Assembly (NCBI RefSeq): GCF_035621495.1
Contig: NZ_CP141821.1
Location: 1,392,760-1,456,759, forward strand
Source: Thermococcus sp. SY098
GTDB lineage: Archaea > Methanobacteriota_B > Thermococci > Thermococcales > Thermococcaceae
Direction: 5' to 3'
Length of the DNA stretch: 64,000 nucleotides
Position numbers and translations under genes: made by a program
Notes under the pieces: model-generated
Seen by the model: the letters and a program-made list of their open reading frames with translations, nothing else
What the model was told of the DNA's origin: nothing
Databases searched by the model: none
Part shown: positions 1 through 64,000 of the stretch, piece by piece
Position numbering within the stretch: position 1 is the first letter of the stretch
Layout: every line of letters starts with the position of its first letter

Positions 1-2
1 AT

Positions 3-422
3 ATGAAAAAGCCAAGGATAAGATTTTCGCCGATACCTTTGATTATTCTGGCATTCCTCTTGCTCAGCTACCCGAAGATTCTGCCTGTTTTAGTCTTGGC
101 TTTACCGGCATTTTTGTCCTACTTCCTTGGAGTGCTCTTTTTAGTGTCTTTCATAATTTTGCTCCTTTACTACAAAATTAGGGGAATGTTTGGTGTTCTT
201 TTAGTTGCTTTAGCTCTGCTCTTTGTGGAATCTGCATATTTGGATAGAGAAAAAGCGCCAAGAGAGCATTATTTAATTTTGACGGTTTCAGTTCTCTTAG
301 CCCTGCCGACTTATTTGTTCATCAGGACTTTAGCAGTAGCAATGCCCCGTTTGGAGGTTACGGCAGTTGCGATGCTGATACTCCTTACCCTCTATGCCTT
401 TTCGAAAGTTGTTACTGACTAA
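3..422 (+). CDS. hypothetical membrane protein
   Basis: A 139-residue protein, almost entirely hydrophobic, with about five predicted membrane segments: two near the N-terminus, two in the middle and one at the C-terminus. Only short basic loops separate them. I do not recognise the family. It starts at ATG at the very left edge of the window, so its promoter and any upstream operon partner are not visible. A longer start is possible but would need sequence outside the window. Its last codons overlap the 3' end of the convergent sugar kinase by 4 bp. Confidence 0.7.
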   Translation: MKKPRIRFSPIPLIILAFLLLSYPKILPVLVLALPAFLSYFLGVLFLVSFIILLLYYKIRGMFGVLLVALALLFVESAYLDREKAPREHYLILTVSVLLALPTYLFIRTLAVAMPRLEVTAVAMLILLTLYAFSKVVTD

Positions 423-1249
423 ATGCTCCAACTTCCTTTTTTCTTCAGAACTTCCCTTGCTCTAAAGAGCCCCTGAGCAACGCATTCTTTCAATGACTTT
501 CCCTTTGCATAATATGCTAAAAATCCACCAGCAAAGGCATCTCCTGCCCCCGTCGGATCAACGATCTCGTTTATGGGCAATGCCTTAAACTCTGCAAACT
601 TCTCTCCATCATAGACGAGGACGCCTCTTTCTCCTCTCGTTATCACAACAATTTTGGCTCCCCAGTCATGGAGAACTTTCGCTGCTTCTTTGATGTCCTC
701 GGTTTTTGTTATCACTCCTGCTTCTCTTTCGTTTGGAAAAATTATCTCTGTGTTTTCTACTATCTTTTTCAAAAGCCCGGTTTTTGCTTTATAATCCTCC
801 ATATAAGTTGGGTTGAAGTCGAGGCTTATCCTTTTGCCCTTTAGGCGTTTAACTAATTTCAGCTGCTCTTCGGGTGGGATTGGTGCTATGTGGAAAACCT
901 TGGCATTCGTGTATTCTTCGGGAATTTCAATTTCACCCATCCTTTGAGCAACACCCATATCAACGGGAGCATCAACAGTTCCGTCCTCATGATATATCAT
1001 GTAGATGTGAATTGTTCTCCCTTCGAGAATGTAAACTCCCCTAATATCCAAGATTTCGCTCAGCTTTTTTAACCACTCTTCTGGAAAATCCCTGCCAACC
1101 TTAGTAACCAACCCAACTTTTGCACCGCTTAGGGCTGCTGAAGTAGCAACGGCAGCAGCAGCTCCTCCCGGTTGCAGAATCTCTTCTCTTCTGGGAAACC
1201 TGATATGATCTATTGAGACATGACCAATGACAACCAAATCTAACTCCAT
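419..1249 (-). CDS. PfkB-family carbohydrate kinase
   Basis: A 276-residue ribokinase/PfkB-fold kinase that would phosphorylate a sugar or nucleoside in the cytosol with ATP. The N-terminal family signature is visible as a Gly/Ala-rich stretch (GGAAAAVATSAALSG, residues 28-42). The C-terminal signature DPTGAGDAFAGG near residue 232 holds the catalytic Asp and anion hole. Length is slightly short for the family (about 300). The ATG start follows a GGGAGGG ribosome binding site. The gene stands alone, convergent with its left neighbour. Substrate cannot be read from sequence; archaeal members include nucleoside, ribose and fructose kinases. Confidence 0.9.
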   Translation of the reverse strand: MELDLVVIGHVSIDHIRFPRREEILQPGGAAAAVATSAALSGAKVGLVTKVGRDFPEEWLKKLSEILDIRGVYILEGRTIHIYMIYHEDGTVDAPVDMGVAQRMGEIEIPEEYTNAKVFHIAPIPPEEQLKLVKRLKGKRISLDFNPTYMEDYKAKTGLLKKIVENTEIIFPNEREAGVITKTEDIKEAAKVLHDWGAKIVVITRGERGVLVYDGEKFAEFKALPINEIVDPTGAGDAFAGGFLAYYAKGKSLKECVAQGLFRAREVLKKKGSWSI

Positions 1250-1399
1250 GTTGCCCTCCCCTAACTTGACAGATTGCTTTATTTATCTTTTGGCTGTTGA
1301 GTAACCCTTTTCTACTCCCCTTATTTCGTTCAGATGATCATCGAAAAGATTTAAAAAGGTCAAAAGAATCTTAAAACTAAAACTTAGTGGGTGATTGAG

Positions 1400-2899
1400 A
1401 TGGAAGAAGTCTTCCAAAACGAGGTTATAAAACAAATTTTGCTGAAATACAGAACGATATGGGCAATTGGACACGCTCAAAGTGTTCTCGGCTGGGATAT
1501 GGAGGTAAACATGCCAAAAGAGGGCATAACTGAGAGGAGCGTTGCTCAAGGAGAACTTTCAGTGTTAAATCAGAAGCTAATCTTGGATGAAAAATTCGTT
1601 GAACTCGTTGAGAAAGCAGAAGGAGAAGAGCTTAACGATTATGAAGAGGGAGTTGTGAGGGTTCTCAAGCGCTCAATTAAGATAGCAAAGGCATTCCCTC
1701 CAGAATTTGTCAGAGAGATGAGTGAGGTTAGAAGCAAAGCAACGATGGCATGGGCAGAAGCAAAGCAAAAGAACGATTTCAAACTCTTTGAGCCTTATCT
1801 TGACAAAATCATAGAACTTTCAAGGAAAGCCGCTGACTATCTCGGCTATGATGAGTATCCATATGATGCTTTACTCGACCTGTACGAAGAAGGATTGAGG
1901 ACCAGGGACTTAGACCCAATATTTGAGAAACTCGAAAAAGAGCTCAAGCCAATTCTTGATAAAATTCTCGAGGAAGGGAAATTCCCAAAAGAGCATCCGC
2001 TTGAAAAAGAGAAGTACGATATTGAAGCAATGAAAAAGGTAAATCTCGAGATACTCAAGCTTTTTGGCTATCCCATAGGAACAAGAGGCCGCTTAGATGT
2101 TTCGCCTCACCCGTTCACCACAGAATTTGGGATAAAAGATGTCAGAATAACAACAAGATATGAGGGTTTTGACTTTAAGAGAACTCTGCTGGCGGTAGTC
2201 CATGAATTTGGACATGCTCTCTATGAACTTCAGCAAGATGAAAGGTTCATGTTCTCCCCAATAGCAGGTGGGGTTTCTCTGGGTATTCATGAGAGCCAAA
2301 GCAGATTCTGGGAAAACATCATCGGTCGCTCAAGAGAATTTGCAGAATTAGTCTACCCAATCCTTCGGGATAGTCTTCCATTTATCTCAAATTACACTCC
2401 AGAAGACATCTATTATTACTTCAACACTGTTAGACCTGATTTCATTAGAGTTGAGGCTGATGAAGTAACTTACAACATGCACATCCTATTGAGGTACAAG
2501 CTTGAAAAGCTCATGATAAACGAAGGATTAAATGCGAGTGAAGTTGCAGAGCTTTGGAACGATGAAATGGAGCGCTTGTTGGGAATCAGACCAAAAACTT
2601 ACAGCGAGGGAGTTCTTCAGGATATACACTGGGCTCATGCAACAATCGGCTATTTCCCAACATACACATTGGGCACCCTTCTATCAGCCCAGATCAGGAC
2701 ATACATCACTAAGGACATTCCGGACTTCTATGAAAAAGTTCAGAGAGGGGAATTTGAACCAATAAAAGAATGGCTGAGGGAAAAAGTGCACAAGTATGGT
2801 TCAGTATATCCACCAAAAGAATTGCTGGAGAGGAGCTTTGGAGAGGGTGTAAATCCGAAATACTTCATTGACTATTTGAAGGGGAAGTATCTTAGATAG
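1400..2899 (+). CDS. M32-family carboxypeptidase (CP1/Taq type)
   Basis: A 499-residue metallocarboxypeptidase that removes C-terminal amino acids from peptides in the cytosol. The zinc motif HEFGH is at residues 268-272, followed by the third-ligand region IHESQSRFWEN and the conserved IHWAHATIGYFPTY segment near the C-terminus, all typical of M32. It closely matches my memory of the Pyrococcus furiosus enzyme along its length. A GTG lies three codons upstream (1391), but the ATG at 1400 follows a GGTGATTGAG ribosome binding site and matches the family N-terminus MEEVFQNE. A TATA-like AAAAGATTTAAAAAG lies near 1345-1360. No signal peptide. The 3' end overlaps the convergent ASCH gene by 8 bp. 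Confidence 0.95.
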   Translation: MEEVFQNEVIKQILLKYRTIWAIGHAQSVLGWDMEVNMPKEGITERSVAQGELSVLNQKLILDEKFVELVEKAEGEELNDYEEGVVRVLKRSIKIAKAFPPEFVREMSEVRSKATMAWAEAKQKNDFKLFEPYLDKIIELSRKAADYLGYDEYPYDALLDLYEEGLRTRDLDPIFEKLEKELKPILDKILEEGKFPKEHPLEKEKYDIEAMKKVNLEILKLFGYPIGTRGRLDVSPHPFTTEFGIKDVRITTRYEGFDFKRTLLAVVHEFGHALYELQQDERFMFSPIAGGVSLGIHESQSRFWENIIGRSREFAELVYPILRDSLPFISNYTPEDIYYYFNTVRPDFIRVEADEVTYNMHILLRYKLEKLMINEGLNASEVAELWNDEMERLLGIRPKTYSEGVLQDIHWAHATIGYFPTYTLGTLLSAQIRTYITKDIPDFYEKVQRGEFEPIKEWLREKVHKYGSVYPPKELLERSFGEGVNPKYFIDYLKGKYLR

Positions 2900-3215
2900 G
2901 CTCTATTTCAATAGCCGCAACTCCCCATTTTTTCTCTTCCTCTTCGCTGTAAAACCGTCTGTAAATTTTTACTCCTTCTTCTATGCTTTTAATCCCTGGT
3001 AAAACGTTCTCTAAGCCCTCTTTTTTGAGCATCTCTTTGAAGGAGGGGTAAACCCTAATGTCCTTAACTTTGACTTTAAGCTTTCCTTCGAAGATTATGA
3101 TATCACCTGGCTTAATTTGTCTGCGCTTTTCGTCATACAACCGACCCTCTATTTTTTTCTTTCCTTCGGCTATCAGCTTGAGGTACTCTTCTTGAAGGCC
3201 CATTTCCCACTCCAT
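2892..3215 (-). CDS. ASCH/PUA-like domain protein
   Basis: A 107-residue protein with the ASCH fold (PUA-like beta barrel linked to RNA binding). Visible hallmarks are the N-terminal helix with LKLIAEGKKKIEGRLYDEKR, where the Glu-Gly-Arg is typical, followed by the strand IKPGDIIIF. The exact role is unknown; members are thought to bind RNA or act on modified nucleotides. The ATG at 3215 sits behind a GAGGTGAAC ribosome binding site; a GTG at 3224 is less likely. The gene directly follows the DUF5615 gene with a small gap, so it is probably the third gene of a DUF433-DUF5615-ASCH operon. Confidence 0.8.
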   Translation of the reverse strand: MEWEMGLQEEYLKLIAEGKKKIEGRLYDEKRRQIKPGDIIIFEGKLKVKVKDIRVYPSFKEMLKKEGLENVLPGIKSIEEGVKIYRRFYSEEEEKKWGVAAIEIEPI

Positions 3216-3225
3216 GAAGTTCACC

Positions 3226-3573
3226 TCAAAGCTTGGAAACTCTCATTTTGTCTTCATGAACGCTTACAACTTTTCCATAGAACTCTACATCACTTTCAAA
3301 AACTTTCTTAAGCCTACTGTAGATGTACTCAATATTTTTGGGAGGGAACCGCAGTAAAATTAATCCTGGGACTTTTAAACCCTCTATAAACAATATTCTC
3401 CCGAAGTCTTTATCAAAAGTAATAAGGACTCGGTTTTCATTTTGTGACATCTCTGCTACTTCTTCATCGCTAATTCCAGGACTTAGCTCAGTTACTGATA
3501 TTATATCAAACCCTTCTTCTCGCAGTTTTTTCACGACTTTTAGTGGAATGTTTTCATCAGCCAGAAATTTCAA
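3226..3573 (-). CDS. DUF5615 PIN-like protein (putative toxin)
   Basis: A 115-residue protein with the Mut7-C/DUF5615 PIN-like fold. It opens with MKFLADENIPLKVVKKLREEGFDI. Acidic residues sit at the positions expected of a PIN nuclease: Asp6 and Glu7, and the later ITFDKDFGRILF with two Asp. Such proteins pair with DUF433 antitoxins and are presumed RNases. The start is TTG at 3573, behind a GGAGGAAG ribosome binding site. It overlaps the DUF433 gene by 17 bp, indicating translational coupling. The toxin assignment is inference from pairing and fold, not demonstrated. Confidence 0.82.
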   Translation of the reverse strand: MKFLADENIPLKVVKKLREEGFDIISVTELSPGISDEEVAEMSQNENRVLITFDKDFGRILFIEGLKVPGLILLRFPPKNIEYIYSRLKKVFESDVEFYGKVVSVHEDKMRVSKL

Positions 3574-3781
3574 TGTATTCTTCCTCCTTGAGTATCATAG
3601 ATGCGTATCTGATTGCTTCGTATATGTCCTCTTTTTTCAGTTGGGGATAGTTTTCTAAAATCTCTTCAATACTCCATCCATTAGCTAAAAGTTCCAATAT
3701 AAAGTATACAGGAATCCGAGTCCCCTTAATAACAGCCTTCCCACCCATTTTTTTGGGATTAATTTCGATTCGCGTAAACAT
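3557..3781 (-). CDS. DUF433 protein (putative antitoxin)
   Basis: A 74-residue protein with the DUF433 signature: INPKKMGGKAVIKGTRIPV followed by a helix-turn-helix-like region (ILELLANGWSIEEILENYPQL). The family is predicted to bind DNA and act as antitoxin to DUF5615 proteins. It is the first gene of the cassette and overlaps its partner by 17 bp. The ATG at 3781 follows a GAGGTGGGTGAG ribosome binding site; a GTG three codons earlier is less likely. It lies only 12 bp downstream of the geranylgeranyl-reductase-like gene on the same strand and may be co-transcribed with it. Confidence 0.85.
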   Translation of the reverse strand: MFTRIEINPKKMGGKAVIKGTRIPVYFILELLANGWSIEEILENYPQLKKEDIYEAIRYASMILKEEEYIEISG

Positions 3782-3793
3782 CTCACCCACCTC

Positions 3794-4909
3794 TCAGAGC
3801 AAATACCTGATTATCATAGGCGTAACTTTCAATGCTCTGGCTAAAAGCTTTGGATGTTTTATAAGGGCTTTTATTGTCTTTGCGTGTTCATCAAACTCTG
3901 CTGTATTTTCAATGACCTCTACTGCTTCCCTGCTTGATAAGACCTCGAAGAGCTTTTCAATCTGTTCTTGATTGAGGTTCTTGAAAAGCCTCCTTGCTTT
4001 TAATCCGAAGGAAATCTCACGCTTTATACTCTTACAGAGCCTTTCATAGTCTTCGGGTTTTCCGTTAATGAGAGAATAAGCGAGAGCATATGCACAGTAC
4101 ATTCCGTATGCAATTCCTCCAGCGGTTAAAGGCTTAATCTGCAAAGCTGCATCTCCCACCAATGTAACGTTTCCTTTAATCCACGGCTTTCTAACGCCCA
4201 ATGCAACACTTCCAGCTTTAAACTCAATAATATTGGTCTCTTTTAGCATTCTGGCTTTGATGAAATTAAAGAGAGCGTCAAGCCTTCCAAAGGTTCCAAC
4301 TCTTGCCAGATTTTCATTTATTGGAGCAACCCAGAAGAAAAAGTCTTCATTGAGTTCTTTATTTACCCAAAGCTCAACGAAGTCTGGTCTTTCAAATTCT
4401 CCAACGATCTCAACTTCATAACCACTTAAGAATTCCGCATCAGTCTTTGCACCAATTTCTTGAGCCACTTTGCTGTTCACACCATCAGCTCCGATATAAA
4501 AGTCAGCGTTTATCTCAAACCTGTCATTAAACCTCTGAAGAACGGCTTTTCCATTTCTGAAGCCCAGAAATCTTGTATTCATATAGTATTCGGCTCCCCT
4601 TTTCACCGCCCTCTCTGCTAAGCTTTTTTCAAGAATCTTCCTGTCAACCATGTACGCTTGGGGTCCTTTTCTCTCAATCTCAAAGCTCTGTATCTTTGAG
4701 TAGAAAACTGCTCCTCTCAGTTTGTTGATTATGGCATTTTTTGGAAGTTTCAACTCCTCATAACTCTTTGCTCCAATAATTCCAGTACATGCCTTTCCAC
4801 CAAAAGAGCTTTTTGCCTCAATCACGGCTACTCTGTAGTGTCTCGCAAGCAAAGTTGCTAAATAATTACCGACAGGGCCACCACCAATAATTGCAATATC
4901 ATACTTCAT
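3794..4909 (-). CDS. geranylgeranyl reductase family flavoprotein
   Basis: A 371-residue FAD-dependent oxidoreductase. The N-terminal dinucleotide-binding motif is IIGGGPVGNYLATLLARHY followed by the acidic strand end VIEAKSSFGGKACTG. A second FAD motif, VTLVGDAALQIKPLTAGGIAYGM, lies near residue 255. This arrangement is that of the geranylgeranyl reductase group that saturates isoprenoid chains of archaeal lipids at the membrane. Other members act on quinones or are uncharacterised, so the substrate is uncertain. ATG start with a GGGAGAG ribosome binding site. It is transcribed away from the pyrrolidone peptidase gene. Confidence 0.85.
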   Translation of the reverse strand: MKYDIAIIGGGPVGNYLATLLARHYRVAVIEAKSSFGGKACTGIIGAKSYEELKLPKNAIINKLRGAVFYSKIQSFEIERKGPQAYMVDRKILEKSLAERAVKRGAEYYMNTRFLGFRNGKAVLQRFNDRFEINADFYIGADGVNSKVAQEIGAKTDAEFLSGYEVEIVGEFERPDFVELWVNKELNEDFFFWVAPINENLARVGTFGRLDALFNFIKARMLKETNIIEFKAGSVALGVRKPWIKGNVTLVGDAALQIKPLTAGGIAYGMYCAYALAYSLINGKPEDYERLCKSIKREISFGLKARRLFKNLNQEQIEKLFEVLSSREAVEVIENTAEFDEHAKTIKALIKHPKLLARALKVTPMIIRYLL

Positions 4910-4972
4910 CTCTCTCCCTCAACTTAGATGAGCTTTTAAATCCTATAAAGTTTAGCTTTAATGGTGATATCA

Positions 4973-5572
4973 ATGAAAGTTTTGGTCACTGGTTTTGAAC
5001 CATTTGGAGGAGAAAATGTAAACCCCTCTTGGGAAGCTGTTAAAATGCTTCCAGATGTGATAGAAAATGCTGAAATTGTCAAGTATCAGCTCCCGGTCAG
5101 CTTCAAAAAAGTTAAGGAGCTTTTGCCAGATATCATCTCAAAGGAGAAGCCAGAGGTGATAATCCTAACGGGTCAAGCTGGAGGAAGAGTAAACGTAACA
5201 GTTGAGAGGGTTGCAATAAATGTTATGGATTCAACAAAAGAGGACAATGATGGATATAAACCAGAAGATGAGCCAATCTTTGAAGACGCTCCCGCAGCTT
5301 ATTTCTCAACTCTGCCCATAAAACGAATTGTAAAAGCTTTGAGGGAAAATAAGATACCAGCAATGGTCTCAAATACTGCTGGAACTTATGTGTGCAACAC
5401 TGCAATGTTTACAGCCCTCCACTATGTTGCTACAAATGATTTAAATGCCAAGGCTGGATTTATTCATGTTCCTTACATTCCAGAGCAAGTATTGGAGAAA
5501 AATGCCCCATCAATGTCGTTAGAAATGATAAAAAGAGCAATAGAAATCGCCATTAGAGAAAGTCTTGACTAA
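4973..5572 (+). CDS. pcp: pyrrolidone-carboxylate peptidase
   Basis: A 199-residue C15 cysteine peptidase that cleaves N-terminal pyroglutamate from peptides in the cytosol. The family opening MKVLVTGFEPFGGENVNPSW is clear. The catalytic triad is visible: Glu in VERVAINVMD, Cys in GTYVCNTAMF and His in GFIHVPYIPEQ. Length is normal. An ATG four codons earlier (4961) exists, but the GGTGATATCA ribosome binding site points to the ATG at 4973 and the family N-terminus agrees. The gene is divergent from the preceding flavoprotein. Confidence 0.95.
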   Translation: MKVLVTGFEPFGGENVNPSWEAVKMLPDVIENAEIVKYQLPVSFKKVKELLPDIISKEKPEVIILTGQAGGRVNVTVERVAINVMDSTKEDNDGYKPEDEPIFEDAPAAYFSTLPIKRIVKALRENKIPAMVSNTAGTYVCNTAMFTALHYVATNDLNAKAGFIHVPYIPEQVLEKNAPSMSLEMIKRAIEIAIRESLD

Positions 5573-5659
5573 TCTTTCTTTTCACTTTTAGGCAATATTT
5601 TTAAAATGTATTTTCTTACTATCATTCAAGGCGAGAGCATAAAACCTTGTGAGAAGGTG

Positions 5660-7645
5660 ATGCCTATTCTCATACTTGGGGTTGATGTAATCAGTGAAAA
5701 TCCAAAGAGGTTTGCTGTGGTTAGTTGGTTCAACGGAAGACTTGAGAAAAAGGGGGAGTTCACATTTTATAGGTTAGTCCGTTTTATCCGGGCAAAAAGG
5801 CCGGATATAATTGCAATGGACAACATCCATGAGCTTGGTGATGAATTAAAGAAGTTTCTAAGAGCTTTACCCCAGGGAACTAAGCTCGTTCAGGTCACTG
5901 GAAGGCCCGGAGAGCAACGATCTCTCTGGAGTCTGGCAAGGGAGAATGGAATTAGAGTTGGTGATAAGTTTGACCCATATGAGGAAGCTAAGGTTTGTGC
6001 CCTACTGGCATCTAAGGGAGTTGGCTATGAGGTTTTGGCATTTGAAGATGAAGTCATAATAAAGGTCTCCAGAGGTAGGAGTCAGGGAAAAGGCGGCTGG
6101 AGTCAAGACAGATATAGGAGAAGGGTTCATAACCTTATTCAAAATAAAGTCAGAGAAATTGAGGAAACACTGAGGAAGGCAGACATTCCTTTTGATTTGG
6201 AAGTTGAGGAGAAGGATTATGGTTTGGCAAGAGGGGAGTTTAAGGTCTATGCTTCAAGAGAGGAATTAGCGGGACTTATAAAGCCAATGCACGGTGGAGA
6301 TGTTGAGATACGAATAAAGCCCGTGGAAAGAAAGAGCTTGGAGTTTGTGCCCTTGAAGAGCGAAAAAGCTATTCAAGTGAGGAAAAGCGTTATAGTTGGT
6401 CTCGATCCGGGAATAACCGTTGGAATAGCAGCTCTTGACTTGGATGGGAATATTGTAGCAGTTTACAGCGAAAGAAATATGGCGGTAAGCGATATTGTGA
6501 GGTTTATCTCCGATATTGGCCATCCAATAATTATCGCAACTGATGTTAACCCGGCTCCAGGTTTGGTTGAAAAAATCGCCCGTTCATTTAAAGCTATCCT
6601 TTATGTTCCGAGGGAGAGCTTGCGTGTAGAGGAAAAGAATGAGCTTTTGAGAAGCTTAGGCATCAGCGTCGATGATGATCATCAAAGAGACGCTCTGGCA
6701 GCTGCTTATAAGGCTTATTTAAGGTTAAAGCCAAAGCTTGAGCATGTTGATGCGAAGCTCAGAGAACTCGGATTAATGAGGAAGAGCAATGAGATTAAGG
6801 CCCTGGTTATTCAGGGATACAACCTCGGAGAGGCTATAATGAAAGTTAAGCTGAGAGAGAGACCAAAAGAGGAAATCAAAGTCCTCCCTGAAGAAGAAAG
6901 CGTTGATGTAACACCTTACATGGAGAAAATCAAGGAACTTGAGAAGACAATTGAAATGCTTGAGAGGGAAAATCAGGAGCTTAGAGCAATAATTGAAGAG
7001 CAGAAGAAAAGGATTGAAAAGCTTGAGGATAAGCTGGCATATTATGATGAAGAAGTTAGGGCTAAAGTAATTAAAAGCAGGGAGATTGAGATCAGGGACA
7101 AAAGGATTGCATACCTTGAGAAGGAACTCAGAGAGGCAAAAGCAATAATTGAAAAGCTCAGCAGAGACTTGGTTTTGGCAAAGAGAATGCACCTTCTTGA
7201 GCTTAAAGGAACAGCTGTGCCCCTTAAAGTTCTTGAGAGCCTAACATGGAAGGAGATAGAGAGGTTAGAGCGCTTTGCACAAATTAAAAAAGATGATGTA
7301 ATCTATGTTGTCAATCCTTCAGGGGCTGGGAAGAGCATAGCTGAGCATCTTGTTGAAAAGGGAATCAGAGCTTTGATAAGTGCAAAAACTCTGCCAGGTA
7401 ATGTTTATGGAGTGCTCAGAGAGAACAAAGTCCCGGTGTTTTATGAGGATGAAATTGAGGTTAAGAGAGTTGACGAGTTTGCAATAGTTGATAGGGAAGA
7501 GCTTGAAAGAGCAATAGAGCAGAAGTTAGCTCAGTGGGAAGAGGAGGACAGGGAGAAGGAAATTCAAGAGTTCTTGAAATTGGTTGAAGAATACCGTATT
7601 GAGAGAATTAAAGAGCTTAAGAGGAAGGCTGAGGAGGAAGGATGA
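5660..7645 (+). CDS. DUF460 protein (RNase H-like domains plus coiled coil)
   Basis: A 661-residue archaeal protein of the DUF460 family. An N-terminal RNase H-fold-like region (LGVDVISENPKRFAVVSWFNG) and a second one near residue 250 (VGLDPGITVGIAALDLDGNIV, with a following DDDHQRDALAAAYKAY) resemble RuvC/RNase H-like folds with conserved acidic residues. Residues about 415-520 form a long charged coiled coil. The C-terminal 150 residues form another domain (DDVIYVVNPSGAGKSIAEHL). Function unknown; nuclease activity is inference from the fold. The ATG at 5660 follows GAAGGTG and matches the start of the RNase H-like strand; upstream in-frame codons add an implausible extension. The 3' end abuts the next gene. 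Confidence 0.85.
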   Translation: MPILILGVDVISENPKRFAVVSWFNGRLEKKGEFTFYRLVRFIRAKRPDIIAMDNIHELGDELKKFLRALPQGTKLVQVTGRPGEQRSLWSLARENGIRVGDKFDPYEEAKVCALLASKGVGYEVLAFEDEVIIKVSRGRSQGKGGWSQDRYRRRVHNLIQNKVREIEETLRKADIPFDLEVEEKDYGLARGEFKVYASREELAGLIKPMHGGDVEIRIKPVERKSLEFVPLKSEKAIQVRKSVIVGLDPGITVGIAALDLDGNIVAVYSERNMAVSDIVRFISDIGHPIIIATDVNPAPGLVEKIARSFKAILYVPRESLRVEEKNELLRSLGISVDDDHQRDALAAAYKAYLRLKPKLEHVDAKLRELGLMRKSNEIKALVIQGYNLGEAIMKVKLRERPKEEIKVLPEEESVDVTPYMEKIKELEKTIEMLERENQELRAIIEEQKKRIEKLEDKLAYYDEEVRAKVIKSREIEIRDKRIAYLEKELREAKAIIEKLSRDLVLAKRMHLLELKGTAVPLKVLESLTWKEIERLERFAQIKKDDVIYVVNPSGAGKSIAEHLVEKGIRALISAKTLPGNVYGVLRENKVPVFYEDEIEVKRVDEFAIVDREELERAIEQKLAQWEEEDREKEIQEFLKLVEEYRIERIKELKRKAEEEG

Positions 7646-7646
7646 T

Positions 7647-8882
7647 TTGAAAAGGATTTGGTACTTGATCCTAATAATTGGAATTTTTTGCTTTCTGCTG
7701 ATCCACATTTATGAGCCCAAAAATTCTGAAAAGCTCGGTTACAACCCTCTTATTCTTCAGGACGCCTTTCTAAAAGGGCAACTTGAAAAAGTACTAACAG
7801 TCAATGGAGCCCTTGCAAGATATCATAACAGTTCTTATGTTATCAACTTTACTTCAGGAAGAATTGTTGTTCTTAAGTTCTCGGAAAATGGACTCAGAAA
7901 GGCTATAGAATTAAACCCCGTTACCCTTGATGCTCAAGGTTATAAAGACTTGCTGTTCTTAACCAACGGGACTGTTCTCGAGGTGTATAACCTAAGCAAA
8001 GGAAGGAGACTTTTAAGGATAGATGCTGATAAAGTAGTGCTGTCAAATGTCGTAGCATACTTAAGAATTAAAGGGAAATCGTACAATTTGGAGTATGACA
8101 CCTTAAAACTGGAAGCTGTTGAGACCAATGGAATAGTCTTTAGAATTGGTCAGGATACCATAAGTATCATTGGAGAAGTCATTTTCAAAGACGGAAAAGT
8201 GGTTTCTCACTACAGAGGTAACTTCACAAAGTTTTTAGTGCTTCCTAATGCATATATGGTGGTTTCTCAGAATGGAAATTATACTGATGTATTCTTGTGG
8301 AACACAAAGGCAATGTCTACAATTCATATGGATGGAATCTTTTGGGATGCAAAGATTTACAACAAGACTCTTTTTATAAACACAGTGCATTTTGCTTATA
8401 ATGGAACCGTTGAGATCGTTGATAAGGTTAATTTAGCCATTGTAGATCTTAAGACAATTCAGGGTAGTGTTATAAGAAGGAAGTGCCTTGGATTTGGAAT
8501 GTATAAAGGGAGACTCTGTTCTCTCTGCTTTGAGAATGGTATCTTAAGGGCAGAAAGTCTTTCTGGCAGAAAATGTTCTTTCTGGGACTCTCCCAATCTG
8601 CCAATTTTAAGCGTTCTTGCAGCTGGAGGAGATGGATTTATCTTTTACGAGCTCAGGTTTGCTTATCCAACAGGTTATGTTGGGGAGTATAGAGGGGTTT
8701 ATATAATTGGTAGATCACTTAGACTGTACGCTGGAGAGTACTATGCTTCAGAGCCTGGAGAAAATCCAAAACTTCCAAAAATGTTTTACAATGATGTGCC
8801 AATTTTAAAGGTTGTCTCATGGGAGAGCTATTTTGCCATAGTTTATAAAGATGGTAGTGTAGAAGTTTGGAAAGTTATATGA
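7647..8882 (+). CDS. hypothetical protein with N-terminal membrane anchor, beta-rich
   Basis: About 411 residues. A short basic N-terminus and one strong hydrophobic segment (IWYLILIIGIFCFLLIHIY) would anchor it, with the rest outside. The body is made of short beta-strand-like repeats with Gly/Asn turns (for example GRIVVLKFSENG, NGTVLEVYNLSKG, GSVEVWKVI at the end), suggesting a beta-propeller-like fold. Many N-x-S/T sequons fit an exposed glycoprotein. The start is probably TTG at 7647, just after the GGAGGAAGG at the end of the DUF460 gene; no ATG is well placed. Probably co-transcribed with DUF460. Family not recognised. Confidence 0.65.
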   Translation: MKRIWYLILIIGIFCFLLIHIYEPKNSEKLGYNPLILQDAFLKGQLEKVLTVNGALARYHNSSYVINFTSGRIVVLKFSENGLRKAIELNPVTLDAQGYKDLLFLTNGTVLEVYNLSKGRRLLRIDADKVVLSNVVAYLRIKGKSYNLEYDTLKLEAVETNGIVFRIGQDTISIIGEVIFKDGKVVSHYRGNFTKFLVLPNAYMVVSQNGNYTDVFLWNTKAMSTIHMDGIFWDAKIYNKTLFINTVHFAYNGTVEIVDKVNLAIVDLKTIQGSVIRRKCLGFGMYKGRLCSLCFENGILRAESLSGRKCSFWDSPNLPILSVLAAGGDGFIFYELRFAYPTGYVGEYRGVYIIGRSLRLYAGEYYASEPGENPKLPKMFYNDVPILKVVSWESYFAIVYKDGSVEVWKVI

Positions 8883-9174
8883 CTCTAGTGAGGATTGATT
8901 TTAAAGCTCTCAAGTATTTCCCCGTTTCTTCAGCTCCTTTCTCTGTTATTTCAACAGCAGTCCTTGGTCTGTCTGCAAAGACTTTTGTCAGCTTTACATA
9001 ACCTGCTTTCTCCAATGTTTTTAAATGAGAGTCTAAGTTTCCGGGGGTTACACCCAAAACCTTTTGCAGTTCCTTAAACAGAACCTTTCCCCTTGGCAGG
9101 AGGTAGAGCATGATACCTAACCTAATGGGGTTTCCAAGCACATGGTTTTTCACCAGCTGTCTAATGGTATCCAT
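8875..9174 (-). CDS. winged-helix transcriptional regulator
   Basis: A 99-residue ArsR/MarR-like winged-helix protein. Helices LGIMLYLLPRGKVLFKELQKVL and TPGNLDSHLKTLEKAGYVKL form the helix-turn-helix, and KVFADRPRTAVEITEKGAEE forms the wing. It starts one base after the stop of the membrane-protein gene, behind a GGTGG ribosome binding site, so the two are translationally linked. Such pairs of small HTH regulator and multi-pass membrane protein recur in Thermococcales; the regulator may control its own operon. Its 3' end overlaps the convergent gene by 8 bp. Confidence 0.85.
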   Translation of the reverse strand: MDTIRQLVKNHVLGNPIRLGIMLYLLPRGKVLFKELQKVLGVTPGNLDSHLKTLEKAGYVKLTKVFADRPRTAVEITEKGAEETGKYLRALKSILTRVI

Positions 9175-9175
9175 C

Positions 9176-9778
9176 TTACCACCGTTCTATTGCTTTAAAC
9201 GCTGAATACAGGTACCAGAAAACTGTGATTGAGTAGCCGGCTGTCACCACAAATCCGGCCCAGGTCATGGCACCCTTCTCCATGTTCCACACTATCGGCA
9301 TGGAGCAGAGAGGTATCAGAAACGCTGGCACCATCTCAAATTCTCTTCCAACAACGAGCCACATTCCGCCGATTGATATGCCTATAAAGCTTAAAAAGCC
9401 GACTGCCAGCCTTGCCTCAGCATTGAGGGCTATCTGCGTTGATGGTATCATCATCCATCCAATAATGCTACCAACGATCCAGGGAACTGCTATCATAGCA
9501 CCCACTATCTTTCTTTTTTTCCTGGTTTGCTGGATTTTCTGAAGCCTTTCTACCCTGCCCCACAATTTAATGGTAAAGGGTATCCCAATCGCTATTGCTG
9601 CCATCCAGTACAGGGTTAAGCCAATTCCCTTAAAATTCACGAGTTCCAGAAGAACATAAAATCCTGCCATTATGAAAAGCCAGAATGAAAAATTCATTGC
9701 TGCGTACATCTTTGCAGCGGCTATCAGTTTTCCTTCAACTTTTCCCAACATATCTTTGAGCTCCTCAATTTCTTCCAT
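9176..9778 (-). CDS. membrane protein paired with HTH regulator
   Basis: A 200-residue protein starting with a short acidic amphipathic helix (MEEIEELKDMLGKVEGKL), followed by about six membrane segments and a basic loop (RVERLQKIQQTRKKRK) between segments 2 and 3. Function unknown. The ATG at 9778 lies behind GGTGGG; the longer frame from 9802 would place the start inside the likely leader. It is the first gene of a two-gene operon with the winged-helix regulator. Its promoter contains an inverted repeat around the TATA box (see 9805-9822). Confidence 0.75.
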   Translation of the reverse strand: MEEIEELKDMLGKVEGKLIAAAKMYAAMNFSFWLFIMAGFYVLLELVNFKGIGLTLYWMAAIAIGIPFTIKLWGRVERLQKIQQTRKKRKIVGAMIAVPWIVGSIIGWMMIPSTQIALNAEARLAVGFLSFIGISIGGMWLVVGREFEMVPAFLIPLCSMPIVWNMEKGAMTWAGFVVTAGYSITVFWYLYSAFKAIERW

Positions 9779-9804
9779 GGGTCCCACCAATATTAAATAC
9801 AACT

Positions 9805-9822
9805 TTGGGATATTTAACCCAA
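9805..9822 (-). promoter_or_regulatory. TATA box enclosed by inverted repeat (candidate operator)
   Basis: The 18-bp TTGGGATATTTAACCCAA has perfect 5-bp arms (TTGGG/CCCAA) around an AT core that reads GGGTTAAATATCC on the minus strand, a good TATA box about 30 bp upstream of the ATG at 9778. A second palindrome, TTCTGAAATTCAGAA, lies at 9830-9844, just upstream. Both are plausible sites for the regulator encoded in the same operon; this is inference. Confidence 0.5.
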
Positions 9823-9897
9823 TAAGACTTTCTGAAATTCAGAAGAAAACGAAAAATCTTATCTAAACCTCTTTCAGAGTTGTAGAATGGTGAAAGT

Positions 9898-10164
9898 GTG
9901 GATGTCGAGCTTTTATTAGCAGTGATCTTAGCTTTTGGCATTGGAACTGGAGTTAGAAAGCTTATTGAGAAGCTTATTGGAAATGCTGAAGGATTTGAAG
10001 TTGTGATGTTTAGCGTAGGGGTGAGTCTAACTCTATTTTGGACTGTCTCAAAAATCTTTTTGAAAGAGGAATTTATACCACTTGGGGTAGCTCTCTTTTC
10101 ATTAGTATTGGGAACTGCTATGCTGATTGACAAACTGTTTTTATCAAAAAACTTAAGCTCTTGA
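9898..10164 (+). CDS. small hypothetical membrane protein
   Basis: An 88-residue protein with three likely membrane segments (LLAVILAFGIGTGV, VVMFSVGVSLTLFWTV, LGVALFSLVLGTAMLI) and a short polar middle. The start is GTG at 9898 behind GGTGAAA. It lies 14 bp before the radical SAM gene and is probably in the same transcript. Family not recognised. Confidence 0.6.
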   Translation: MDVELLLAVILAFGIGTGVRKLIEKLIGNAEGFEVVMFSVGVSLTLFWTVSKIFLKEEFIPLGVALFSLVLGTAMLIDKLFLSKNLSS

Positions 10165-10178
10165 GGGTCTAGATTAAA

Positions 10179-11198
10179 ATGATGAAAATTGAAGAACTTT
10201 ATCAAAAAGAAGGCAACAAAATTAGATGCCTTGTTTGTGAGAGGCAGTGCATAATTGCTGAAGGAAAGAGTGGGGTGTGCAAAAACTATGCTAACTTGAA
10301 TGGTAAATTGATCCACATCGGTTACGGAAAATTAAGTGCAGTCGAGAGCAGGCCAATTGAAATAAAGCCTTTCTTCCATTACTATCCGAACAGCACGGCT
10401 TTGACTTTTTCTGGTTTTGGCTGTAACTTTTACTGCCCTTGGTGTCAAAACTACCATCTGAGCTTCTCTGAGCCTCCTCGGGAATTAAGGATAATTTCTC
10501 CAAAAGAACTTGTGGATTTAGCCTTGAAAGCTGGAGATGAGGGCTTATGTGCAAGCTTTAACGAACCTGCAACGCTTTACACCTACCTTCTGGATGTCTT
10601 TGAACTTGGAAAAAAGAGAGGCCTTTATGGTTGCCTTGTCACGAATGGCTATTTCACTATTAAAGCTTTGGAAAGACTAATCGAAAGCGGTGTCTCCGGC
10701 TTCAGCATTGACATCAAGGGCTGTCCGGGGATAAAGGTTCTTACAACAGTTGATCACAAGAAAGTGTTCAGAAATGCAAAGAAGGCCTTGGATTTGAATG
10801 TCCACGTTGAGATGGTTTACCTTGTTGTTACAAATGCTAACGATTTTAAAGAATGCTACAGTTGGATCTTTAAGATGCACTCCGAAATGCTTGGAGAGAA
10901 TGTTCCTCTCCACATAAACCGCTATTATCCAATGAACTACTGGAGGGAAAAGTCAACTTCTGTTAGAACGCTTTTAGCCCTCAAAGGAATTGCTCAGAAA
11001 GAGTACAACATAAACTACGTTTACCTTGGCAACATTGGTTCGATAGAGCATGAGACAACTTATTGTCCAAAATGCGGTAAAAAGCTCATCGTTCGATTTG
11101 GTTATAGAGTTGTTGAATGGAATCTGACAAAAGACAATAGATGTCCAAGATGTGGAGAGAAGATTCCGATTTATGGAAAAGCCAACATAATCTTTTGA
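10179..11198 (+). CDS. PflA/AmrS-like radical SAM protein
   Basis: A 339-residue radical SAM enzyme. The 4Fe-4S site is CNFYCPWC (CxxxCxxC) near residue 86, in the context ALTFSGFGCNFYCPWCQN typical of PflA-related enzymes. An N-terminal pair of Cys motifs (CLVCERQC and a later C) precedes it, as in AmmeMemoRadiSam-type proteins. The C-terminus has a four-Cys zinc ribbon (CPKCGKK...CPRCGEK), an addition to the basic family. The reaction is unknown; the PflA likeness reflects the fold rather than pyruvate formate-lyase activation. Start at the first of two ATGs (10179); the second is equally possible. Confidence 0.85.
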   Translation: MMKIEELYQKEGNKIRCLVCERQCIIAEGKSGVCKNYANLNGKLIHIGYGKLSAVESRPIEIKPFFHYYPNSTALTFSGFGCNFYCPWCQNYHLSFSEPPRELRIISPKELVDLALKAGDEGLCASFNEPATLYTYLLDVFELGKKRGLYGCLVTNGYFTIKALERLIESGVSGFSIDIKGCPGIKVLTTVDHKKVFRNAKKALDLNVHVEMVYLVVTNANDFKECYSWIFKMHSEMLGENVPLHINRYYPMNYWREKSTSVRTLLALKGIAQKEYNINYVYLGNIGSIEHETTYCPKCGKKLIVRFGYRVVEWNLTKDNRCPRCGEKIPIYGKANIIF

Positions 11199-11248
11199 AT
11201 GTTTTGCCTCTCATCACAGCTCAGCTAACAGCTCTCTCCTCATCGGCT

Positions 11249-12214
11249 TTATTCCACTTTAAATGTTAAGCCAAGCTCTTTAGCCTTCTTCTGCACCTGC
11301 AGTTTGAACTGACATGCCTTGCATATCTCTCCAGTCGTCGGCTGTCCGCAAATCTTGCAGCGGTTCAGCTCTCTCTTCGCATAGTGTTTTGCCAAAATTG
11401 GAAAGAGTTTATCATAGCTCCTTAAAATTTGATATTTCGTTCCCGGATGTCTCTCCTCCATCTCATTCAGCCAGTCTCTTATTTCGGCTCTGAATGCCTC
11501 AACGGCATATGGACATTCGCTGAAATCAACCTCAATGTTATTTAAAACAGCGTAGAGAACAATTTCCTTTTCTGGAACCTCTCTTAGGGGCTTAATTCTC
11601 GGGACTAAATCTTCGTGAATAACTTCATAATACGGCCCAGTTCTCCCCAATCTCGCAATGTCTCCGCGCATTATGTTCATCAAGAATACTTGTGCCTCAT
11701 CATCTAAGTTTAATCCAATAGCTAATTTATCTGCTTGAACATCTTGGGCCGCGTAGTTGAGCAACCATCTCCTCCATACCCCACAATAAGAGCAAGCACC
11801 AACCCTCTCTCCCTTCTCAAAGCTCCCCATTATTTGAACTGTTTCATCAAGGGTGAAGCCGATGTATTCCTTGAAGGAATAGACATGGTGTTCTATTCCC
11901 AAAAGCTCTGCATTTCTCTTTGCTATCTCAACGCTTGGCGGTCTGTAACCTTCAATTCCCTCGTCTATTGTTATGGCCACAATTTCAAAAGGAAACTTCT
12001 TCCTAAGCTTGGCTAAAAGATGCAGGAGAACAACACTATCTTTTCCACCACTCACTCCAACGGCTATCCTCTCGCCGCGCTTAATCATTCTATACTTCCT
12101 CACAGTCTGCTTTACTTTTTTCTCAACCATTTCGTTGAAGTGTTTGTGGCAGTAGTATTTGCCTTCGTAACGAGCGTGATAAACAGCTTCTCTCCCACAC
12201 TTCGAGCACTTCAT
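11249..12214 (-). CDS. ttuA: TtuA-type tRNA 2-thiouridine synthetase (TIGR00269)
   Basis: A 321-residue PP-loop thiolase predicted to put sulfur on U54 of tRNA (as in Thermus and Pyrococcus TtuA), which stabilises tRNA in hyperthermophiles. The N-terminal zinc finger is CSKCGREAVYHARYEGKYYCHKH. The ATP-binding PP-loop is VSGGKDSVVLLHLL (residues about 52-66). The middle Cys cluster ACSYCGVWRRW and a later Cys bind the Fe-S cluster. The C-terminal zinc finger is CKICGQPTTGEICKAC. ATG start with GAGGTC upstream. A paralogue is at 37722-38648, so which one acts on U54 is not settled by sequence alone. Confidence 0.88.
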   Translation of the reverse strand: MKCSKCGREAVYHARYEGKYYCHKHFNEMVEKKVKQTVRKYRMIKRGERIAVGVSGGKDSVVLLHLLAKLRKKFPFEIVAITIDEGIEGYRPPSVEIAKRNAELLGIEHHVYSFKEYIGFTLDETVQIMGSFEKGERVGACSYCGVWRRWLLNYAAQDVQADKLAIGLNLDDEAQVFLMNIMRGDIARLGRTGPYYEVIHEDLVPRIKPLREVPEKEIVLYAVLNNIEVDFSECPYAVEAFRAEIRDWLNEMEERHPGTKYQILRSYDKLFPILAKHYAKRELNRCKICGQPTTGEICKACQFKLQVQKKAKELGLTFKVE

Positions 12215-12351
12215 GACCTCACCTAACTTTCAGAAGAAGCTTCGTTTTAAAAGGATTTAGGTTGGGCAGAGATGGCTTATTGTGAGCATAGAAGCTCATT
12301 ATCGAAAACTTTTTTATTAATGAAAAACTTTTCTATACACGGGGGATAGGT

Positions 12352-13086
12352 GTGGAGCTCCTTAAAACGGGAATAGAAAAACTTGATGAGGCAATTGGTG
12401 GGGGCCTGCTTGAAGATAGCGTCATGCTGATAATCTATGACACTTATTCTATGGGATGGTCATTGGGCGTCAAGATTTTACAGAATAGGATAGATAGGGG
12501 TGACTTTGGCGTAATAATAAACTCCGTTCTTCCATTATCTTCTCTCTCAATGGAGTTTAAGATCGCAAATTTTGACATCTATGAAACTGCACGTACTGGG
12601 AATTTGGGTATAATAGATATATTTGCTTCCTTCAATGGAATACAGTATACCGAACCGTTTGTTTATTACACCAATATGGACACTTCTACCTTCCTTCCAA
12701 AATTCATAGCTCTCTACCGGAAAATGCTCACCAATGTTATTAAAGACAGGAGACCTATCGGTCTTGCCGTTACAATGGATGGCCTTGCCTTTCTGCTGGG
12801 AGAAGAACAGTACATAAGAATACTCCAGAAAAACGCTGCAATAAAAGAAACTGCAAGAATTAAAGAAAGCAGAAAAAGACCCCTAAACGTATTCTTGGTG
12901 AACAAAGACAGAGTATCAAGAAGGTTCATTTCTTGGCTTGCACTTTACAGCCAGTACATAATTGAGTTCTACTCTCTGGAAGAGGGAAACGAGGAGAAAA
13001 TGGTCGTTAGGAAATCCCCTCTCCCAGAATTTGAACCCAAAACGTATAAATTTAGACTGAAGAAGGGTGAAGTGTTAATACTTTAA
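12352..13086 (+). CDS. RecA/KaiC-like protein lacking a Walker A motif
   Basis: A 244-residue protein with the opening of KaiC/RadA-like ATPases (LLKTGIEKLDEAIGGGLLEDSVMLIIYDTYSMG). Where the P-loop GxxGxGKT should follow, it reads YDTYSMGWSLGVKIL with no Lys-Thr, so ATP hydrolysis is unlikely. Later regions keep the core strands (FGVIINSVLP, PIGLAVTMDGLAFLLG). Inactive KaiC-like paralogues are common in archaea and may be regulatory or structural partners. GTG start at 12352 behind GGGGG; a TATA-like TTTTTTATTAA lies about 40 bp upstream. Single gene. Confidence 0.7.
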   Translation: MELLKTGIEKLDEAIGGGLLEDSVMLIIYDTYSMGWSLGVKILQNRIDRGDFGVIINSVLPLSSLSMEFKIANFDIYETARTGNLGIIDIFASFNGIQYTEPFVYYTNMDTSTFLPKFIALYRKMLTNVIKDRRPIGLAVTMDGLAFLLGEEQYIRILQKNAAIKETARIKESRKRPLNVFLVNKDRVSRRFISWLALYSQYIIEFYSLEEGNEEKMVVRKSPLPEFEPKTYKFRLKKGEVLIL

Positions 13087-13616
13087 ACTTCAGCTAATCT
13101 TTCAGTTTTTTTGAGTTTCAATGCCAATTTTACGGCATCTCTTGGATTGTCTACAAAGTGAACTTTTACAATTCTTTTATGGTCGAAGTAGCCATCTTTG
13201 GCTAATAATTCAAGCCTGTCACTTGAGTATCCGGTATCTGTAACGATGATAAGTGGAGTGCCGTAGTCATATGCCATTAATGCTTCTACCATTGTGCCGA
13301 TACCTCCTCCCAACACCACCAAAACATCTGCAGAGTTTATCATTATGGCACTCCTCTCTGCAAAGTCCATTCCAGTTTTTATCCTTATTGTGTTGAACTC
13401 ATTGCCTTCTTGCCTCTCTGGAAGTATTCCAACTACAATCCTTCCGGCTTTCCTGAATTCCTCACTGACGATTTTCATAATTCCGCCTCTGCCTCCAGTT
13501 AATAAGACTACCTCATCTTTGTACTTCCCAAGCTCTCTTGCAAATTCTCTCGCCTTTCTCTCTGCCTTTTCCAGTGGTTTCTCATCACTTGAGCCCGCTA
13601 TTGCTATTTGAATCAT
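13083..13616 (-). CDS. LOG-family protein (lysine-decarboxylase-like fold)
   Basis: A 177-residue Rossmann-like protein of the TIGR00725/LOG group. Visible motifs are the opening IAIAGSS, GGRGGIMKIVSEEF and the signature VLGGGIGTMVEALMAYDYGTPLIIV, close to PGGxGTxxE of nucleotide-processing LOG enzymes. Some relatives hydrolyse nucleoside monophosphates to base and ribose 5-phosphate; activity here is untested. The start ATG at 13616 follows GGTGATCCT. It directly follows the site-2 protease gene (4-bp gap), suggesting co-transcription. 3' overlap of 4 bp with the convergent gene. Confidence 0.82.
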   Translation of the reverse strand: MIQIAIAGSSDEKPLEKAERKAREFARELGKYKDEVVLLTGGRGGIMKIVSEEFRKAGRIVVGILPERQEGNEFNTIRIKTGMDFAERSAIMINSADVLVVLGGGIGTMVEALMAYDYGTPLIIVTDTGYSSDRLELLAKDGYFDHKRIVKVHFVDNPRDAVKLALKLKKTERLAEV

Positions 13617-13620
13617 AGGA

Positions 13621-14748
13621 TCACCCTATTAAGTTCCTTATGGCGGGAATTAGGTTTATTGCGAGCAGCAAAACTCCAATGCCAATGAAAGCAAAGCTTA
13701 TTGGCTTTGCAATTTTCTCTGGGAGGTACTCTTTTAGTGTTTCATCGAGCATTCTGCCGCCATCAAGAGGTATTAATGGGAAGAGGTTCATCAGACCGAT
13801 TCCGAGGTTTAGGATGTAAATCCAATACAGAGCAAATGCTAATGGGAGAATGACGTTTTCGTGTCCCAATGTTGACACCACGTACTGAGAGGGATAAACC
13901 CCCAGATATCCTTTCTCAGGGTTGTTTGGGTTTTCTCCAAGAGGTACTTTGACAGTAATCTTTTTATTATTTCGTAAGACTTCTATTGCTATAACCTGTC
14001 CGGGCTTTGTTGTGTTCATGAAGTTTAAGAAATCTTCAATGGTCTTTATTTGATGTTCGTCTATTCCAATTATTATGTCCCCTTCGTGGAGATAGTTTAT
14101 GGCTGGGCCTTTCGGATCAAATTTTACTATCTCAACACCTGCAGGCTGAAGAACTGGGGCTAAGGCATAATTAAGGAGCATAAGAGCAAGCAGAGCGGTG
14201 ACAATGTTGGCCATTGAACCAGCGGCATAAACTCTTAGTCTTTTGACAAGGGGTACCTTTTTTAGTTCCTCCTCATCAGGCTCAACAAAAGCACCGGGGA
14301 TTACAAAGAACAGGACAAGTCCAACAGATTTTAAGGGCAAATCTTCGGCTCTCGCAACAACCCCATGACTCAGCTCATGGACAACCATTACAACAATTAG
14401 ACCAATCAAACCATACCACAGTGGTATTGTGACACCGGGAATTACGAGCTGAACTCCAGCGACTTGGGCTTTAGCTTTTATCGCAATAAGGGCGGATTTT
14501 ATTAACATGTAGAAGACGAACGCCATTCCTCCAAATCCTACGATAATTCCAATTGTTCCATAAGCTTTCCAGAAACGCTTGTATTTCAGAGCAATCTTAT
14601 CTATAAATCCAAGAAGCTTTTTTGTACGCCACATTATCACAAACATATCAACCGCTAAGCCTTCCTCCTCTTCTTCTTTTCTTCCAAAGAGAACATAGAT
14701 GGTTCCCCAGAATGCAAGGATGATAATAAGGACTGTCCAAAGATTCAT
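13621..14748 (-). CDS. site-2 protease family membrane metalloprotease
   Basis: A 375-residue polytopic zinc protease that cuts within membranes. The HExxH zinc site is MVVHELSHGVVARAEDLPL, the later zinc-ligand motif is LFPLIPLDGGRMLDE near the C-terminus, and a PDZ domain lies between them (PAINYLHEGDIIIGIDEHQIKTIEDF). About six hydrophobic segments. Archaeal homologues are usually orphan, with unknown targets (anti-sigma-like substrates are absent in archaea). The ATG at 14748 lies behind GAGGTG; an in-frame GTG at 14769 is less likely. A promoter-like CTTTATAAAG is near 14785. Confidence 0.9.
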   Translation of the reverse strand: MNLWTVLIIILAFWGTIYVLFGRKEEEEEGLAVDMFVIMWRTKKLLGFIDKIALKYKRFWKAYGTIGIIVGFGGMAFVFYMLIKSALIAIKAKAQVAGVQLVIPGVTIPLWYGLIGLIVVMVVHELSHGVVARAEDLPLKSVGLVLFFVIPGAFVEPDEEELKKVPLVKRLRVYAAGSMANIVTALLALMLLNYALAPVLQPAGVEIVKFDPKGPAINYLHEGDIIIGIDEHQIKTIEDFLNFMNTTKPGQVIAIEVLRNNKKITVKVPLGENPNNPEKGYLGVYPSQYVVSTLGHENVILPLAFALYWIYILNLGIGLMNLFPLIPLDGGRMLDETLKEYLPEKIAKPISFAFIGIGVLLLAINLIPAIRNLIG

Positions 14749-14912
14749 TTTTAACACCTCTCTAACCACACTCCTCTGTTCCCTTTATAAAGTTTAATTT
14801 TAATTAAGAATTTTCTAATTTCTGTGTAATTTTCCTCTTTTTGTGCTTTTGATGTTGTTTATTCCCAATATCTCTTTGAAGGTTATGTAGGAAAAATAGG
14901 TACAGAGATAAT

Positions 14913-16259
14913 CTATATTACTCGTCCAACACGATAATAAATGAATCCATTTTTTTCGGCTTTTTTTGCATCTAAAATATTCCTCCCATCTATTATTATC
15001 TTGTTGTTCATATCCTTTGCTATTTTGTCTAAATCTAAGTTTTTGAATTCTTTATGGTCGGTTACTATGATTATTGCGTCTATGTCTTTGAAGTCTTCTT
15101 TCCATTCTGCTCCAAAACGCTTTGCATCTTCTGGAGTGCATAATGGATCGTAAGCGTAAACTTTGGCCCCCCATTCTTTGAGTTCTTTGATTATTGGAAT
15201 TGCTGGGCTTTTCGTGAATTCTTTAACTCCTCCTCTGAAAGTTAGGCCTAAAACGAGGATATTGCTTCCTTTCAAGGCCTTTCCAACCTCATTTAAGCCT
15301 TTAATAGTCAACTCAACCATGTGATGAGGCATTGAATCATTGATCTCTCTGGCAGTCTTAATCAAGCGTGGATTCGTCTTTTTGGCTAAGTTGATGACGA
15401 ACCATGGGTATATTGGAATGCAATGCCCACCAACCCCAGCGCCGGGAATGTGTAAGTGGCAGTAGGGCTGGGTATTTGCAGCGTTAAAGATTTCCAGAGC
15501 GTCTAAGCCATGCTCTTCACACCACAAAGCTAATTCATTAGCCAAGGCAATGTTAACGTCCCTGTAAATGCCTTCAAAGACTTTTACAGCCTCAGCTGCT
15601 TTTATAGAACTCATTGGGATGACTCCCTTCTTGTTTATTGTCTCATATATGCCGATAACTGCTTCCAAGGTTTTCTCGTCACTTGCCCCTACTATTTTAG
15701 GATACTGGCCGGTAATGTCTCTGATTGCAGTTCCGCTCATTGTTCGCTCGGGAGCGTGAGCAAGGCCAAACTCGCCAAGCTTAAGACCGCTTTCTTCTAA
15801 AATTGGGGTTAAGCTTTCTGTAGTTCCGGGAGGCATTGTTGCTTCTGTAATAACAATGTCTCCCTTTTCCAAGCCTTTTGCAATTTTGTGAGCAACATCA
15901 TAAACAAAATCAAGATTTAGATTGCCTCTTTCGTCTGCAAGGGTGGGGACGATAATAATCATCACATCCGCTTGTTTTGCCGCCCAAACACCGTCAGTTG
16001 TAGCTTTTAATCGTTCCTCTTCAACGTTCTTCTTGACTAATTCGGATAACCCTGGTTCTTCCTTAACGTGATTCTCTCCCATATTTACCATTTCAACAAC
16101 TTTCTCGTTAATATCAACGCCAATCACATTAGCACCATGATCAGCAAAAACAGCCGCTAGGGGAAGACCCATCTTCCCGAGACCATAAACAGCTATTGTA
16201 ACTTTGCCCTCTTTAAAAACCCGCTTAATATCCTCTCTCTCCAAGCCAAGAAGCTTCAT
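14913..16259 (-). CDS. UDP-N-acetylglucosamine 6-dehydrogenase-type nucleotide-sugar dehydrogenase
   Basis: A 448-residue NAD-dependent nucleotide sugar dehydrogenase (WbpA/WecC/UgdA type) that oxidises C6 of UDP-HexNAc to the uronic acid. The NAD fold is ITIAVYGLGKMGLPLAAVFADHGANVIGVD. The active-site Cys lies in GAGVGGHCIPIYPWF, and the C-terminal UDP-binding domain starts near LVLGLTFRGGVKEFTKSPA. Start ATG at 16259 behind GGAGGTTGA, overlapping the stop of the oxidoreductase gene. Last gene of the four-gene UDP-sugar cluster, so UDP-GlcNAc is the likely substrate (inference from neighbours). Confidence 0.9.
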   Translation of the reverse strand: MKLLGLEREDIKRVFKEGKVTIAVYGLGKMGLPLAAVFADHGANVIGVDINEKVVEMVNMGENHVKEEPGLSELVKKNVEEERLKATTDGVWAAKQADVMIIIVPTLADERGNLNLDFVYDVAHKIAKGLEKGDIVITEATMPPGTTESLTPILEESGLKLGEFGLAHAPERTMSGTAIRDITGQYPKIVGASDEKTLEAVIGIYETINKKGVIPMSSIKAAEAVKVFEGIYRDVNIALANELALWCEEHGLDALEIFNAANTQPYCHLHIPGAGVGGHCIPIYPWFVINLAKKTNPRLIKTAREINDSMPHHMVELTIKGLNEVGKALKGSNILVLGLTFRGGVKEFTKSPAIPIIKELKEWGAKVYAYDPLCTPEDAKRFGAEWKEDFKDIDAIIIVTDHKEFKNLDLDKIAKDMNNKIIIDGRNILDAKKAEKNGFIYYRVGRVI

Positions 16260-16260
16260 T

Positions 16261-17208
16261 TCACTCAACCTCCATGACTTTACCAGTCCTAGCGCTTTTC
16301 TGAGCTAGAAGTGCAACTTTTAAGGCATGAAGTCCCGCATAGCCATCAATGAGAGGTGTTTTTTTCTCCTCCACACATTCTATGAAATGCTCTAGCTCGT
16401 TTCTAAGGGGCTCTCTCTTGTTTATTTTGGCATCTTTAACCCATTCATCATTAAAGAGCTTAAGTCTCTGTTCTATGTAGTCCATGTAAGCTATTCCGCC
16501 AGTCCCAACTACAGTTAGGGTTCTTGTTTTGTGAGGGGTAAGCCAGTTAGTCTCCACTATTCCACTACCATCCTCAAAGCCAAGGGTTATCAAAGCGTGA
16601 TCTTCAACGCCAGCAGGATGAACAACATTTCCAGCTCTCGCATAGACGGTCCTTACAGGCTCTCCAAAGAGGTAGCTTATCACGTCTATGTCATGGACGC
16701 CAAGATCAATTATGATTCCAACGTCTCTTATCCTTGCAGCCATAGGCCCAACACGTTTTGCACTTATCGTTACGAGCTTACCAAGCTCGCCTCTCTCTAT
16801 AAGCTCTTTGAGTTTTAGAACGGCTGGGTTAAACCTTTCAATATGACCGACCATTAGAATTATGTCATTCTCTTCAGCAGCTTGTATTATAGCCTCAGCA
16901 TTTTCTATGCTATCTGCGATTGGTTTCTCCACTAAAACATTAATACTCCTATTTATAAACTCTAATGCAACTTGTCGATGAAGACTTGTTGGTACAACTA
17001 TGCTCACAGCATCAAGCCTCTCTTTGGCGAGCTCCTTATAATCTGGATAGGGTGTCGTGTTAAAGCGTCTCGCTATCTCTTTTGCCCGTTCAAAGTTTAT
17101 GTCAGCAATTCCAACGAGTTCGACTTTTCCTTCTTTTGCTAATTCTGAATAAACTCTTGCGTGATGCTGACCCATCATTCCGACACCTACAACGCCAACG
17201 CGAATCAT
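16261..17208 (-). CDS. Gfo/Idh/MocA oxidoreductase, probable UDP-GlcNAcA 3-dehydrogenase
   Basis: A 315-residue NAD-dependent oxidoreductase. The Rossmann motif is VGVVGVGMMGQHHARVYSEL, followed by the family EKP motif in VLVEKPIADSIENAE, where Lys is catalytic. The C-terminal domain has the expected beta-sheet (DLGVHDIDVISYLFGEP). With the adjacent aminotransferase and acetyltransferase it fits the WlbA/WbpB step: oxidation of C3 of UDP-GlcNAcA before transamination. Starts 23 bp after the aminotransferase gene. Confidence 0.88.
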   Translation of the reverse strand: MIRVGVVGVGMMGQHHARVYSELAKEGKVELVGIADINFERAKEIARRFNTTPYPDYKELAKERLDAVSIVVPTSLHRQVALEFINRSINVLVEKPIADSIENAEAIIQAAEENDIILMVGHIERFNPAVLKLKELIERGELGKLVTISAKRVGPMAARIRDVGIIIDLGVHDIDVISYLFGEPVRTVYARAGNVVHPAGVEDHALITLGFEDGSGIVETNWLTPHKTRTLTVVGTGGIAYMDYIEQRLKLFNDEWVKDAKINKREPLRNELEHFIECVEEKKTPLIDGYAGLHALKVALLAQKSARTGKVMEVE

Positions 17209-17231
17209 TTTTGCTCACCTTAAAAGTGAAA

Positions 17232-18335
17232 TTAAGAGGAAAGTTCTTTGAGGGTTTGAATTATATAAGCGATATCTTCCCTGCTTACGGCTGGGTGTAC
17301 TGGCAGACTCAGTACTCTCCTTGATGCCTCAATTGCATTTGGACAGCAGTCCTTTGGGTAGCCGAGCTTTTGATACAAAGGTTGCCAATGAACAGGCATT
17401 GGATAGTGAACTCCAGTTCCGATTCCTCTTTCTCTGAGTTTTTGGGCAAATTCGTCCCTATTTAGTGGAAAGTCATCTTCAACTTTGATAACGTACTGGT
17501 GGAATACATGCTTAACTCTGAGATCAACGTATGGTGGAGTTAACCCCTTAATCTTGCTTATTCCCTCAGTTAGAAGTTTTGCATTCTCAATTCTTTTAGC
17601 ATTCCACTCGTCGAGCTTTTTGAGCTGAGCCCTACCAATTGCCGCAGCAATATTGGTCATCCTCAAATTATAGCCGAGTTCTTCATGATAGTACTTCTTT
17701 GTTTGCCCATGGTTTATCAAAAGCTTAGCTCTTCTCGCTATTTCGTCATCGTTGGTGACAATCATCCCGCCTTCTCCTGTAGTCATGTTTTTTGTTGGGT
17801 AGAAGCTGAAGGCTGCAATGTCACCAAAAGTGCCAACCTTTTGACCTTCGAACTCAGCACCGTGAGCTTGTGCACAATCCTCAATGAGGTAAAGCTTGTA
17901 ATCCTCGGCAATCTCTTTGAATGCCTTCATGTCAGCCGGCTGCCCATAGAGGTGAACCACGAGAATTGCTCTCGTCTTATTGTTAATTTTCTCCAAAACG
18001 TCATTAGGGTCGAGGTTGAATGTTTTTGGATCAATGTCAGCAAAAACGGGCTTTGCTCCCTGGAAGAGTATTGAGTTGGCAGAGGCAATGAAAGTAAAGG
18101 GTGTCGTGATAACCTCATCTCCTTCTTTAATTTTTAGGGCTTTCAGTGCCACGTCGAGGGCTGTTGTCCCATTACAGGTTGCCACTCCATATTTTGCACC
18201 CAAATATTCGGCGAATTCTTTTTCAAAGGCTTTTACAATATCTCCATAGGCTAACATTCCGCTTTTTAAAACTTCAACAACAGCGTTTATCTCCTCATCT
18301 CCGATTAAGGGCTTGGCAATTGGGATTTGTCTCAT
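17232..18335 (-). CDS. DegT/DnrJ/EryC1 family sugar aminotransferase (WbpE-like)
   Basis: A 367-residue PLP-dependent aminotransferase that would place an amino group on C3 of the keto UDP-uronic acid. The PLP Lys is in FSFYPTKNMTTGEGGMIVT. The cofactor-binding regions ATCNGTTALDVALKAL and LIEDCAQAHGAEF are clear, and the C-terminal substrate region PLYQKLGYPKDCCPNAIEAS is typical. Full length. ATG start behind GAGGCGG. It lies between the acetyltransferase and the 3-dehydrogenase, same strand, with short gaps. Confidence 0.9.
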   Translation of the reverse strand: MRQIPIAKPLIGDEEINAVVEVLKSGMLAYGDIVKAFEKEFAEYLGAKYGVATCNGTTALDVALKALKIKEGDEVITTPFTFIASANSILFQGAKPVFADIDPKTFNLDPNDVLEKINNKTRAILVVHLYGQPADMKAFKEIAEDYKLYLIEDCAQAHGAEFEGQKVGTFGDIAAFSFYPTKNMTTGEGGMIVTNDDEIARRAKLLINHGQTKKYYHEELGYNLRMTNIAAAIGRAQLKKLDEWNAKRIENAKLLTEGISKIKGLTPPYVDLRVKHVFHQYVIKVEDDFPLNRDEFAQKLRERGIGTGVHYPMPVHWQPLYQKLGYPKDCCPNAIEASRRVLSLPVHPAVSREDIAYIIQTLKELSS

Positions 18336-18345
18336 TTTAACCGCC

Positions 18346-18951
18346 TCACAAGTCTTTTTCTTTCAAGTATCGTTCATAATCTTCTTTTCTTATTTTGACT
18401 TTTTTTCCACAGTGGGAGCATTTGAAGATTATGTGGTGTTCATCCTCGTCAATTTTCTCTTTTAATTTTCTCCCGCAGTAGCAGACGAAACCCTTTAATC
18501 TTGCGGGGTTGCCGTAAACTAATCCGAAGGGTGGAACGTCTTTGGTGACAACAGCTCCGGCACCGACCATTGCGTATTCGCCAATTGTTACTCCACAAAC
18601 TATTGTCGCGTGGGCTCCTATTGAGGCGCCTTTTTTAACTAAAGTTGGTACAAGCTCCCAATCCTCGTTGAAGGCTCTTGGGTAAAGGTCGTTTGTGAAG
18701 GTCATGTGTGGGCCGAGGAAGACATCGTCCTCAACTTTCACTCCACGATAAACGCTCACTCCATTCTGGATTTTTACGTTGTTTCCTATTTCAACTCCAA
18801 CGTCAATATAAACGTCTTTTCCAATGTTGCAGTTCTTTCCAATTTTGGCACCCTTTCTTACATGCGCAAAATGCCAAATCCTCGTCCCTTCACCAATTTC
18901 AGCCCCCTCTTCAACCACAGCCGTCGGATGAACGAAATACTTTTGAGACAC
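18346..18951 (-). CDS. left-handed beta-helix N-acetyltransferase (WbpD/WlbB-like)
   Basis: A roughly 200-residue acyltransferase built from hexapeptide repeats ([50 protein letters not shown]) that form a left-handed beta-helix. It is predicted to acetylate the new 3-amino group of the UDP-sugar using acetyl-CoA. The C-terminus carries a four-Cys zinc-ribbon-like tail (CYCGRKL...CSHCGKK), an addition seen in some archaeal homologues. The GTG at 18951 follows GGTG; the open frame extends to 18987. Probably the first gene of the UDP-sugar operon, divergent from the glycosyltransferase at 19009 with a short shared AT-rich promoter. Confidence 0.85.
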
Positions 18952-19008
18952 TTTGAACACCAAATTTATTAAGCAATAATTAGTCATAAAAATGTATCGG
19001 GTGAAATA

Positions 19009-19983
19009 ATGGAATTTCCCTTCGTTACTGTTATAATTCCCGCATACAACGAAGAGCGTTATATCAGAAAGTGCCTAGAGGCGTGGGTTAATCAGGATTA
19101 TCCAAAGGATAAATACGAGATTTTGGTTTACGACGGCATAAGCACTGACAGAACAGCAGAGATTATCAAAGAATTCGAGAAAAAATATCCGGGGCTGGTG
19201 TTTTACAAAGTGAATCCAAAGCGAAAGCAGGTGTTTGCTTTTAACATTGGAATACGAGAGGCGAAAGGGGAGTATTTTATAATCTTTGGTGCACATGCCT
19301 ATCCCGAAAGGGATTTTTTGAAAAAGAGTGTTGAAACGTTTCTGGAGATTAAGAAGAAGGAGCCAAAGCTTGCGGGCGTTGGGGGGAAGATAGTAAAACT
19401 TTATGAGAATCGTCTCGCAAAATTGGTGGCATTAATTTACTCTTCACCCTTGAGCGGGGCGAGCACTTTCTGGTATGAAGAAGAGAAACATTTCGCTAAA
19501 ACTGTTGCCTTTGCCCTGTATGATAAAAAAATTGCCGCTGAAATAGGTGGCTTTGATGAGGACATGTTAACCGGAAATGACTTCGAGTTCAACCTGAGGA
19601 TAAATAAGCAAGGTTACAAACTATTCTTCAATCCAGAAATTAAAAGCTATTACTTTGCCCGTTCCAGCTGGAGAGGATTTTTAAAACAGAGTTTTAACTA
19701 CGGTGCCGTCAAGAGCATGGCGATAAGAAAGGGCTATTTCTCCCCCCTGTGGCTTTTCCCCATAGGTTTTTTGGGGTTTGAATTTGCCCTCCCCTTCGTG
19801 AAAGCCTTACTCTGGCCATTTGCGGGATATTGGATACTCATGGCCGGAGAGGGCATCAGACTTGCACTAAAAACAAAGAACTCAGATGCGCTCGTGTTAC
19901 CTCCGATTATGTTCGTGTTCCATAATCTGATAAGCTTCGGTTTTATGGCCGGGCTGTTGTTTGGAAAGAAAGTCTTCAGGTGA
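19009..19983 (+). CDS. GT2 family glycosyltransferase
   Basis: A 324-residue glycosyltransferase with a GT-A fold. N-terminal [21 protein letters not shown] and [17 protein letters not shown] are the nucleotide-sugar-binding strands. A catalytic-region acidic motif follows, [24 protein letters not shown]. Two or three hydrophobic segments at the C-terminus (about residues 245-320) would fix it in the membrane. It resembles ExoA-like polysaccharide GT2 enzymes. It starts at ATG behind GGGTGAAA. First of the plus-strand glycan genes. Donor and acceptor unknown. Confidence 0.87.
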
Positions 19984-19987
19984 TGGA

Positions 19988-21130
19988 ATGAGGATAGTAA
20001 TGGTTGTAACAAATCCCTTCAAGCCAGATCCCAGGGTGTATAAGGAAGCAAAAAGTCTGGCTAAGTACGGACATGATGTTTATGTTATTGCATGGGACAG
20101 GGAGGGCAAGTATCCTAAAGAGGAAAAAGTTGAGGGGTTTAAAGTTATCCGGGTTGGTCCCAAAGCCGAATACGGCCCGCTAATGGCTGTAAAGCTCCCC
20201 CTCTTTTACCTCAATGCGTTCAAGATTATTTTAAAGTTAAAGCCAGATGCAATCCACACCCATGATTTTGATACTGCTGTGCTGGGCTTTATTTTTAAAA
20301 AGCTCAAGAAAACTATGTGGGTTTATGATGTGCATGATCTTTATTTTACCTTCTTCTCCATGGAAGGAAGAAGGAACATTATCGGAGAAATTATTAGAAA
20401 GCTTGACCTTCTCATAGCAAAGCATCCTGACGTTCTGATAGTTGCCACTCAATCTATTGGGGGGAAATATAAGGGGGTGCGAGAGTATTATATCAAACAC
20501 GGAATTTTTCCAGAAAAAACCATAACAATATGGAACGTTCCTGATGCTGATATTTTTTTAAATTACTCAAAGCTGGTGCTAAAAAAATCAAAAAAATTCA
20601 CAATTGGATTCATTGGAGGTCAAAGAACGATATCAAACTTCATCCCACTATTTGAGGCTGTGAAAGATAAATCCCACATATATAAGATTCTCTTTGTTGG
20701 AGAAGGCAAGAATACGGGAGATTTAAAAATGCTTGTACGGGAGAAATACTCGGAGCTAGATATTGAATTTATAGGGAATGTTGATTATAGGTTAATTCCA
20801 AATTATTACAAGCTCTGTGATGTTATTTTTGCGTGGTATCCTCCAAGGGAGAACATAGAAAGGGCTATTGCAATAAAAGTTTTTGAAGCTGCCGTGATGG
20901 GGATACCAAGTATAGTAAACGCAAATACTCTAATGGAAGATTTTGTGGAAGAATATAGATGTGGGGTCGCCATTAAAAAATTAAAATCCGATTACTTGAA
21001 ACAGGCTCTAGATTTAATTAGAAGTAGAAAGCTTAAATTCAATCCGGCTAAGATTGCCAAAAAATGGAACTGGAAGAACGAAGAGAGAAAGATGGTGATA
21101 ATTTATGCGCAATCTCCTGATACTAACTAA
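19988..21130 (+). CDS. GT4 family glycosyltransferase
   Basis: A 380-residue GT-B-fold glycosyltransferase. The N-terminal domain starts MRIVMVVTNPFKPDPRVYKEAKSL. The C-terminal nucleotide-sugar domain has FTIGFIGGQRTISNF, the DVIFAWYPP segment and KVFEAAVMGIPSIVN, which contains the Glu of the E-x7-E-like motif of GT4. The ATG at 19988 lies behind GGTGATGG; an upstream start in the previous gene's end is less likely. Its 3' end overlaps the start of the decayed glycosyltransferase by 26 bp, as in an ancestral operon. Confidence 0.87.
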   Translation: MRIVMVVTNPFKPDPRVYKEAKSLAKYGHDVYVIAWDREGKYPKEEKVEGFKVIRVGPKAEYGPLMAVKLPLFYLNAFKIILKLKPDAIHTHDFDTAVLGFIFKKLKKTMWVYDVHDLYFTFFSMEGRRNIIGEIIRKLDLLIAKHPDVLIVATQSIGGKYKGVREYYIKHGIFPEKTITIWNVPDADIFLNYSKLVLKKSKKFTIGFIGGQRTISNFIPLFEAVKDKSHIYKILFVGEGKNTGDLKMLVREKYSELDIEFIGNVDYRLIPNYYKLCDVIFAWYPPRENIERAIAIKVFEAAVMGIPSIVNANTLMEDFVEEYRCGVAIKKLKSDYLKQALDLIRSRKLKFNPAKIAKKWNWKNEERKMVIIYAQSPDTN

Positions 21131-21400
21131 TTCATACCCAAATAAAGACAACTCCCATTATGGTGGAATATTCGTTAAGGAGCAGGTGGGATACCTGAAG
21201 GAGTATTTTAAGGAAGTTTATGTTATCTCGCCCCAGCCTATGGGGGTTAATAGAACGCTGCAGGATTATGAGTTATGATAATGTGAGAGTATTCTTTTCG
21301 AGGTTTCCTTCCATTGAGGAAGTACAAAGAAAAGATACTTAAAACCATTCCCGAATTTAATCCAAGGAAGAGCTATACTCATAAGATTTGAAAACACAGA
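21105..21400 (+). pseudogene. decayed GT4 glycosyltransferase remnant
   Basis: An ATG at 21105 opens a frame reading MRNLLILTNSYPNKDNSHYG, then GIFVKEQVGYLKEYFKEVYVISPQP and a stop at 21276-21278. This is the typical N-terminus of a Thermococcales GT4 enzyme. The protein-like reading continues in other frames: DNVRVFFSRF after a +1 shift near 21272, then FLPLRKYKEKILKTIPEFNP after another near 21300, ending in a stop around 21388-21390. So at least two frameshifts are present and the whole C-terminal domain is missing. It fills the gap between two intact glycosyltransferase genes. Confidence 0.75.
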
Positions 21401-21446
21401 GTAATAAATAAAAAATAGCGAGAATATAAATTGGGGGCGAAAATGT

Positions 21447-22592
21447 ATGGACACTAAAGTATTAATGGTTCTCAATAATCATTATACTCACGATCCCCGC
21501 GTGACCGCTGAGGCAGAAAGTTTGGTTAAACATGGATATGAAGTTAAAGTTATAGCTTGGGACAAAAAGAAAAAATATCCCCTCCATGAGATTATTAATG
21601 GTGTAGAAGTCATTCGAATAAGAATCCCCAAAATTCTGGACGAGCTAATTCCTTTTGAGATACTAAAAGTTCCTATTTGGCAGGCTTTGGCATATAAAAA
21701 AGCAGTTGAACTCTACAGAACTTGGAAATTTCAAATTGTTCACGTTCATGACTGGCCAGATTTGCCTGTTGGGGTTAAACTGAAACAGAAATTTGAGGGG
21801 ATTTTTTTGATTTATGATTCTCATGAGGTCTGGAATTATATGATCTTCACTAATAAACTCCCAGAATTTTTGTGGGAAGTGATATGGAGAGAAAGGAAGA
21901 TGTTAAGACATGTTGATGTTCTCATAACTGTCGGTAAAGGGTATAAGCGATATTTTCTTAGATATATGGGGGATGTTAAAATAATACTGAATGCTAAACC
22001 TATAGAACAATGGAAGCGTCCTAGAACAAAACCTTTAACTGTTGTATATATAGGTGGGTTTAATAAATTTAGGTGCATAAAAGAATTAGCCATTGTGTTA
22101 TGTAAAGTTAAATATCCTACAATTGCCATTATTGCAGGGCCGGAGGATCCAAAGTATAAGATGCTCTTTGAAAAAGCAAAAGACTGTGGTTTGAGGTATT
22201 TTGGACATATACCTAAATCTCAGGTTATCCCACTAACCAGAGATTCGATTGTTGTATATTATGTGTTTGATTGTAAAAATCCACTGTATAAAATTGGTAT
22301 GCCAAATAAATTATTTGAAGCTATTGCAACTGGTAGGGCGTCTTTAGCGGGCAAGGGTACGTTAAGTGGAAAATTCGTGGAAGAGTACAAAATAGGCCTC
22401 AGTGTTGATTGTGATGTGATAGATATACAAAATGCTCTAATATATCTCTATGAGACTCCCAAGTTTGTTGTCAAGTTTGGTAGGCGGGCTTATTCTATTG
22501 GAAAAGTCTATAATTGGAGTTTAGAAGAACAAAAACTCTTGAGAATATATGGCTCACTGACTTCGGATGGATCTGGAGGTGATAAAGAATGA
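21447..22592 (+). CDS. GT4 family glycosyltransferase
   Basis: A 381-residue GT-B glycosyltransferase, paralogous to the one at 19988. The N-terminus is MDTKVLMVLNNHYTHDPRVTAEAESLVKHGYEVKVIAWD; the C-terminal domain has LTVVYIGGFNKFRCIKEL, the acceptor loop and MPNKLFEAIATGRASLAG, which contains the conserved Glu. The gene is noticeably AT-rich compared with the flippase to its right. Start ATG behind GGGGGCG. It overlaps the methyltransferase gene by 4 bp (translational coupling). Confidence 0.85.
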   Translation: MDTKVLMVLNNHYTHDPRVTAEAESLVKHGYEVKVIAWDKKKKYPLHEIINGVEVIRIRIPKILDELIPFEILKVPIWQALAYKKAVELYRTWKFQIVHVHDWPDLPVGVKLKQKFEGIFLIYDSHEVWNYMIFTNKLPEFLWEVIWRERKMLRHVDVLITVGKGYKRYFLRYMGDVKIILNAKPIEQWKRPRTKPLTVVYIGGFNKFRCIKELAIVLCKVKYPTIAIIAGPEDPKYKMLFEKAKDCGLRYFGHIPKSQVIPLTRDSIVVYYVFDCKNPLYKIGMPNKLFEAIATGRASLAGKGTLSGKFVEEYKIGLSVDCDVIDIQNALIYLYETPKFVVKFGRRAYSIGKVYNWSLEEQKLLRIYGSLTSDGSGGDKE

Positions 22593-23479
22593 CTTTTGGG
22601 GGACATGAACTTTTTAAGACGTTAGAGCAAAAGTTTGGGGATGTAGTTGTTCTTGAATATGTTCTCCCGAGTGTTGTATTCTATTCAGCTGTAGCTGATT
22701 ACATAAACTCTATTTCTAATTATAAAGACACTAAAGTTAAATTGCTGGATGTTGGAAGCTCTTATGGATATGGGGTTTATATTCTATCTGAATTGTGCAA
22801 GAATTGCGATATTGTGGGGGTAGATATTAACAGATCCGCACTCTCTGTTGCTGAAAAACGTTTGAAATCAAGTCGGAGGAATATTGATTTTAAAGCCGTT
22901 AATATTTTAGATACAAATGAAGTCTCTCAGATCATCAGCGAATATGGAAAATTTGATGTAATAACATGTTTTGAAGTTTTTGAGCACATTCCCAGAGATA
23001 AATCTGAGATTCTTCTCAGAAATCTTAATATGCTTCTAAGTAATAACGGATATCTCTTTATTTCAACTCCAAATAAGCTTGTATATGACTCCTTTGCGTT
23101 TACTAAAGATCATATTAATGAAGTGACGGTTAATGAATTTGTGTCTGCCCTTGAGAAGTATTTCGAAATAGTCAAGGTTTATGGATCAGGTCTCCATTCT
23201 AGATTGATGATTTATTTGTTCTGGAAATTTGGTCTTATTGCCAGAATGGATAGTACAAAGGTATCTCTAACTTGGCACAAAAAAATTCTTAGAAAAATAT
23301 TACGTGGGATATTTGAACCCAGAGAACTTTATTTGTCAATATTAAAGAAGATGCGACATAAGGAATATTTGCTACGAAAACTCAGTATCTACAGTCTAAA
23401 CTCGATGCCTGAAAAGTCTGCTTTAGTATTTGTAATTACCAAAAAAAAGATGGTGGACAGTAATCCTGCTACTCCCTGA
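22589..23479 (+). CDS. class I SAM-dependent methyltransferase
   Basis: A 296-residue methyltransferase. Motif I is KLLDVGSSYGYGVYIL, followed by the acidic end of strand 2 (IVGVDINRSALSVAEKRL), and ITCFEVFEHIPRDKSEILLRNL is motif IV and beyond. It probably methylates a sugar or lipid-linked glycan, judging from the neighbours. ATG behind GGAGGTGATAAAG. The natural end is probably near ALVFVITKK; the final nine residues (MVDSNPATP) come from the opposite strand of the neighbouring flippase, past a run of eight A at 23441-23448. It overlaps that convergent gene by 91 bp. Confidence 0.82.
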   Translation: MTFGGHELFKTLEQKFGDVVVLEYVLPSVVFYSAVADYINSISNYKDTKVKLLDVGSSYGYGVYILSELCKNCDIVGVDINRSALSVAEKRLKSSRRNIDFKAVNILDTNEVSQIISEYGKFDVITCFEVFEHIPRDKSEILLRNLNMLLSNNGYLFISTPNKLVYDSFAFTKDHINEVTVNEFVSALEKYFEIVKVYGSGLHSRLMIYLFWKFGLIARMDSTKVSLTWHKKILRKILRGIFEPRELYLSILKKMRHKEYLLRKLSIYSLNSMPEKSALVFVITKKKMVDSNPATP

Positions 23480-24660
23480 CTCACCACCGTTGCCACTGCA
23501 GCACCACTTGCTCCATAATTGAGTATTAGAATATAATTGAGAGCAACGTTAAGAAGTGCAGTGAGTCCTGTTATCTTTGTGAACGCCAACTCTCGCCCCG
23601 TAGCGTTTAAAAAGCTCCCAAAAAGCGAATTAAGAAACATAAACGGCAGTGCGAATGCAAGAATCTTAAGAACAGATATGCTGGGAGTGAACTTCTCTCC
23701 GAATACTAACAGTATCCCGTACTCTGCTAGCAGATAGTACCCAACGATTCCGACAACCCCTGCAAGGCTCAGCATCTGGAAACTTTTTCTGAAGAGTGTT
23801 TTCAAGGTTCTCTTGTCCTCCTTCCACAGCCGCGCCATAGATGGCAATGTGGTGGGTATGACCACGTTTGGAACCAGCATGGCAACTTGAATCCACATGT
23901 ACGCTGCTCGGTATATTCCAGTCTCGTAGTCTCCCTTCAACAGGCTCAGCATGACCATGTCTGTGCGGTAATAGATCAGCGTAAAAAGACCGATGAGCCA
24001 GAACGGATAGGATTTTTTAAGTAGTTCACCCCATGAGGGTGGCTTGAATCTTATCGAGATCCTATCAACGAATTTCAGTCCCCACTTTATTCTCAGCAAC
24101 TCTCTGATGATGTATCCCCCAAGGAGAGTGATAATGAAAGGAGTCAATGAAGAATATACATAAAGAACAACCCCACCAACAAAAAACGCCCAGAACCTCT
24201 CGAAGGTTCTCGCAATTGCTTCATACTTTGTGACTTCGTGTGCATACATAAGTCTAACAAAAATCAGGGAGACCCACGTCAGCATCGCCTCTGCTCCCGC
24301 TAGGACTATGAGAATTTTCATCCACCCCGGCTTTGGCAGGAAAAGTGTGAGTCCAATGATTACCAGGAAATTGATAACTGCCAGAAGTATCTTGAAGCCG
24401 AGGACATCGGGGAGCAACTCATCGAGTTTTTCCCTGTCCCTCGCGACCTCGCGCATGAAGTAATACCCGACACCCAAATCGGAGAATACCCCCAAGAGAC
24501 CGACGTAGTAGAATATAAACGAGTACTGCCCCAATCCCTCAGGTCCAAGGGTTCGGCTTATTAAGACCACCACACCATAAGCCAATAACTTGGAGATTAT
24601 TTCCGCTCCAAAAAGCCATCCTGCATTTTTTATTAACCTTAACTTTAAGCTCTCTGTCAT
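23389..24660 (-). CDS. polysaccharide flippase (Wzx/RfbX-like, MATE fold), chimeric tail
   Basis: About 423 residues with 12 hydrophobic segments. The start TESLKLRLIKNAGWLFGAEIISKLLAYGVVVLISRTLGPEGLGQYSF is the usual flippase opening; such proteins turn lipid-linked oligosaccharides across the membrane. The ATG at 24660 follows GTGGGG. The gene is GC-richer than the glycosyltransferase and methyltransferase to its left. After GVAGLL the last 20 residues (IFFLVITNTKADFSGIEFRL) are exactly the antisense reading of the methyltransferase end, so the native C-terminus was replaced by recombination. The 12th segment may still be complete. Confidence 0.85.
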   Translation of the reverse strand: MTESLKLRLIKNAGWLFGAEIISKLLAYGVVVLISRTLGPEGLGQYSFIFYYVGLLGVFSDLGVGYYFMREVARDREKLDELLPDVLGFKILLAVINFLVIIGLTLFLPKPGWMKILIVLAGAEAMLTWVSLIFVRLMYAHEVTKYEAIARTFERFWAFFVGGVVLYVYSSLTPFIITLLGGYIIRELLRIKWGLKFVDRISIRFKPPSWGELLKKSYPFWLIGLFTLIYYRTDMVMLSLLKGDYETGIYRAAYMWIQVAMLVPNVVIPTTLPSMARLWKEDKRTLKTLFRKSFQMLSLAGVVGIVGYYLLAEYGILLVFGEKFTPSISVLKILAFALPFMFLNSLFGSFLNATGRELAFTKITGLTALLNVALNYILILNYGASGAAVATVVSQGVAGLLSTIFFLVITNTKADFSGIEFRL

Positions 24661-24669
24661 ATGCCCCAC

Positions 24670-24892
24670 AATAAAAGCAGGAAAAAAGTATAAAAATTTA
24701 ACTTTTTAAGAGCTCCTCCATAATCCTTTTGGATTTACAAATATTCGTCTGATTTCTACGAAGCGGTTGAAGCCTTGTTTTCAAAGTAGGGGCATCTCCT
24801 GTTAAAGCTAGTCATGCCATTAGTGTGAAGAAGTCTGAATGTTAGGATTTTGGTGCCAATTTTAGCTGTGAATCTGAACAGAGTATACAGCT
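24670..24892. other. intergenic scar without a clear gene
   Basis: A 223-bp gap between two flippase genes, where the missing C-terminal part of the truncated flippase would lie. On the plus strand a short reading ending DFYEAVEALFSK and a stop (about 24750-24797) looks like the tail of a lost protein; I cannot name it. No tRNA, repeat or promoter is recognisable. Confidence 0.4.
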
Positions 24893-25396
24893 TCATAAGG
24901 GATGGGAACCATAGATGTGAGTAAACCGCTCCCTGACCCTCCCAAATCCCCTTGAAATTGCAACTATGCCCACAGTTAAACCCGAAAAAGGAAGTGCAAA
25001 CGCAATTATTTTTAACGGTTCTTCAAGCCTCATATCGTGGAATATCTGAGCAACTTCTTTTGCTCCTATGGTCAGAAGAAGCATTAGCACTGCACTATTA
25101 AAAACAAGAATAACAACGGCCGTTGAAGTTAAATCCCACAACTGAGATAGTTTTTTCTCTTTATAAATTGCTACTTCTCTTGGAAGAGAGTTCCCAAACC
25201 CGAGTGTAGCAATAACTAAAGATATGCTGAAAATTGTCAAAACCAAATTAAAAATACCATACTCCGCTGTGGCAAAATATCTGGCGATGATGGCTTTATT
25301 GAAAAATCCGAAGAGTGTTGAAACTATTGTTCCAGCAAAAATTATTCCGGTTCCCCTTGCAATTTTCTGCAGTGCTTGGCTTACTTCATCGCCCAC
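24893..25396 (-). pseudogene. truncated polysaccharide flippase
   Basis: About 167 residues corresponding to the N-terminal third of a second flippase: GTGIIFAGTIVSTLFGFFNKAIIARYFATAEYGIFNLVLT through ISRGFGRVRERF, with four to five membrane segments. The homology-like reading stops at about 24915 and the frame then ends in FTHIYGSHPL. Family members have 12-14 segments and over 400 residues, so this is a 3'-truncated remnant. The start is GTG at 25396 behind GGTGATAACT. The missing part is not visible downstream. Confidence 0.75.
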
Positions 25397-25462
25397 AGTT
25401 ATCACCGGCTATGTAATTTTTCTGCCATAGGTTTAAGAAGTCTTTGCTTTAACTTAAAGATG

Positions 25463-25521
25463 TGCAATGATGATTGATGGGCGAACCGACGGATGAGGAT
25501 GGAAAGGTGATCGCTGAGCAT
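25463..25521 (+). ncRNA. C/D box sRNA (rRNA 2'-O-methylation guide)
   Basis: C box ATGATGA at 25467-25473, a 12-nt guide (TTGATGGGCGAA), D' box CCGA at 25486-25489, spacer CGG, C' box ATGAGGA at 25493-25499, a 14-nt guide, and D box CTGA at 25514-25517. Flanks TGTGC and GCATA can form a terminal stem. A TATA-like GTTTAAG at 25431-25437 fits a start near 25462. The D' guide complements UUCGCCCAUUAA of archaeal 23S rRNA (from memory, one G-U pair), next to the A-loop. By the fifth-nucleotide rule it would methylate the C near E. coli 2558. The D guide is unassigned. Confidence 0.8.
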
Positions 25522-25554
25522 AGGTTTTTATACTTCTCTTTAAATCTCTTTTTG

Positions 25555-25607
25555 GGATGATGAGTTCAGCCTTGCCTGATGTGTGATGAGGGAGTGACGG
25601 ACTGACC
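25555..25607 (+). ncRNA. C/D box sRNA (16S rRNA 2'-O-methylation guide)
   Basis: Canonical dual guide: C box ATGATGA 25557-25563, guide GTTCAGCCTTGC, D' CTGA 25576-25579, spacer TGT, C' GTGATGA 25583-25589, guide GGGAGTGACGGA, D CTGA 25602-25605; GG/CC flanks. A TATA box TTTTTATAC at 25525-25533 gives it its own promoter and a T-rich run follows. From memory of archaeal 16S rRNA, the D' guide pairs over 11 nt with GCAAGGCUGAA, predicting methylation of the G near E. coli 902. The D guide pairs over 10 nt with CCGUCACUCC, predicting methylation of U1406 in the decoding region. Confidence 0.9.
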
Positions 25608-25701
25608 TTTTTATTTTAGCACCACTTAATTTGATTAGTCTAACAAAATTAGAAAACCTAATAAAGTTAGGCTGCAACCTGTCATTAGCAAGGTTTAAAT
25701 A

Positions 25702-25721
25702 TTTTGTGCATATGCACAAAA
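25702..25721 (+). promoter_or_regulatory. 20-bp perfect palindrome, candidate metal-regulator operator
   Basis: TTTTGTGCATATGCACAAAA is a perfect palindrome placed between a TATA-like TTTAAATATT (25694-25703) and the ATG of the CDF transporter at 25734, so it lies where transcription would begin. A repressor bound there would block the promoter. Further upstream (25633-25672) TTAG/CTAA elements repeat several times (TTAGTCTAAC, CCTAATAAAGTTAGG), possibly a second site. The cognate regulator is not in the window. Confidence 0.6.
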
Positions 25722-25733
25722 TGTGGTGATATC

Positions 25734-26594
25734 ATGGAGGAGGTTTACAAGCCAATCTGGTTCAGCATCATTGGAAATGTACTGTTAGCATTGCTCAAAA
25801 TTGCTGTAGGCTTTATGTATTCAAGTTTGGCTCTAATTTCCGACGGTGTTCACTCCCTGAGTGATGTCATAACAAGTATAATTGGGCTAATTGGAATAAG
25901 GATATCTTCAAAGCCCCCTGATAGGTCTCACCCCTTTGGACACTCAAGATTTGAGCCGCTCTTTGCTTTCTTCATGGGATTGGCTCTTCTTTTAGTTGCA
26001 TATGAAATCGCAAGGGACTCCATAGGGAGGGTGCTGGAGGGGACATCAATTGAAGTTAATTCAATAATGCTTGCTGTTGCCGTCTTTTCGATTATCTTTA
26101 AAGAAGGGATGACGCAATACACCCTCTGGGTTGGAAAAAAACTTGACAATCAGATTCTAATAGCCGATGCCTACCATCATAGAAGCGACGTTTTGAGCAC
26201 AATAGCTGTTCTTATCGGTCTGCTTGCGGAGAAATTTGGCTTTAGGTATGGAGATTCATTGGCGGGTTTAGTTGTTGCCATATTCATAGCAAAAGTGGCT
26301 TTGGAGATAGTTATGAGAAATGTGAACTATTTAACTGGCACTTCCCCTCCTTTTGAGATATGCGAGAGGATAAAGAAAATCGCCTTAAGTGTTGATAACG
26401 TTGTGGGTGTTCATGATTTAAGGGCCCATTATGTTGGTCCGAAGCTTCACGTTGAACTACATATTGAGGTTCCACCAAATTTGACGCTTAAAGAAGCCCA
26501 CGATGTTAGTGAAGAGGTGAAAAGGAGAATAGAGGAACTTGAGGAAGTTGAGATGGCATTTGTGCATGTGGATATAAAAGGAGTAACAAAGTAA
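25734..26594 (+). CDS. cation diffusion facilitator (CDF) metal transporter
   Basis: A 286-residue CDF exporter that swaps divalent metal for protons across the membrane. Six membrane segments. The metal site of segment 2 is visible in ALISDGVHSLSDVITS and that of segment 5 in ADAYHHRSDVLSTIAVLIG. The conserved KPPDRSHPFGHSRFEPL loop lies between segments 2 and 3. The cytoplasmic C-terminal domain (residues about 205-286) has His/Asp residues such as VGVHDLRAHYVG and LHVELHIEV. Metal (Zn, Mn, Fe or Co) cannot be read with certainty. ATG at 25734 behind GGTGAT; longer frames lie in the promoter. Confidence 0.92.
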   Translation: MEEVYKPIWFSIIGNVLLALLKIAVGFMYSSLALISDGVHSLSDVITSIIGLIGIRISSKPPDRSHPFGHSRFEPLFAFFMGLALLLVAYEIARDSIGRVLEGTSIEVNSIMLAVAVFSIIFKEGMTQYTLWVGKKLDNQILIADAYHHRSDVLSTIAVLIGLLAEKFGFRYGDSLAGLVVAIFIAKVALEIVMRNVNYLTGTSPPFEICERIKKIALSVDNVVGVHDLRAHYVGPKLHVELHIEVPPNLTLKEAHDVSEEVKRRIEELEEVEMAFVHVDIKGVTK

Positions 26595-26597
26595 ACA

Positions 26598-28877
26598 TCA
26601 CCGAACATATATTCGGTTCCCCAAATGTGGAAGAATATTCTTTAAGGGCACAATCACAATAAGTTTCCATACTTTGATGGTGTCTATGTTTATTGTTATC
26701 CATCTACCATTTTGGGTATAGCTTAGATATCTCCTCTCTTCCTCAGGGGATATTGAAAAGACCTCCGTGATTTCATAACTTTCTGGAAGCTTTAGCTTTA
26801 TTTTTATATTTTTTTCTGGATTTGTCCAGTCATGGATTTTATTGTAATGATAGTTGTAATTTACAAGGTTAAGGATGAGTTCATTGGAGTCCAACTTTTT
26901 TATAGGTGTTATCATGATACCCTCTGAGGCATTTGTGTTGAGAAGCTTATCTTTTCCTAAAGCTGAGTTTATCTGATCGGCAATATATCTGAAGAGCTCC
27001 ATATTGGGTTCCTTCTTACCAAGTGAGTCCCAATATGCTTTTCCAACTTTATTTACAACGATAACATTTTCCCTGCTTAGCAAATCATTGAGCTCCGTTT
27101 GTTTGTTGTTCATCTCGTCATATCTGGCGAAATCTGATGTTGTAATAAGCTTTCCTCCATTCTGCAGAAATTCTTCAATCCTGCTAAGATCACGGGATGA
27201 AATCCTGCTTAATCCCGGAGCTATCAGAAGCTTGTATTTCCCAAGTCTCTGATAAGAATCTGTTTCTAAGATCCCATCCATTCCAAGGAAGAGTACGTCA
27301 TATGGAACATGCATCTGCTCTAAGGCACGTGCCCATCCTCTGATTTCATCGTAGTATTCATCACTCTTTCGAATTCCCAGTGCTGGGAAGTACTGCCAGA
27401 TTGCAGTTGGAAGGGAGACTACAAGTGCAACATTAGAGTACGAAGCTGTATTCTTGAAAAGCCTTTGCATGTTCGATATAAATTGATAGTATCTGGAAAC
27501 TCCTTCCCTTTCACTTCCATCAACCAGCCTGTGAGGAGGCCATCCCTCATCTGGTGATCCCGTTCCAAATGGAACAAGCATTATACAGCCAGGATTGCTG
27601 TATATTTCTGCGATTCTTAGTTTTATCATTGTGGAAACATCTGATGGTGCAGTTTCGGGTTTAAAAGGATTTGCAAACCAGAGAATCCACTCTCCAACCC
27701 AAACAAGTTTTGTGAAATTTGACGAGGCTCTGGCAAGCTTGCATACCACTCCATTGGTTTGATAAGGATAAGGTCTGAACTGACTAATCTCAACATAGAC
27801 AACATCCATATAAGGTGTCAGGGTTATCTGGGGGATCCATGCAAAGTATTCATTTGTTGTTAACAAAATTTTCCTATGGCTTTCCTCTGCATATTCTCTG
27901 GTTTCCATTGAAACATTCCTAACGAGAGCTATTGCGGACTGATACCAGTATAACAGTGCCTCCTTTACAACAGGATCTGATAGAACTTCGCTGTTGTTTT
28001 CAAATTCCACTAATTCAAATGGCCAAGATGTTAAAAATCTCTCCCTAAATGGGACGGGAACTGAATATGCTCCTTTTATGGGGTATTTATTTTCCAAGTA
28101 AGTTTTTAAACAGAAATTATTTATATCTTTAATCCCGAGCTCTAAAAGCTGACTTCTGGTGAATTTTGACTTTAGGTAGTTTATAAATCCACGGCCTTCC
28201 CATGTATCCTTACAGCCCCAGCCCCCACCCCAAACGAATGTAAAAATACCATCAGAGCTGTCAAAAAATATTGCATCGGCCCCAGAATCAACGGCTTTTC
28301 TTGTCCAATATAGTAGAAAATTCCTCCAGTATGGATTTTGGGGTTGCATTATTCCGTAGAAATCTCTTCTCCTAAGTTCCTCCCCTATAATTCTTATGGT
28401 AAGGTGACCTGAAAATGAGCGGGATAGCCCCACGGTATACGGATCTGAAGCTATGGTTCCATTGGGATATCTCCACCTTTTAGAGTAGGGAATTATATGC
28501 CTGTAATAATATAAGAAACCAATTTCCGAGTTGTAGGGGTCATAAACAGAATCCCCAACATGCCATCCCATAGTTATTCCAACGGGAATGTCATATGCAT
28601 GAGAAAGTGAAATGAGTGATTGGATGTGTCTCCACGCCTCAGGATATTTCATCCATGGCCGATAATCTATCCATGCCTGAACTGTGTTATGAAGAAATTT
28701 AAGCTTATAATCGTTTTTTATCTCGTTCAGCATATCCCCGTAGAACTCAATCCTGAAGGCATCTGCCACAACGATTGAGTTATCCCATTGGATGGCTGCT
28801 GATACATTTGCAATTTCAATTAGTACAAAAATCGTGAGAAATACTACTATTCTCTTGGTGCTTAAATTGACAAACAT
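26598..28877 (-). CDS. secreted TIM-barrel glycosidase-like protein with GATase1-like domain
   Basis: A 759-residue protein with an N-terminal signal peptide (KRIVVFLTIFVLIEIANVSAA). Residues about 30-480 look like a TIM barrel of glycoside-hydrolase type (VGITMGWHVGDSVYDPYN, AVDSGADAIFFDSSDGIF, FDSSD being a possible catalytic site). About residues 500-610 resemble a class I glutamine-amidotransferase-like or beta-galactosidase trimerisation domain (YKLLIAPGLSRISSRDLSRIEEFLQNGGKLITTSDFA). The last 100 residues are beta-sandwich-like. Exact activity unknown. ATG at 28877 behind GGTG. Promoter TATA-like element near 28905. Single gene. Confidence 0.7.
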   Translation of the reverse strand: MFVNLSTKRIVVFLTIFVLIEIANVSAAIQWDNSIVVADAFRIEFYGDMLNEIKNDYKLKFLHNTVQAWIDYRPWMKYPEAWRHIQSLISLSHAYDIPVGITMGWHVGDSVYDPYNSEIGFLYYYRHIIPYSKRWRYPNGTIASDPYTVGLSRSFSGHLTIRIIGEELRRRDFYGIMQPQNPYWRNFLLYWTRKAVDSGADAIFFDSSDGIFTFVWGGGWGCKDTWEGRGFINYLKSKFTRSQLLELGIKDINNFCLKTYLENKYPIKGAYSVPVPFRERFLTSWPFELVEFENNSEVLSDPVVKEALLYWYQSAIALVRNVSMETREYAEESHRKILLTTNEYFAWIPQITLTPYMDVVYVEISQFRPYPYQTNGVVCKLARASSNFTKLVWVGEWILWFANPFKPETAPSDVSTMIKLRIAEIYSNPGCIMLVPFGTGSPDEGWPPHRLVDGSEREGVSRYYQFISNMQRLFKNTASYSNVALVVSLPTAIWQYFPALGIRKSDEYYDEIRGWARALEQMHVPYDVLFLGMDGILETDSYQRLGKYKLLIAPGLSRISSRDLSRIEEFLQNGGKLITTSDFARYDEMNNKQTELNDLLSRENVIVVNKVGKAYWDSLGKKEPNMELFRYIADQINSALGKDKLLNTNASEGIMITPIKKLDSNELILNLVNYNYHYNKIHDWTNPEKNIKIKLKLPESYEITEVFSISPEEERRYLSYTQNGRWITINIDTIKVWKLIVIVPLKNILPHLGNRIYVR

Positions 28878-28955
28878 CACAAGCACCTTTTAATAATGTA
28901 GATTCACATGTATAAAATCCTTTTGTTTAGATTTAGTGTGGATATTTGGGTTATA

Positions 28956-30116
28956 TCATATACTTCCCAAAATTTCCTTTAGATCTTTTAAAAACTCTTC
29001 TAAGTGTTCTTTTTTGACATGGGGCATCATGACGATCCTGATGTAGCCTCTGTGAGCACTGATTCCCCATCCTCTCCTTTTAAGCTCCTTCTCGACCTTT
29101 TCCAGCTCTTTGGTTCCAAAAGATACTATATTGAGCATGGGGTCTCTTATTAAATATGCCCCCTCCAAAGTTCTTATCTGCCCTGCAAACCATCTTGAGA
29201 GCTCCATTGCCTCTTTGACAATCCTTTTGTAGCCTTCAAAGCCCAAATGCTTTAGGAGTGCCCACACTGCCAATGCGTTTGCTCCAGGTCTTGTTCCGGT
29301 TATTGTAGCTTGAAACACCTTTCCTCCAGCCAAGTATGGGGCGGGAATGCTTATTGCATCAATGAATCTCTTTTTTCTGAATATTATTCCCCCAGCAGGA
29401 ATCGGTACCATGCCCATTTTGTGGGGGTCAATTGTTACGCTCTGCACTCCTTTGAGCTTGAAGTCAAAATCAGGCAGATCATAACCCAATGCCTTGGCAA
29501 AGGGTATCACGAAACCTCCAAAGGCAGCATCGACATGAAGGGGAATCCCGTAATCTTGTGCTAAATCTGAAAGAGCTGGGATGTCGTCCACAACTCCCAG
29601 ACCTGTTGTCCCTGCTATGCCCACAATTCCTATTGTGTTATCTGTAATTTTACTCTCAATGTCCCTAACATTAACAGAGTAGTCTTTATTCAGCTCAGCC
29701 CACACCAACTTGACTTTTAACATTTCACTTGCCTTAAGAAAGGAGAAGTGAGCACTTTCCGGCAGAATCAGCTCTGGATTTTCGATATCAGCTATGTTGC
29801 GAAATGCCCTCACCGCTAAGATGTTTGCCTCTGTTCCTCCAGAGACAATGTTTCCATAAGCTTTGTTTAAGTGCAGCAAATTCCCAAGCATCTGCACGGC
29901 TTCTTCTTCAATTTTTCTACTCCCAACGTGCAATCCGGGGTCTCCAAGGTTCCTGTCCATGTAAAGAGAAATTATCTTTTGAGCAAGAGGATGGGGGTAA
30001 GTGCACATTGAGCCAAGGATTTTACCCGAATCAAAAGTTAAGTCTTCACTTAACCGCTTTTCAAGCTCGTCAAGCACTTTCTCCTCACTCATTCCTTTCC
30101 TTGGAAAAGCTGTCAT
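28956..30116 (-). CDS. mfnA: L-aspartate/L-tyrosine decarboxylase (MfnA family)
   Basis: A 386-residue PLP-dependent group II decarboxylase. In Thermococcales the enzyme makes beta-alanine from aspartate for CoA synthesis; methanogen homologues make tyramine. The PLP Lys is in SVTIDPHKMGMVPIPAGG. The opening FPRKGMSEEKVLDELEKRLSEDLTFDSGKILGSMCTYPHPLA is a close match to my memory of the family, and the cofactor pocket VSGGTEANILAVRA is present. The ATG at 30116 follows GGTGAG. With pantoate kinase at 50721 it covers CoA steps. It follows the antiporter gene by 34 bp on the same strand. Confidence 0.93.
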   Translation of the reverse strand: MTAFPRKGMSEEKVLDELEKRLSEDLTFDSGKILGSMCTYPHPLAQKIISLYMDRNLGDPGLHVGSRKIEEEAVQMLGNLLHLNKAYGNIVSGGTEANILAVRAFRNIADIENPELILPESAHFSFLKASEMLKVKLVWAELNKDYSVNVRDIESKITDNTIGIVGIAGTTGLGVVDDIPALSDLAQDYGIPLHVDAAFGGFVIPFAKALGYDLPDFDFKLKGVQSVTIDPHKMGMVPIPAGGIIFRKKRFIDAISIPAPYLAGGKVFQATITGTRPGANALAVWALLKHLGFEGYKRIVKEAMELSRWFAGQIRTLEGAYLIRDPMLNIVSFGTKELEKVEKELKRRGWGISAHRGYIRIVMMPHVKKEHLEEFLKDLKEILGSI

Positions 30117-30150
30117 TGCTCTCACCTGCATGGAGTTGTTCATTATGCGT

Positions 30151-31335
30151 TTAAGCTTTATCCTCCCTAATTTTTCCCAAGTACAGTTTAAAGAACTGCG
30201 GCGTAGTGATTGCTGTGAGCATTGAGACAATAACTATGCTTGCAAACAGGCTTTGGTCAATTAATCCTTTTTCCAATCCGAATTTTAGAATTGCAATATC
30301 TAAGCTACCCCTTCCACCCATACCAATCCCAACTAAAAATGCCTTTTTCCAGTCAAATCCAAAAATCTTCATACCAAGTGAGCATCCGATGAGCTTTCCG
30401 AGGACTGCAGCGACATAAAGAAGTGCAATCATGAACAAGCTTATTTTGCCCATTGTTGGGTTAAACATCAAACCCACATAGATAAAGAAGAGTGGAATGA
30501 AAAATTCTGTCAGTACAACTTGTAGGTCTTCAATCAGCTCGTTGAGCTTAATTCTGCTTATGACAAGCGGATCCTTCCTCTCTCTTAGGCGGCTTATCGT
30601 TAACCCGGCTAAATATGCCCCAATTATCTGATGAAGACCGACTTCTTCGGCTATGAGTGCAAGGAGGAAAGTTAAAACAAGTGTGAATGTGAAAAAGATG
30701 TTTAAATTACGCACTATTCCATAAAACCTCTTGGATCGTTTGAATACGAATTCTGAGATAAGCAAGACGGCAACTATGAAGAGAGCTATTTTGATCGTCA
30801 GGACTGCAAGGGGCACAAAGCTGAGCTCGCCTCTTGCAAGTGCGGTAATGATGCCAATTAGATAAACCGCTATTATGTCGTCAGCAAAAGCTGCTCCCAT
30901 AAGAATCGAAGAAATCTCTCTTTTGACCCTCTCTCTGACAATAACTCCGCTTGTTACTTCGATTGCAGTGTTTCCCAGAGTCACGCCAACGAATATAGCT
31001 GCTGCTAACCCCCTTCCAAATGCCATCACGGTCATGAAACCAAGAACAAAGGAGAATGCCACACCTAAAATTGCAACGACTGTGGCTTTTAGTTTGTTTG
31101 TGGCTATAGCCGAAAAGTTACTTGTTAAACCCATGTACAGCATCATCATCAACAGTCCAAACTCTGAAAGAACCTTAAGAGGCTCGGAAGGAGAAATCAC
31201 ATTCAGAACAAAGGGACCTAAGATTATTCCAGTTGAAATGTGGGCTATTATCGGGTGGATTTCCCTCTTTTCAAATAGCCACTCCAAGGTTTTTGCAGTT
31301 ACCAGAAGAATTGAAAGATCGAGGATATATTGCAA
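30151..31335 (-). CDS. CPA2-type cation:proton antiporter
   Basis: A 394-residue membrane protein with about 12-13 segments, of the KefB/NapA Na+/H+ exchanger group. The ion-site Asp pair is present in SSILMGAAFADDIIAVYLIG, in the segment equivalent to NapA TM5. It has no TrkA nucleotide-binding domain. Start TTG at 31335 behind GGAGGGTCTGAG. It begins right after the DUF131 gene (1-bp gap) and is followed by the aspartate decarboxylase. Transported ion (Na+ or K+) not certain. Confidence 0.9.
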   Translation of the reverse strand: MQYILDLSILLVTAKTLEWLFEKREIHPIIAHISTGIILGPFVLNVISPSEPLKVLSEFGLLMMMLYMGLTSNFSAIATNKLKATVVAILGVAFSFVLGFMTVMAFGRGLAAAIFVGVTLGNTAIEVTSGVIVRERVKREISSILMGAAFADDIIAVYLIGIITALARGELSFVPLAVLTIKIALFIVAVLLISEFVFKRSKRFYGIVRNLNIFFTFTLVLTFLLALIAEEVGLHQIIGAYLAGLTISRLRERKDPLVISRIKLNELIEDLQVVLTEFFIPLFFIYVGLMFNPTMGKISLFMIALLYVAAVLGKLIGCSLGMKIFGFDWKKAFLVGIGMGGRGSLDIAILKFGLEKGLIDQSLFASIVIVSMLTAITTPQFFKLYLGKIREDKA

Positions 31336-31336
31336 C

Positions 31337-31591
31337 TCAGACCCTCCTGTTCAGCAGAACCATGAATATCCAGAGAAGCATCAGGATTATTGCGAGGATC
31401 ATTGCTAAGGTTGCACCTCTCTGAGTTCCAAAGACTATTGGGATTGGCCCTATCATTATGACCCCTCCACTCTCAACTTCAGCCTCTCCACTTGCTGCTG
31501 TCATTAATGTCCCTATGAACACTAAGAGAAACCCTATGAAGATCATTGCTATTCCCGCTATTATTAGAAGCTCCCCTTTCATAGCCATCAT
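31337..31591 (-). CDS. DUF131/TIGR00304 small membrane protein
   Basis: An 84-residue protein with two membrane segments (LLIIAGIAMIFIGFLLVFIGTLM and ATLAMILAIILMLLWIFMVLL) separated by a loop with SGGVIMIGPIPIVFGTQ, the family hallmark. Function unknown. Candidate starts are 31591, 31588 and 31582. A TATA-like GCTTTAAAAACTT about 25 bp upstream suggests a leaderless transcript. Operon with the antiporter that follows. Confidence 0.75.
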   Translation of the reverse strand: MMAMKGELLIIAGIAMIFIGFLLVFIGTLMTAASGEAEVESGGVIMIGPIPIVFGTQRGATLAMILAIILMLLWIFMVLLNRRV

Positions 31592-31661
31592 GAGATTGTA
31601 TTTTTGCAAGTTTTTAAAGCTTAACCTAAAGATTATTAAAGCAAAGCCTGAAAGCTCTATT

Positions 31662-32360
31662 ATGCTGGTAATGGTTGATCTTGATGACACCCTCTGCAAC
31701 ACCTGGGAGGCTGGAAAATATACCATAATTAGGCTTTTTCCTCATCTCATAAGGAAAAGAAAATTCAAAGCGCTGTTTTATATTTTGACTGCCCGGTATA
31801 GGGAGCTGGAGCAGTCAAGGGAGCTTTTGGTTCTTGATCTGGACAAGCTCCTTCAGAGAATTATGGAGAGGGTGTACAGCAGAGTTAAGAGAGAAGATTT
31901 GGAAGAGATGCTTGAACTCGTTGATAGAACGTTCTTTTCAAATCTCAAGCTTTTTCCAGATGCTAAATATTTTCTTGAGAAGCTTAAAAAAATTGATGCA
32001 AAGTTGGTTCTTGTGACTGACTCATCAACGTACTGGCAGAGGAAAAAGCTTGAGTATCTCGGCATAAAAGACTACTTTGATGGAATAATAATCAGTGGAG
32101 AAACGGGACACAGCAAACTTGATCCCCACAACTTCTTACTTGCGAGGAGGATGTTTCCTAATGAGGATGAAGTTTACATGGTTGGTGATAGAGATGATAC
32201 AGACATGAAAGGTGGCAAGACAGTTGGAGCGGTTACAATACTCGTGAAAAGAGGGTATTTTAAAGGCAAAAGGTCAAAATATGCAGATTACGTTGTCAAA
32301 GATTTGATTGAGGCGCTGGAGGTGATCAAGTGTGAGCATGAAAAGCGAGATAAAGCGTAA
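31662..32360 (+). CDS. HAD-superfamily hydrolase
   Basis: A 232-residue haloacid-dehalogenase-fold phosphatase. Motif I is VMVDLDDTLCNTWEAG with the nucleophile Asp, motif II is KLVLVTDSSTYWQ, motif III is the Lys in TGHSKLDPHNF, and motif IV is VYMVGDRDDTDMKGGK. A helical cap lies between motifs I and II. Substrate unknown. ATG at 31662, with a second ATG at 31671; the frame extends upstream into the divergent gene without a good start. It overlaps the dolichol-kinase-like gene by 29 bp. Confidence 0.88.
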   Translation: MLVMVDLDDTLCNTWEAGKYTIIRLFPHLIRKRKFKALFYILTARYRELEQSRELLVLDLDKLLQRIMERVYSRVKREDLEEMLELVDRTFFSNLKLFPDAKYFLEKLKKIDAKLVLVTDSSTYWQRKKLEYLGIKDYFDGIIISGETGHSKLDPHNFLLARRMFPNEDEVYMVGDRDDTDMKGGKTVGAVTILVKRGYFKGKRSKYADYVVKDLIEALEVIKCEHEKRDKA

Positions 32361-32952
32361 ATCCCTCCACCTGACGGGTTTAACTGTTCCTGCGGTTTAT
32401 CTTCTTTTTGGCAAAGAAGCTGCTCTCTTCTTTGTTGGTTTGTCTTTTGTAATGTTTATCGTTCTTGAACCTCTCAGAATTGTGGAGCATTTTAGGGATA
32501 AATTAAAGAAAAAGCTGGGTCTTTATGTTGATAGACAGCTGATCGAGATCGTTGAGAGAGAAATAGACATTATAGCGAGAGAGCATGAAAGGAGGAGCAT
32601 TGGGGCGCATATCTATTTTGCCCTTGCTGCGTTTGTCATAGTTTACTTCTTTCCCAGGGACATTGCCATCGGATCTATAGCTGTTGCGACTTTAGGAGAT
32701 GCCGTAGCTGCAATAGTTGGAAAGCCTTTTGGAAAACATCGCTTTAAGAACGGTAAGAGTCTGGAAGGCAGCTTGGCGTATTTTGTAACTGCCCTGCTCA
32801 TTCTATCTTCCCTCATTGACCCCCCACACGCATTGATTGGAGCATTGGCTGGAACTTTGGCTGAATTCTATGAGCTTCCCCCTGATGACAACTTCTCGAA
32901 TCAGTTGGCAGTTGCTGTTACGCTCTATGCCTTTAGAAAAATGGCATTTTGA
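32332..32952 (+). CDS. dolichol/diacylglycerol kinase-like membrane protein (SEC59 type)
   Basis: A 206-residue membrane protein with six or so segments. The CTP-dependent polyprenol/phytol kinase signature is seen in VATLGDAVAAIVGKPFGKHRFKNGKSLEGSLA. It may phosphorylate dolichol or a related isoprenoid alcohol that carries glycans, or salvage geranylgeraniol. GTG at 32332 behind GGAGGTGAT; ATG at 32338 is an alternative. The overlap with the HAD phosphatase suggests a coupled kinase-phosphatase pair on a lipid (inference). Confidence 0.83.
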   Translation: MSMKSEIKRKSLHLTGLTVPAVYLLFGKEAALFFVGLSFVMFIVLEPLRIVEHFRDKLKKKLGLYVDRQLIEIVEREIDIIAREHERRSIGAHIYFALAAFVIVYFFPRDIAIGSIAVATLGDAVAAIVGKPFGKHRFKNGKSLEGSLAYFVTALLILSSLIDPPHALIGALAGTLAEFYELPPDDNFSNQLAVAVTLYAFRKMAF

Positions 32953-32979
32953 AAAAGAGGATAAAATGAAGAAAACAGA

Positions 32980-35580
32980 TCATCCAATTGTGACCTCTGC
33001 AAACGTGCTTATTGTGTCTGCATCAGTCCATTCCTGTCCTGGATCGAGGTCGTGAACTGATGGATCGTCTGGCAAGGTCTCCACTGCTGAATCGCCGGCG
33101 TTTGCTCCGGTTATCCATGCCACTATGCCGATCTTTGTCGGCTTTCCTCCAAGGGCATCCCACGGAATTGCGACTTCTAATGTCTGCAGACCGTTTGTAC
33201 TCCCTGTCCATGCTACAAATCCGAGATCTTGAAGGTTATAGTACTGCCATCCAGTGCCGTTCCAGAGCACAAGCTGCATGGTTTCAATTCTGTCAGTTCC
33301 TTTCTCTCCAAAGAACTCCCCGAACCACCAGAAGTAAAGTTCTGCATCAACACCTCTTGTGAAGCTTATTTTTCTTCCCCATCCATCGGTATCCCCTGTA
33401 TAGCCACCATCTTTATAGTCTAAGGCAAATCCATAGGCAATTCTCCATGAAGCTTTGTTTTCAGTTGTTAATGCGATGTAAAGGAAGTTATCATCGTAAT
33501 CGACATACAGTGCTTTAAGATTTGCCCCCTGCTGTCCAAAGCCTGTTGTATCTTCATAAACCAATGTTTCTGGACTCCAATCATCTAAATTGCCGTCAAT
33601 CTTCTTTGTAAGCTTATTGGCTAAGAGCTCGCCCTGCACTGCATTGAGGAACTTTTCAACTTCTCTCTGAATTCTTAGGAGCCTTGAATATGCCGCAAAT
33701 ATTTTCAAGCTTCCTCTGAGCTCCATGTTCCTTATTCCTATCATCTCCCTCCCTTCATTGAACATGGAAAGGCTTTCATTAAGCTGCATCTGGAAGTTCG
33801 TTATATTCTCTCTGTACTTAATTGGAAGCTTTGCTGCAGTTAAATTTTTGAGGAGTTCTTCGACCAGGGGGTACTTCTTTTCATAAAGCCTTGGCCATAC
33901 ATACTTGCCAAGGTTTATCATGTCGCTCTGGGTCTTTACTGCTTTTCCAATTTCAAGTTCCAATGTGGCAATGTTGTTTTCCTCATTGACCTCTTGAATA
34001 ACATTTTCAGGGTCAACAACTGCTTTGAAGACGTGAGTTCCCCATGAACCGGGATATTCGTAGGTGTACACCAAGTTAACTGAGCTTTCCGCGGAAACAT
34101 TTACAATCCACGAACTGAGAAGTTCATCATTGTCATAAAGCTCAACTTTAACGTTCTTGGCATCAACTTTGCCCAGGTTTTGGACTTCAACTGTTAGGTT
34201 GGCTGGCTGCCAGGGTTCTATGTCCAGGACATTTGAACTCAATTTTACAGTTAATTCGGGTTTTGGAATTGGGATTTCGATTACTGCAAAGTTCGATAGA
34301 TAGTCTTGGTCTGTCCAGTCACTCCCATCAACGTCTGGGTCTAATGGAACAGTATCAACGGCTGAATCGCCACCAAAGCTACCTGCAACCCATGCTATTA
34401 TGGCGAGTTCAGATGTTCTTCCTCCTATAGCACTCCATGGAATTGCCATCTCAAGGATCTGCAATCCATTTCCGCAGGTGGCAGCATATGTAACAACACT
34501 TCCAACATCTTGATAGTCCCAGCCGTTCCCATTCCAAGTTATGAAGTTTCCACCACCAATTTTATCATTTCCACTGTCGTACCAGAAGTAAATCTCGTAA
34601 TCTATCCCTCTTGAGAATCCTATTTTTCTTCCCCAAGCATCGGTATCTCCGGTATATCCCCCATCTTTGACATCAAGCCCAAATCCGTAGACGATTCCCC
34701 AGCTTGCAGTATTGTTTGTTGTTAATGCTATGTAGAGGTATTTGTCATCGTATGAAACATACAATTTGTCCAGATCTGCACCATCTGGACCATCTAATGT
34801 GCTGACTCCAACAATCTCGTAGTTTTCCCAATCACTTAGGTTGCCGTCGATGGTCTTTGGAGCTACCTGGATTTCTGCGAGATTTGTGAAGTAATCAGTA
34901 TCTCCCCATTCATCTCCGTTGAACCAGCTGGCATAAGGTTCATCAAGACTTTCCATCGCTGGGTCCCATGGCACAGAGCTGACTGCTGAGGAATCTCCCC
35001 CGCCTGCAATCCAAGCTATCAGTGCGAGCTTTTCTGGTTTTCCACCGAGCGCTGTCCAGGGAATCTTAACCTCCAATGTCTGGAGACCGGTTGAGGTGTC
35101 TCCGGTGTATGCAAAACCTGCCCCAACGTCTGCCAGCGCTTTATAGTCCCATCCTCCGCCAGTCCATGTAATGAAGTTGTCTGCTGTGATGCCGCTACCA
35201 CCGCTATACCAGAAGTAGATCTCGTAGTCAATTGCATATCCGTTTCCAAAGCCAATACGTCTTCCCCAAGCATCCATGTCTCCAGTGTATCCATTTCCGG
35301 TTCCTGGATCAATGTCAATTCCAATTCCATAAGCCAAGTCCCAGCTTTGAGAATTCCTTGTGGTTATCATAATGTACAGATATTCATCATCCCATGCAAC
35401 ATATAGGTTATTCAGATTTGCACCTGCGAGCCCATTGTCGTTGGCTGTAGCTATATAATCAAGTGTTCCCCAGTCGCTTAAGCTTCCATCAAGAACTTTT
35501 GTTCCATAAAGTCCACTCACTGCTGGCACTAAGCCCAGCACAATAAGTACAACAATAACAAAACTCAGACCTTTTTTCAT
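32980..35580 (-). CDS. secreted protein with three carbohydrate-binding-like repeats and CARDB domain
   Basis: An 866-residue protein. It has a signal peptide (residues 1-23). Repeats of about 200 residues at roughly 25-245 and 246-440 share motifs DGNLSDW, LYVAWDDEYLYI, YTGDTDAWGRKIGF, DYEIYFWY and LEVAIPW. A CARDB-like domain follows (PELTVKLSSNVLDIEP, about 445-545). A helical stretch (about 545-660) precedes a third repeat (about 665-866). The repeats resemble the C-terminal modules of Thermococcales amylopullulanase, but no catalytic domain is present. It is divergent from 4-alpha-glucanotransferase and probably binds starch at the cell surface. Start ATG behind GGGGTGAC. Last residues ATIG. 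Confidence 0.82.
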   Translation of the reverse strand: MKKGLSFVIVVLIVLGLVPAVSGLYGTKVLDGSLSDWGTLDYIATANDNGLAGANLNNLYVAWDDEYLYIMITTRNSQSWDLAYGIGIDIDPGTGNGYTGDMDAWGRRIGFGNGYAIDYEIYFWYSGGSGITADNFITWTGGGWDYKALADVGAGFAYTGDTSTGLQTLEVKIPWTALGGKPEKLALIAWIAGGGDSSAVSSVPWDPAMESLDEPYASWFNGDEWGDTDYFTNLAEIQVAPKTIDGNLSDWENYEIVGVSTLDGPDGADLDKLYVSYDDKYLYIALTTNNTASWGIVYGFGLDVKDGGYTGDTDAWGRKIGFSRGIDYEIYFWYDSGNDKIGGGNFITWNGNGWDYQDVGSVVTYAATCGNGLQILEMAIPWSAIGGRTSELAIIAWVAGSFGGDSAVDTVPLDPDVDGSDWTDQDYLSNFAVIEIPIPKPELTVKLSSNVLDIEPWQPANLTVEVQNLGKVDAKNVKVELYDNDELLSSWIVNVSAESSVNLVYTYEYPGSWGTHVFKAVVDPENVIQEVNEENNIATLELEIGKAVKTQSDMINLGKYVWPRLYEKKYPLVEELLKNLTAAKLPIKYRENITNFQMQLNESLSMFNEGREMIGIRNMELRGSLKIFAAYSRLLRIQREVEKFLNAVQGELLANKLTKKIDGNLDDWSPETLVYEDTTGFGQQGANLKALYVDYDDNFLYIALTTENKASWRIAYGFALDYKDGGYTGDTDGWGRKISFTRGVDAELYFWWFGEFFGEKGTDRIETMQLVLWNGTGWQYYNLQDLGFVAWTGSTNGLQTLEVAIPWDALGGKPTKIGIVAWITGANAGDSAVETLPDDPSVHDLDPGQEWTDADTISTFAEVTIG

Positions 35581-35586
35581 ACTGAG

Positions 35587-35601
35587 TCACCCCGGGTGAT
35601 A
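35587..35601. promoter_or_regulatory. imperfect glycolytic-motif-like inverted repeat
   Basis: TCACCCCGGGTGATA carries TCAC-N5-GTGATA, close to the Thermococcales glycolytic motif TATCAC-N5-GTGATA. It overlaps the ribosome binding site of the minus-strand secreted protein and probably its transcription start: a minus TATA-like ATATATCAAC is at 35614-35623. It may be a second operator or only the ribosome binding site by chance. Confidence 0.4.
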
Positions 35602-35655
35602 ATTGTTCACCCTTGTTGATATATGAGCATGATAATGTTTATATACCTTTTTGAA

Positions 35656-35672
35656 TATCACCGTTAGTGATA
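35656..35672 (+). promoter_or_regulatory. Thermococcales glycolytic motif (TGM) in divergent starch promoter
   Basis: TATCACCGTTAGTGATA matches TATCAC-N5-GTGATA exactly. This is the binding site of Tgr/TrmBL1, the regulator that senses maltodextrin. It lies about 10 bp downstream of the TATA box GTTTATATACC (35637-35647) and 20 bp upstream of the GH57 ATG. That position is associated with repression of glycolytic genes in the absence of maltodextrin. It is upstream of the minus-strand gene's TATA box, where it could act differently. Confidence 0.88.
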
Positions 35673-35692
35673 ATTATGATGGAGGTGTCGCA

Positions 35693-37666
35693 ATGATAAA
35701 TTTCATCTTTGGCATTCATAATCATCAGCCCCTTGGGAACTTTGGGTGGGTTTTTGAAGATGCTTACAACAAATCATACAGACCATTTATGGAGATCCTT
35801 GAAGAGTTTCCCTCAATGAAAGTTGCTGTTCATTTCAGCGGTCCCCTCCTTGAATGGATAAACGAAAACCATCCAGAGTATATTGAGCTTTTGAGAAAGC
35901 TTGTAAAAAGGGGTCAGCTCGAAATAGTTGTTGCAGGATTTTATGAGCCGGTGTTAGCAGCAATACCAAAGGAAGACAGGATTGAGCAGATAAAACTCCT
36001 TAAGGAGTTTGCTAAGAAGTTGGGTTATGACGCAAAGGGTGTATGGCTTACTGAAAGGGTGTGGCAGCCAGAATTGGTAAAAACTCTCAGGGAGAGTGGA
36101 ATTGAGTATGTTATAGTAGATGATTACCACTTCATGAGTGCCGGACTTAGCAAGGAAGATCTTTACTGGCCGTACTATACTGAAGATGGGGGAGAAGTTA
36201 TAGTTGTATTCCCAATTGACGAAAAGCTAAGGTACCTGATTCCTTTCCGTCCCGTAGAAAAGACCATTAGATATTTGGAAAGCTTAGCTGACAGCGATCC
36301 TTCAAAGGTCGCTGTTTTCCATGATGACGGTGAAAAATTTGGAGTTTGGCCTGGAACTTATGAATGGGTTTATAAAAAAGGCTGGCTTAGGGAGTTCTTT
36401 GATGCCGTCACAAGCAATGAGAGAATAAACCTCATGCTTTACTCTGAGTATCTTTCGAAGTTTACCCCAAGAGGGCTCGTCTATCTGCCGATAGCATCAT
36501 ACTTTGAAATGAGCGAGTGGTCTCTGCCAGCAAAACAGGCAAAGCTTTTTGTTGAGTTTGTTGAAAAATTGAAAAGGAGAGGAGAGTTTGAAAAGTACAG
36601 GGTATTCGTTAGGGGCGGCATTTGGAAGAACTTCTTCTATAAGTACCCGGAGAGCAATTTCATGCACAAAAGAATGCTCTATGTTAGCAAACTTGTCAGA
36701 AATATTCCTGAAGCGAGGGGGTACATACTTAAAGCCCAGTGCAACGATGCCTACTGGCATGGTGTCTTTGGCGGTGTTTATCTGCCTCACTTGAGGAGAG
36801 CAGTTTGGGAGAACATCATAAAGGCACAGAGCTATGTCACCACTGGAAACAGGGTTTTTGACGTGGATTTTGATGGAAGAGATGAAATCATGCTTGAAAA
36901 TGGAAGGTTTATAGCAACGATCAAGCCTCATTATGGAGGCTCAATCTTTGAGCTTAGCTCAAAGAGAAAAGCTGTTAACTACAACGATGTTTTAGCAAGA
37001 AGATGGGAGCACTACCACGAAGTTCCCGAAGCAGCAACTCCAGAGGAAGAAAGCGAAGAGGGCGTTGCAAGCATTCATGAGCTTGGTAAGAAAATCCCTG
37101 AGGAAATTAAGCGTGAGCTGGCTTATGACTGGCACCTCAGGGCTATTTTGCAAGATCACTTCATATCAACTACGGAGACTCTTGATACTTACCGCTTAGT
37201 TAAATATCATGAGCTTGGAGACTTCGTTAATCAGCCGTATGAATTTGAGCTTAATGGAAATAGTGTAAAGCTTTGGCGCAATGGGGGAGTATATGCCGAG
37301 AAAAAAGTTCTGGCAAGAGTTAAGAAAGAAATTGAGCTTACAAATGACGGCTTCTTGGCAAAATACAGCGTTTCACTTGGCGAGCCTTATGAAGTCCTCT
37401 TTGGAGTTGAACTTAACTTAGCCGTTCACAGCGTCATGGAGAATCCAGAGGAATTTGAAGCCGATAGAATACTCGTGAACGACACTTACGGTATTGGTAA
37501 AGTTGAGATAATCTTAGACAGAAAAGTTAAGGTATGGAAATTCCCAATTAAAACCCTCTCACAGTCGGAGAGTGGCTGGGACTTCATTCAGCAAGGAGTA
37601 AGCTATACTCTGTTGTTCCCAATAGAGAAGGAGCTTGAGTTTGAGATTAGGTTTAAGGAGCTCTGA
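35693..37666 (+). CDS. GH57 4-alpha-glucanotransferase
   Basis: A 657-residue cytosolic enzyme that transfers maltodextrin segments between alpha-1,4-glucans (amylomaltase activity). It is highly similar, from memory, to the Thermococcus litoralis enzyme (jgt) over its full length. The nucleophile Glu121 is in GVWLTERVWQPE and the acid/base Asp212 in VFHDDGEKFG. The domain opening FIFGIHNHQPLGNFGW is typical of GH57. The C-terminal beta domain (PYGIGKVEI-like and WDFIQQGVSYTLLFPIE) is complete. ATG at 35693 behind GGAGGTG; an upstream frame crosses the TGM. Controlled by the TGM at 35656. Confidence 0.97.
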   Translation: MINFIFGIHNHQPLGNFGWVFEDAYNKSYRPFMEILEEFPSMKVAVHFSGPLLEWINENHPEYIELLRKLVKRGQLEIVVAGFYEPVLAAIPKEDRIEQIKLLKEFAKKLGYDAKGVWLTERVWQPELVKTLRESGIEYVIVDDYHFMSAGLSKEDLYWPYYTEDGGEVIVVFPIDEKLRYLIPFRPVEKTIRYLESLADSDPSKVAVFHDDGEKFGVWPGTYEWVYKKGWLREFFDAVTSNERINLMLYSEYLSKFTPRGLVYLPIASYFEMSEWSLPAKQAKLFVEFVEKLKRRGEFEKYRVFVRGGIWKNFFYKYPESNFMHKRMLYVSKLVRNIPEARGYILKAQCNDAYWHGVFGGVYLPHLRRAVWENIIKAQSYVTTGNRVFDVDFDGRDEIMLENGRFIATIKPHYGGSIFELSSKRKAVNYNDVLARRWEHYHEVPEAATPEEESEEGVASIHELGKKIPEEIKRELAYDWHLRAILQDHFISTTETLDTYRLVKYHELGDFVNQPYEFELNGNSVKLWRNGGVYAEKKVLARVKKEIELTNDGFLAKYSVSLGEPYEVLFGVELNLAVHSVMENPEEFEADRILVNDTYGIGKVEIILDRKVKVWKFPIKTLSQSESGWDFIQQGVSYTLLFPIEKELEFEIRFKEL

Positions 37667-37721
37667 TTTTTAAAATTTTAAAAACAAAACGGCCGATTAT
37701 GGTTATCTTTCGCCCCTGACT

Positions 37722-38648
37722 TTATGATGCGCTGGATATCTGGGGCTTTATTCTAAAGTCTATTGGCTTTTCAAGACGCCAGACTTTGCAGAAGGAGCAC
37801 TTCTCACCCAAAGCTGGCATTCCACATACTTTGCACTCCTTGAGTTCTACTTCTTCAATTTCCTGCTCAAAGAGGTGTCTTTTCCTTAGGTAACCTTTCA
37901 CGAAGTTTATCTTTGTCCCCGGTCTTTTTTCTTCCATATTATTCAGAATCTCTTTATAGCTCAGAGTGGTCGCTCCCCTTGCATGCGGACATTCTTCAAC
38001 CATGTAGTCTATACCAACCGCTAAGGCATACGCAACAACTTCCCTTTCTGTGACTTCATAAAGGGGCTTGACCTTTTTCACGAATTTGCCTTCTCCGGGC
38101 AATAAAGGCCCTTGCTTGGCCAAATACTGGGTATTCCAGTTCATTATATTGCCAAAAATGAACGACGCTTCATCATCTAAGTTGTGTCCCGTAACGATAA
38201 CATCAAAGCCATTGTCATAGGCGAATTTGTTGAAGATGTACCTCTTAGTTATTCCACAGTAAGAGCATGTGGGGCGGGAAGTTTTAAGCTTACCAATCCC
38301 GGCTCCCAAGAGCTCTCTAACTCTAACTATATGAAGCTTAGCATTTATCATCTCACACTGCTTTTTGGCATATTCTTCACTTTTAGCTGAGTACTCTCCA
38401 ATTCCGAGGTTGATATAAAGGCACTCGATATTGTAGCCGAGTTTTTTGAGCACGTAAGAGACAACGGCTGAGTCTTTACCTCCGCTCACAACCACAAGAA
38501 TTCTCTCGTCTCTTTTTAGAAGCTTGTATTTCTCAATAGTTCTCTTAACTTTTCTCTCAAAATACTCTATGAAGTGCTCTCTGCAGAGATACATTTTTGG
38601 ATAGTGGAGCTTGATGAATGCCTTTCTCTCACAGAATTTGCACTTCAT
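37722..38648 (-). CDS. TtuA-like PP-loop tRNA thiolase (second paralogue)
   Basis: A 308-residue relative of the protein at 11249. It has an N-terminal zinc finger (CKFCERKAF...YLCREH), a PP-loop VSGGKDSAVVSYVLKKLGY, a central PTCSYCGITKRYIFN and a C-terminal zinc finger CKVCGMPALGEKCSFC. The substrate region differs from the first copy. It may thiolate another uridine or take a different partner; Ncs6/TtuA types cannot be told apart by eye. ATG start with GGTGAG upstream. Convergent with the glucanotransferase gene. Confidence 0.85.
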   Translation of the reverse strand: MKCKFCERKAFIKLHYPKMYLCREHFIEYFERKVKRTIEKYKLLKRDERILVVVSGGKDSAVVSYVLKKLGYNIECLYINLGIGEYSAKSEEYAKKQCEMINAKLHIVRVRELLGAGIGKLKTSRPTCSYCGITKRYIFNKFAYDNGFDVIVTGHNLDDEASFIFGNIMNWNTQYLAKQGPLLPGEGKFVKKVKPLYEVTEREVVAYALAVGIDYMVEECPHARGATTLSYKEILNNMEEKRPGTKINFVKGYLRKRHLFEQEIEEVELKECKVCGMPALGEKCSFCKVWRLEKPIDFRIKPQISSAS

Positions 38649-38705
38649 GTTCTCACCTAAGGAAAGGAGAAGGGGGAGATTTAAAAAACTTGCCTATCTT
38701 AATGA

Positions 38706-40163
38706 TTATCCCTCTAAGCTTTCAATTCTTTTCTTCCAGTTGCCTGGTTTTTTGAAATCTTTTTCTGTGTAATTCCCCTCTTTTTTCAGAATTCCCCTCG
38801 CAGCTAAGAGCCCTGTTGCGGCAGCGTTTACTATATCTCTGGAAAGCCCAGCACCATCGCCGGCGGCGAATATGTTTTCTATGCTGGTTTCTAAGTTCTC
38901 ATTTACTTCAGCTCTCATTGCATAGTATTTAATTTCAGGAGCATAGAGCAGAGTATGATCACTTGCAACTCCGGGGATTACTTTATCTAACTTTTCGAGA
39001 CCTTCTATTATATTCGTGACAACCCTATGGGGCAGAGCCATGGCTATATCCCCTGGGGTAACGTGTTTTAATGTCGGTTCAACGTTGCTCTTCCTTATCC
39101 TTGCCCATGTACTCCTCCTTCCTCTCCTTAAATCACCTAAACGTTGCAGAATTGGTTTTCCTCCACCGATCGTTGTTGCCAGCTGAGCGATGCTCTTTCC
39201 ATAAGCTGTTGTGTCTTCAACGGGCTCTGTAAGCTCTATTCTGCTCAAAAAGGCGAAATTTGTGTTGTTGCTTTTTCTATCTCTCATTGAATGTCCATTT
39301 ACACCAACATAACTATCATATCTTTCCTCCACAACAAAACCGTATGGATTTGTGCAGAATGTCCTAACGAAGTCGTCGTATGTGTCTGTGTAGATGTGAA
39401 ACTTTGGATCATGATTTATGCTTGTTATGGGCTCCATCACTATGGCGGGAACTTCAACCCTAACCCCCACATCTATTGGGCCGTGTCTGGCTTTTAGTCC
39501 AATTTTTTGGGCTACCTCGTGGAACCAGTCGGCTCCTCCTCTTCCGGGAGCTACAATTATGTATCTGGCTTTAGCCGTGAAGACAGTACCTCCTCTCCTC
39601 GCTACGACTTCACCTTGCCTAAATTCTTCAACTTTTGTCCAGAGAATGAACTTTACTCCCTTGCTTTCAAGATATTCTTTGATTGATTTTATCACTTCCT
39701 TTGTATGATCTGAACCAATGTGTCTCTGAATTATTGGGATGAATTTTACCCCTGCCTGAGCAGCCCTCCTCTCCCATTCTCGAATTTGCTCTTCATTCCC
39801 TTTGTAAAGCCTTCTTGGTGCTCCATGTCTCAGAAATATTTGATCAACTTCCCACACGAGCTGCCAAGAATAGTTCTCATCGTGTGTAAGTTCAGTTAAA
39901 TCGCCGCCGATATCTGGTCTTAGATTTATTGTTCCGTCGCTTAAGCCTCCAGCTCCTCCAACGCCGCTCATTATGTGACATGGCTTGCATCCAACACAGT
40001 AGCCGACTTCATACATTGGGCAAACTCTCTGGTCAATATCTCCACCTTCATCTATCACAGCTATTTTAAAATCGCTTTTCTCTGCAAGCTCATAAGCGGC
40101 AAAAAGACCTGCTGAACCTGCTCCTATAATGACAACGTCAAACTTTTCTTCAAAAGAAACCAT
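38706..40163 (-). CDS. NAD(P)/FAD-dependent oxidoreductase
   Basis: A 485-residue flavoprotein. FAD motif: FDVVIIGAGSAGLFAAYELAEKS. Second motif: IVAPGRGGADWFHEVA and ENIFAAGDGAGLSRDIVNAAATGLLAARGI near the C-terminus. A Cys-rich stretch near the N-terminus (RVCPMYEVGYCVGCKPCHIMSGVGGAGG) looks like a metal or Fe-S site and is shared by archaeal members of this 'FAD-dependent dehydrogenase' group. Substrate unknown. ATG at 40163 behind GGTAAGGGAT; the longer frame has no good start. Divergent from the restriction-modification genes. Confidence 0.82.
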   Translation of the reverse strand: MVSFEEKFDVVIIGAGSAGLFAAYELAEKSDFKIAVIDEGGDIDQRVCPMYEVGYCVGCKPCHIMSGVGGAGGLSDGTINLRPDIGGDLTELTHDENYSWQLVWEVDQIFLRHGAPRRLYKGNEEQIREWERRAAQAGVKFIPIIQRHIGSDHTKEVIKSIKEYLESKGVKFILWTKVEEFRQGEVVARRGGTVFTAKARYIIVAPGRGGADWFHEVAQKIGLKARHGPIDVGVRVEVPAIVMEPITSINHDPKFHIYTDTYDDFVRTFCTNPYGFVVEERYDSYVGVNGHSMRDRKSNNTNFAFLSRIELTEPVEDTTAYGKSIAQLATTIGGGKPILQRLGDLRRGRRSTWARIRKSNVEPTLKHVTPGDIAMALPHRVVTNIIEGLEKLDKVIPGVASDHTLLYAPEIKYYAMRAEVNENLETSIENIFAAGDGAGLSRDIVNAAATGLLAARGILKKEGNYTEKDFKKPGNWKKRIESLEG

Positions 40164-40297
40164 ATATCCCTTACCAAGGTTTGCAGTGTGCATACTTATA
40201 AAATTTGTGATCTTGGCACCCACAGAATGAGAACAGGCTGAAGTACCATAAACTTTATAATAATTTGTATCAAATATGTGTTTTAGGTGAGTATAGA

Positions 40298-40486
40298 ATG
40301 ACACAGAAAGAGGATGTAAAAAGAGTTCAAGTTACATTTACTAAGAATCAGTGGGAGCTAATTGAGAAGTTTAGAGGAATTTTGGGCCAAACGGATGCTG
40401 AGATTGTTAGAAATATTGTTCTTACTTGGTTGTCTGAAAAGTCAATCGTATCAACAACCATTAAGAAGTGGATGGAGGAAGAATAA
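40298..40486 (+). CDS. small RHH-like protein upstream of methyltransferase
   Basis: A 62-residue protein (KRVQVTFTKNQWELIEKFRG...DAEIVRNIVLTWLSEKS). The short beta-strand with two helices is typical of ribbon-helix-helix (CopG-like) DNA-binding proteins. It starts at ATG 40298 behind AGGTGAG and its stop directly abuts the methyltransferase start. In this position it may be a control protein that times the restriction-modification system, but that is inference. Confidence 0.65.
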   Translation: MTQKEDVKRVQVTFTKNQWELIEKFRGILGQTDAEIVRNIVLTWLSEKSIVSTTIKKWMEEE

Positions 40487-41389
40487 ATGATGAAAACTGT
40501 TCATAAAATTGTCTTTGGGGATTCTAGGAGGATGTATGAAGTTGAGGATGAGAGTGTTCATTTGGTAGTGACTTCTCCGCCGTATCCAATGATCGAAATA
40601 TGGGATGATCTTTTTAGAAGGTTAAACCCGGATATTGATAAAGCCTTTGAAAAATTAAAGGCTACAAGCAATAAACAGAAAAAAGAACGAATTGTTAGGG
40701 AAATTTATGAGTTAATGCATGAGACTTTATTGCCAGTCTGGGAAGAGGTTTACCGGGTGCTTGTCCCCGGAGGGATTGCATGTATCAATATTGGAGATGC
40801 AACAAGAAAGCTTAATGGTAATTTTAGACTGTTTCCAAATCATGCGAAAATCATCGAGTACTTTGAGAAGATTGGCTTTATCACACTGCCATATATCCTT
40901 TGGAAGAAGCCCACAAATAAGCCTAATGCATTCTTAGGTTCTGGGTTTTTACCACCAAATGCTTATGTTACATTAGATGTTGAATACATCTTAATATTCA
41001 GGAAGGGAGAACCTAGGAAGTTTAAACCGAAAGATCCATTAAGATATGCAAGTAGATACACTAAGGAGGAGAGGGATAAATGGTTCAGTCAAATTTGGGA
41101 AGATGTTAAAGGAGAGCGTCAGACGCATCCAAAGATAGCGAGAAGAACTGCAGCATACCCGGAGGAGATACCAAGAAGATTAATCAGAATGTTTTCAATA
41201 ATAGGCGACACAGTGTTAGATCCGTTTTTGGGAACTGGAACTACCACAAAAGTCGCAATTGAGTTACAAAGGAATTCAATAGGGTATGAGATTGATGAAA
41301 GCCTAAGACCAATAATTGAAGAGAAGATAGGGGTAAAACAAAGAAGATTGGGAGTAAATTTTGAAGTCAAATTTATTTATCGCGAATAA
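40487..41389 (+). CDS. site-specific DNA methyltransferase (N4-cytosine type, MjaI-system like)
   Basis: A 300-residue beta-class methyltransferase. Catalytic motif IV is VTSPPYPMIEIWDDLF (TSPPY, typical of N4-cytosine enzymes) near the N-terminus, and SAM-binding motif I is VLDPFLGTGTTTKVAIEL near the C-terminus. The partner restriction enzyme is convergent, 15 bp away. With an MjaI-like nuclease next to it the target is probably CTAG (inference). ATG start; a second ATG is adjacent. Confidence 0.9.
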   Translation: MMKTVHKIVFGDSRRMYEVEDESVHLVVTSPPYPMIEIWDDLFRRLNPDIDKAFEKLKATSNKQKKERIVREIYELMHETLLPVWEEVYRVLVPGGIACINIGDATRKLNGNFRLFPNHAKIIEYFEKIGFITLPYILWKKPTNKPNAFLGSGFLPPNAYVTLDVEYILIFRKGEPRKFKPKDPLRYASRYTKEERDKWFSQIWEDVKGERQTHPKIARRTAAYPEEIPRRLIRMFSIIGDTVLDPFLGTGTTTKVAIELQRNSIGYEIDESLRPIIEEKIGVKQRRLGVNFEVKFIYRE

Positions 41390-41404
41390 ATGATCCGCAA
41401 CAGC

Positions 41405-42040
41405 CTAAAGTGCTGTTAATACCGGAGAATAATCAATTACAATCTTGTTTTTCTTTTTCTCGTAAACAATTAGATATCCTTTGAGCTCTTCGGGCAGATG
41501 CCTTTCCTGCATAACATAAGTTTTAGGTTTTATTGACACAGGGATTTCCCTGTTTTTGAGGATAATTACTCCATCAATGCCCTTTGATTCTTCTTCTGGA
41601 GTGGCAAGGCGATAACCTGCTCCAACTTCTTCTGCTACTTTTTTCAGAATAGCCTCCTGCAGCATAAGGCCTTCATATGTTTTGACGAGAACCAAATCTT
41701 CTACCCACTTTCTTACATCCTCTTCATTCAAGTGCTCCAGTGCTTCTTTAAACTTACCAAGCATATCCCATATTTTTCTTGTTGCTTCATCTATCGCCTT
41801 GGGATATTTCCGCAAATACCATTTCTTCCAATCCTCAAATGTTTTACCCCCACTTTTCCTGAATTCTTTAATTAACTCGCTCATCTGGCCAACAACTTTT
41901 GGACGTGTTCCCTGTGCAAACTGATTTGCAAGATTAATTAGTTGTGAAGAATACTTTGGTAGCTCTGGTTTAGGGGGCAACCTGAGAAGTTCTCTTTCTT
42001 CATCAGAAGTAATCTCTACTATGCCCGTAGGTGTCTTCAT
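41405..42040 (-). CDS. MjaI-like type II restriction endonuclease
   Basis: A 211-residue protein. The stretch LINLANQFAQGTRPKVVGQMSELIKEF matches my recollection of MjaI, which cuts CTAG. The catalytic core is of the PD-(D/E)xK type: EEESKGIDGVIILKNREIPVSIKPK with Asp, Ser and Lys at fitting spacing. ATG at 42040 behind GGTGAC; a longer ATG start at 42052 is less likely. Convergent with its methyltransferase. Divergent from the CBS protein gene. Confidence 0.82.
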   Translation of the reverse strand: MKTPTGIVEITSDEERELLRLPPKPELPKYSSQLINLANQFAQGTRPKVVGQMSELIKEFRKSGGKTFEDWKKWYLRKYPKAIDEATRKIWDMLGKFKEALEHLNEEDVRKWVEDLVLVKTYEGLMLQEAILKKVAEEVGAGYRLATPEEESKGIDGVIILKNREIPVSIKPKTYVMQERHLPEELKGYLIVYEKKKNKIVIDYSPVLTAL

Positions 42041-42142
42041 AAATGTCACCATTTCTCTTTTTGCCTTTTGACTTTATTTTACTTTTCCATAGTATTTCGC
42101 ATAAATAGAGAAAGATTTAAACACATTTTTGTCCAATATATT

Positions 42143-42694
42143 ATGGTGGCATGGGTGGAACGTGCCGAAAAGTTGAAGAGAAAGAAGATGCATATTGTTG
42201 TAGGAAAAAGAAAGCACCTCCAAATGCAGAGAAAGGAGGAGCTGAGCCATAATATTAGGTACATATCCAAGGTTCCTGTTAAACTTGTTATGGATACGGA
42301 TTTCCTAAAAGTTCATCCAGAGGATCCACTTACAACCCTAATAGAAAACCTCAAAGGAGAGGAAACCTCTGCAGTTGTTGTTGATGAAAAAAACAGGCTT
42401 TTAGGATTTATTACGATGAAGGATTTGCTTCATTTCTTCAGTCCACCTCGGAGGTATTCGATTGTCGGTCTTGGACTCTTGAAAAGGTACACGCTAAACA
42501 GGGCATCAAGGGTTGAGGACATAATGGTCACGAAGCCGATAACAATTCATATCGACGATAATCTGGGTCATGCAATAAAGTTGATGATTGAAACTGGTAA
42601 GCATCATCTTCCCGTTGTTGATGGTGAAAAACATGTTCATGGCATTTTAGAGGTGAAGGACATAATAAGGCTTATCAGGATTGTATCTGTTTAG
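42143..42694 (+). CDS. CBS-domain protein
   Basis: A 183-residue protein with a basic N-terminus (RAEKLKRKKMHIVVGKRKHLQMQRKEEL) and two CBS motifs (VKLVMDTDFLKVHPEDPLTTLI with LLGFITMKDLLHFF, and RVEDIMVTKPITIHIDDNLGHAIKLM with VHGILEVKDIIRLIRI). These bind adenine nucleotides. It is the first gene of an operon with two antiporters (12-bp gap), so it may sense nucleotide or energy state for ion homeostasis. A TATA-like GATTTAAAC lies about 30 bp upstream of the ATG with no ribosome binding site, suggesting a leaderless mRNA. Confidence 0.85.
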   Translation: MVAWVERAEKLKRKKMHIVVGKRKHLQMQRKEELSHNIRYISKVPVKLVMDTDFLKVHPEDPLTTLIENLKGEETSAVVVDEKNRLLGFITMKDLLHFFSPPRRYSIVGLGLLKRYTLNRASRVEDIMVTKPITIHIDDNLGHAIKLMIETGKHHLPVVDGEKHVHGILEVKDIIRLIRIVSV

Positions 42695-42705
42695 GGGCGA
42701 TAAAG

Positions 42706-43848
42706 TTGGATATATTTCTTGAGCTTGCAACCATACTAATAGCTGCAAAGGGTTTTGGGTATTTAAGCTCACGCTTTGGACTACCGGCTGCATTGGGTCA
42801 GATAGTTGGGGGAATTATACTTGGACCTTCTCTTCTGAATCTTGTTACTTACGGGGAAGGTGTCAGACTTTTAGCGGATCTTGGTGTTATTATGCTACTC
42901 TTTTTAGCAGGTCTTGAAACTGATATAGAAGAATTTAAAAATGTAGGATTTCCGTCTTTTGTAATAGCTTTGCTTGGTGTTCTTGTGCCATTTTTGTTTG
43001 GGTATTTTATAGCAATTGAATGGGGTTATCCGCAGATGCAGGCACTTTTTCTTGGCGGTGTCATGACTGCAACAAGTGTTAGCTTGACAGCCAATGTTCT
43101 TATTGAACTTAAAAAATTGCGCACCCGTGTTGGTGCTGCAATTCTGGCTGCAGCAGTGGTTGATGACGTTTTAGGTATAATGATACTGACCATACTTGTT
43201 GCTATGAACACGAAGGGAAGTGTTTATGTTGAGGATATTGTGATTCTGGTTGGTGAAATAGTGGTGTTTTTTGCGGTGAGCATGCTCATCGGGAGTAGAG
43301 CTATAAAAGAGATTCTGAGAGGTTCACATAAGATAAACCTTCCAGAAACTGTAACAACAATAGCTTTGGCGATAATGTTGATATTTGCTTACTTAGCAGA
43401 ACATTTTCAGATAGCAGCAATAACTGGGGCATATCTTGCTGGAATACTTGTCGCTGGCAGTGAAGATGCCAAAAAGATTATTGACAAAATCATAACTATT
43501 GGGTACTCCTTTTTCATACCCATATTCTTGGTTGGTGTTGGTGCAGAAACTGATGCCCATGTTGTAATTACTGCGGGAGGGTTTGCATTTATTTATTCGT
43601 TCCTTGCAATAATTGGGAAGATCATTGGATGTGGTGCTGGAGCGTTAATTTCAAAGTTCAAAGTAAAAGAAGCACTCCAGATAGGTGTGGGAATGATTCC
43701 AAGAATGGAAGTTGGCTTGATCATGGCAAATATCGGATTGGCTGAGGGAGTTTTGGATAGAGGAGCATTTTCAATTTCAATAGCTATGGTCATGATTACA
43801 ACCCTTGTAACTCCTCCTCTTCTAAAGTGGGCATTTGCGAGGGAGTGA
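42706..43848 (+). CDS. CPA2-type cation:proton antiporter
   Basis: A 380-residue antiporter of the KefB/NapA group with about 12 membrane segments. The ion-site Asp pair is in AILAAAVVDDVLGIMILTILV. N-terminal SRFGLPAALGQIVGGIILGPSLL is typical. The C-terminus stops after the membrane domain. TTG start behind GGGGCGA, directly after the CBS gene. Tandem with a paralogue, so it may form a heteromeric or paired system. Confidence 0.9.
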   Translation: MDIFLELATILIAAKGFGYLSSRFGLPAALGQIVGGIILGPSLLNLVTYGEGVRLLADLGVIMLLFLAGLETDIEEFKNVGFPSFVIALLGVLVPFLFGYFIAIEWGYPQMQALFLGGVMTATSVSLTANVLIELKKLRTRVGAAILAAAVVDDVLGIMILTILVAMNTKGSVYVEDIVILVGEIVVFFAVSMLIGSRAIKEILRGSHKINLPETVTTIALAIMLIFAYLAEHFQIAAITGAYLAGILVAGSEDAKKIIDKIITIGYSFFIPIFLVGVGAETDAHVVITAGGFAFIYSFLAIIGKIIGCGAGALISKFKVKEALQIGVGMIPRMEVGLIMANIGLAEGVLDRGAFSISIAMVMITTLVTPPLLKWAFARE

Positions 43849-43849
43849 G

Positions 43850-44977
43850 ATGGAAACTTTATTGATGATAGCGATGATGCTCGCAACGGCAAAGCTTCTT
43901 GGCTGGATATTTGAAAAGTTCGGTCAGCCTGTTGTGCTCGGTCAAATTCTTGGAGGATTAATAATTGGAATCTTCGCTGAAAGCAATGAAATAATCCGTG
44001 AATTTGCGAATCTTGGTGTGCTTCTCCTTCTGTTCTTAGCTGGACTTGAGAGTGATCTGGGGGAATTTAAGAGAGTTGGAAAGCCAAGCATGTTTGTTGC
44101 AGGGGTGGGGGTTGCTGTTGCATTTGCATTTGGATTTCTTGTTTCCCTGCCTTTTGTTGAGTTTCACGAAGCTCTTTTATACGGTGCAATAATGACCCCA
44201 ACCAGTGTCAGCATAACGGTTAGGGTACTAATGGAGCTTAGGAGATTAAGGACGAGAGAAGGAACCACAATTTTGGCTGCTGCTGTTGTTGATGACGTTT
44301 TGGGCATATTGATTCTAACCATCGTACTATCTCTGTTGAGAGAAGGTAGTGTTCACTATGATGCCATCATTGAGATCCTCATTGAGGTTGCTGGATTTCT
44401 TGCGGTTTTCTTATATTTAGGTCCTGTGCTGGCGGAAAAAGCCTTTAGAAAGATTTCCCGCATAGATTTACCAGAGTCCACAACGACTTTTGCAGTAATT
44501 TTTCTGATACTCTTTGCTTACTTGGCTGAGCACTTGAACCTGGCATCTATCCTTGGAGCATACATGGTTGGTCTTACAATTGGACAAACAAATTACAGAA
44601 AACAAGTGGAAAATCCAGTTAACACCTTGGGATATTCACTGTTCATCCCTCTCTTCTTCGTGGAGGTTGGTATGAGAATTGAACTGACCTATATCCTTCA
44701 TGCTGGATTATTCGCCGTAGTTTATGCCTCTGCAGCTATCCTCAGTAAGATTCTTGGATGTGGTTTTGGTGCTTATTTAGGGGGCTTTGACCTGAGGGCA
44801 TCCTTAAGAATCGGAATTGGCATGATTCCACGATTGGGTGTTGAGTTGGCTATGCTGGCAATAGCAATGGCGAGCGGTGTAGTTGGTGCTGATGCATTAA
44901 CAGTGGCAATCTTCATGGTGTTTGTAACAACCATAATAACTCCTCCGTTGTTGAAGTGGATTTACAGCAGGAAGTGA
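43850..44977 (+). CDS. CPA2-type cation:proton antiporter (tandem paralogue)
   Basis: A 375-residue paralogue of the previous gene, with the same architecture and the ion-site motif TILAAAVVDDVLGILILTIVL; the N-terminal FGQPVVLGQILGGLIIGIFAES differs. Start ATG at 43850 behind GAGGGAGTGAG, 1 bp after the stop of the preceding gene. Clear duplication with divergence. Last gene of the CBS-antiporter operon. Confidence 0.9.
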   Translation: METLLMIAMMLATAKLLGWIFEKFGQPVVLGQILGGLIIGIFAESNEIIREFANLGVLLLLFLAGLESDLGEFKRVGKPSMFVAGVGVAVAFAFGFLVSLPFVEFHEALLYGAIMTPTSVSITVRVLMELRRLRTREGTTILAAAVVDDVLGILILTIVLSLLREGSVHYDAIIEILIEVAGFLAVFLYLGPVLAEKAFRKISRIDLPESTTTFAVIFLILFAYLAEHLNLASILGAYMVGLTIGQTNYRKQVENPVNTLGYSLFIPLFFVEVGMRIELTYILHAGLFAVVYASAAILSKILGCGFGAYLGGFDLRASLRIGIGMIPRLGVELAMLAIAMASGVVGADALTVAIFMVFVTTIITPPLLKWIYSRK

Positions 44978-44978
44978 G

Positions 44979-45218
44979 GCAAAGTTTGATCAGAAGTGTT
45001 TAAGACGATTGATGGACATGGGAAGTTTGTTTATCTTTCTGAGGTTCGCTGATATAATGCGGATTTAAGTAAGTATATTGTTTTTAAAGTGGGTTTCTTG
45101 TCTTTTTGCGTCCAAAGGACGCTTTTAGAGTGAAACACTGAAGAACTGCCAATTAATTAGAAATCCACTCTAAGAAACAGCACTTGGAGGAGATAAACGA
45201 ACTTTGATCAAACTTTGC
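44979..45218. repeat. intergenic element bounded by 14-bp inverted repeats
   Basis: GCAAAGTTTGATCA (44979-44992) and its exact inverse TGATCAAACTTTGC (45205-45218) enclose about 212 bp without an open frame. Inside are a hairpin GCGTCC-AAA-GGACGC followed by TTTT (45108-45122), a longer pair TTAGAGTG/CACTCTAA (45125-45132 and 45166-45173), and a TATA-like stretch. Next to the right arm, AAACTTTGC-GAAG-GCAAAGTTT (45210-45231) is a perfect 9-bp stem hairpin. It could be a MITE-like remnant or a structured regulatory region by the tRNA gene. The flanking sequence shows no clear target duplication. Confidence 0.5.
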
Positions 45219-45235
45219 GAAGGCAAAGTTTGTTA

Positions 45236-45313
45236 TGGTGCGGTGGCCGGGATTTGAACCCGGGTCGCCGGCTTGGGAGGCCGGCGTCCTAGACCAGGCT
45301 AGACTACCACCGC
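45236..45313 (-). tRNA. tRNA-Gly (CCC anticodon)
   Basis: Minus-strand cloverleaf of 78 nt with encoded CCA. Acceptor GCGGTGG pairs with CCACCGC; the D-arm contains TAGTCTAGCCTGGTCTAGGA. The anticodon stem-loop CCGGC-CTCCCAA-GCCGG gives anticodon CCC. The T-arm is CCGGGTTCAAATCCCGG. It reads GGG codons. It has no intron. It lies next to an inverted-repeat element. Confidence 0.96.
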
Positions 45314-45348
45314 TCAACAATAAATAGAGAAAGGAGTATTTAAAAGCT

Positions 45349-45774
45349 TTACTTCAGTCTCTCCAAAATAATTGCCGGGCACACCTTGGTGACGCCATCT
45401 ATCTTTCCAATTTTGTTTGAGATTATATCTGCTAAATCTTCTCCATCTTTTGCCCATATTTCTGCCATTATCATGTGATCCCCGCTTGTTAGATAAAGCT
45501 CCTTAACAAAGTCAAATTCTTTAAGCTTGTGTGCAACCTCAAATATTTTTTCGGGTTTTGTATCTACACCAGTTATGCTCACAAGGTTATAGCCGAGCTT
45601 AGCAGGATTGACTTTGACAGTGTAGCCCTTAATGATTCCGGCTTCCTCTAATGCCCTAACCCTTTTCCTAACAGCAGTCTCACTAATTCCAAGGACTTTG
45701 GCTATTTCTGTAAAAGGTGTCCTTGCATCCTTGGTGAGCATGTCTATTATAATCCTGTCCCTTTCATCTATCAA
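45349..45774 (-). CDS. Lrp/AsnC family transcriptional regulator
   Basis: A 141-residue regulator with an N-terminal helix-turn-helix ([41 protein letters not shown]) and a C-terminal RAM-type ligand domain ([42 protein letters not shown]). It is expected to sense amino acids and bind DNA as dimer or octamer. Start TTG at 45774 behind GAGGTGAGAAGAA. Single gene. Targets not inferred. Confidence 0.92.
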
Positions 45775-45841
45775 TTCTTCTCACCTCACATTAATTTAGC
45801 AAATCTAATATATTAACTTTTTGAACTTTTTGGTTTCAATA

Positions 45842-47095
45842 TCAAACATTTAATTTTAACTTTGTTACTACCTCAACGTGTGAGGTGTGGGGGAACATAT
45901 CAAGTCCAATTATCTCTTCAACTTTGTAGATACTCTTAAGCTCCTCTAAGTTTTTAGCAAGGGTTTTGGGATTGCACGAAACGTAGACGATTGTCTCTGG
46001 TGCGTCTTTAAGCATTTTTCGGATAAGCTTCGGATGAAGCCCGGCCCTTGGTGGATCAACCACAACGGTATCATACTTTCCGAGGTTTTCAACATTCCTG
46101 TCTTCTCCAACATAAAAAGTTGCATTAGCGCTGTTAATTTCAGCGTTTTTTCTTGCCATCTCAACAGCAAAAGGATTAATTTCAATTCCTTCAACTTCAA
46201 AGCCTTTTTTGGCGAGATAAATTCCAAATGTTCCGACCCCAGAATAGAGATCAAGGACTCTTCTTCCCTCTGCAAACTCAGCCACCTTCTTCACAAGGTT
46301 GACTGCCTGATAAGAATTTGTCTGGAAAAAGCTGTTTGGATGAATCAAATAGACAACATCATCAAGCCTTTCTTTTATGAACTCTTTGTTCCAGAACTTC
46401 CTTGGCTCTCCATAGGAGACATCGCTTTTTGAGCTGTTAACGCTCCAGTATATAGAGTCTGCAAAACTAAAGTATTCTTGAACCTCGTCCGGGAGGCTTC
46501 CTTCGTACGTAACTAAATTGATCATGAGTTCTCCGGTGAACTTGCCTTCTCTCATCACAATGTATCTCATGAAACCTTCGCTCTTCCTTAAATCCCATGG
46601 TTGTAGTTTGAAATCTTCTATAAATTCCCTGAGCGATTTGAGGGCTCTTCCACTCTTTTCACCAAAAACTATGCACTCTTCTATGTCTACAACATCCCAC
46701 CAAGTGCCTCTTCTCCTAAACCCTATCCCTTCTGTGGATATTACAACATCAATCCTGTTCCTGTGTCCATAAATTTTTGGAGAGGGGATGACATCAACGG
46801 CATATCCGAAGAGATTTTCCAGTTTTTCTGCCTTAAATTTTATCTGCTCATCATAAGGAAGATGCTGGAGCATACACCCTCCACACTTTCCAAAGTACGG
46901 GCATTTTGGTTCAGTCCTGATTGGAGAAGGCATTATTATTTCGTATTCATGTGCAACAAGCTTTTTCTTTTCCCTGTGCCATTTTTTAATCTCAACTATA
47001 TCACCAACAGCTGTAAAAGGAACGTAGATCTTCTTTTTCCCTGCTTTTATGATCCCAAACCCCTCTTCGCTCAGCTTTTTAATTTCTCCTCTCAT
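45842..47095 (-). CDS. RumA/TrmA-type RNA (uracil-5-)-methyltransferase
   Basis: A 417-residue SAM-dependent m5U methyltransferase. The N-terminal TRAM-like segment is EIKKLSEEGFGIIKAGKKKIYVPF. The Fe-S site is CPYFGKCGGCML plus an upstream or later Cys. SAM motifs: VLDLYSGVGTFGIYLAKKG and TVVVDPPRAGLHPK. The catalytic Cys is in IVYVSCNPKTLAKNLEEL. Thermococcales have paralogues acting on tRNA U54 or 23S rRNA; this cannot be decided by eye. The ATG at 47095 is about 25 bp from a shared TATA box, so it is probably leaderless. Confidence 0.88.
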   Translation of the reverse strand: MRGEIKKLSEEGFGIIKAGKKKIYVPFTAVGDIVEIKKWHREKKKLVAHEYEIIMPSPIRTEPKCPYFGKCGGCMLQHLPYDEQIKFKAEKLENLFGYAVDVIPSPKIYGHRNRIDVVISTEGIGFRRRGTWWDVVDIEECIVFGEKSGRALKSLREFIEDFKLQPWDLRKSEGFMRYIVMREGKFTGELMINLVTYEGSLPDEVQEYFSFADSIYWSVNSSKSDVSYGEPRKFWNKEFIKERLDDVVYLIHPNSFFQTNSYQAVNLVKKVAEFAEGRRVLDLYSGVGTFGIYLAKKGFEVEGIEINPFAVEMARKNAEINSANATFYVGEDRNVENLGKYDTVVVDPPRAGLHPKLIRKMLKDAPETIVYVSCNPKTLAKNLEELKSIYKVEEIIGLDMFPHTSHVEVVTKLKLNV

Positions 47096-47116
47096 GAATC
47101 TTGGCTCTGCTGTGCA

Positions 47117-47126
47117 CTTATAAATC
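47117..47126. promoter_or_regulatory. shared bidirectional TATA box
   Basis: CTTATAAATC reads as a TATA box on both strands (GATTTATAAG on the minus). It is about 25 bp from the m5U methyltransferase ATG (47095) on the minus strand and about 38 bp before the ATG at 47159 on the plus strand. A single AT core may thus serve both genes. Confidence 0.5.
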
Positions 47127-47158
47127 TTTTTTGAAAGATTGGCAAATTTTGTCCAGCA

Positions 47159-47413
47159 ATGTTTATTAGAATGGAACGCATAGATATTAGTGGTGCCTTT
47201 GGTATGCGCAGGAGGGAGTATATATACAAACTTTTGGTTGTAAAGAAAAGGGCTGTAACCTTGCAAAAATTAAGTGAAGAGTTGGAAACTCCCATGCCGA
47301 AACTTCTCCAGACCCTCAAAAGTTTAGAATCCGATGGACTTGTTGAGGTTTTCTACGGAAAGGAAAAGGCTGCAATCATGGTTAAGGCTAAAACTTTAGA
47401 TGACTACATTTAA
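47159..47413 (+). CDS. small winged-helix protein
   Basis: An 84-residue protein with a winged-helix fold: REYIYKLLVVKKRAVTLQKLSEELETPMPKLLQTLKSLESDGLVEVFYGKEKAAIMVKA. It is probably a DNA-binding regulator. It shares its promoter region with the divergent RNA methyltransferase. Start ATG at 47159; the ATG at 47171 is a possible alternative. Target unknown. Confidence 0.7.
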   Translation: MFIRMERIDISGAFGMRRREYIYKLLVVKKRAVTLQKLSEELETPMPKLLQTLKSLESDGLVEVFYGKEKAAIMVKAKTLDDYI

Positions 47414-47579
47414 TGCTATCTGGGTGTATTTCTTTTTACTTTTAGTTTCACTATTTTTTGTTTTACTAAATTGTGCTTATTTTTTGAAAATTTCTTATGA
47501 ATTTCGAACAGCATCTTTATAAAGTTCAATCTCATAGTAACATTCAGAAAGGTAAGTTGTCTGTGGAAGTGGAAAATAC

Positions 47580-48380
47580 ATGGCAGTTGTTGTTATCACA
47601 GGTAGGGGAGGAGCTGGCAAAACAACGCTTACTTCGAATCTTGGAATATATTTTGCGAAAAACAGGTACAAAACTTTGGTAATTGATGGTGATCTCTACC
47701 TTCCAAAGTTGGGTTTTCATTTCAGCATCGATTCCCCAAGATACAGCATCCATAACCTTCTTAGAGACCCAACTCTTAAAACGGAGAATGCTATTTACAG
47801 ACATAAAAAAACGGGGGTTTACGTCATTCCGGGCAGTGCAAAACTCCGGGATATAATAGATGTACCTGCATTTAGATTAAAGACAATTCTTCATGAAATC
47901 ATGGATGAGTTCAGTGTTATATTGGTCGATTCCCCAACAGGAATACCTTTTGACACCCTCCATATCTTTGAGCTTGCCGATTATCAGATCATTGTTATTG
48001 AGCTTGAACGTTCGCCAATTTATTCAGCGGAGGTTATGATACAGAATGAAGTTGTTAAGCTCAAAAGCTTGGGGGATGCATTTGGATTAAATGTTGCTGT
48101 GGTTCTTAATAAGGTTAGGGAGTCCTCAAAAAATATTGAGGCTGTTATAAATTTTCTTGAAGACGAAATAGAGGTCCCGGTAATAGGAGTGATACCCTTC
48201 GACCATAGTGTTCCCCATTCGGTGAACATGGGCATTCCCATACTTGAATACAAACCGAGGAGTCATGTCTCACGAAGACTTAAGGAATGTGGGGAAATTT
48301 TAGAGGAATGGATGTTTGGAAAGGTAAAAGTGGAGAGAATTATAGATGAGATAATAGCCGAAAAACTATTGAACCCTTAA
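47580..48380 (+). CDS. MinD/ParA-like ATPase
   Basis: A 266-residue P-loop ATPase of the MinD group. Deviant Walker [20 protein letters not shown]. In most MinD/ParA proteins the residue after the first Gly is Lys (GKGGxGKT); here it is Arg. Switch I/II elements [13 protein letters not shown] and [13 protein letters not shown] follow. A final basic region ([12 protein letters not shown] and on) could bind membrane or a partner. The role (localisation, segregation or Fe-S assembly) is not clear. ATG at 47580, convergent with orotate phosphoribosyltransferase. Confidence 0.82.
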
Positions 48381-48925
48381 GTTTCGTATTTTTCTCTGTA
48401 TTTAAATAGCTCACTGACTCTCACAAGTGGAATCAATGTGTAGTTTTCGTTTTCAATGTTTTCTTTGGCTCCCTCCTCTCTGTCAACAACAACCATGATT
48501 CCCACAACTTTTGCTCCTTCTTTTTCAAGAATTTTTGCTGCTCTCAAAACACTTCCGCCCGTTGTTGTTACATCTTCAACTAAAAGCACTTTATCCCCAG
48601 CGTTTACATCTCCTTCAATTTGCTTTCCAGTCCCGTGCTCTTTCCTCTTCTTTCTAACGATTAAAAGCGGTTTTTCAGTCTCTAAAGCTAAGGCTGTTGC
48701 AATTGGGACAGCTCCAAGCTCAGGACCGGCAACTTTGTCAAATTCAATCCTTCTCTTTTCAGCCTCACTTTTCATGAGTTTTGCAATCAGCTTTAGGGCT
48801 TTGGGGTTGGTTATGAGCTTTTTAATGTCGATGTAATAGTTGCTCTCTTTTCCAGAGGTCAAAATAAAATGTCCGAACTTTATGCATTTTTCTCTAAATA
48901 TCATGCCGATTAGCTCGTCCTTCAT
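48377..48925 (-). CDS. pyrE: orotate phosphoribosyltransferase
   Basis: A 182-residue enzyme of pyrimidine synthesis that joins orotate to PRPP. The PRPP motif is [40 protein letters not shown] and [15 protein letters not shown] are other conserved parts. Full length. ATG behind GGTGAT. Convergent 4-bp overlap with the MinD-like gene. Confidence 0.95.
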
Positions 48926-48993
48926 TTTTAATCACCAAAATGTTGAATTTGAAAAATTTTTGAAAATAAATAAACAGAAAAGCGTTTAAAAAC

Positions 48994-50679
48994 TTAGCGC
49001 TTCCCCGCTTTCATCCTCTCCTGTAACTCATATAGCTGTGCAATCCTTTCTAAGGTGTCAGCATCTTCTGGACTTTTGTCTTCCCTTAATGCCACGTATC
49101 TTGGGAATCTTAATGCAAAGCCGCTCTCGTACTTTGGACTTTTCTGGATCTCTTGGTATGTAACCTCAATTACTACTTTTGGCTCTATCTCAACGAATTT
49201 TCCTTTCTCTTTCTTTATGAGGGGCTTGAGCATTTTTGTGAACTCAACTAAGTCTTCATCTGTAAATCCACTGCCCACTTTTCCAACTGGGACAAAAGTT
49301 CCAGTACCGGGATCGTAAGCACCAAGCAGGAAGGAGCTTAGTACATGTGCCCTCCTTCCTTCTCCCCATTCTGCTCCAATGATCACCAAATCAAGGTTCT
49401 CCATTGTTGGCTTGATCTTGAGCCACTTTTTACCTCTGTTACCTGGCTCGTAAACAGCATCTAAGCGCTTGGCCATCAACCCTTCATGCCCCATGTCAAG
49501 GGCTTTGTGGTAAAATTCCTCAGCCTCTTCCGGGCTTTTTGTTATCAAGTTCTCTGCGACTTTAATCCACTGATTGGCTTCAACTATGCTCTCCAATTTC
49601 TTGCGGCGCTCTATAAAAGGAGCATCAATTAAGTTTTCCCCATCAACATAGAGGACATCAAATAAATTAAGCTCCAAGGGTATCTTCTCAATCATCTCTT
49701 GGATGTTATACTTTCTCCTAAATCTTCTCAAAACATATTGAAACGGCCTTGGCCTTCCTCCTTCTCCAACTGCTACAAGCTCTCCTTCAACTATGGCTTT
49801 CTCTGGTTTTATACTCTTCCTTATCCTCTCAACAACCTCTGGAATGGATTTTGTAACGTTCTCAAGTCTTCTGGAATAGATTATCACTTTATCCCCGTCT
49901 TTGTGAACTTGGACTCTCGCACCATCGTATTTAATTTCGAACTCTGCTTCGCCCCCCATCTCGACTAAAGCTTCCCTGACATTGGCAGCCATTTGGGCAA
50001 GCATTGGTTTTATGGGCTTTCCTATTTGAATTGTGACTTTTGACAGTCCATCGTTTCCTTCAAGTTTGGCTATTTTTGTAACGAACCCAAAATCACTTGT
50101 TAGCATGTAGGCTCTCTCAACAAGCTCCGGTTTTACTCTGAATGCCTCAGCTATCGCATCCCTCAGAAGTCCCTCAGCAACTCCTGTTCTCATCGTTCCA
50201 AGAATTGTTCTTGCCAGATACTTCCCTTCAATTGGTTCGGCATCCATGAAAAGGTTTGCAAGATATTTAAGCTTTCTATCTTGGCTTCCTTCCCCTGTAG
50301 TTTCTGCAACCTTCACAAGAGTTTTGTAAACCCTCTTTATTGTCAAAGGCTGCCCAAAAAAGCTTCTTTGTTTCCTTTTTTGAAGGGCTAATGCGACACT
50401 CTCTCCCAGATCACCAGTGTCTTTCACCGAGTTCTCTATCCACTCCGCATTAGTGCCTGTTGCCATTGCAACCGCTTTGATAAGCAATTTTTCACCGACT
50501 CCTAATTCCCTTTCGTCCCAATCCGGGAAGACCTTTCCCAGAATGAGGTAGGGCACAATTTCCAAAAGCTCCTCATCTTCAACCTTCTTGAGAAAATCAG
50601 CGACAAATCTTGTTTTTAATGTCTTGAGGGTTGTTTTTTCCAGTCTCCTATATAACTCGGCTAACTCTTTGTACAGCAT
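48994..50679 (-). CDS. lig: ATP-dependent DNA ligase
   Basis: A 561-residue replicative DNA ligase. The nucleotidyl Lys is in [15 protein letters not shown] (motif I, around residue 250). Motif III is in [13 protein letters not shown], motif IV in [16 protein letters not shown] and motif V in KKWLKIKP. The N-terminal DNA-binding domain ([25 protein letters not shown]) is complete and closely matches my memory of Thermococcus ligase. ATG behind GGTGGTGAG. Pantoate kinase is downstream-adjacent at higher coordinates on the same strand. Confidence 0.97.
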
Positions 50680-50720
50680 AACTCACCACCATAAAGAATA
50701 GGACGTTGATGGATAAAAGC

Positions 50721-51626
50721 TTACCCTATCCATCTGCCGACCTTTGGTCTTTCATTGTAAATTCCGCAGATGTGGTAGCTGTCTATGCCTAAGTCTCTAA
50801 GTCTTTCCTGAACTTTGGGCAGTTCTTCTACTTTCAGGAGGGCAAAGAGGCTTTTTCCAAGCATAATCATAGAAGAGGGCAGTTTTATTAGCTTATCAAT
50901 TTCCTTTGCAATCTCTAACAGCTCTCCATTCAGAAGTCCTGTATTTTCGGCGAAGTCTCTTGCGAGATGCATGAGATTTTCGGGAGTTGGATTTTTGAGG
51001 AGCCTTCTTAGGGCTTTCTCTCCTTCCTCCTCTATTGCCCTTATAATGTCACTGTCAAGGACTTCTTTTGTAGATAATCTCCCCAGAGGTATTGCAAGAA
51101 CTTTGTATTCCTCGGAAAATATATTATCGACAACACCAATTCCTGGAGCTCCGGCTTTTATCCTAATCTCGATTCCTCCATGAATCTGTGCAATCACGTC
51201 CCCCAAACCGCCTTTGTTGAGGACTTCGTGCTTGTGAGCTATTTGTGCTGCTTGAAGGAACGTTTTGTTCTTAAAATAGTATCCTAAAGCCAAAGCTGTT
51301 CCCAAAGCTCCGCCGGCACTGTTGCCGAAGCCGTATCCATTTGGGAAGTCAAAGTACTGCCAGATTTCTACTTCCCCCTTAAATTCTTGGGGGATTATCT
51401 CTTCAGCGACGGAGTGGCTGATAATTGCTTCTCCTCTCTTCACGGACTCTCCATTGAATGCTATGTGGATATGCTTTTCCAATCCGCTTTCAACACTCAC
51501 AAAAACATTGGTGCCCTTTGTCAGGTTAATTCCAGCCCCAAGAGAGCCAGCCAGAAGAGGATTTTCGTTAAATTTAGGCACAAAGAATGCTGTTATATGT
51601 GCTGGGATGAAGGCTCTGATTAGCAT
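50721..51626 (-). CDS. pantoate kinase (GHMP family)
   Basis: A 301-residue kinase of the archaeal CoA pathway: ATP + pantoate to 4-phosphopantoate. The GHMP signature YGFGNSAGGALGTALALGY is the ATP loop. The opening IRAFIPAHITAFFVPKFNENPLLAGSLGAGI matches the family. It follows the restriction-endonuclease gene by 4 bp, so the essential gene lies at the end of the second restriction-modification operon. ATG behind GAGGTGAAA. Confidence 0.92.
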   Translation of the reverse strand: MLIRAFIPAHITAFFVPKFNENPLLAGSLGAGINLTKGTNVFVSVESGLEKHIHIAFNGESVKRGEAIISHSVAEEIIPQEFKGEVEIWQYFDFPNGYGFGNSAGGALGTALALGYYFKNKTFLQAAQIAHKHEVLNKGGLGDVIAQIHGGIEIRIKAGAPGIGVVDNIFSEEYKVLAIPLGRLSTKEVLDSDIIRAIEEEGEKALRRLLKNPTPENLMHLARDFAENTGLLNGELLEIAKEIDKLIKLPSSMIMLGKSLFALLKVEELPKVQERLRDLGIDSYHICGIYNERPKVGRWIG

Positions 51627-51630
51627 TATT

Positions 51631-52602
51631 TCACCTCACTTTATAGCTGAACACGAGAAATTCTCCATCATTCTGATGAGCTATTGTAAAGATTTCTATT
51701 GGCAGTTCGCTTTCTTCTATGATGTTTCTTGCAGTTTTTGATTCGTTGTCGGCTTTGATAATCAAATTCAGTGTTTTTGGAGGTATGTTGTATCTCTCCC
51801 AGTGAGGATTACCCTCGTTTTTAGCTTCTGCCATTATTCTCAATCTTGGCTTTATTGAGGCTTTGGGAATGTCTTGGGAAAATGAAATCAAGCTGTGATC
51901 CGTTAAATACTGGAACACTTGACTGGCATTTTCTTTGACTTTATCTGGAATGGGATATTCTTTAGCATGTTTATTGAAAATGTTCTGGAACATTGATGAA
52001 ATTAGATCCTTTTCAGGAATCGTTTCAAAAAATGCACCATCAACAATAGAGACTTTAACTTTGTTTTCATCTTTTTTGTGGGTTCTTATTAGGTAGAAGC
52101 ATTTTCGTTTGTATGTTTTCCATTCCGGATAACTTGAATTTTTATCAAATATCTCCGCGATTTTTATAACTATCTTGCCTTTTGAGCCGTTTAGTCTCTC
52201 TATTTCTTTCAATGTTTTATATTCTGTTGGGATGGTGGAGTTAAAGGAAGCAATACTGCCCCCTTTGCTATCCTTTAGCTCTAATATCTCCCCTCCTACA
52301 AGCCTACTATTCTCAAATATGGATTTGAACATAAAGTCGGGAAACGCCTGTGAATCGGTGTAAAGATCTTTAATCTTTAGTTCTTTCTTCAGGTCTTTTT
52401 CATGATATGTTTGTTTTAAATCCTGCCAGATATCAAAACCGAGTTTTTTTGCGGTTTTTCTTCCATCAACATAGGCCAAATTTGAAATGGAGGATTCAAG
52501 AACAATTTTCTCTAATTCGTCATGTAAGCTGATTCTCTTCGATTCCAGTAGCTCTACCATCTTTAAGAATGTGTTTACTATGTTTGGATAGCTCAACATC
52601 AA
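51631..52602 (-). CDS. putative type II restriction endonuclease
   Basis: About 323 residues. The core VGGEILELKDSKGGSIASFNSTIPTEY has the look of a PD-(D/E)xK catalytic site (E-L-K) with a conserved Ser-Phe-Asn-Ser element, as in type II restriction enzymes. The C-terminal half is not recognisable. The gene overlaps the methyltransferase by about 83 bp, which supports a restriction-modification pair. Start TTG/ATG near 52602-52599; an internal ATG at 52560 is possible. Recognition site unknown. Confidence 0.75.
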   Translation of the reverse strand: MMLSYPNIVNTFLKMVELLESKRISLHDELEKIVLESSISNLAYVDGRKTAKKLGFDIWQDLKQTYHEKDLKKELKIKDLYTDSQAFPDFMFKSIFENSRLVGGEILELKDSKGGSIASFNSTIPTEYKTLKEIERLNGSKGKIVIKIAEIFDKNSSYPEWKTYKRKCFYLIRTHKKDENKVKVSIVDGAFFETIPEKDLISSMFQNIFNKHAKEYPIPDKVKENASQVFQYLTDHSLISFSQDIPKASIKPRLRIMAEAKNEGNPHWERYNIPPKTLNLIIKADNESKTARNIIEESELPIEIFTIAHQNDGEFLVFSYKVR

Positions 52603-53458
52603 AGAGTGTCTTTTGTTTGGGTATTTTTAAATGTTTTTCAGGCATTGGCCAGATTCTGTCTAAATTTTCGGTAAATCTGTAATACTCTCTGTATCTACTT
52701 ACGTCATCTGCTTTTCTAAGCTTTGAGAGTCTCTTCCTAATAACTTCTACATAATGAGGATCGATTTCAATTCCGACGTAGTGTCTTTTAAGCTGCTTTG
52801 CAACAACTAAGGTTGTTCCTGTTCCTGCAAATGGATCCAGAACTAAATCTCCAGGCATTGTGGAAGATAAAATGATTCTTAAAAGCAATGCCACTGGGGA
52901 TTGTTGTAGGTGAATTCTCTTTCCACTTTCATCTCTAAGGGGTTCATCGCCGGCAAAGTATCCAGATGTAAGCTCTCTTATGTCGTCCCAAACATCTGTG
53001 AGATATATACCATTTTCTCTTGGATACTTGTGCCATGGGGCAAGAGGATAGTCAACTCTCAGCTTGTTAAACACTCTCGGCTTTTTTCCTTTAGTGGCGA
53101 ATGCTATTATCTGATATGCCTTATTGAAACGGTACCTTTGCGGTACTGCGGATGCCATCTTTTTCCATATTATCAGATTTTGAAGAGTCCAACCTGTTTC
53201 TCTGAGAATTCTTAACACCCATTCTGTGTTTTTCTCTCTCTGCATGAAGTAAATTGCTCCTCCTTTTTCAGTCACTTTGTAAATCTCTCTTACAACTTCC
53301 TTCATCCAGCCCCAGTATTCTTCTTCACTTAAATTATCATTGAAGAAACGGTATTCCTTTCCCTGATTAAATGGTGGATCAAGAAAGCTTAAATGAACTC
53401 CTTTAAGTTTGGGTATCCATTCCAAGCAATCTCCCAGAATTATTTCATCAATAATCAT
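52520..53458 (-). CDS. DNA adenine-type methyltransferase (DPPF, beta class)
   Basis: A 312-residue methyltransferase. Motif IV is LSFLDPPFNQGKEYRFF (DPPF, typical of N6-adenine enzymes) near the N-terminus; motif I is LVLDPFAGTGTTLVVAKQLKRHYVGIEID near the C-terminus. Partner to the overlapping nuclease gene. Start ATG at 53458, overlapping the 88-residue gene by 4 bp. Confidence 0.9.
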   Translation of the reverse strand: MIIDEIILGDCLEWIPKLKGVHLSFLDPPFNQGKEYRFFNDNLSEEEYWGWMKEVVREIYKVTEKGGAIYFMQREKNTEWVLRILRETGWTLQNLIIWKKMASAVPQRYRFNKAYQIIAFATKGKKPRVFNKLRVDYPLAPWHKYPRENGIYLTDVWDDIRELTSGYFAGDEPLRDESGKRIHLQQSPVALLLRIILSSTMPGDLVLDPFAGTGTTLVVAKQLKRHYVGIEIDPHYVEVIRKRLSKLRKADDVSRYREYYRFTENLDRIWPMPEKHLKIPKQKTLFDVELSKHSKHILKDGRATGIEENQLT

Positions 53459-53721
53459 TTGCTATCACCTGTGTTATCCAGTTCAAAAAACTCTTTGTCG
53501 TACTGGGGATTAAATCCGGGGTATGTTTCTTGAACAACTTTGATTGCATATTTTAAGCATTCTTCTTTGTTCTTAAATTTTGGCTTTTTCCCCAAACTGT
53601 TAAGCCTGGCATTCCAGTAGATCATTCTCAGCATATTTTGAGCTTCATCCCCTCTTGGTATGTGCTTCAACTCTTCCTTCACTATCCTTCTTATCTCCTT
53701 AAGTTTTTGTACTCCGTTCAT
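53455..53721 (-). CDS. small protein of restriction-modification operon
   Basis: An 88-residue protein rich in Lys/Glu (KLKEIRRIVKEELKHIPRGDEAQNMLRMIYWNARLNSLGKKPKFKNKEECLKYAIKVVQETYPGF). I do not recognise a family. As the first gene of the operon, overlapping the methyltransferase start by 4 bp, it may be a control or accessory protein. ATG start just downstream of a TATA box and a tetranucleotide-repeat tract. Confidence 0.6.
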   Translation of the reverse strand: MNGVQKLKEIRRIVKEELKHIPRGDEAQNMLRMIYWNARLNSLGKKPKFKNKEECLKYAIKVVQETYPGFNPQYDKEFFELDNTGDSK

Positions 53722-53723
53722 GG

Positions 53724-53745
53724 TAGATAGATAGGTAGATAGATA
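53724..53745 (-). repeat. TAGA/TAGG tetranucleotide repeat in R-M operon promoter
   Basis: Positions 53724-53745 read TAGATAGATAGG-TAGATAGATA, five-odd copies of a 4-bp unit with one variant. It sits exactly between the minus-strand TATA box (TTATATATC, 53743-53750) and the ATG at 53721. Gain or loss of units would change promoter geometry in 4-bp steps. Confidence 0.7.
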
Positions 53746-53840
53746 TATAAACCTTTTGGGAATAGAGAAAGGTTGTTAGGAGATGTAGTTTCCCAGTAAT
53801 AAAAAGAGGAAAAAAGTGCAAGTAAGGGAAAAACCCTTTA

Positions 53841-55433
53841 TCACTCCTCAACAACATATATTGGCACTTTTCCGTGGGGAATGCCGTACTTCTTGCCGTA
53901 CCATTCGCTGAGGAGCCAGTGTGCTGCAACAAGGAGGATAAGTCCTACTGGTAGGAGTACTGCCCATGCCCTTATTCCAATAGCGAAGAGTAGGTAAAGT
54001 ATAATTCCAACGCTGGCTGCTGTTACTGCATACGGGATTTGGGTTGTTACGTGGTCAATGTGGTCGCTTCCGGAGAACATCGAGCTCATGATTGTCGTAT
54101 CGCTGATTGGTGAACAGTGGTCACCGAAGATACCTCCAGCGAAGACTGCACCAATTGATGCAAAGAGCACTGGTCCCGCTTGTCCACTTAGATGGTAAGC
54201 AAGGGGAATAGCTATTGGCATCATTATCGAGAAGGTTCCCCAAGATGTTCCAGTTGTAAACGAGATGAACATTGCAATGAGGAATATTACCAAAGGCACT
54301 ATTCCAGGTGAGAGCACTCCCGAGGCGATACTGACTACGTAATCGGCTGTTCCAACGGCATCAGTTGCGCTTTTAATGCTCCAGGCTAAGAGCAATATCG
54401 TGTTTGCAATGATCATCTGCTTCATACCCTGAACTATTGCGGTCTCTGCCTCTTCAATTGTCATTATCTTGAAACCGAGCACCAAGAAGAATGCCACAAC
54501 GACCATTGCAAAGCTTCCCCAGAGAAGGGCTAAAGCGGGATCAGAGTTTGAAAGCACTCCCATTAGACCATCTGAGGCATATGTTTTGCTGCCTCCTCCA
54601 GTAACCCACATCCCATAAAGCGTTACAAAGACAAGTGTTAGTATTGGCCATATGAATGTGTGGACATTTCCGCCTTCTTTTGGCATTCCAAGGTCGATCT
54701 CAGTTGTCATTAATGGCTTTGCACCATCACGGATAACTTTTCCAGTGGTTCTTGCCCTGTACTCAGCGTGAAGCATAGCCCCATAGTGCCTGTGGGTGTA
54801 GGCGACAAGGAACACCAGGATAATTGCGAAGATTGAGTAGAATCTGTATGGAACACTTGAAAGCCATGCAGCGTAAGGTCCTAAGCTTACCCCTAAATCC
54901 TTGAATGAGTCTCCAATCAGACCAACCTCATAGCCGATCCATGTTGAAACCAAAGCCAAACCAGCCACTGGGGCAGCAGTTGAATCATCTATATATGCCA
55001 GCATTTCCCTTGAGACCCTTGTTCTGTCTGTAATCGGCCTCATTGTGTTACCAACGATAATTGTGTTTGTGTAGTCATCAAAGAACACCAAGACTCCCAA
55101 AAGCCATCCCATTAGTGACGCTGCCCTGCTTGTTTTTACCGTTCTTGTCAATGCCCTTGCAATTGCCATCGCACCGCCGGATTTGTATATCAAACCAACC
55201 CCAGCACCAATCAGGAAATCGAAGAGAAGAATTTTTGCGTTCCAGTCATCGATGGCATTTCCAACTATCCAGTCTAAAGTCTGGGTGGTTCCTGTTATTG
55301 GGTTCCATCCTGAGACCATCACTCCACCAATCCAAACACCTGCAAACAACGCTAATATAACCCTTTTTGTCCATATAGCCAGTATAATAGCTACGAGAGG
55401 TGGCAGCAGAGATAAAACCCCGAAGTCTGCCAT
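53841..55433 (-). CDS. NhaC-family Na+/H+ antiporter
   Basis: A 530-residue membrane protein with about 12 segments. N-terminal FGVLSLLPPLVAIILAIWTKRVILALFAGVWIG is typical of NhaC. Conserved parts: GVLVFFDDYTNTIIVGNTMRPITDR (Asp pair), GVGLIYKSGGA, SFTTGTSWGTFSIMMPIAIPL and FGDHCSPISDTTIMSSMFSG. It would extrude Na+ using the proton gradient. ATG at 55433 behind GGAGGTGTT; TATA-like CTTTATATATATG near 55477-55490. Single gene. Confidence 0.93.
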   Translation of the reverse strand: MADFGVLSLLPPLVAIILAIWTKRVILALFAGVWIGGVMVSGWNPITGTTQTLDWIVGNAIDDWNAKILLFDFLIGAGVGLIYKSGGAMAIARALTRTVKTSRAASLMGWLLGVLVFFDDYTNTIIVGNTMRPITDRTRVSREMLAYIDDSTAAPVAGLALVSTWIGYEVGLIGDSFKDLGVSLGPYAAWLSSVPYRFYSIFAIILVFLVAYTHRHYGAMLHAEYRARTTGKVIRDGAKPLMTTEIDLGMPKEGGNVHTFIWPILTLVFVTLYGMWVTGGGSKTYASDGLMGVLSNSDPALALLWGSFAMVVVAFFLVLGFKIMTIEEAETAIVQGMKQMIIANTILLLAWSIKSATDAVGTADYVVSIASGVLSPGIVPLVIFLIAMFISFTTGTSWGTFSIMMPIAIPLAYHLSGQAGPVLFASIGAVFAGGIFGDHCSPISDTTIMSSMFSGSDHIDHVTTQIPYAVTAASVGIILYLLFAIGIRAWAVLLPVGLILLVAAHWLLSEWYGKKYGIPHGKVPIYVVEE

Positions 55434-55436
55434 CAA

Positions 55437-55753
55437 TCAACACCTCCATCTTAAATTTGCAGACATTCGTTATTCGGCATATATATAAAGTTTTCGGAAA
55501 AATTTTTGTCATTTTGTTTATTTTCGAAATTTTATCGGGGTCTATTGGAACTTCTCAAATGATCCTTTCTGAACTTTTCTGGACGTTTGTGAATGTCTAT
55601 GTATTATGATGTAGCATCAGTAGCATTAAGGCGTTCTTTTTATAAAAATTTTTCCCTAAAAGCCTATATGTAATTAGACATATGTCGAAAAAAGTTTGCT
55701 CCTTTTGTTTAACAGAAAAAAGTATTCGAAAAAATTTGGCAAAATTAAATCCT
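55437..55753. other. intergenic region, promoter only
   Basis: A 317-bp AT-rich gap between the NhaC start and the 3' end of the uracil-DNA glycosylase gene. It holds the NhaC promoter (TATA box about 45-55 bp upstream of the ATG) and ribosome binding site. The remainder has short T- and A-runs such as TTTTTATAAAAATTTTT (55637-55653). No clear C/D sRNA, tRNA or convincing open frame is seen. Confidence 0.6.
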
Positions 55754-56338
55754 TCAAGTATTCGTCAAGACGTTCTTGAGCTTTTTAAAGTCCTTTCTCA
55801 GCTCTTCCTTAAGCTGGGGTCTGTACAAAGCTACCGCTGGATGGTACATCGGCATTATAATTACCTTTCCAAAAAGCGTTCTTGCCTCGAATGTTTTTCC
55901 GTGTATCCTGCTTATCGGCTCTGCTTCGAACCCGAATTTCCTAAGAATATAACTCATAGAATGTCGCCCTAATGGGACAATTATTTTGGGTCTAATTATG
56001 TCAATCTGCCTGTCTAAATATGGAGAGCAGGCTTTGATTTCATCCTCATTTGGATCCCTATTATTAGGGGGGCGGCATTTCACAATATTGGTGATATATA
56101 CATCTTCCCTTTTCAAACCAATTTCAGATAGGAGTTCATCCAAAACTTTTCCCGCCCTTCCAACAAAAGGCAAACCCTTTTGATCTTCCCAATAGCCAGG
56201 GGCTTCGCCAACAAACATCACCTTTGCGTCATAACTCCCGCTGCCAGGAACGGCATTTGTCCTTAACGCACTTAGTGGACACTTTTTGCAGCTCCTTATC
56301 CTTTCTTCAAGCTTTTTCATGAGTTCATCTTTTGCCAC
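55754..56338 (-). CDS. udg: family 4 uracil-DNA glycosylase
   Basis: A roughly 194-residue enzyme that removes uracil from DNA. Catalytic motif: VMFVGEAPGYWEDQKGLPFVGRAGKVLDELL. Fe-S Cys: SCKKCPLSALRTN and later NIVKCRPPNNRDPNEDEIKACSPYL. The C-terminal motif MPMYHPAVALY carries the His. Heat-stable homologues are known in Pyrococcus and Thermus. Start uncertain (GTG at 56338 or 56347, or ATG at 56320). It overlaps the end of the preceding gene by up to 14 bp. Confidence 0.93.
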   Translation of the reverse strand: MAKDELMKKLEERIRSCKKCPLSALRTNAVPGSGSYDAKVMFVGEAPGYWEDQKGLPFVGRAGKVLDELLSEIGLKREDVYITNIVKCRPPNNRDPNEDEIKACSPYLDRQIDIIRPKIIVPLGRHSMSYILRKFGFEAEPISRIHGKTFEARTLFGKVIIMPMYHPAVALYRPQLKEELRKDFKKLKNVLTNT

Positions 56339-56693
56339 GCTTAACACCCAAGGTTTTTTGTGAGAGATAAGCAGTCAAAAGCTCGGTCCACGCTGTGTAA
56401 TAACCTTTTTCATACTCATCTCTGAACTCTTGGTTTAATATCTCTTTAAAATGCGAGAGAAGTTGTTTGGCTTTTTCATGGTCAACTTCTTTCACAAGCT
56501 GAACTATCAGTGCATCAGTGTCATTGTCTTTTAGGGCTGATATGAATCCATTTATTGCTTTTGAATACCCCCTTCCCCATTCATCATTACCCACCATCTT
56601 TTCAAGTTTCTCAAGATGTGATTTTGCTTTGTTGAAATCCCGCCTCATTAGCGCTCTCAAAAACATCTCCATCCTCATTTCCCTTGCTGGCAT
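56325..56693 (-). CDS. hypothetical helical protein
   Basis: A 122-residue mostly alpha-helical protein (ALMRRDFNKAKSHLEKLEKMV, DEWGRGYSKAINGFISALKDNDTDALIVQLVKEV, DEYEKGYYTAWTELLTAYLSQK). It may be TPR-like or a Thermococcales-specific family; I do not recognise it with certainty. ATG at 56693 behind GGTGAAC. Overlaps the uracil-DNA glycosylase gene and is divergent from the tetraether synthase. Confidence 0.65.
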   Translation of the reverse strand: MPAREMRMEMFLRALMRRDFNKAKSHLEKLEKMVGNDEWGRGYSKAINGFISALKDNDTDALIVQLVKEVDHEKAKQLLSHFKEILNQEFRDEYEKGYYTAWTELLTAYLSQKTLGVKRGKR

Positions 56694-56826
56694 TTTGTTC
56701 ACCAACTTTAACTGTCCCCAGATATATTTAACTCTAACCTTCACCCATACCTATGCAAGTAAATCTTCATATTTACGCAAAAGTTTTTATACCCTATCAG
56801 GTAATCAAATACCAGAGGTGATTAAA

Positions 56827-58578
56827 ATGAGTGAAACTGTGGGCGAAATTCCAAGCGGTGAGAAGGAATTTGATGAGCTCACCAAGAAAGTTCGCGATAT
56901 CATTGAGTATCCTGAGTTGAGTGAGGAGGAATTCCAAGAGTTGCTTAAAAAAGCCAGTAGAGGATACGGCGGTTCTCTGCCACATAAAACGTATTCCCTC
57001 TGTCCAGAAACAAGAAAAGTTGTACCAGCTGTTGTATGGGAGAAAAATGGGATTGTTTGGATAACCAAAAAGTGTCCTGAGGGTTTGATAACCGATGCAT
57101 ACTATGAAGATGTTGAAATGTACTACAAATTTAGAGAATGGAAGTTTGACGAGAAAAAGCTGATGAGCTTTAATGTAGAAAACAGCGGTGTTAACTGTCC
57201 GTTTGATTGTGGTCTCTGTCCAAGGCACCGTTCACACACTAATCTGCTTAATATAGTCTTGACCAATCGCTGTAATTTAAGTTGCTGGTACTGCTTCTTC
57301 TACGCCAAAGAGGGTCAGCCGATATATGAGCCAACCCTTGAGCAAATACGCATGATGCTTCGCAATGCAAAGAAGGAAAATCCAATTGGGGCAACAGCTG
57401 TTCAGTTCACTGGTGGAGAACCAACCCTTAGAGAAGATCTAATTGAAATAATCAGGATTGCAAAGGAAGAAGGATACGACCACATTCAGCTCAATACCGA
57501 TGGGATAAGACTGGCTTTTGAGCCAGAACTGGTTAAGAAAATTAGAGAAGCCGGAGTCAATACCCTTTATCTGAGCTATGATGGCATGACCCCCCAGACA
57601 AACTGGAAGAACCACTGGGAAATTCCGCTTATCTTTGAGAATGTCAGAAAAGCAGGCGGACCGGGAATTGTTCTTGTGCCAACAACGATTAGGAATGTAA
57701 ACGACCACGAGCTTGGGGCTATAATCAACTTTGGCCTTAACCATCTTGACATTGTTAGGGGAGTGAACTTCCAGCCAATTTCCCTTGTTGGTAGGGTTCC
57801 AAAGAAGGAGAGACAGAGGTTCAGGATTACAATTCCTGGTGCAATAAAGAAGATCGAGGAGCAGACAAATGGGGCAATAGCAAAGGAAGACTGGTATCCA
57901 ATTCCAATAGCAGGTCATATAGCAAAGTTCTTTGAATCGTTTGCGGGAAGCAAATACTACATGACCTCCCACTTCGGGTGTGGTGCCGCAACTTATGTTT
58001 TCCTTGATGATGACAGGGTAATCCCAATATCAAGATTCCTTGACGTTGAAGGATTTGTAGAATTCCTTGAAGAAAAAGCAGAGGAGCTTTCAAAGTGGAA
58101 GAAGCTTGGCAGACTTGAGAAGCTTAAAGTTGGAGCAGAGATATTCCTCAAATTCAAGAGCTTTTATGACGAGAAATACGCTCCAAAGAGCTTTGATGTT
58201 CTTGATATCATAAAGAACGCCTTTGCACATGGAACATACGATGCACTGGGACAGTTCCACTATAAGACGTTGTTCCTTGGAATGATGCACTTCATGGATG
58301 AATACAACTATGATGTCGAGAGAGTTGAGAGATGTGTTATCCACTATGCAATGCCCGATGGAAGAATAGTGCCATTCTGTACATTCAACGTCATTCCGGA
58401 GCTTTACAGAGATAAAGTTCAGGCACAGTTCAGCTATTCTTGGGAGGAATGGAAAGCTATGCATCCGGACTGGGAATACAAAAAGGACAAATATGTAAGA
58501 ACGAGAGAGTTTGTTGAAAAAATGAAGAAGAGTGAACTTTACAGGAAGACTTACATCGACATCAAACAGTACTTCTGA
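56827..58578 (+). CDS. tes: tetraether lipid synthase Tes (radical SAM)
   Basis: A 583-residue radical SAM protein of the MJ0619/Tes group, which couples two archaeol phospholipids tail to tail into caldarchaeol (GDGT) membranes. The radical SAM site is LTNRCNLSCWYC (CxxxCxxC). A Cys-rich N-terminal part (SLCPETRKVV, VNCPFDCGLCPRHRSHTN) and C-terminal Cys (GCGAATYV, RCVIHYAMPDGRIVPFCTFNV) supply further metal sites, as in Tes. Length is longer than other radical SAM families and agrees with Tes. ATG at 56827 behind GGTGATTAAA; TATA-like TTTTTATACCC at 56785-56795. Frames upstream to 56518 are antisense of the neighbour. Confidence 0.9.
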   Translation: MSETVGEIPSGEKEFDELTKKVRDIIEYPELSEEEFQELLKKASRGYGGSLPHKTYSLCPETRKVVPAVVWEKNGIVWITKKCPEGLITDAYYEDVEMYYKFREWKFDEKKLMSFNVENSGVNCPFDCGLCPRHRSHTNLLNIVLTNRCNLSCWYCFFYAKEGQPIYEPTLEQIRMMLRNAKKENPIGATAVQFTGGEPTLREDLIEIIRIAKEEGYDHIQLNTDGIRLAFEPELVKKIREAGVNTLYLSYDGMTPQTNWKNHWEIPLIFENVRKAGGPGIVLVPTTIRNVNDHELGAIINFGLNHLDIVRGVNFQPISLVGRVPKKERQRFRITIPGAIKKIEEQTNGAIAKEDWYPIPIAGHIAKFFESFAGSKYYMTSHFGCGAATYVFLDDDRVIPISRFLDVEGFVEFLEEKAEELSKWKKLGRLEKLKVGAEIFLKFKSFYDEKYAPKSFDVLDIIKNAFAHGTYDALGQFHYKTLFLGMMHFMDEYNYDVERVERCVIHYAMPDGRIVPFCTFNVIPELYRDKVQAQFSYSWEEWKAMHPDWEYKKDKYVRTREFVEKMKKSELYRKTYIDIKQYF

Positions 58579-58588
58579 GGTGATGTCA

Positions 58589-58885
58589 ATGGAGAGAAAG
58601 CTCAAGTTTGTTGAATTTAAATTCGGCAGGATAACACCCCAAGAAGCCATGGATTTTCAGTACAAACTCAGCGTTAATCCAGCAACTTACAGGGTTTTTA
58701 TCAACGGCTATTCAAAAACAGGCATGATAATTTTTGATGAAGAAAAACTCTCAAAAGAGAAGCTCTTGGAAATGCTGAGTGCGTTGAATCCGCAGATCAT
58801 TGAAGAAAAAGAAATAAGCATTGAAGAGCTTGTAAATTCCAGCATGAGCTGGAGGAATGTCATGGGCGAAGTTCTGTCCGAATAA
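58589..58885 (+). CDS. small protein downstream of tetraether synthase
   Basis: A 98-residue protein with alternating strands and helices (LKFVEFKFGRITPQEAMDFQYKL, TYRVFINGYSKTGMIIFDEEKLSKEKLLEMLSALNPQIIEEKEISIEELV), a ferredoxin-like or ACT-like pattern. It starts 10 bp after the tes stop, behind GAGGTGATGTCA, so the two are co-transcribed. No name is known to me. The C-terminus overlaps the convergent PfkB kinase by 26 bp. Confidence 0.75.
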   Translation: MERKLKFVEFKFGRITPQEAMDFQYKLSVNPATYRVFINGYSKTGMIIFDEEKLSKEKLLEMLSALNPQIIEEKEISIEELVNSSMSWRNVMGEVLSE

Positions 58886-59819
58886 GGACTTCTCTTGCCT
58901 CTTTGTATTCTTTCAGTTCTTCAGCTCTTGGAACACTCCATGCTCCCCTCCTCAGTGTAGAAAGTGCAGCAACAAGGTTTGCAAATCTACCAACCTTCAG
59001 CAGCTCCTTCTCACTCAGCTCGAGATGTTCAAGCTTGTCCATATGCCACAGAGCTGATAAAAGTGCTGCCATAAAAGCGTCTCCGGCTCCTGTTGTATCC
59101 ACAGGCTCAACTCTGTATGAAGGGACCTCAGTTTTGATTTCTCCATGAATGATTTCACTTCCTCTTTCGCCTTTTGTTACTGCCATGAGCTTAAAGTTAA
59201 AGCTCTCCAGATCTACTCCATGGTTTTCTAAGAATTCCAGCTCCCCGTCCCCTATCTTAACTATATCTGCAAAACTTAATGCTTTTTCAATATCCCTTAT
59301 CATATCCTCTTCTCTTCCACGCCACAGATCAAGGCGTATGTTCACATCATAGCTTACTGTGATTTTGCCCTTTGCTCTTTTAATTACTTCAAAAACAGTG
59401 CCCCTGCTCGGTTCTCTTGCAAACAGGACACTCCCAAAGTGAAGTAAAGAGGCTTTTTCAAGGAAAGAAAAGTCTATGTCGTCAATTTTCAGGTTGAAAT
59501 ATGCGACTCCATCATAGAGGATGAATTCCGGTTTAGCGCCGATTAGTTGAACAAAAACAACGCCGGTATGCTTCTCCCTGTCAAATCTTATGTAATCTAT
59601 GTTCACCCCTTCTTTTTCCAGCTGCTCAACTAAAAATTCGCCAAATGGGTCTGCCCCAACTTTGCTTATTAATGCTGCGGGGGTTTTCAGTCTTGCCAGC
59701 CCTACGGTCACATTGGCTGGTGCTCCTCCGGCGTGCTTTTCAAAGCTGCTAACTTTTTTTAAGGCTCCTTCTTCCTTTGCTATAAAATCTATGAGGATCT
59801 CACCTATTGAAAATATCAT
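58860..59819 (-). CDS. PfkB-family sugar kinase (fructokinase-like)
   Basis: A 319-residue ribokinase-fold kinase. N-terminal signature FEKHAGGAPANVTVGLARLKTPAALISKVGADPFGEFL and C-terminal signature DTTGAGDAFMAALLSALW are both present. The likeness to bacterial fructokinases (AGGAPANVAVALARLG) is strong. It is the last gene of a minus-strand operon with ABC permeases and a glycosidase, so it phosphorylates the sugar released from the imported oligosaccharide (inference). ATG at 59819 behind GGTGGC. Confidence 0.92.
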   Translation of the reverse strand: MIFSIGEILIDFIAKEEGALKKVSSFEKHAGGAPANVTVGLARLKTPAALISKVGADPFGEFLVEQLEKEGVNIDYIRFDREKHTGVVFVQLIGAKPEFILYDGVAYFNLKIDDIDFSFLEKASLLHFGSVLFAREPSRGTVFEVIKRAKGKITVSYDVNIRLDLWRGREEDMIRDIEKALSFADIVKIGDGELEFLENHGVDLESFNFKLMAVTKGERGSEIIHGEIKTEVPSYRVEPVDTTGAGDAFMAALLSALWHMDKLEHLELSEKELLKVGRFANLVAALSTLRRGAWSVPRAEELKEYKEAREVLIRTELRP

Positions 59820-59829
59820 TGTATGCCAC

Positions 59830-61293
59830 CTATCTGAGCTCAATTCTAACTTTTCCTTTAAAGTCTTCCTCTTTAAGCCTGAAAGATACTATTCCGCTAA
59901 ATGACTCCAGTTCAATTATGTTCTTGCCCTTTTTGATATCGAATTTATCAGAATAAGCATCAGCAGGAGGCAGTGTGAGATCATACTCATAGATTGTTAG
60001 TTCGTTGTCTCTTGATGCATAGATAATTATGCGGGGATTTTTGTATCCATCAAGAGGAATTCCTCCAAATGTCCCTCCTCCTTTCTGCATTGCCAGTGAT
60101 GGGTATGCCAAAGGCACAGAAAAGGCAACTGCAGGTGGTCTTTCTTGCAGTATTTTTTCATCAAGGATAACTATGTCCTTGTTGCCTGTGTCGAAGGGTG
60201 TCGCATCAAGTGCGCCTGTGTTTGGTGTTGTGTTTGTACCGAGCAACAGCTTTCCTTTGGCTTTTTCCATGCTTGTAATCCTTGCACCAAAACTTCCAAC
60301 TATCTTGATCATAGGTGGGGATATGTAAATCAGAACGCTTGGTCCAACTATCGTGTTTGTTAACTTTGCAAAGTCCATTTCTTCGGGAGTTCTTGGCTTG
60401 TAAATGCCGTCGTGGTGTGCATTGTATGCTACCAGCAGTCCTCCATCTAAGGGAAGTGCGTTGACCCTGAAGGGAGCATAGAATGTGTAGAAGTCAAAGA
60501 GCCTGAAAAACTCAAATGGTTCATCGTTAAGTGGGTTCCCCACAAAAAGACCGCCCCTTACAAAGGCAAATGCTCTGTTGTACGCACTGCCCATTGCTCC
60601 AATATGAGGGTATAGATAGGGATTCCCATCGACACTTTCCCCAAGTGGAAATCTTTCCCATCTTCCGGTAATCATATCCAAGGCATGAATCTCTTCAAGG
60701 CCCTTTGCAAAGTTTTTTCCAACGCCGAAAAACGCTGTATCGTGAACAATCGTCCCTTTTGGACTTGGGGCAGAATTGAGCAGCTTTATCTTGCCCTTTT
60801 TCCTGTCCAAAGCGTATATTCCCAAGTTTTGATGTCCATCTTCTCTTGCCAGCAACAGTTCATCAGTGTAGGGATTGTAGATTATATCGCTGACTTCTCC
60901 AGCCCAGTCCGTAGGATGGTGGATGGATTCCTTCCAGACCAAGCGTATTGAGTCGTTTTCGGTGTCGTATTCATGCACATGGGAGTACTTGTTGACGAAA
61001 TTTATCGTTGATCTTCCATTCCCTTTTCCCTCATATACCGCAGGAGCATGAACCCATCCCCCAAAGTAAATGAACTCATCGACAACATCGACGGCATTGT
61101 ATGTGTCTCCTCCAGATGTCGGTTTTTCGCCAACCAGCTCAAATTCGTAAATTCTGTGTGAATCTTCTTTTACAAAATGGGCTTCCGCTTCAAATGCAAC
61201 TGTGAAGTAAAGAACTTCGTTGTGATATCTTAGCCCGAAAATCCCACCACTTCCCCATTCAGGGCCATAACGTGGAGGAAATCTGTAGTTCAT
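59830..61293 (-). CDS. DUF2139 protein, beta-propeller-like
   Basis: A 487-residue soluble protein of the DUF2139 family. Repeated strand-turn elements (GGIFGLRYHNEVLYFTVAF, DVVDEFIYFGGWVHAP, DIIYNPYTDELLLAREDGHQ, GGLLVAYNAHHDGIY, GRWERFPLGESVDGNPYLYPHIG) suggest a beta propeller. Conserved His/Asp/Glu in HHPTDWAGEVSDI and ARED could form a catalytic site. No signal peptide. It lies between a glycosidase and a sugar kinase, so it may act on the oligosaccharide or sense it. The family has no known function to my knowledge. Confidence 0.78.
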   Translation of the reverse strand: MNYRFPPRYGPEWGSGGIFGLRYHNEVLYFTVAFEAEAHFVKEDSHRIYEFELVGEKPTSGGDTYNAVDVVDEFIYFGGWVHAPAVYEGKGNGRSTINFVNKYSHVHEYDTENDSIRLVWKESIHHPTDWAGEVSDIIYNPYTDELLLAREDGHQNLGIYALDRKKGKIKLLNSAPSPKGTIVHDTAFFGVGKNFAKGLEEIHALDMITGRWERFPLGESVDGNPYLYPHIGAMGSAYNRAFAFVRGGLFVGNPLNDEPFEFFRLFDFYTFYAPFRVNALPLDGGLLVAYNAHHDGIYKPRTPEEMDFAKLTNTIVGPSVLIYISPPMIKIVGSFGARITSMEKAKGKLLLGTNTTPNTGALDATPFDTGNKDIVILDEKILQERPPAVAFSVPLAYPSLAMQKGGGTFGGIPLDGYKNPRIIIYASRDNELTIYEYDLTLPPADAYSDKFDIKKGKNIIELESFSGIVSFRLKEEDFKGKVRIELR

Positions 61294-61299
61294 ATGTGG

Positions 61300-62490
61300 C
61301 TACCTCCCTATTTTTCTGAGGAATTCCTTATATAATTTGACTAAATTCTCTTTAGGTTTTTCGTAGTAGTTTTTGGGAACGTTAATGGGAACATATTCAG
61401 TTCTTTTAAGGCTTGGTATTTTCTCTTTAAATTCTTTTAGAGCAAGTGCAGTTGGTTTCAGGCTTCCATCACTCCTGAGAATACCAAAAAATCTCTCATG
61501 AATTGCCTTATCAAATGGGGGTTTATCCCACAGGCTCTCATGGTAATCTGAGAAGTTCCAGTAGAGGGCGCCGATTGTGCCGAACTCATAAAGCAATTTT
61601 AGTGTCTCTTTGAGCCACTCTGCAGCTTCGTTTTCATTAATCAGGTAATGTTCTGTAATATCCTTTCCAGTTGCAGACACTATTTTCTTTGTGGCATCTT
61701 GAGTAGTTGGCATTCCAAATTCTTCCATCAGAACATTTTTTCCTCCAAGTGCTTTTGTTAATATGCATGCAAAGGGAACAAAATACGGATCAAGAGGATC
61801 TGTAAAGTCTGTATATACAGAATATGCATGCATACAGAGAAAATCATTGTACTGAGCAACATCTGGTACCCTAAAGTTTTTGTTTCTGTCGATATCCTCT
61901 TGGTGTATTCCGAATGTCACCGGTCTTGGGTCGTTTGATTTTATAGTCTCATAAACAAATTTCAGCCACCTTTTTGCAACTTCCGGAGTTCTTGGTATTC
62001 TCACATTATCTATCTCATTTGATATATCCCATGCATATATGTTGGGAAAATCTCTAAGTTCTGAAGTCACGGTATCTAAAAGTAGCTCTTCGGCTTTTAG
62101 TATTTTTTTATCCTCATAGATGTCTCTTGCTCTCTTATCGACGATTTTTCCGTTAGAATACGTCAGGAATCTTTCATGGGGAATGTCCTCTAACAGCCAT
62201 TCAGGAAGCCAGTTTATACCGCTCATGTGTCCTATAAAGAAGGTTGGGATTACCATTAAATCCAATTCCTTGGCTATATCAAGTACTTTTTCGAGATTTT
62301 TCATATTTCTGTTGTCTATTTTATCGATTTCTGGCTGGAAATCTTCCCAAAGTAAAAAAATTCTAACTACATCAAGATTGAGCTCTTTGATAATTGAAAA
62401 CTCTTCCCACACTTCTTTTTCATCAAATTGTTTCCACCAGAACATGGCCTTCTTTCTGGGCCAATAGTTAACCCCTAAAACAAAGTCCAT
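61300..62490 (-). CDS. clan GH-A glycoside hydrolase (GH5-like), cytosolic
   Basis: A 396-residue TIM-barrel glycoside hydrolase. The acid/base Glu lies in IYAWDISNEIDNVRIP and the nucleophile Glu in GGKNVLMEEFGMPT, as in clan GH-A. VLGVNYWPRKKAMFWWKQFD and ALYWNFSDYHESLWDKPPFD are other conserved parts. No signal peptide: it acts on imported oligosaccharide, probably a beta-linked one (beta-mannoside or beta-glucoside). The substrate is a guess. ATG behind GGTGGCATAA; part of the ABC-kinase operon. Confidence 0.83.
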   Translation of the reverse strand: MDFVLGVNYWPRKKAMFWWKQFDEKEVWEEFSIIKELNLDVVRIFLLWEDFQPEIDKIDNRNMKNLEKVLDIAKELDLMVIPTFFIGHMSGINWLPEWLLEDIPHERFLTYSNGKIVDKRARDIYEDKKILKAEELLLDTVTSELRDFPNIYAWDISNEIDNVRIPRTPEVAKRWLKFVYETIKSNDPRPVTFGIHQEDIDRNKNFRVPDVAQYNDFLCMHAYSVYTDFTDPLDPYFVPFACILTKALGGKNVLMEEFGMPTTQDATKKIVSATGKDITEHYLINENEAAEWLKETLKLLYEFGTIGALYWNFSDYHESLWDKPPFDKAIHERFFGILRSDGSLKPTALALKEFKEKIPSLKRTEYVPINVPKNYYEKPKENLVKLYKEFLRKIGR

Positions 62491-62531
62491 TTATGCCACC
62501 TCCTTCCCAATAAAAAGGAAAAATGAAAAGT

Positions 62532-63353
62532 TCAGCCCTTTATGCCTCCTGAGACACCTTTCATGTAGTACTTCTGCATTAACACATACACAACTATTGG
62601 CACAATTATCGCCAAGACACCAGCAGCTGTTAGTTGGCCCCAATTTGGGTTATAACGGCTTATAAATCTTGTAACTCCAGCAGAGACTGGCCATTTTTCG
62701 GGTCTGAGTAGGGTTATTGCAAAGAACAGATCTTGCCACACAAAGATGAACTGGACCACAGCAACACTGATAACTGCAGGCATTGCAATCGGGAGGATTA
62801 TCTTAAAGTATATCCCAATATCTCCAAGCCCATCTATTCTTGCGGCTTCCTCATAATCCTTTGGGATGGAGATAAAGAAGTTCCTCAAGAAAAATATCGT
62901 CCATGGCAGTGCAAATGCAGAATGAACGAGAATTATACCGTAAAACTGATTGTACATGTGCAAGTCTCTGAAAAGTTTTAGCAGAGGCACTATAACTGCC
63001 TGCTGGGGAATTACTTGAATGGCAACCAAAGTTAGAAATATCATAGTTTTGATTGGAAAACTGAATGCTGTAAATCCATATGCTGCCATTCCCGCTATCA
63101 GTATCGGTAGTATGGTTGCAAAGACCGCAATTAAGAGGGAGTTTAGAATATTTCTCCATAGTCCGGCTGCAAGCACAGTTCTGTAGTTTTCAAGGGTGAA
63201 ATGGGCATTACTCAAATTCCACCATCCTGCAACTATTTCACTGAATGGCCTTATTGATGCCATTATTAGAGCTATTAGGGGAATTAAGAGAATAATTCCC
63301 AGGATCCATGCAACGGCATTTATCGTTATTTTGTACCTCCTTGTAACTTTCAT
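62532..63353 (-). CDS. ABC sugar transporter permease (MalG-like)
   Basis: A 273-residue permease with six membrane segments. The EAA loop is visible (YEEAARIDGLGDIGIYFKIILPIAMPAVIS). It is the carbohydrate-uptake CUT1 family. N-terminal YKITINAVAWILGIILLIPLIALIMASIRPFSEI is typical of MalG-like proteins. Start ATG overlaps the stop of the upstream permease by 4 bp. Downstream: glycosidase. Confidence 0.93.
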   Translation of the reverse strand: MKVTRRYKITINAVAWILGIILLIPLIALIMASIRPFSEIVAGWWNLSNAHFTLENYRTVLAAGLWRNILNSLLIAVFATILPILIAGMAAYGFTAFSFPIKTMIFLTLVAIQVIPQQAVIVPLLKLFRDLHMYNQFYGIILVHSAFALPWTIFFLRNFFISIPKDYEEAARIDGLGDIGIYFKIILPIAMPAVISVAVVQFIFVWQDLFFAITLLRPEKWPVSAGVTRFISRYNPNWGQLTAAGVLAIIVPIVVYVLMQKYYMKGVSGGIKG

Positions 63354-64000
63354 GCTTCAACACCCCTCTCTTCGATCATCCTCTTCAGCATTCCTATTGA
63401 AAACAGGAAAACTGCAACGGTAAGTAGAGTAGCTATTGCAGCTGCATAGCCCCACTTGAGCATGTAGAAGATTTCGTAGTATATCATATATGCCAAGACT
63501 GAGAGGTACATTGGTATGGACTCTCCTCCAGAAAGGACATATATGAGATCGAATACCTTCAGAATATAAATTGAGCTCATCGTTACAACTACGATTAAAG
63601 CCGGTTTCAGAAGTGGTAATATAACATACCTAAAGCGTTGCCAGGGATTTGCACCGTCAATTACAGATGCTTCGAGAACTTCAACATCAAGTCCCTCAAG
63701 ACCAGCTAAAAACACCGTCGTTGTAAAACCTTGCCACGCCCACAGTGAACCAATTATGATGAAGTATATCGCCGTGGAGGGGTCTTGTATCCACGCTCTT
63801 GGTTGTCCCCCAAATATTTCAATGATTTTGTTCACAATGCCTGAATATGGATCAAGGAGGAGCATCCAAACAATACCAACAACGGTTAGCGGCATGACCA
63901 TACCAAGCATTACAAGTCCTCTCAAAACATTTCTTCCAACCACAGCCTTGTTGTGGAGTAAGAGCGCAAAACCAAGCCCAAGCAAGGTTACCAAAGGTAG
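63350..64000 (-). CDS. ABC sugar transporter permease (MalF-like), 5' end outside window
   Basis: At least 216 residues of a CUT1 permease, open to the right edge, so the N-terminal segments are missing. The EAA loop is EASVIDGANPWQRFRYVILPLLKPAL. Segments such as RGLVMLGMVMPLTVVGIVWMLLLDPYSGIVNKI and a C-terminal KRMIEERGVEA tail are present. A substrate-binding protein and ATPase probably lie further upstream or elsewhere. No stop codon occurs between the apparent start and the window edge. Confidence 0.92.
   Translation of the reverse strand, partial: LPLVTLLGLGFALLLHNKAVVGRNVLRGLVMLGMVMPLTVVGIVWMLLLDPYSGIVNKIIEIFGGQPRAWIQDPSTAIYFIIIGSLWAWQGFTTTVFLAGLEGLDVEVLEASVIDGANPWQRFRYVILPLLKPALIVVVTMSSIYILKVFDLIYVLSGGESIPMYLSVLAYMIYYEIFYMLKWGYAAAIATLLTVAVFLFSIGMLKRMIEERGVEA

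What the first reader, a model, noticed from the sequence alone, without database searches (positions are those of the whole stretch)
32980..37666. Non-catalytic starch-binding surface protein and glucanotransferase under one glycolytic motif
The 866-residue secreted protein has three amylopullulanase-C-terminus-like repeats and a CARDB domain but no catalytic part. It diverges from the GH57 4-alpha-glucanotransferase. The exact TATCAC-N5-GTGATA between them, plus an imperfect copy at 35587-35601, suggests maltodextrin-controlled coexpression. It may be a surface starch-capturing scaffold, analogous to bacterial SusE/F-like binding proteins but in archaea.
Basis: partly seen in the sequence, partly recalled or inferred. 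Interest (0 to 1): 0.6.

Follow-up and report, generated by a model that had tools for sequence, protein, structure and literature searches.

The report
Starch-binding protein paired with glucanotransferase promoter
Two divergently read archaeal genes, one for a secreted starch-binding protein related to one already known in Pyrococcus furiosus and one for an enzyme that rearranges starch breakdown products, sit back to back across one conserved promoter that carries the recognition sites of a sugar-sensing regulator on both sides.

Summary
An 866-aa secreted protein without a catalytic domain (32980-35580, -) lies divergent to a GH57 4-alpha-glucanotransferase (ATG 35693), with the exact TATCAC-N5-GTGATA between them. 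The protein is not new in kind. It is a short homologue of P. furiosus PF1109/PF1110, reported as an extracellular, starch-induced, starch-binding protein whose promoter TrmBL1 binds in vivo. By fold and by a weak profile match they resemble CBM74, the starch-binding module of Ruminococcus bromii Sas6, and CBM9. No membrane or lipid anchor is visible, so "surface scaffold" is unproven.

In about 40 Thermococcaceae genomes the same divergent pair keeps an exact motif on the glucanotransferase side, two degenerate copies at near-fixed spacing on the binding-protein side, and a single TATA box with A-rich elements on both flanks. The backward element covaries with presence of the binding-protein gene (7-8 independent pairs for, none against). 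I infer one bidirectional promoter silenced by TrmBL1/Tgr until maltodextrin appears. No binding or expression was measured here.

The parts
32980..35580 (-). Gene for the 866-aa secreted, non-catalytic starch-binding-type protein (short form of the PF1109/PF1110 family, arCOG07086)
35512..35580 (-). Signal peptide (aa 1-23, MKKGLSFVIVVLIVLGLVPAVSG)
   Evidence: sequence; the only strongly hydrophobic segment; the homologue PF1109 carries a class I signal
34861..35508 (-). Repeat R1, CBM74/CBM9-like beta-sandwich
   Evidence: AF2 pLDDT 89; Foldseek best hit CBM74 7uwv E 2.7e-8; repeat profile matches 7uwv at E 0.002
34270..34863 (-). Repeat R2, same domain
   Evidence: 49% identical to R1, 53% to R3
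33964..34263 (-). CARDB domain (aa 440-539)
   Evidence: Pfam E 4.8e-16; matches the solved CARDB of PF1109, 3idu/2kl6
33616..33945 (-). Helical spacer (aa 546-655)
   Evidence: full-length AF2 model, helices 546-655, moderate confidence
32983..33615 (-). Repeat R3, same domain
35585..35601 (-). Operator-like site O3, TATCACCCGGGGTGACT; its right half overlaps the ribosome-binding site GGGGTGA (35587-35593)
   Evidence: kept about 35 nt from the TATA end in many relatives, degenerate in part of Thermococcus
35605..35621 (-). Operator-like site O2, TATCAACAAGGGTGAAC
   Evidence: conserved at 14-16 nt from the TATA end in 17 of 17 non-redundant promoters
35638..35645 (.). Single conserved TATA box TTTATATA, proposed to serve both genes
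   Evidence: TTTATAT invariant in 17 of 17 aligned loci
35646..35652 (-). Backward BRE-like element (AAAAAGG on the - strand)
   Evidence: present in 40 of 40 loci with the divergent gene and 8 of 22 without it
35656..35672 (+). Exact Thermococcales glycolytic motif O1, TATCACCGTTAGTGATA, downstream of the glucanotransferase TATA
   Evidence: exact in 43 of 43 non-redundant loci with the divergent gene
35693..37666 (+). GH57 4-alpha-glucanotransferase, 657 aa
   Evidence: PF03065, PF09094, PF09095; end-to-end match to the T. litoralis enzyme 1k1w

Best explanation
A two-gene starch unit under one bidirectional promoter. The 866-aa protein is exported and holds alpha-glucans (starch, long maltodextrins) outside the cell with three CBM74/CBM9-like modules, spaced by a CARDB and a helical segment. 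The GH57 enzyme, without a signal, reshuffles the imported maltodextrins in the cytoplasm. Without sugar, TrmBL1/Tgr sits on O1 over the glucanotransferase start region and on O2/O3 over the binding-protein start region, and blocks initiation in both directions from a single BRE-TATA-BRE core. Maltose or maltotriose releases it and both genes come on together. Shown here: sequences, domain content, conservation of sites and spacing, co-variation of the backward BRE with the gene, and TrmB-type regulators in the genome, one beside the MD operon. Taken from literature on the homologue: starch binding, induction on starch, export, TrmBL1 binding. Inferred: start sites (about 35668 + and 35615 -), the shared TATA, repression and its relief, and the ligand of the repeats.
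For: Homology and matching architecture to PF1109. PF1109/PF1110 is listed as an extracellular starch-binding protein, starch-upregulated, with a class I signal (PMC3824201), and as a TrmBL1 ChIP target with the motif downstream of the promoter, as is PF0272, the P. furiosus glucanotransferase (PMC4706686). Repeat fold: AF2 pLDDT 89, top Foldseek hit CBM74 with maltodecaose, E 2.7e-8, and profile hits to CBM74 and CBM9, E about 0.002 each. The divergent pair recurs in 40 of the 73 glucanotransferase loci in the tree, with an exact motif throughout. O2 keeps a fixed and O3 a near-fixed spacing from the TATA. In this genome the same motif (<=1 mismatch) precedes the MD transport/amylopullulanase operon, a secreted GH13 enzyme (PF00128) and ORFs that I read as GAPOR, phosphoglucose isomerase and FBP aldolase. 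A 342-aa TrmB-family gene lies next to the MD operon, as Tgr/TK1769 does in T. kodakarensis (PMC4158304). The backward BRE follows gene presence in 7-8 independent comparisons and opposes it in none, p about 0.008. P. furiosus uses BRE-TATA-BRE cores bidirectionally with starts about 50 bp apart (PMC6640164).
Against: No binding, expression or start-site data for this organism. The CBM74 profile match is weak (E 0.002) and its sugar-contacting residues were not compared. O2 and O3 have 2-6 mismatches to the motif across relatives, and O3's right half doubles as a Shine-Dalgarno. A second AT-rich element (GATATATG) could be a separate TATA in this clade. The upstream BRE on the glucanotransferase side is weak in the window itself (GATAATG).
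Confidence: 0.7

Rival explanations
1. The motif serves the glucanotransferase only; the binding-protein gene is controlled separately, and its motif-like copies arise because the archaeal Shine-Dalgarno (GGTGAT) looks like half of the motif.
For: O3's right half is the ribosome-binding site. In this window alone 2-mismatch copies are at chance level. In several Thermococcus the copy near +35 has 5-6 mismatches.
Against: O2 lies upstream of the ribosome-binding site and keeps TCAC-N5-GTGA-like symmetry 14-16 nt from the TATA in all 17 non-redundant promoters. Four of five Pyrococcus relatives, where the gene is unlinked, keep a site with 1-2 mismatches at the matching place, and PF1109 is a TrmBL1 ChIP target.
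Confidence: 0.15
2. Two independent promoters back to back: the binding-protein gene uses the nearer AT-rich element (35620-35627) instead of the shared TATA.
For: ATATATCA stands upstream of the start codon in the window's clade.
Against: That element is not conserved in other Thermococcus, while TTTATAT is invariant. The backward BRE covaries with the gene. From the shared TATA, O2 has the same 24-nt spacing as the single site in Pyrococcus (my count).
Confidence: 0.25
3. The protein binds another polysaccharide or the cell envelope (adhesion or S-layer role) and not starch.
For: CARDB is an adhesion-type domain; CBM9 modules bind cello-oligosaccharides; arCOG07086 is described as a cell surface protein.
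Against: The characterised homologue is reported to bind starch and is starch-induced. The best fold match is a starch-binding module. Linkage to an alpha-glucan enzyme recurs across the family.
Confidence: 0.12
4. TrmBL1 activates one of the two genes, because each motif lies downstream of one gene's TATA and upstream of the other's.
For: TrmBL1/Tgr activates when its motif is upstream of BRE/TATA (PMC4158304).
Against: The homologues PF1109 and PF0272 both have the motif in the downstream, repressing position, and both proteins are needed on starch, not during gluconeogenesis.
Confidence: 0.1

Closest known systems
Pyrococcus furiosus PF1109/PF1110, extracellular starch-binding protein (arCOG07086)
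   Same: Class I signal, homologous CARDB directly after a repeat, operator downstream of its TATA, same family by sequence
   Different: Long form of about 1140 aa in Pyrococcus relatives with an extra domain after CARDB; not linked to the glucanotransferase gene in the Pyrococcus genomes held
Ruminococcus bromii Sas6 CBM74
   Same: Closest solved fold to the repeats; colinear weak sequence match at both ends; non-catalytic starch adherence
   Different: About 16% identity, one large CBM74 with inserts versus three compact repeats; bacterial amylosome
CBM9 of Thermotoga xylanase 10A
   Same: Core fold and N-terminal DG..DW motif
   Different: Solved with cellobiose; appended to a xylanase
TrmBL1/Tgr regulon promoters with the Thermococcales glycolytic motif
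   Same: Exact motif overlapping the expected start, same regulon genes in this genome
   Different: Two divergent genes share one TATA with operators on both sides; I found no description of this layout in the papers held
Bacteroides SusE/SusF
   Same: Non-catalytic proteins with tandem starch-binding domains
   Different: Lipid-anchored outer-membrane proteins beside SusC/D; none of that is present here
4-alpha-glucanotransferase of Thermococcus litoralis (1k1w)
   Same: End-to-end homologue with all three domains
   Different: Nothing notable

Membership tests
PF1109/PF1110 extracellular starch-binding protein | Sequence homology including CARDB and flanking repeat | tested here: met
   3idu match E 1e-10 across the repeat/CARDB border; family matches
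PF1109/PF1110 extracellular starch-binding protein | Export signal, no catalytic domain | tested here: met
PF1109/PF1110 extracellular starch-binding protein | Extra domain after CARDB (long form, about 1140 aa) | tested here: not met
   Window form is 866 aa, R-R-CARDB-helix-R; read as a short subtype, since both forms occur in the family
PF1109/PF1110 extracellular starch-binding protein | Starch binding | not testable with these tools
   Reported for the homologue only
TrmBL1/Tgr regulon | TATCAC-N5-GTGATA in the promoter | tested here: met
   Exact for the glucanotransferase; degenerate for the binding protein
TrmBL1/Tgr regulon | Motif downstream of BRE/TATA for repressed genes | tested here: met
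   O1 10-12 nt, O2 14-16 nt after the TATA box
TrmBL1/Tgr regulon | Regulator encoded in the genome | tested here: inconclusive
   Five TrmB-family places, one of 342 aa beside the MD operon as for TK1769; identity to Tgr not measured
TrmBL1/Tgr regulon | Response to maltose/maltotriose | not testable with these tools
   Needs expression data
CBM74 | CBM74 fold | tested here: inconclusive
   Best Foldseek hit, E 2.7e-8, TMq 0.66, but 16% identity and large target inserts
CBM74 | Sequence membership | tested here: inconclusive
   Profile E 0.002, equal to CBM9
CBM74 | Sugar-contacting residues | not tested
   Structure paper not held
Amylopullulanase C-terminal domain (PF09985) | Profile match | tested here: not met
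   No hit in 46 repeats; hhalign 0.3%
SusE/SusF | Lipid anchor and SusC/D linkage | tested here: not met
   No lipobox; no SusC/D-like neighbours
GH57 4-alpha-glucanotransferase | GH57 catalytic, middle and C-terminal domains | tested here: met

The most novel reading that the evidence does not exclude
One symmetric BRE-TATA-BRE core serves both protein genes, and a TrmBL1 tetramer or octamer bridges O1 and O2/O3 across it, so that one regulator assembly silences or frees both directions at once, each operator being downstream for one gene and upstream for the other; and the exported partner carries archaeal CBM74-like modules for helical starch.
Probability: 0.25. Interest if true: 0.6.

Novelty: new variant of a known kind. 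Interest (0 to 1): 0.45.

Why it matters
Archaeal promoters are known to fire in both directions from one TATA box, mostly described as producing non-functional antisense RNA. This locus looks like a conserved case where both directions make useful proteins under one sugar sensor, and where repeated natural gene losses show which half of the promoter decays. It also links a starch-binding family of hyperthermophiles, so far without a recognised module, to a starch module of gut bacteria, and both claims are directly testable.

Tried and rejected
Repeats as amylopullulanase or glucodextranase C-termini: rejected. A full-length AF2 model was too weak (pLDDT 61) to use beyond secondary structure. 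Paralogues of the repeats in the same genome: none. Plasmid relatives: none. The genome-contig scan found close Thermococcus relatives, a short Thermogladius fragment and a CARDB-only bacterial hit. P. furiosus itself was not recognised among the genomes fetched (its signal peptide was not found; best CARDB match 67%), so its gene was compared only through the solved CARDB and the literature. The Comfort 2008 and Sas6 papers could not be read, nor supplementary start-site tables. In one search two loci (L092, L098) were anchored on the wrong TATA and one (L087) failed the T-count rule; the corrected counts are those.

Full report
What is there. The window lies in a 2.03-Mb, single-contig Thermococcaceae genome. 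An 866-aa ORF (32980-35580, -) starts with a signal peptide and is followed, in divergent orientation, by a GH57 gene. Pfam finds only a CARDB domain in the 866-aa protein and the three domains of 4-alpha-glucanotransferases in the other, which matches the solved T. litoralis enzyme end to end. The GH57 start is most likely ATG 35693 and not the TTG at 35651, so the glycolytic motif is intergenic.

The protein. Three repeats (aa 25-240, 240-437, 656-866) are 45-53% identical to each other. CARDB and a helical stretch separate the second from the third. There is no catalytic domain, no second hydrophobic segment and no C-terminal anchor, unlike the genome's amylopullulanase, which ends in a Thr-rich stretch and a hydrophobic tail. 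The family is widespread in Thermococcaceae, mainly as forms of about 866 and about 1140 aa. Its characterised relative is P. furiosus PF1109/PF1110: called an extracellular starch-binding protein, found in the supernatant of starch cultures, up-regulated on starch (PMC3824201), with a TrmBL1-bound promoter (PMC4706686) and a solved CARDB domain.

What the repeats are. They do not match the amylopullulanase C-terminal family PF09985, two copies of which sit in this genome's amylopullulanase. A model of R1 (13 repeats in the alignment, pLDDT 89) has as its best solved matches four chains of R. bromii Sas6/CBM74, including one with maltodecaose (E 2.7e-8), then CBM9 (E 1.5e-4); what follows is at E 0.0015 or worse and mostly antibody domains. 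A profile of 46 repeats finds, independently, CBM74 (E 0.002, at both ends of the domain, in order) and CBM9 (E 0.0024) among all PDB sequences. I read the repeats as distant CBM74/CBM9-type modules; membership in CBM74 is not established.

The promoter. The exact motif O1 (35656-35672) is one of two exact copies in the genome. Sites with at most one mismatch precede the genome's MD transport operon, which is followed by the amylopullulanase, and a secreted GH13 enzyme. Other such sites precede ORFs whose N-termini I read as GAPOR, phosphoglucose isomerase, FBP aldolase and FBP aldolase/phosphatase (these four are named from their sequences, not searched). This is the known TrmBL1/Tgr regulon. 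A 342-aa TrmB-family gene lies by the MD operon, where T. kodakarensis has Tgr (PMC4158304). I then collected loci from 94 Thermococcaceae genomes. Of the glucanotransferase loci in the tree, the divergent family gene is present in 40 and absent in 32, with one unknown. With the gene present, O1 is exact in 43 of 43 non-redundant loci; without it, in 25 of 31 (these counts include four named-contig loci left out of the tree).

On the binding-protein side, O2 lies 14-16 nt from the TATA end in all 17 non-redundant promoters and a second, weaker copy (O3) lies about 35 nt from it in most; the summed mismatches of the best two sites average 7.4 against 11.1 +/- 0.30 in shuffles. In the Pyrococcus relatives that carry the gene unlinked, four of five show a 1-2-mismatch site just before the start, so the site belongs to this gene and is not a by-product of the neighbour. 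O3's right half is also the ribosome-binding site, so O3 is the weakest of the three. The in vivo TrmBL1 motif of P. furiosus is itself looser on its right half ([GA]TGA[TA][AT], PMC4706686), which suits these copies.

One TATA box. Only one TATA element is invariant between the two genes. A CTTT element just downstream of it, which is an A-rich BRE for the opposite strand, is present in 40 of 40 loci with the divergent gene and 8 of 22 without. The gene has come or gone at least 12 times on supported branches of the glucanotransferase tree. In 12 independent comparisons the element follows the gene in 7-8, differs in none the other way, and is unchanged in the rest (sign test p about 0.008). 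The eight gene-less loci that still have it include L084, which keeps the whole binding-protein promoter without the gene, as expected after recent loss. P. furiosus is known to transcribe both ways from BRE-TATA-BRE cores with starts about 49-50 bp apart (PMC6640164); the spacing here predicts about 53 (my estimate).

How it works. Shown: anatomy, conservation, covariation. Inferred: TrmBL1/Tgr blocks both starts until maltodextrin relieves it; the exported protein then gathers alpha-glucans while the cytoplasmic enzyme remodels imported maltodextrins. Whether the protein stays on the cell is open. A T. barophilus secretome study lists no protein of the matching mass (about 93-95 kDa), which is a mild warning; a genome held here whose size fits that strain encodes a 97% identical protein, but that identification is from memory.

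Novelty. The protein is a new member of a known family. The divergent layout with operators on both sides of a single TATA appears undescribed in the papers I could search. P. furiosus, by the literature numbering, has PF0272 and PF1109 far apart, and the genome whose size fits T. kodakarensis (G030, from memory; L099) lacks the family gene at this place, which may be why the layout went unnoticed.

Noticed in passing
window 26598-28886 (-): A 762-aa protein with a signal-like N-terminus and a weak beta-galactosidase trimerisation domain (PF08532, E 1.7e-6) may be another secreted or envelope carbohydrate protein.
   Followed up: no
L084 (about 110 bp before the glucanotransferase gene): The complete binding-protein promoter with its motif copies is kept although the gene itself is gone, a likely scar of recent loss.
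   Followed up: partly
L041 5315-7851, L035 3714-6326, L093: Broken copies of the binding-protein gene (split or frameshifted reading frames), fitting frequent loss; L035 could be an assembly error.
   Followed up: no
L036 5123-5858: A lone fragment of the repeat in a Thermogladius metagenome bin, outside Thermococcales and without obvious starch genes nearby; transfer or contamination.
   Followed up: no
L049 and L054, N-terminal part: Family variants in which the first two repeats are replaced by another domain, in L049 with a weak PF09985 match (E 0.00077), so domain types seem to be exchanged within this family.
   Followed up: partly
L129, L131, L132, L133: In a deep glucanotransferase clade the exact motif overlaps the TATA region itself (GGTTATATCAC), a different operator position without the divergent gene.
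   Followed up: no
window 25463-25607 (+): Two C/D box sRNAs (Rfam sR1 and sR60) side by side.
   Followed up: no
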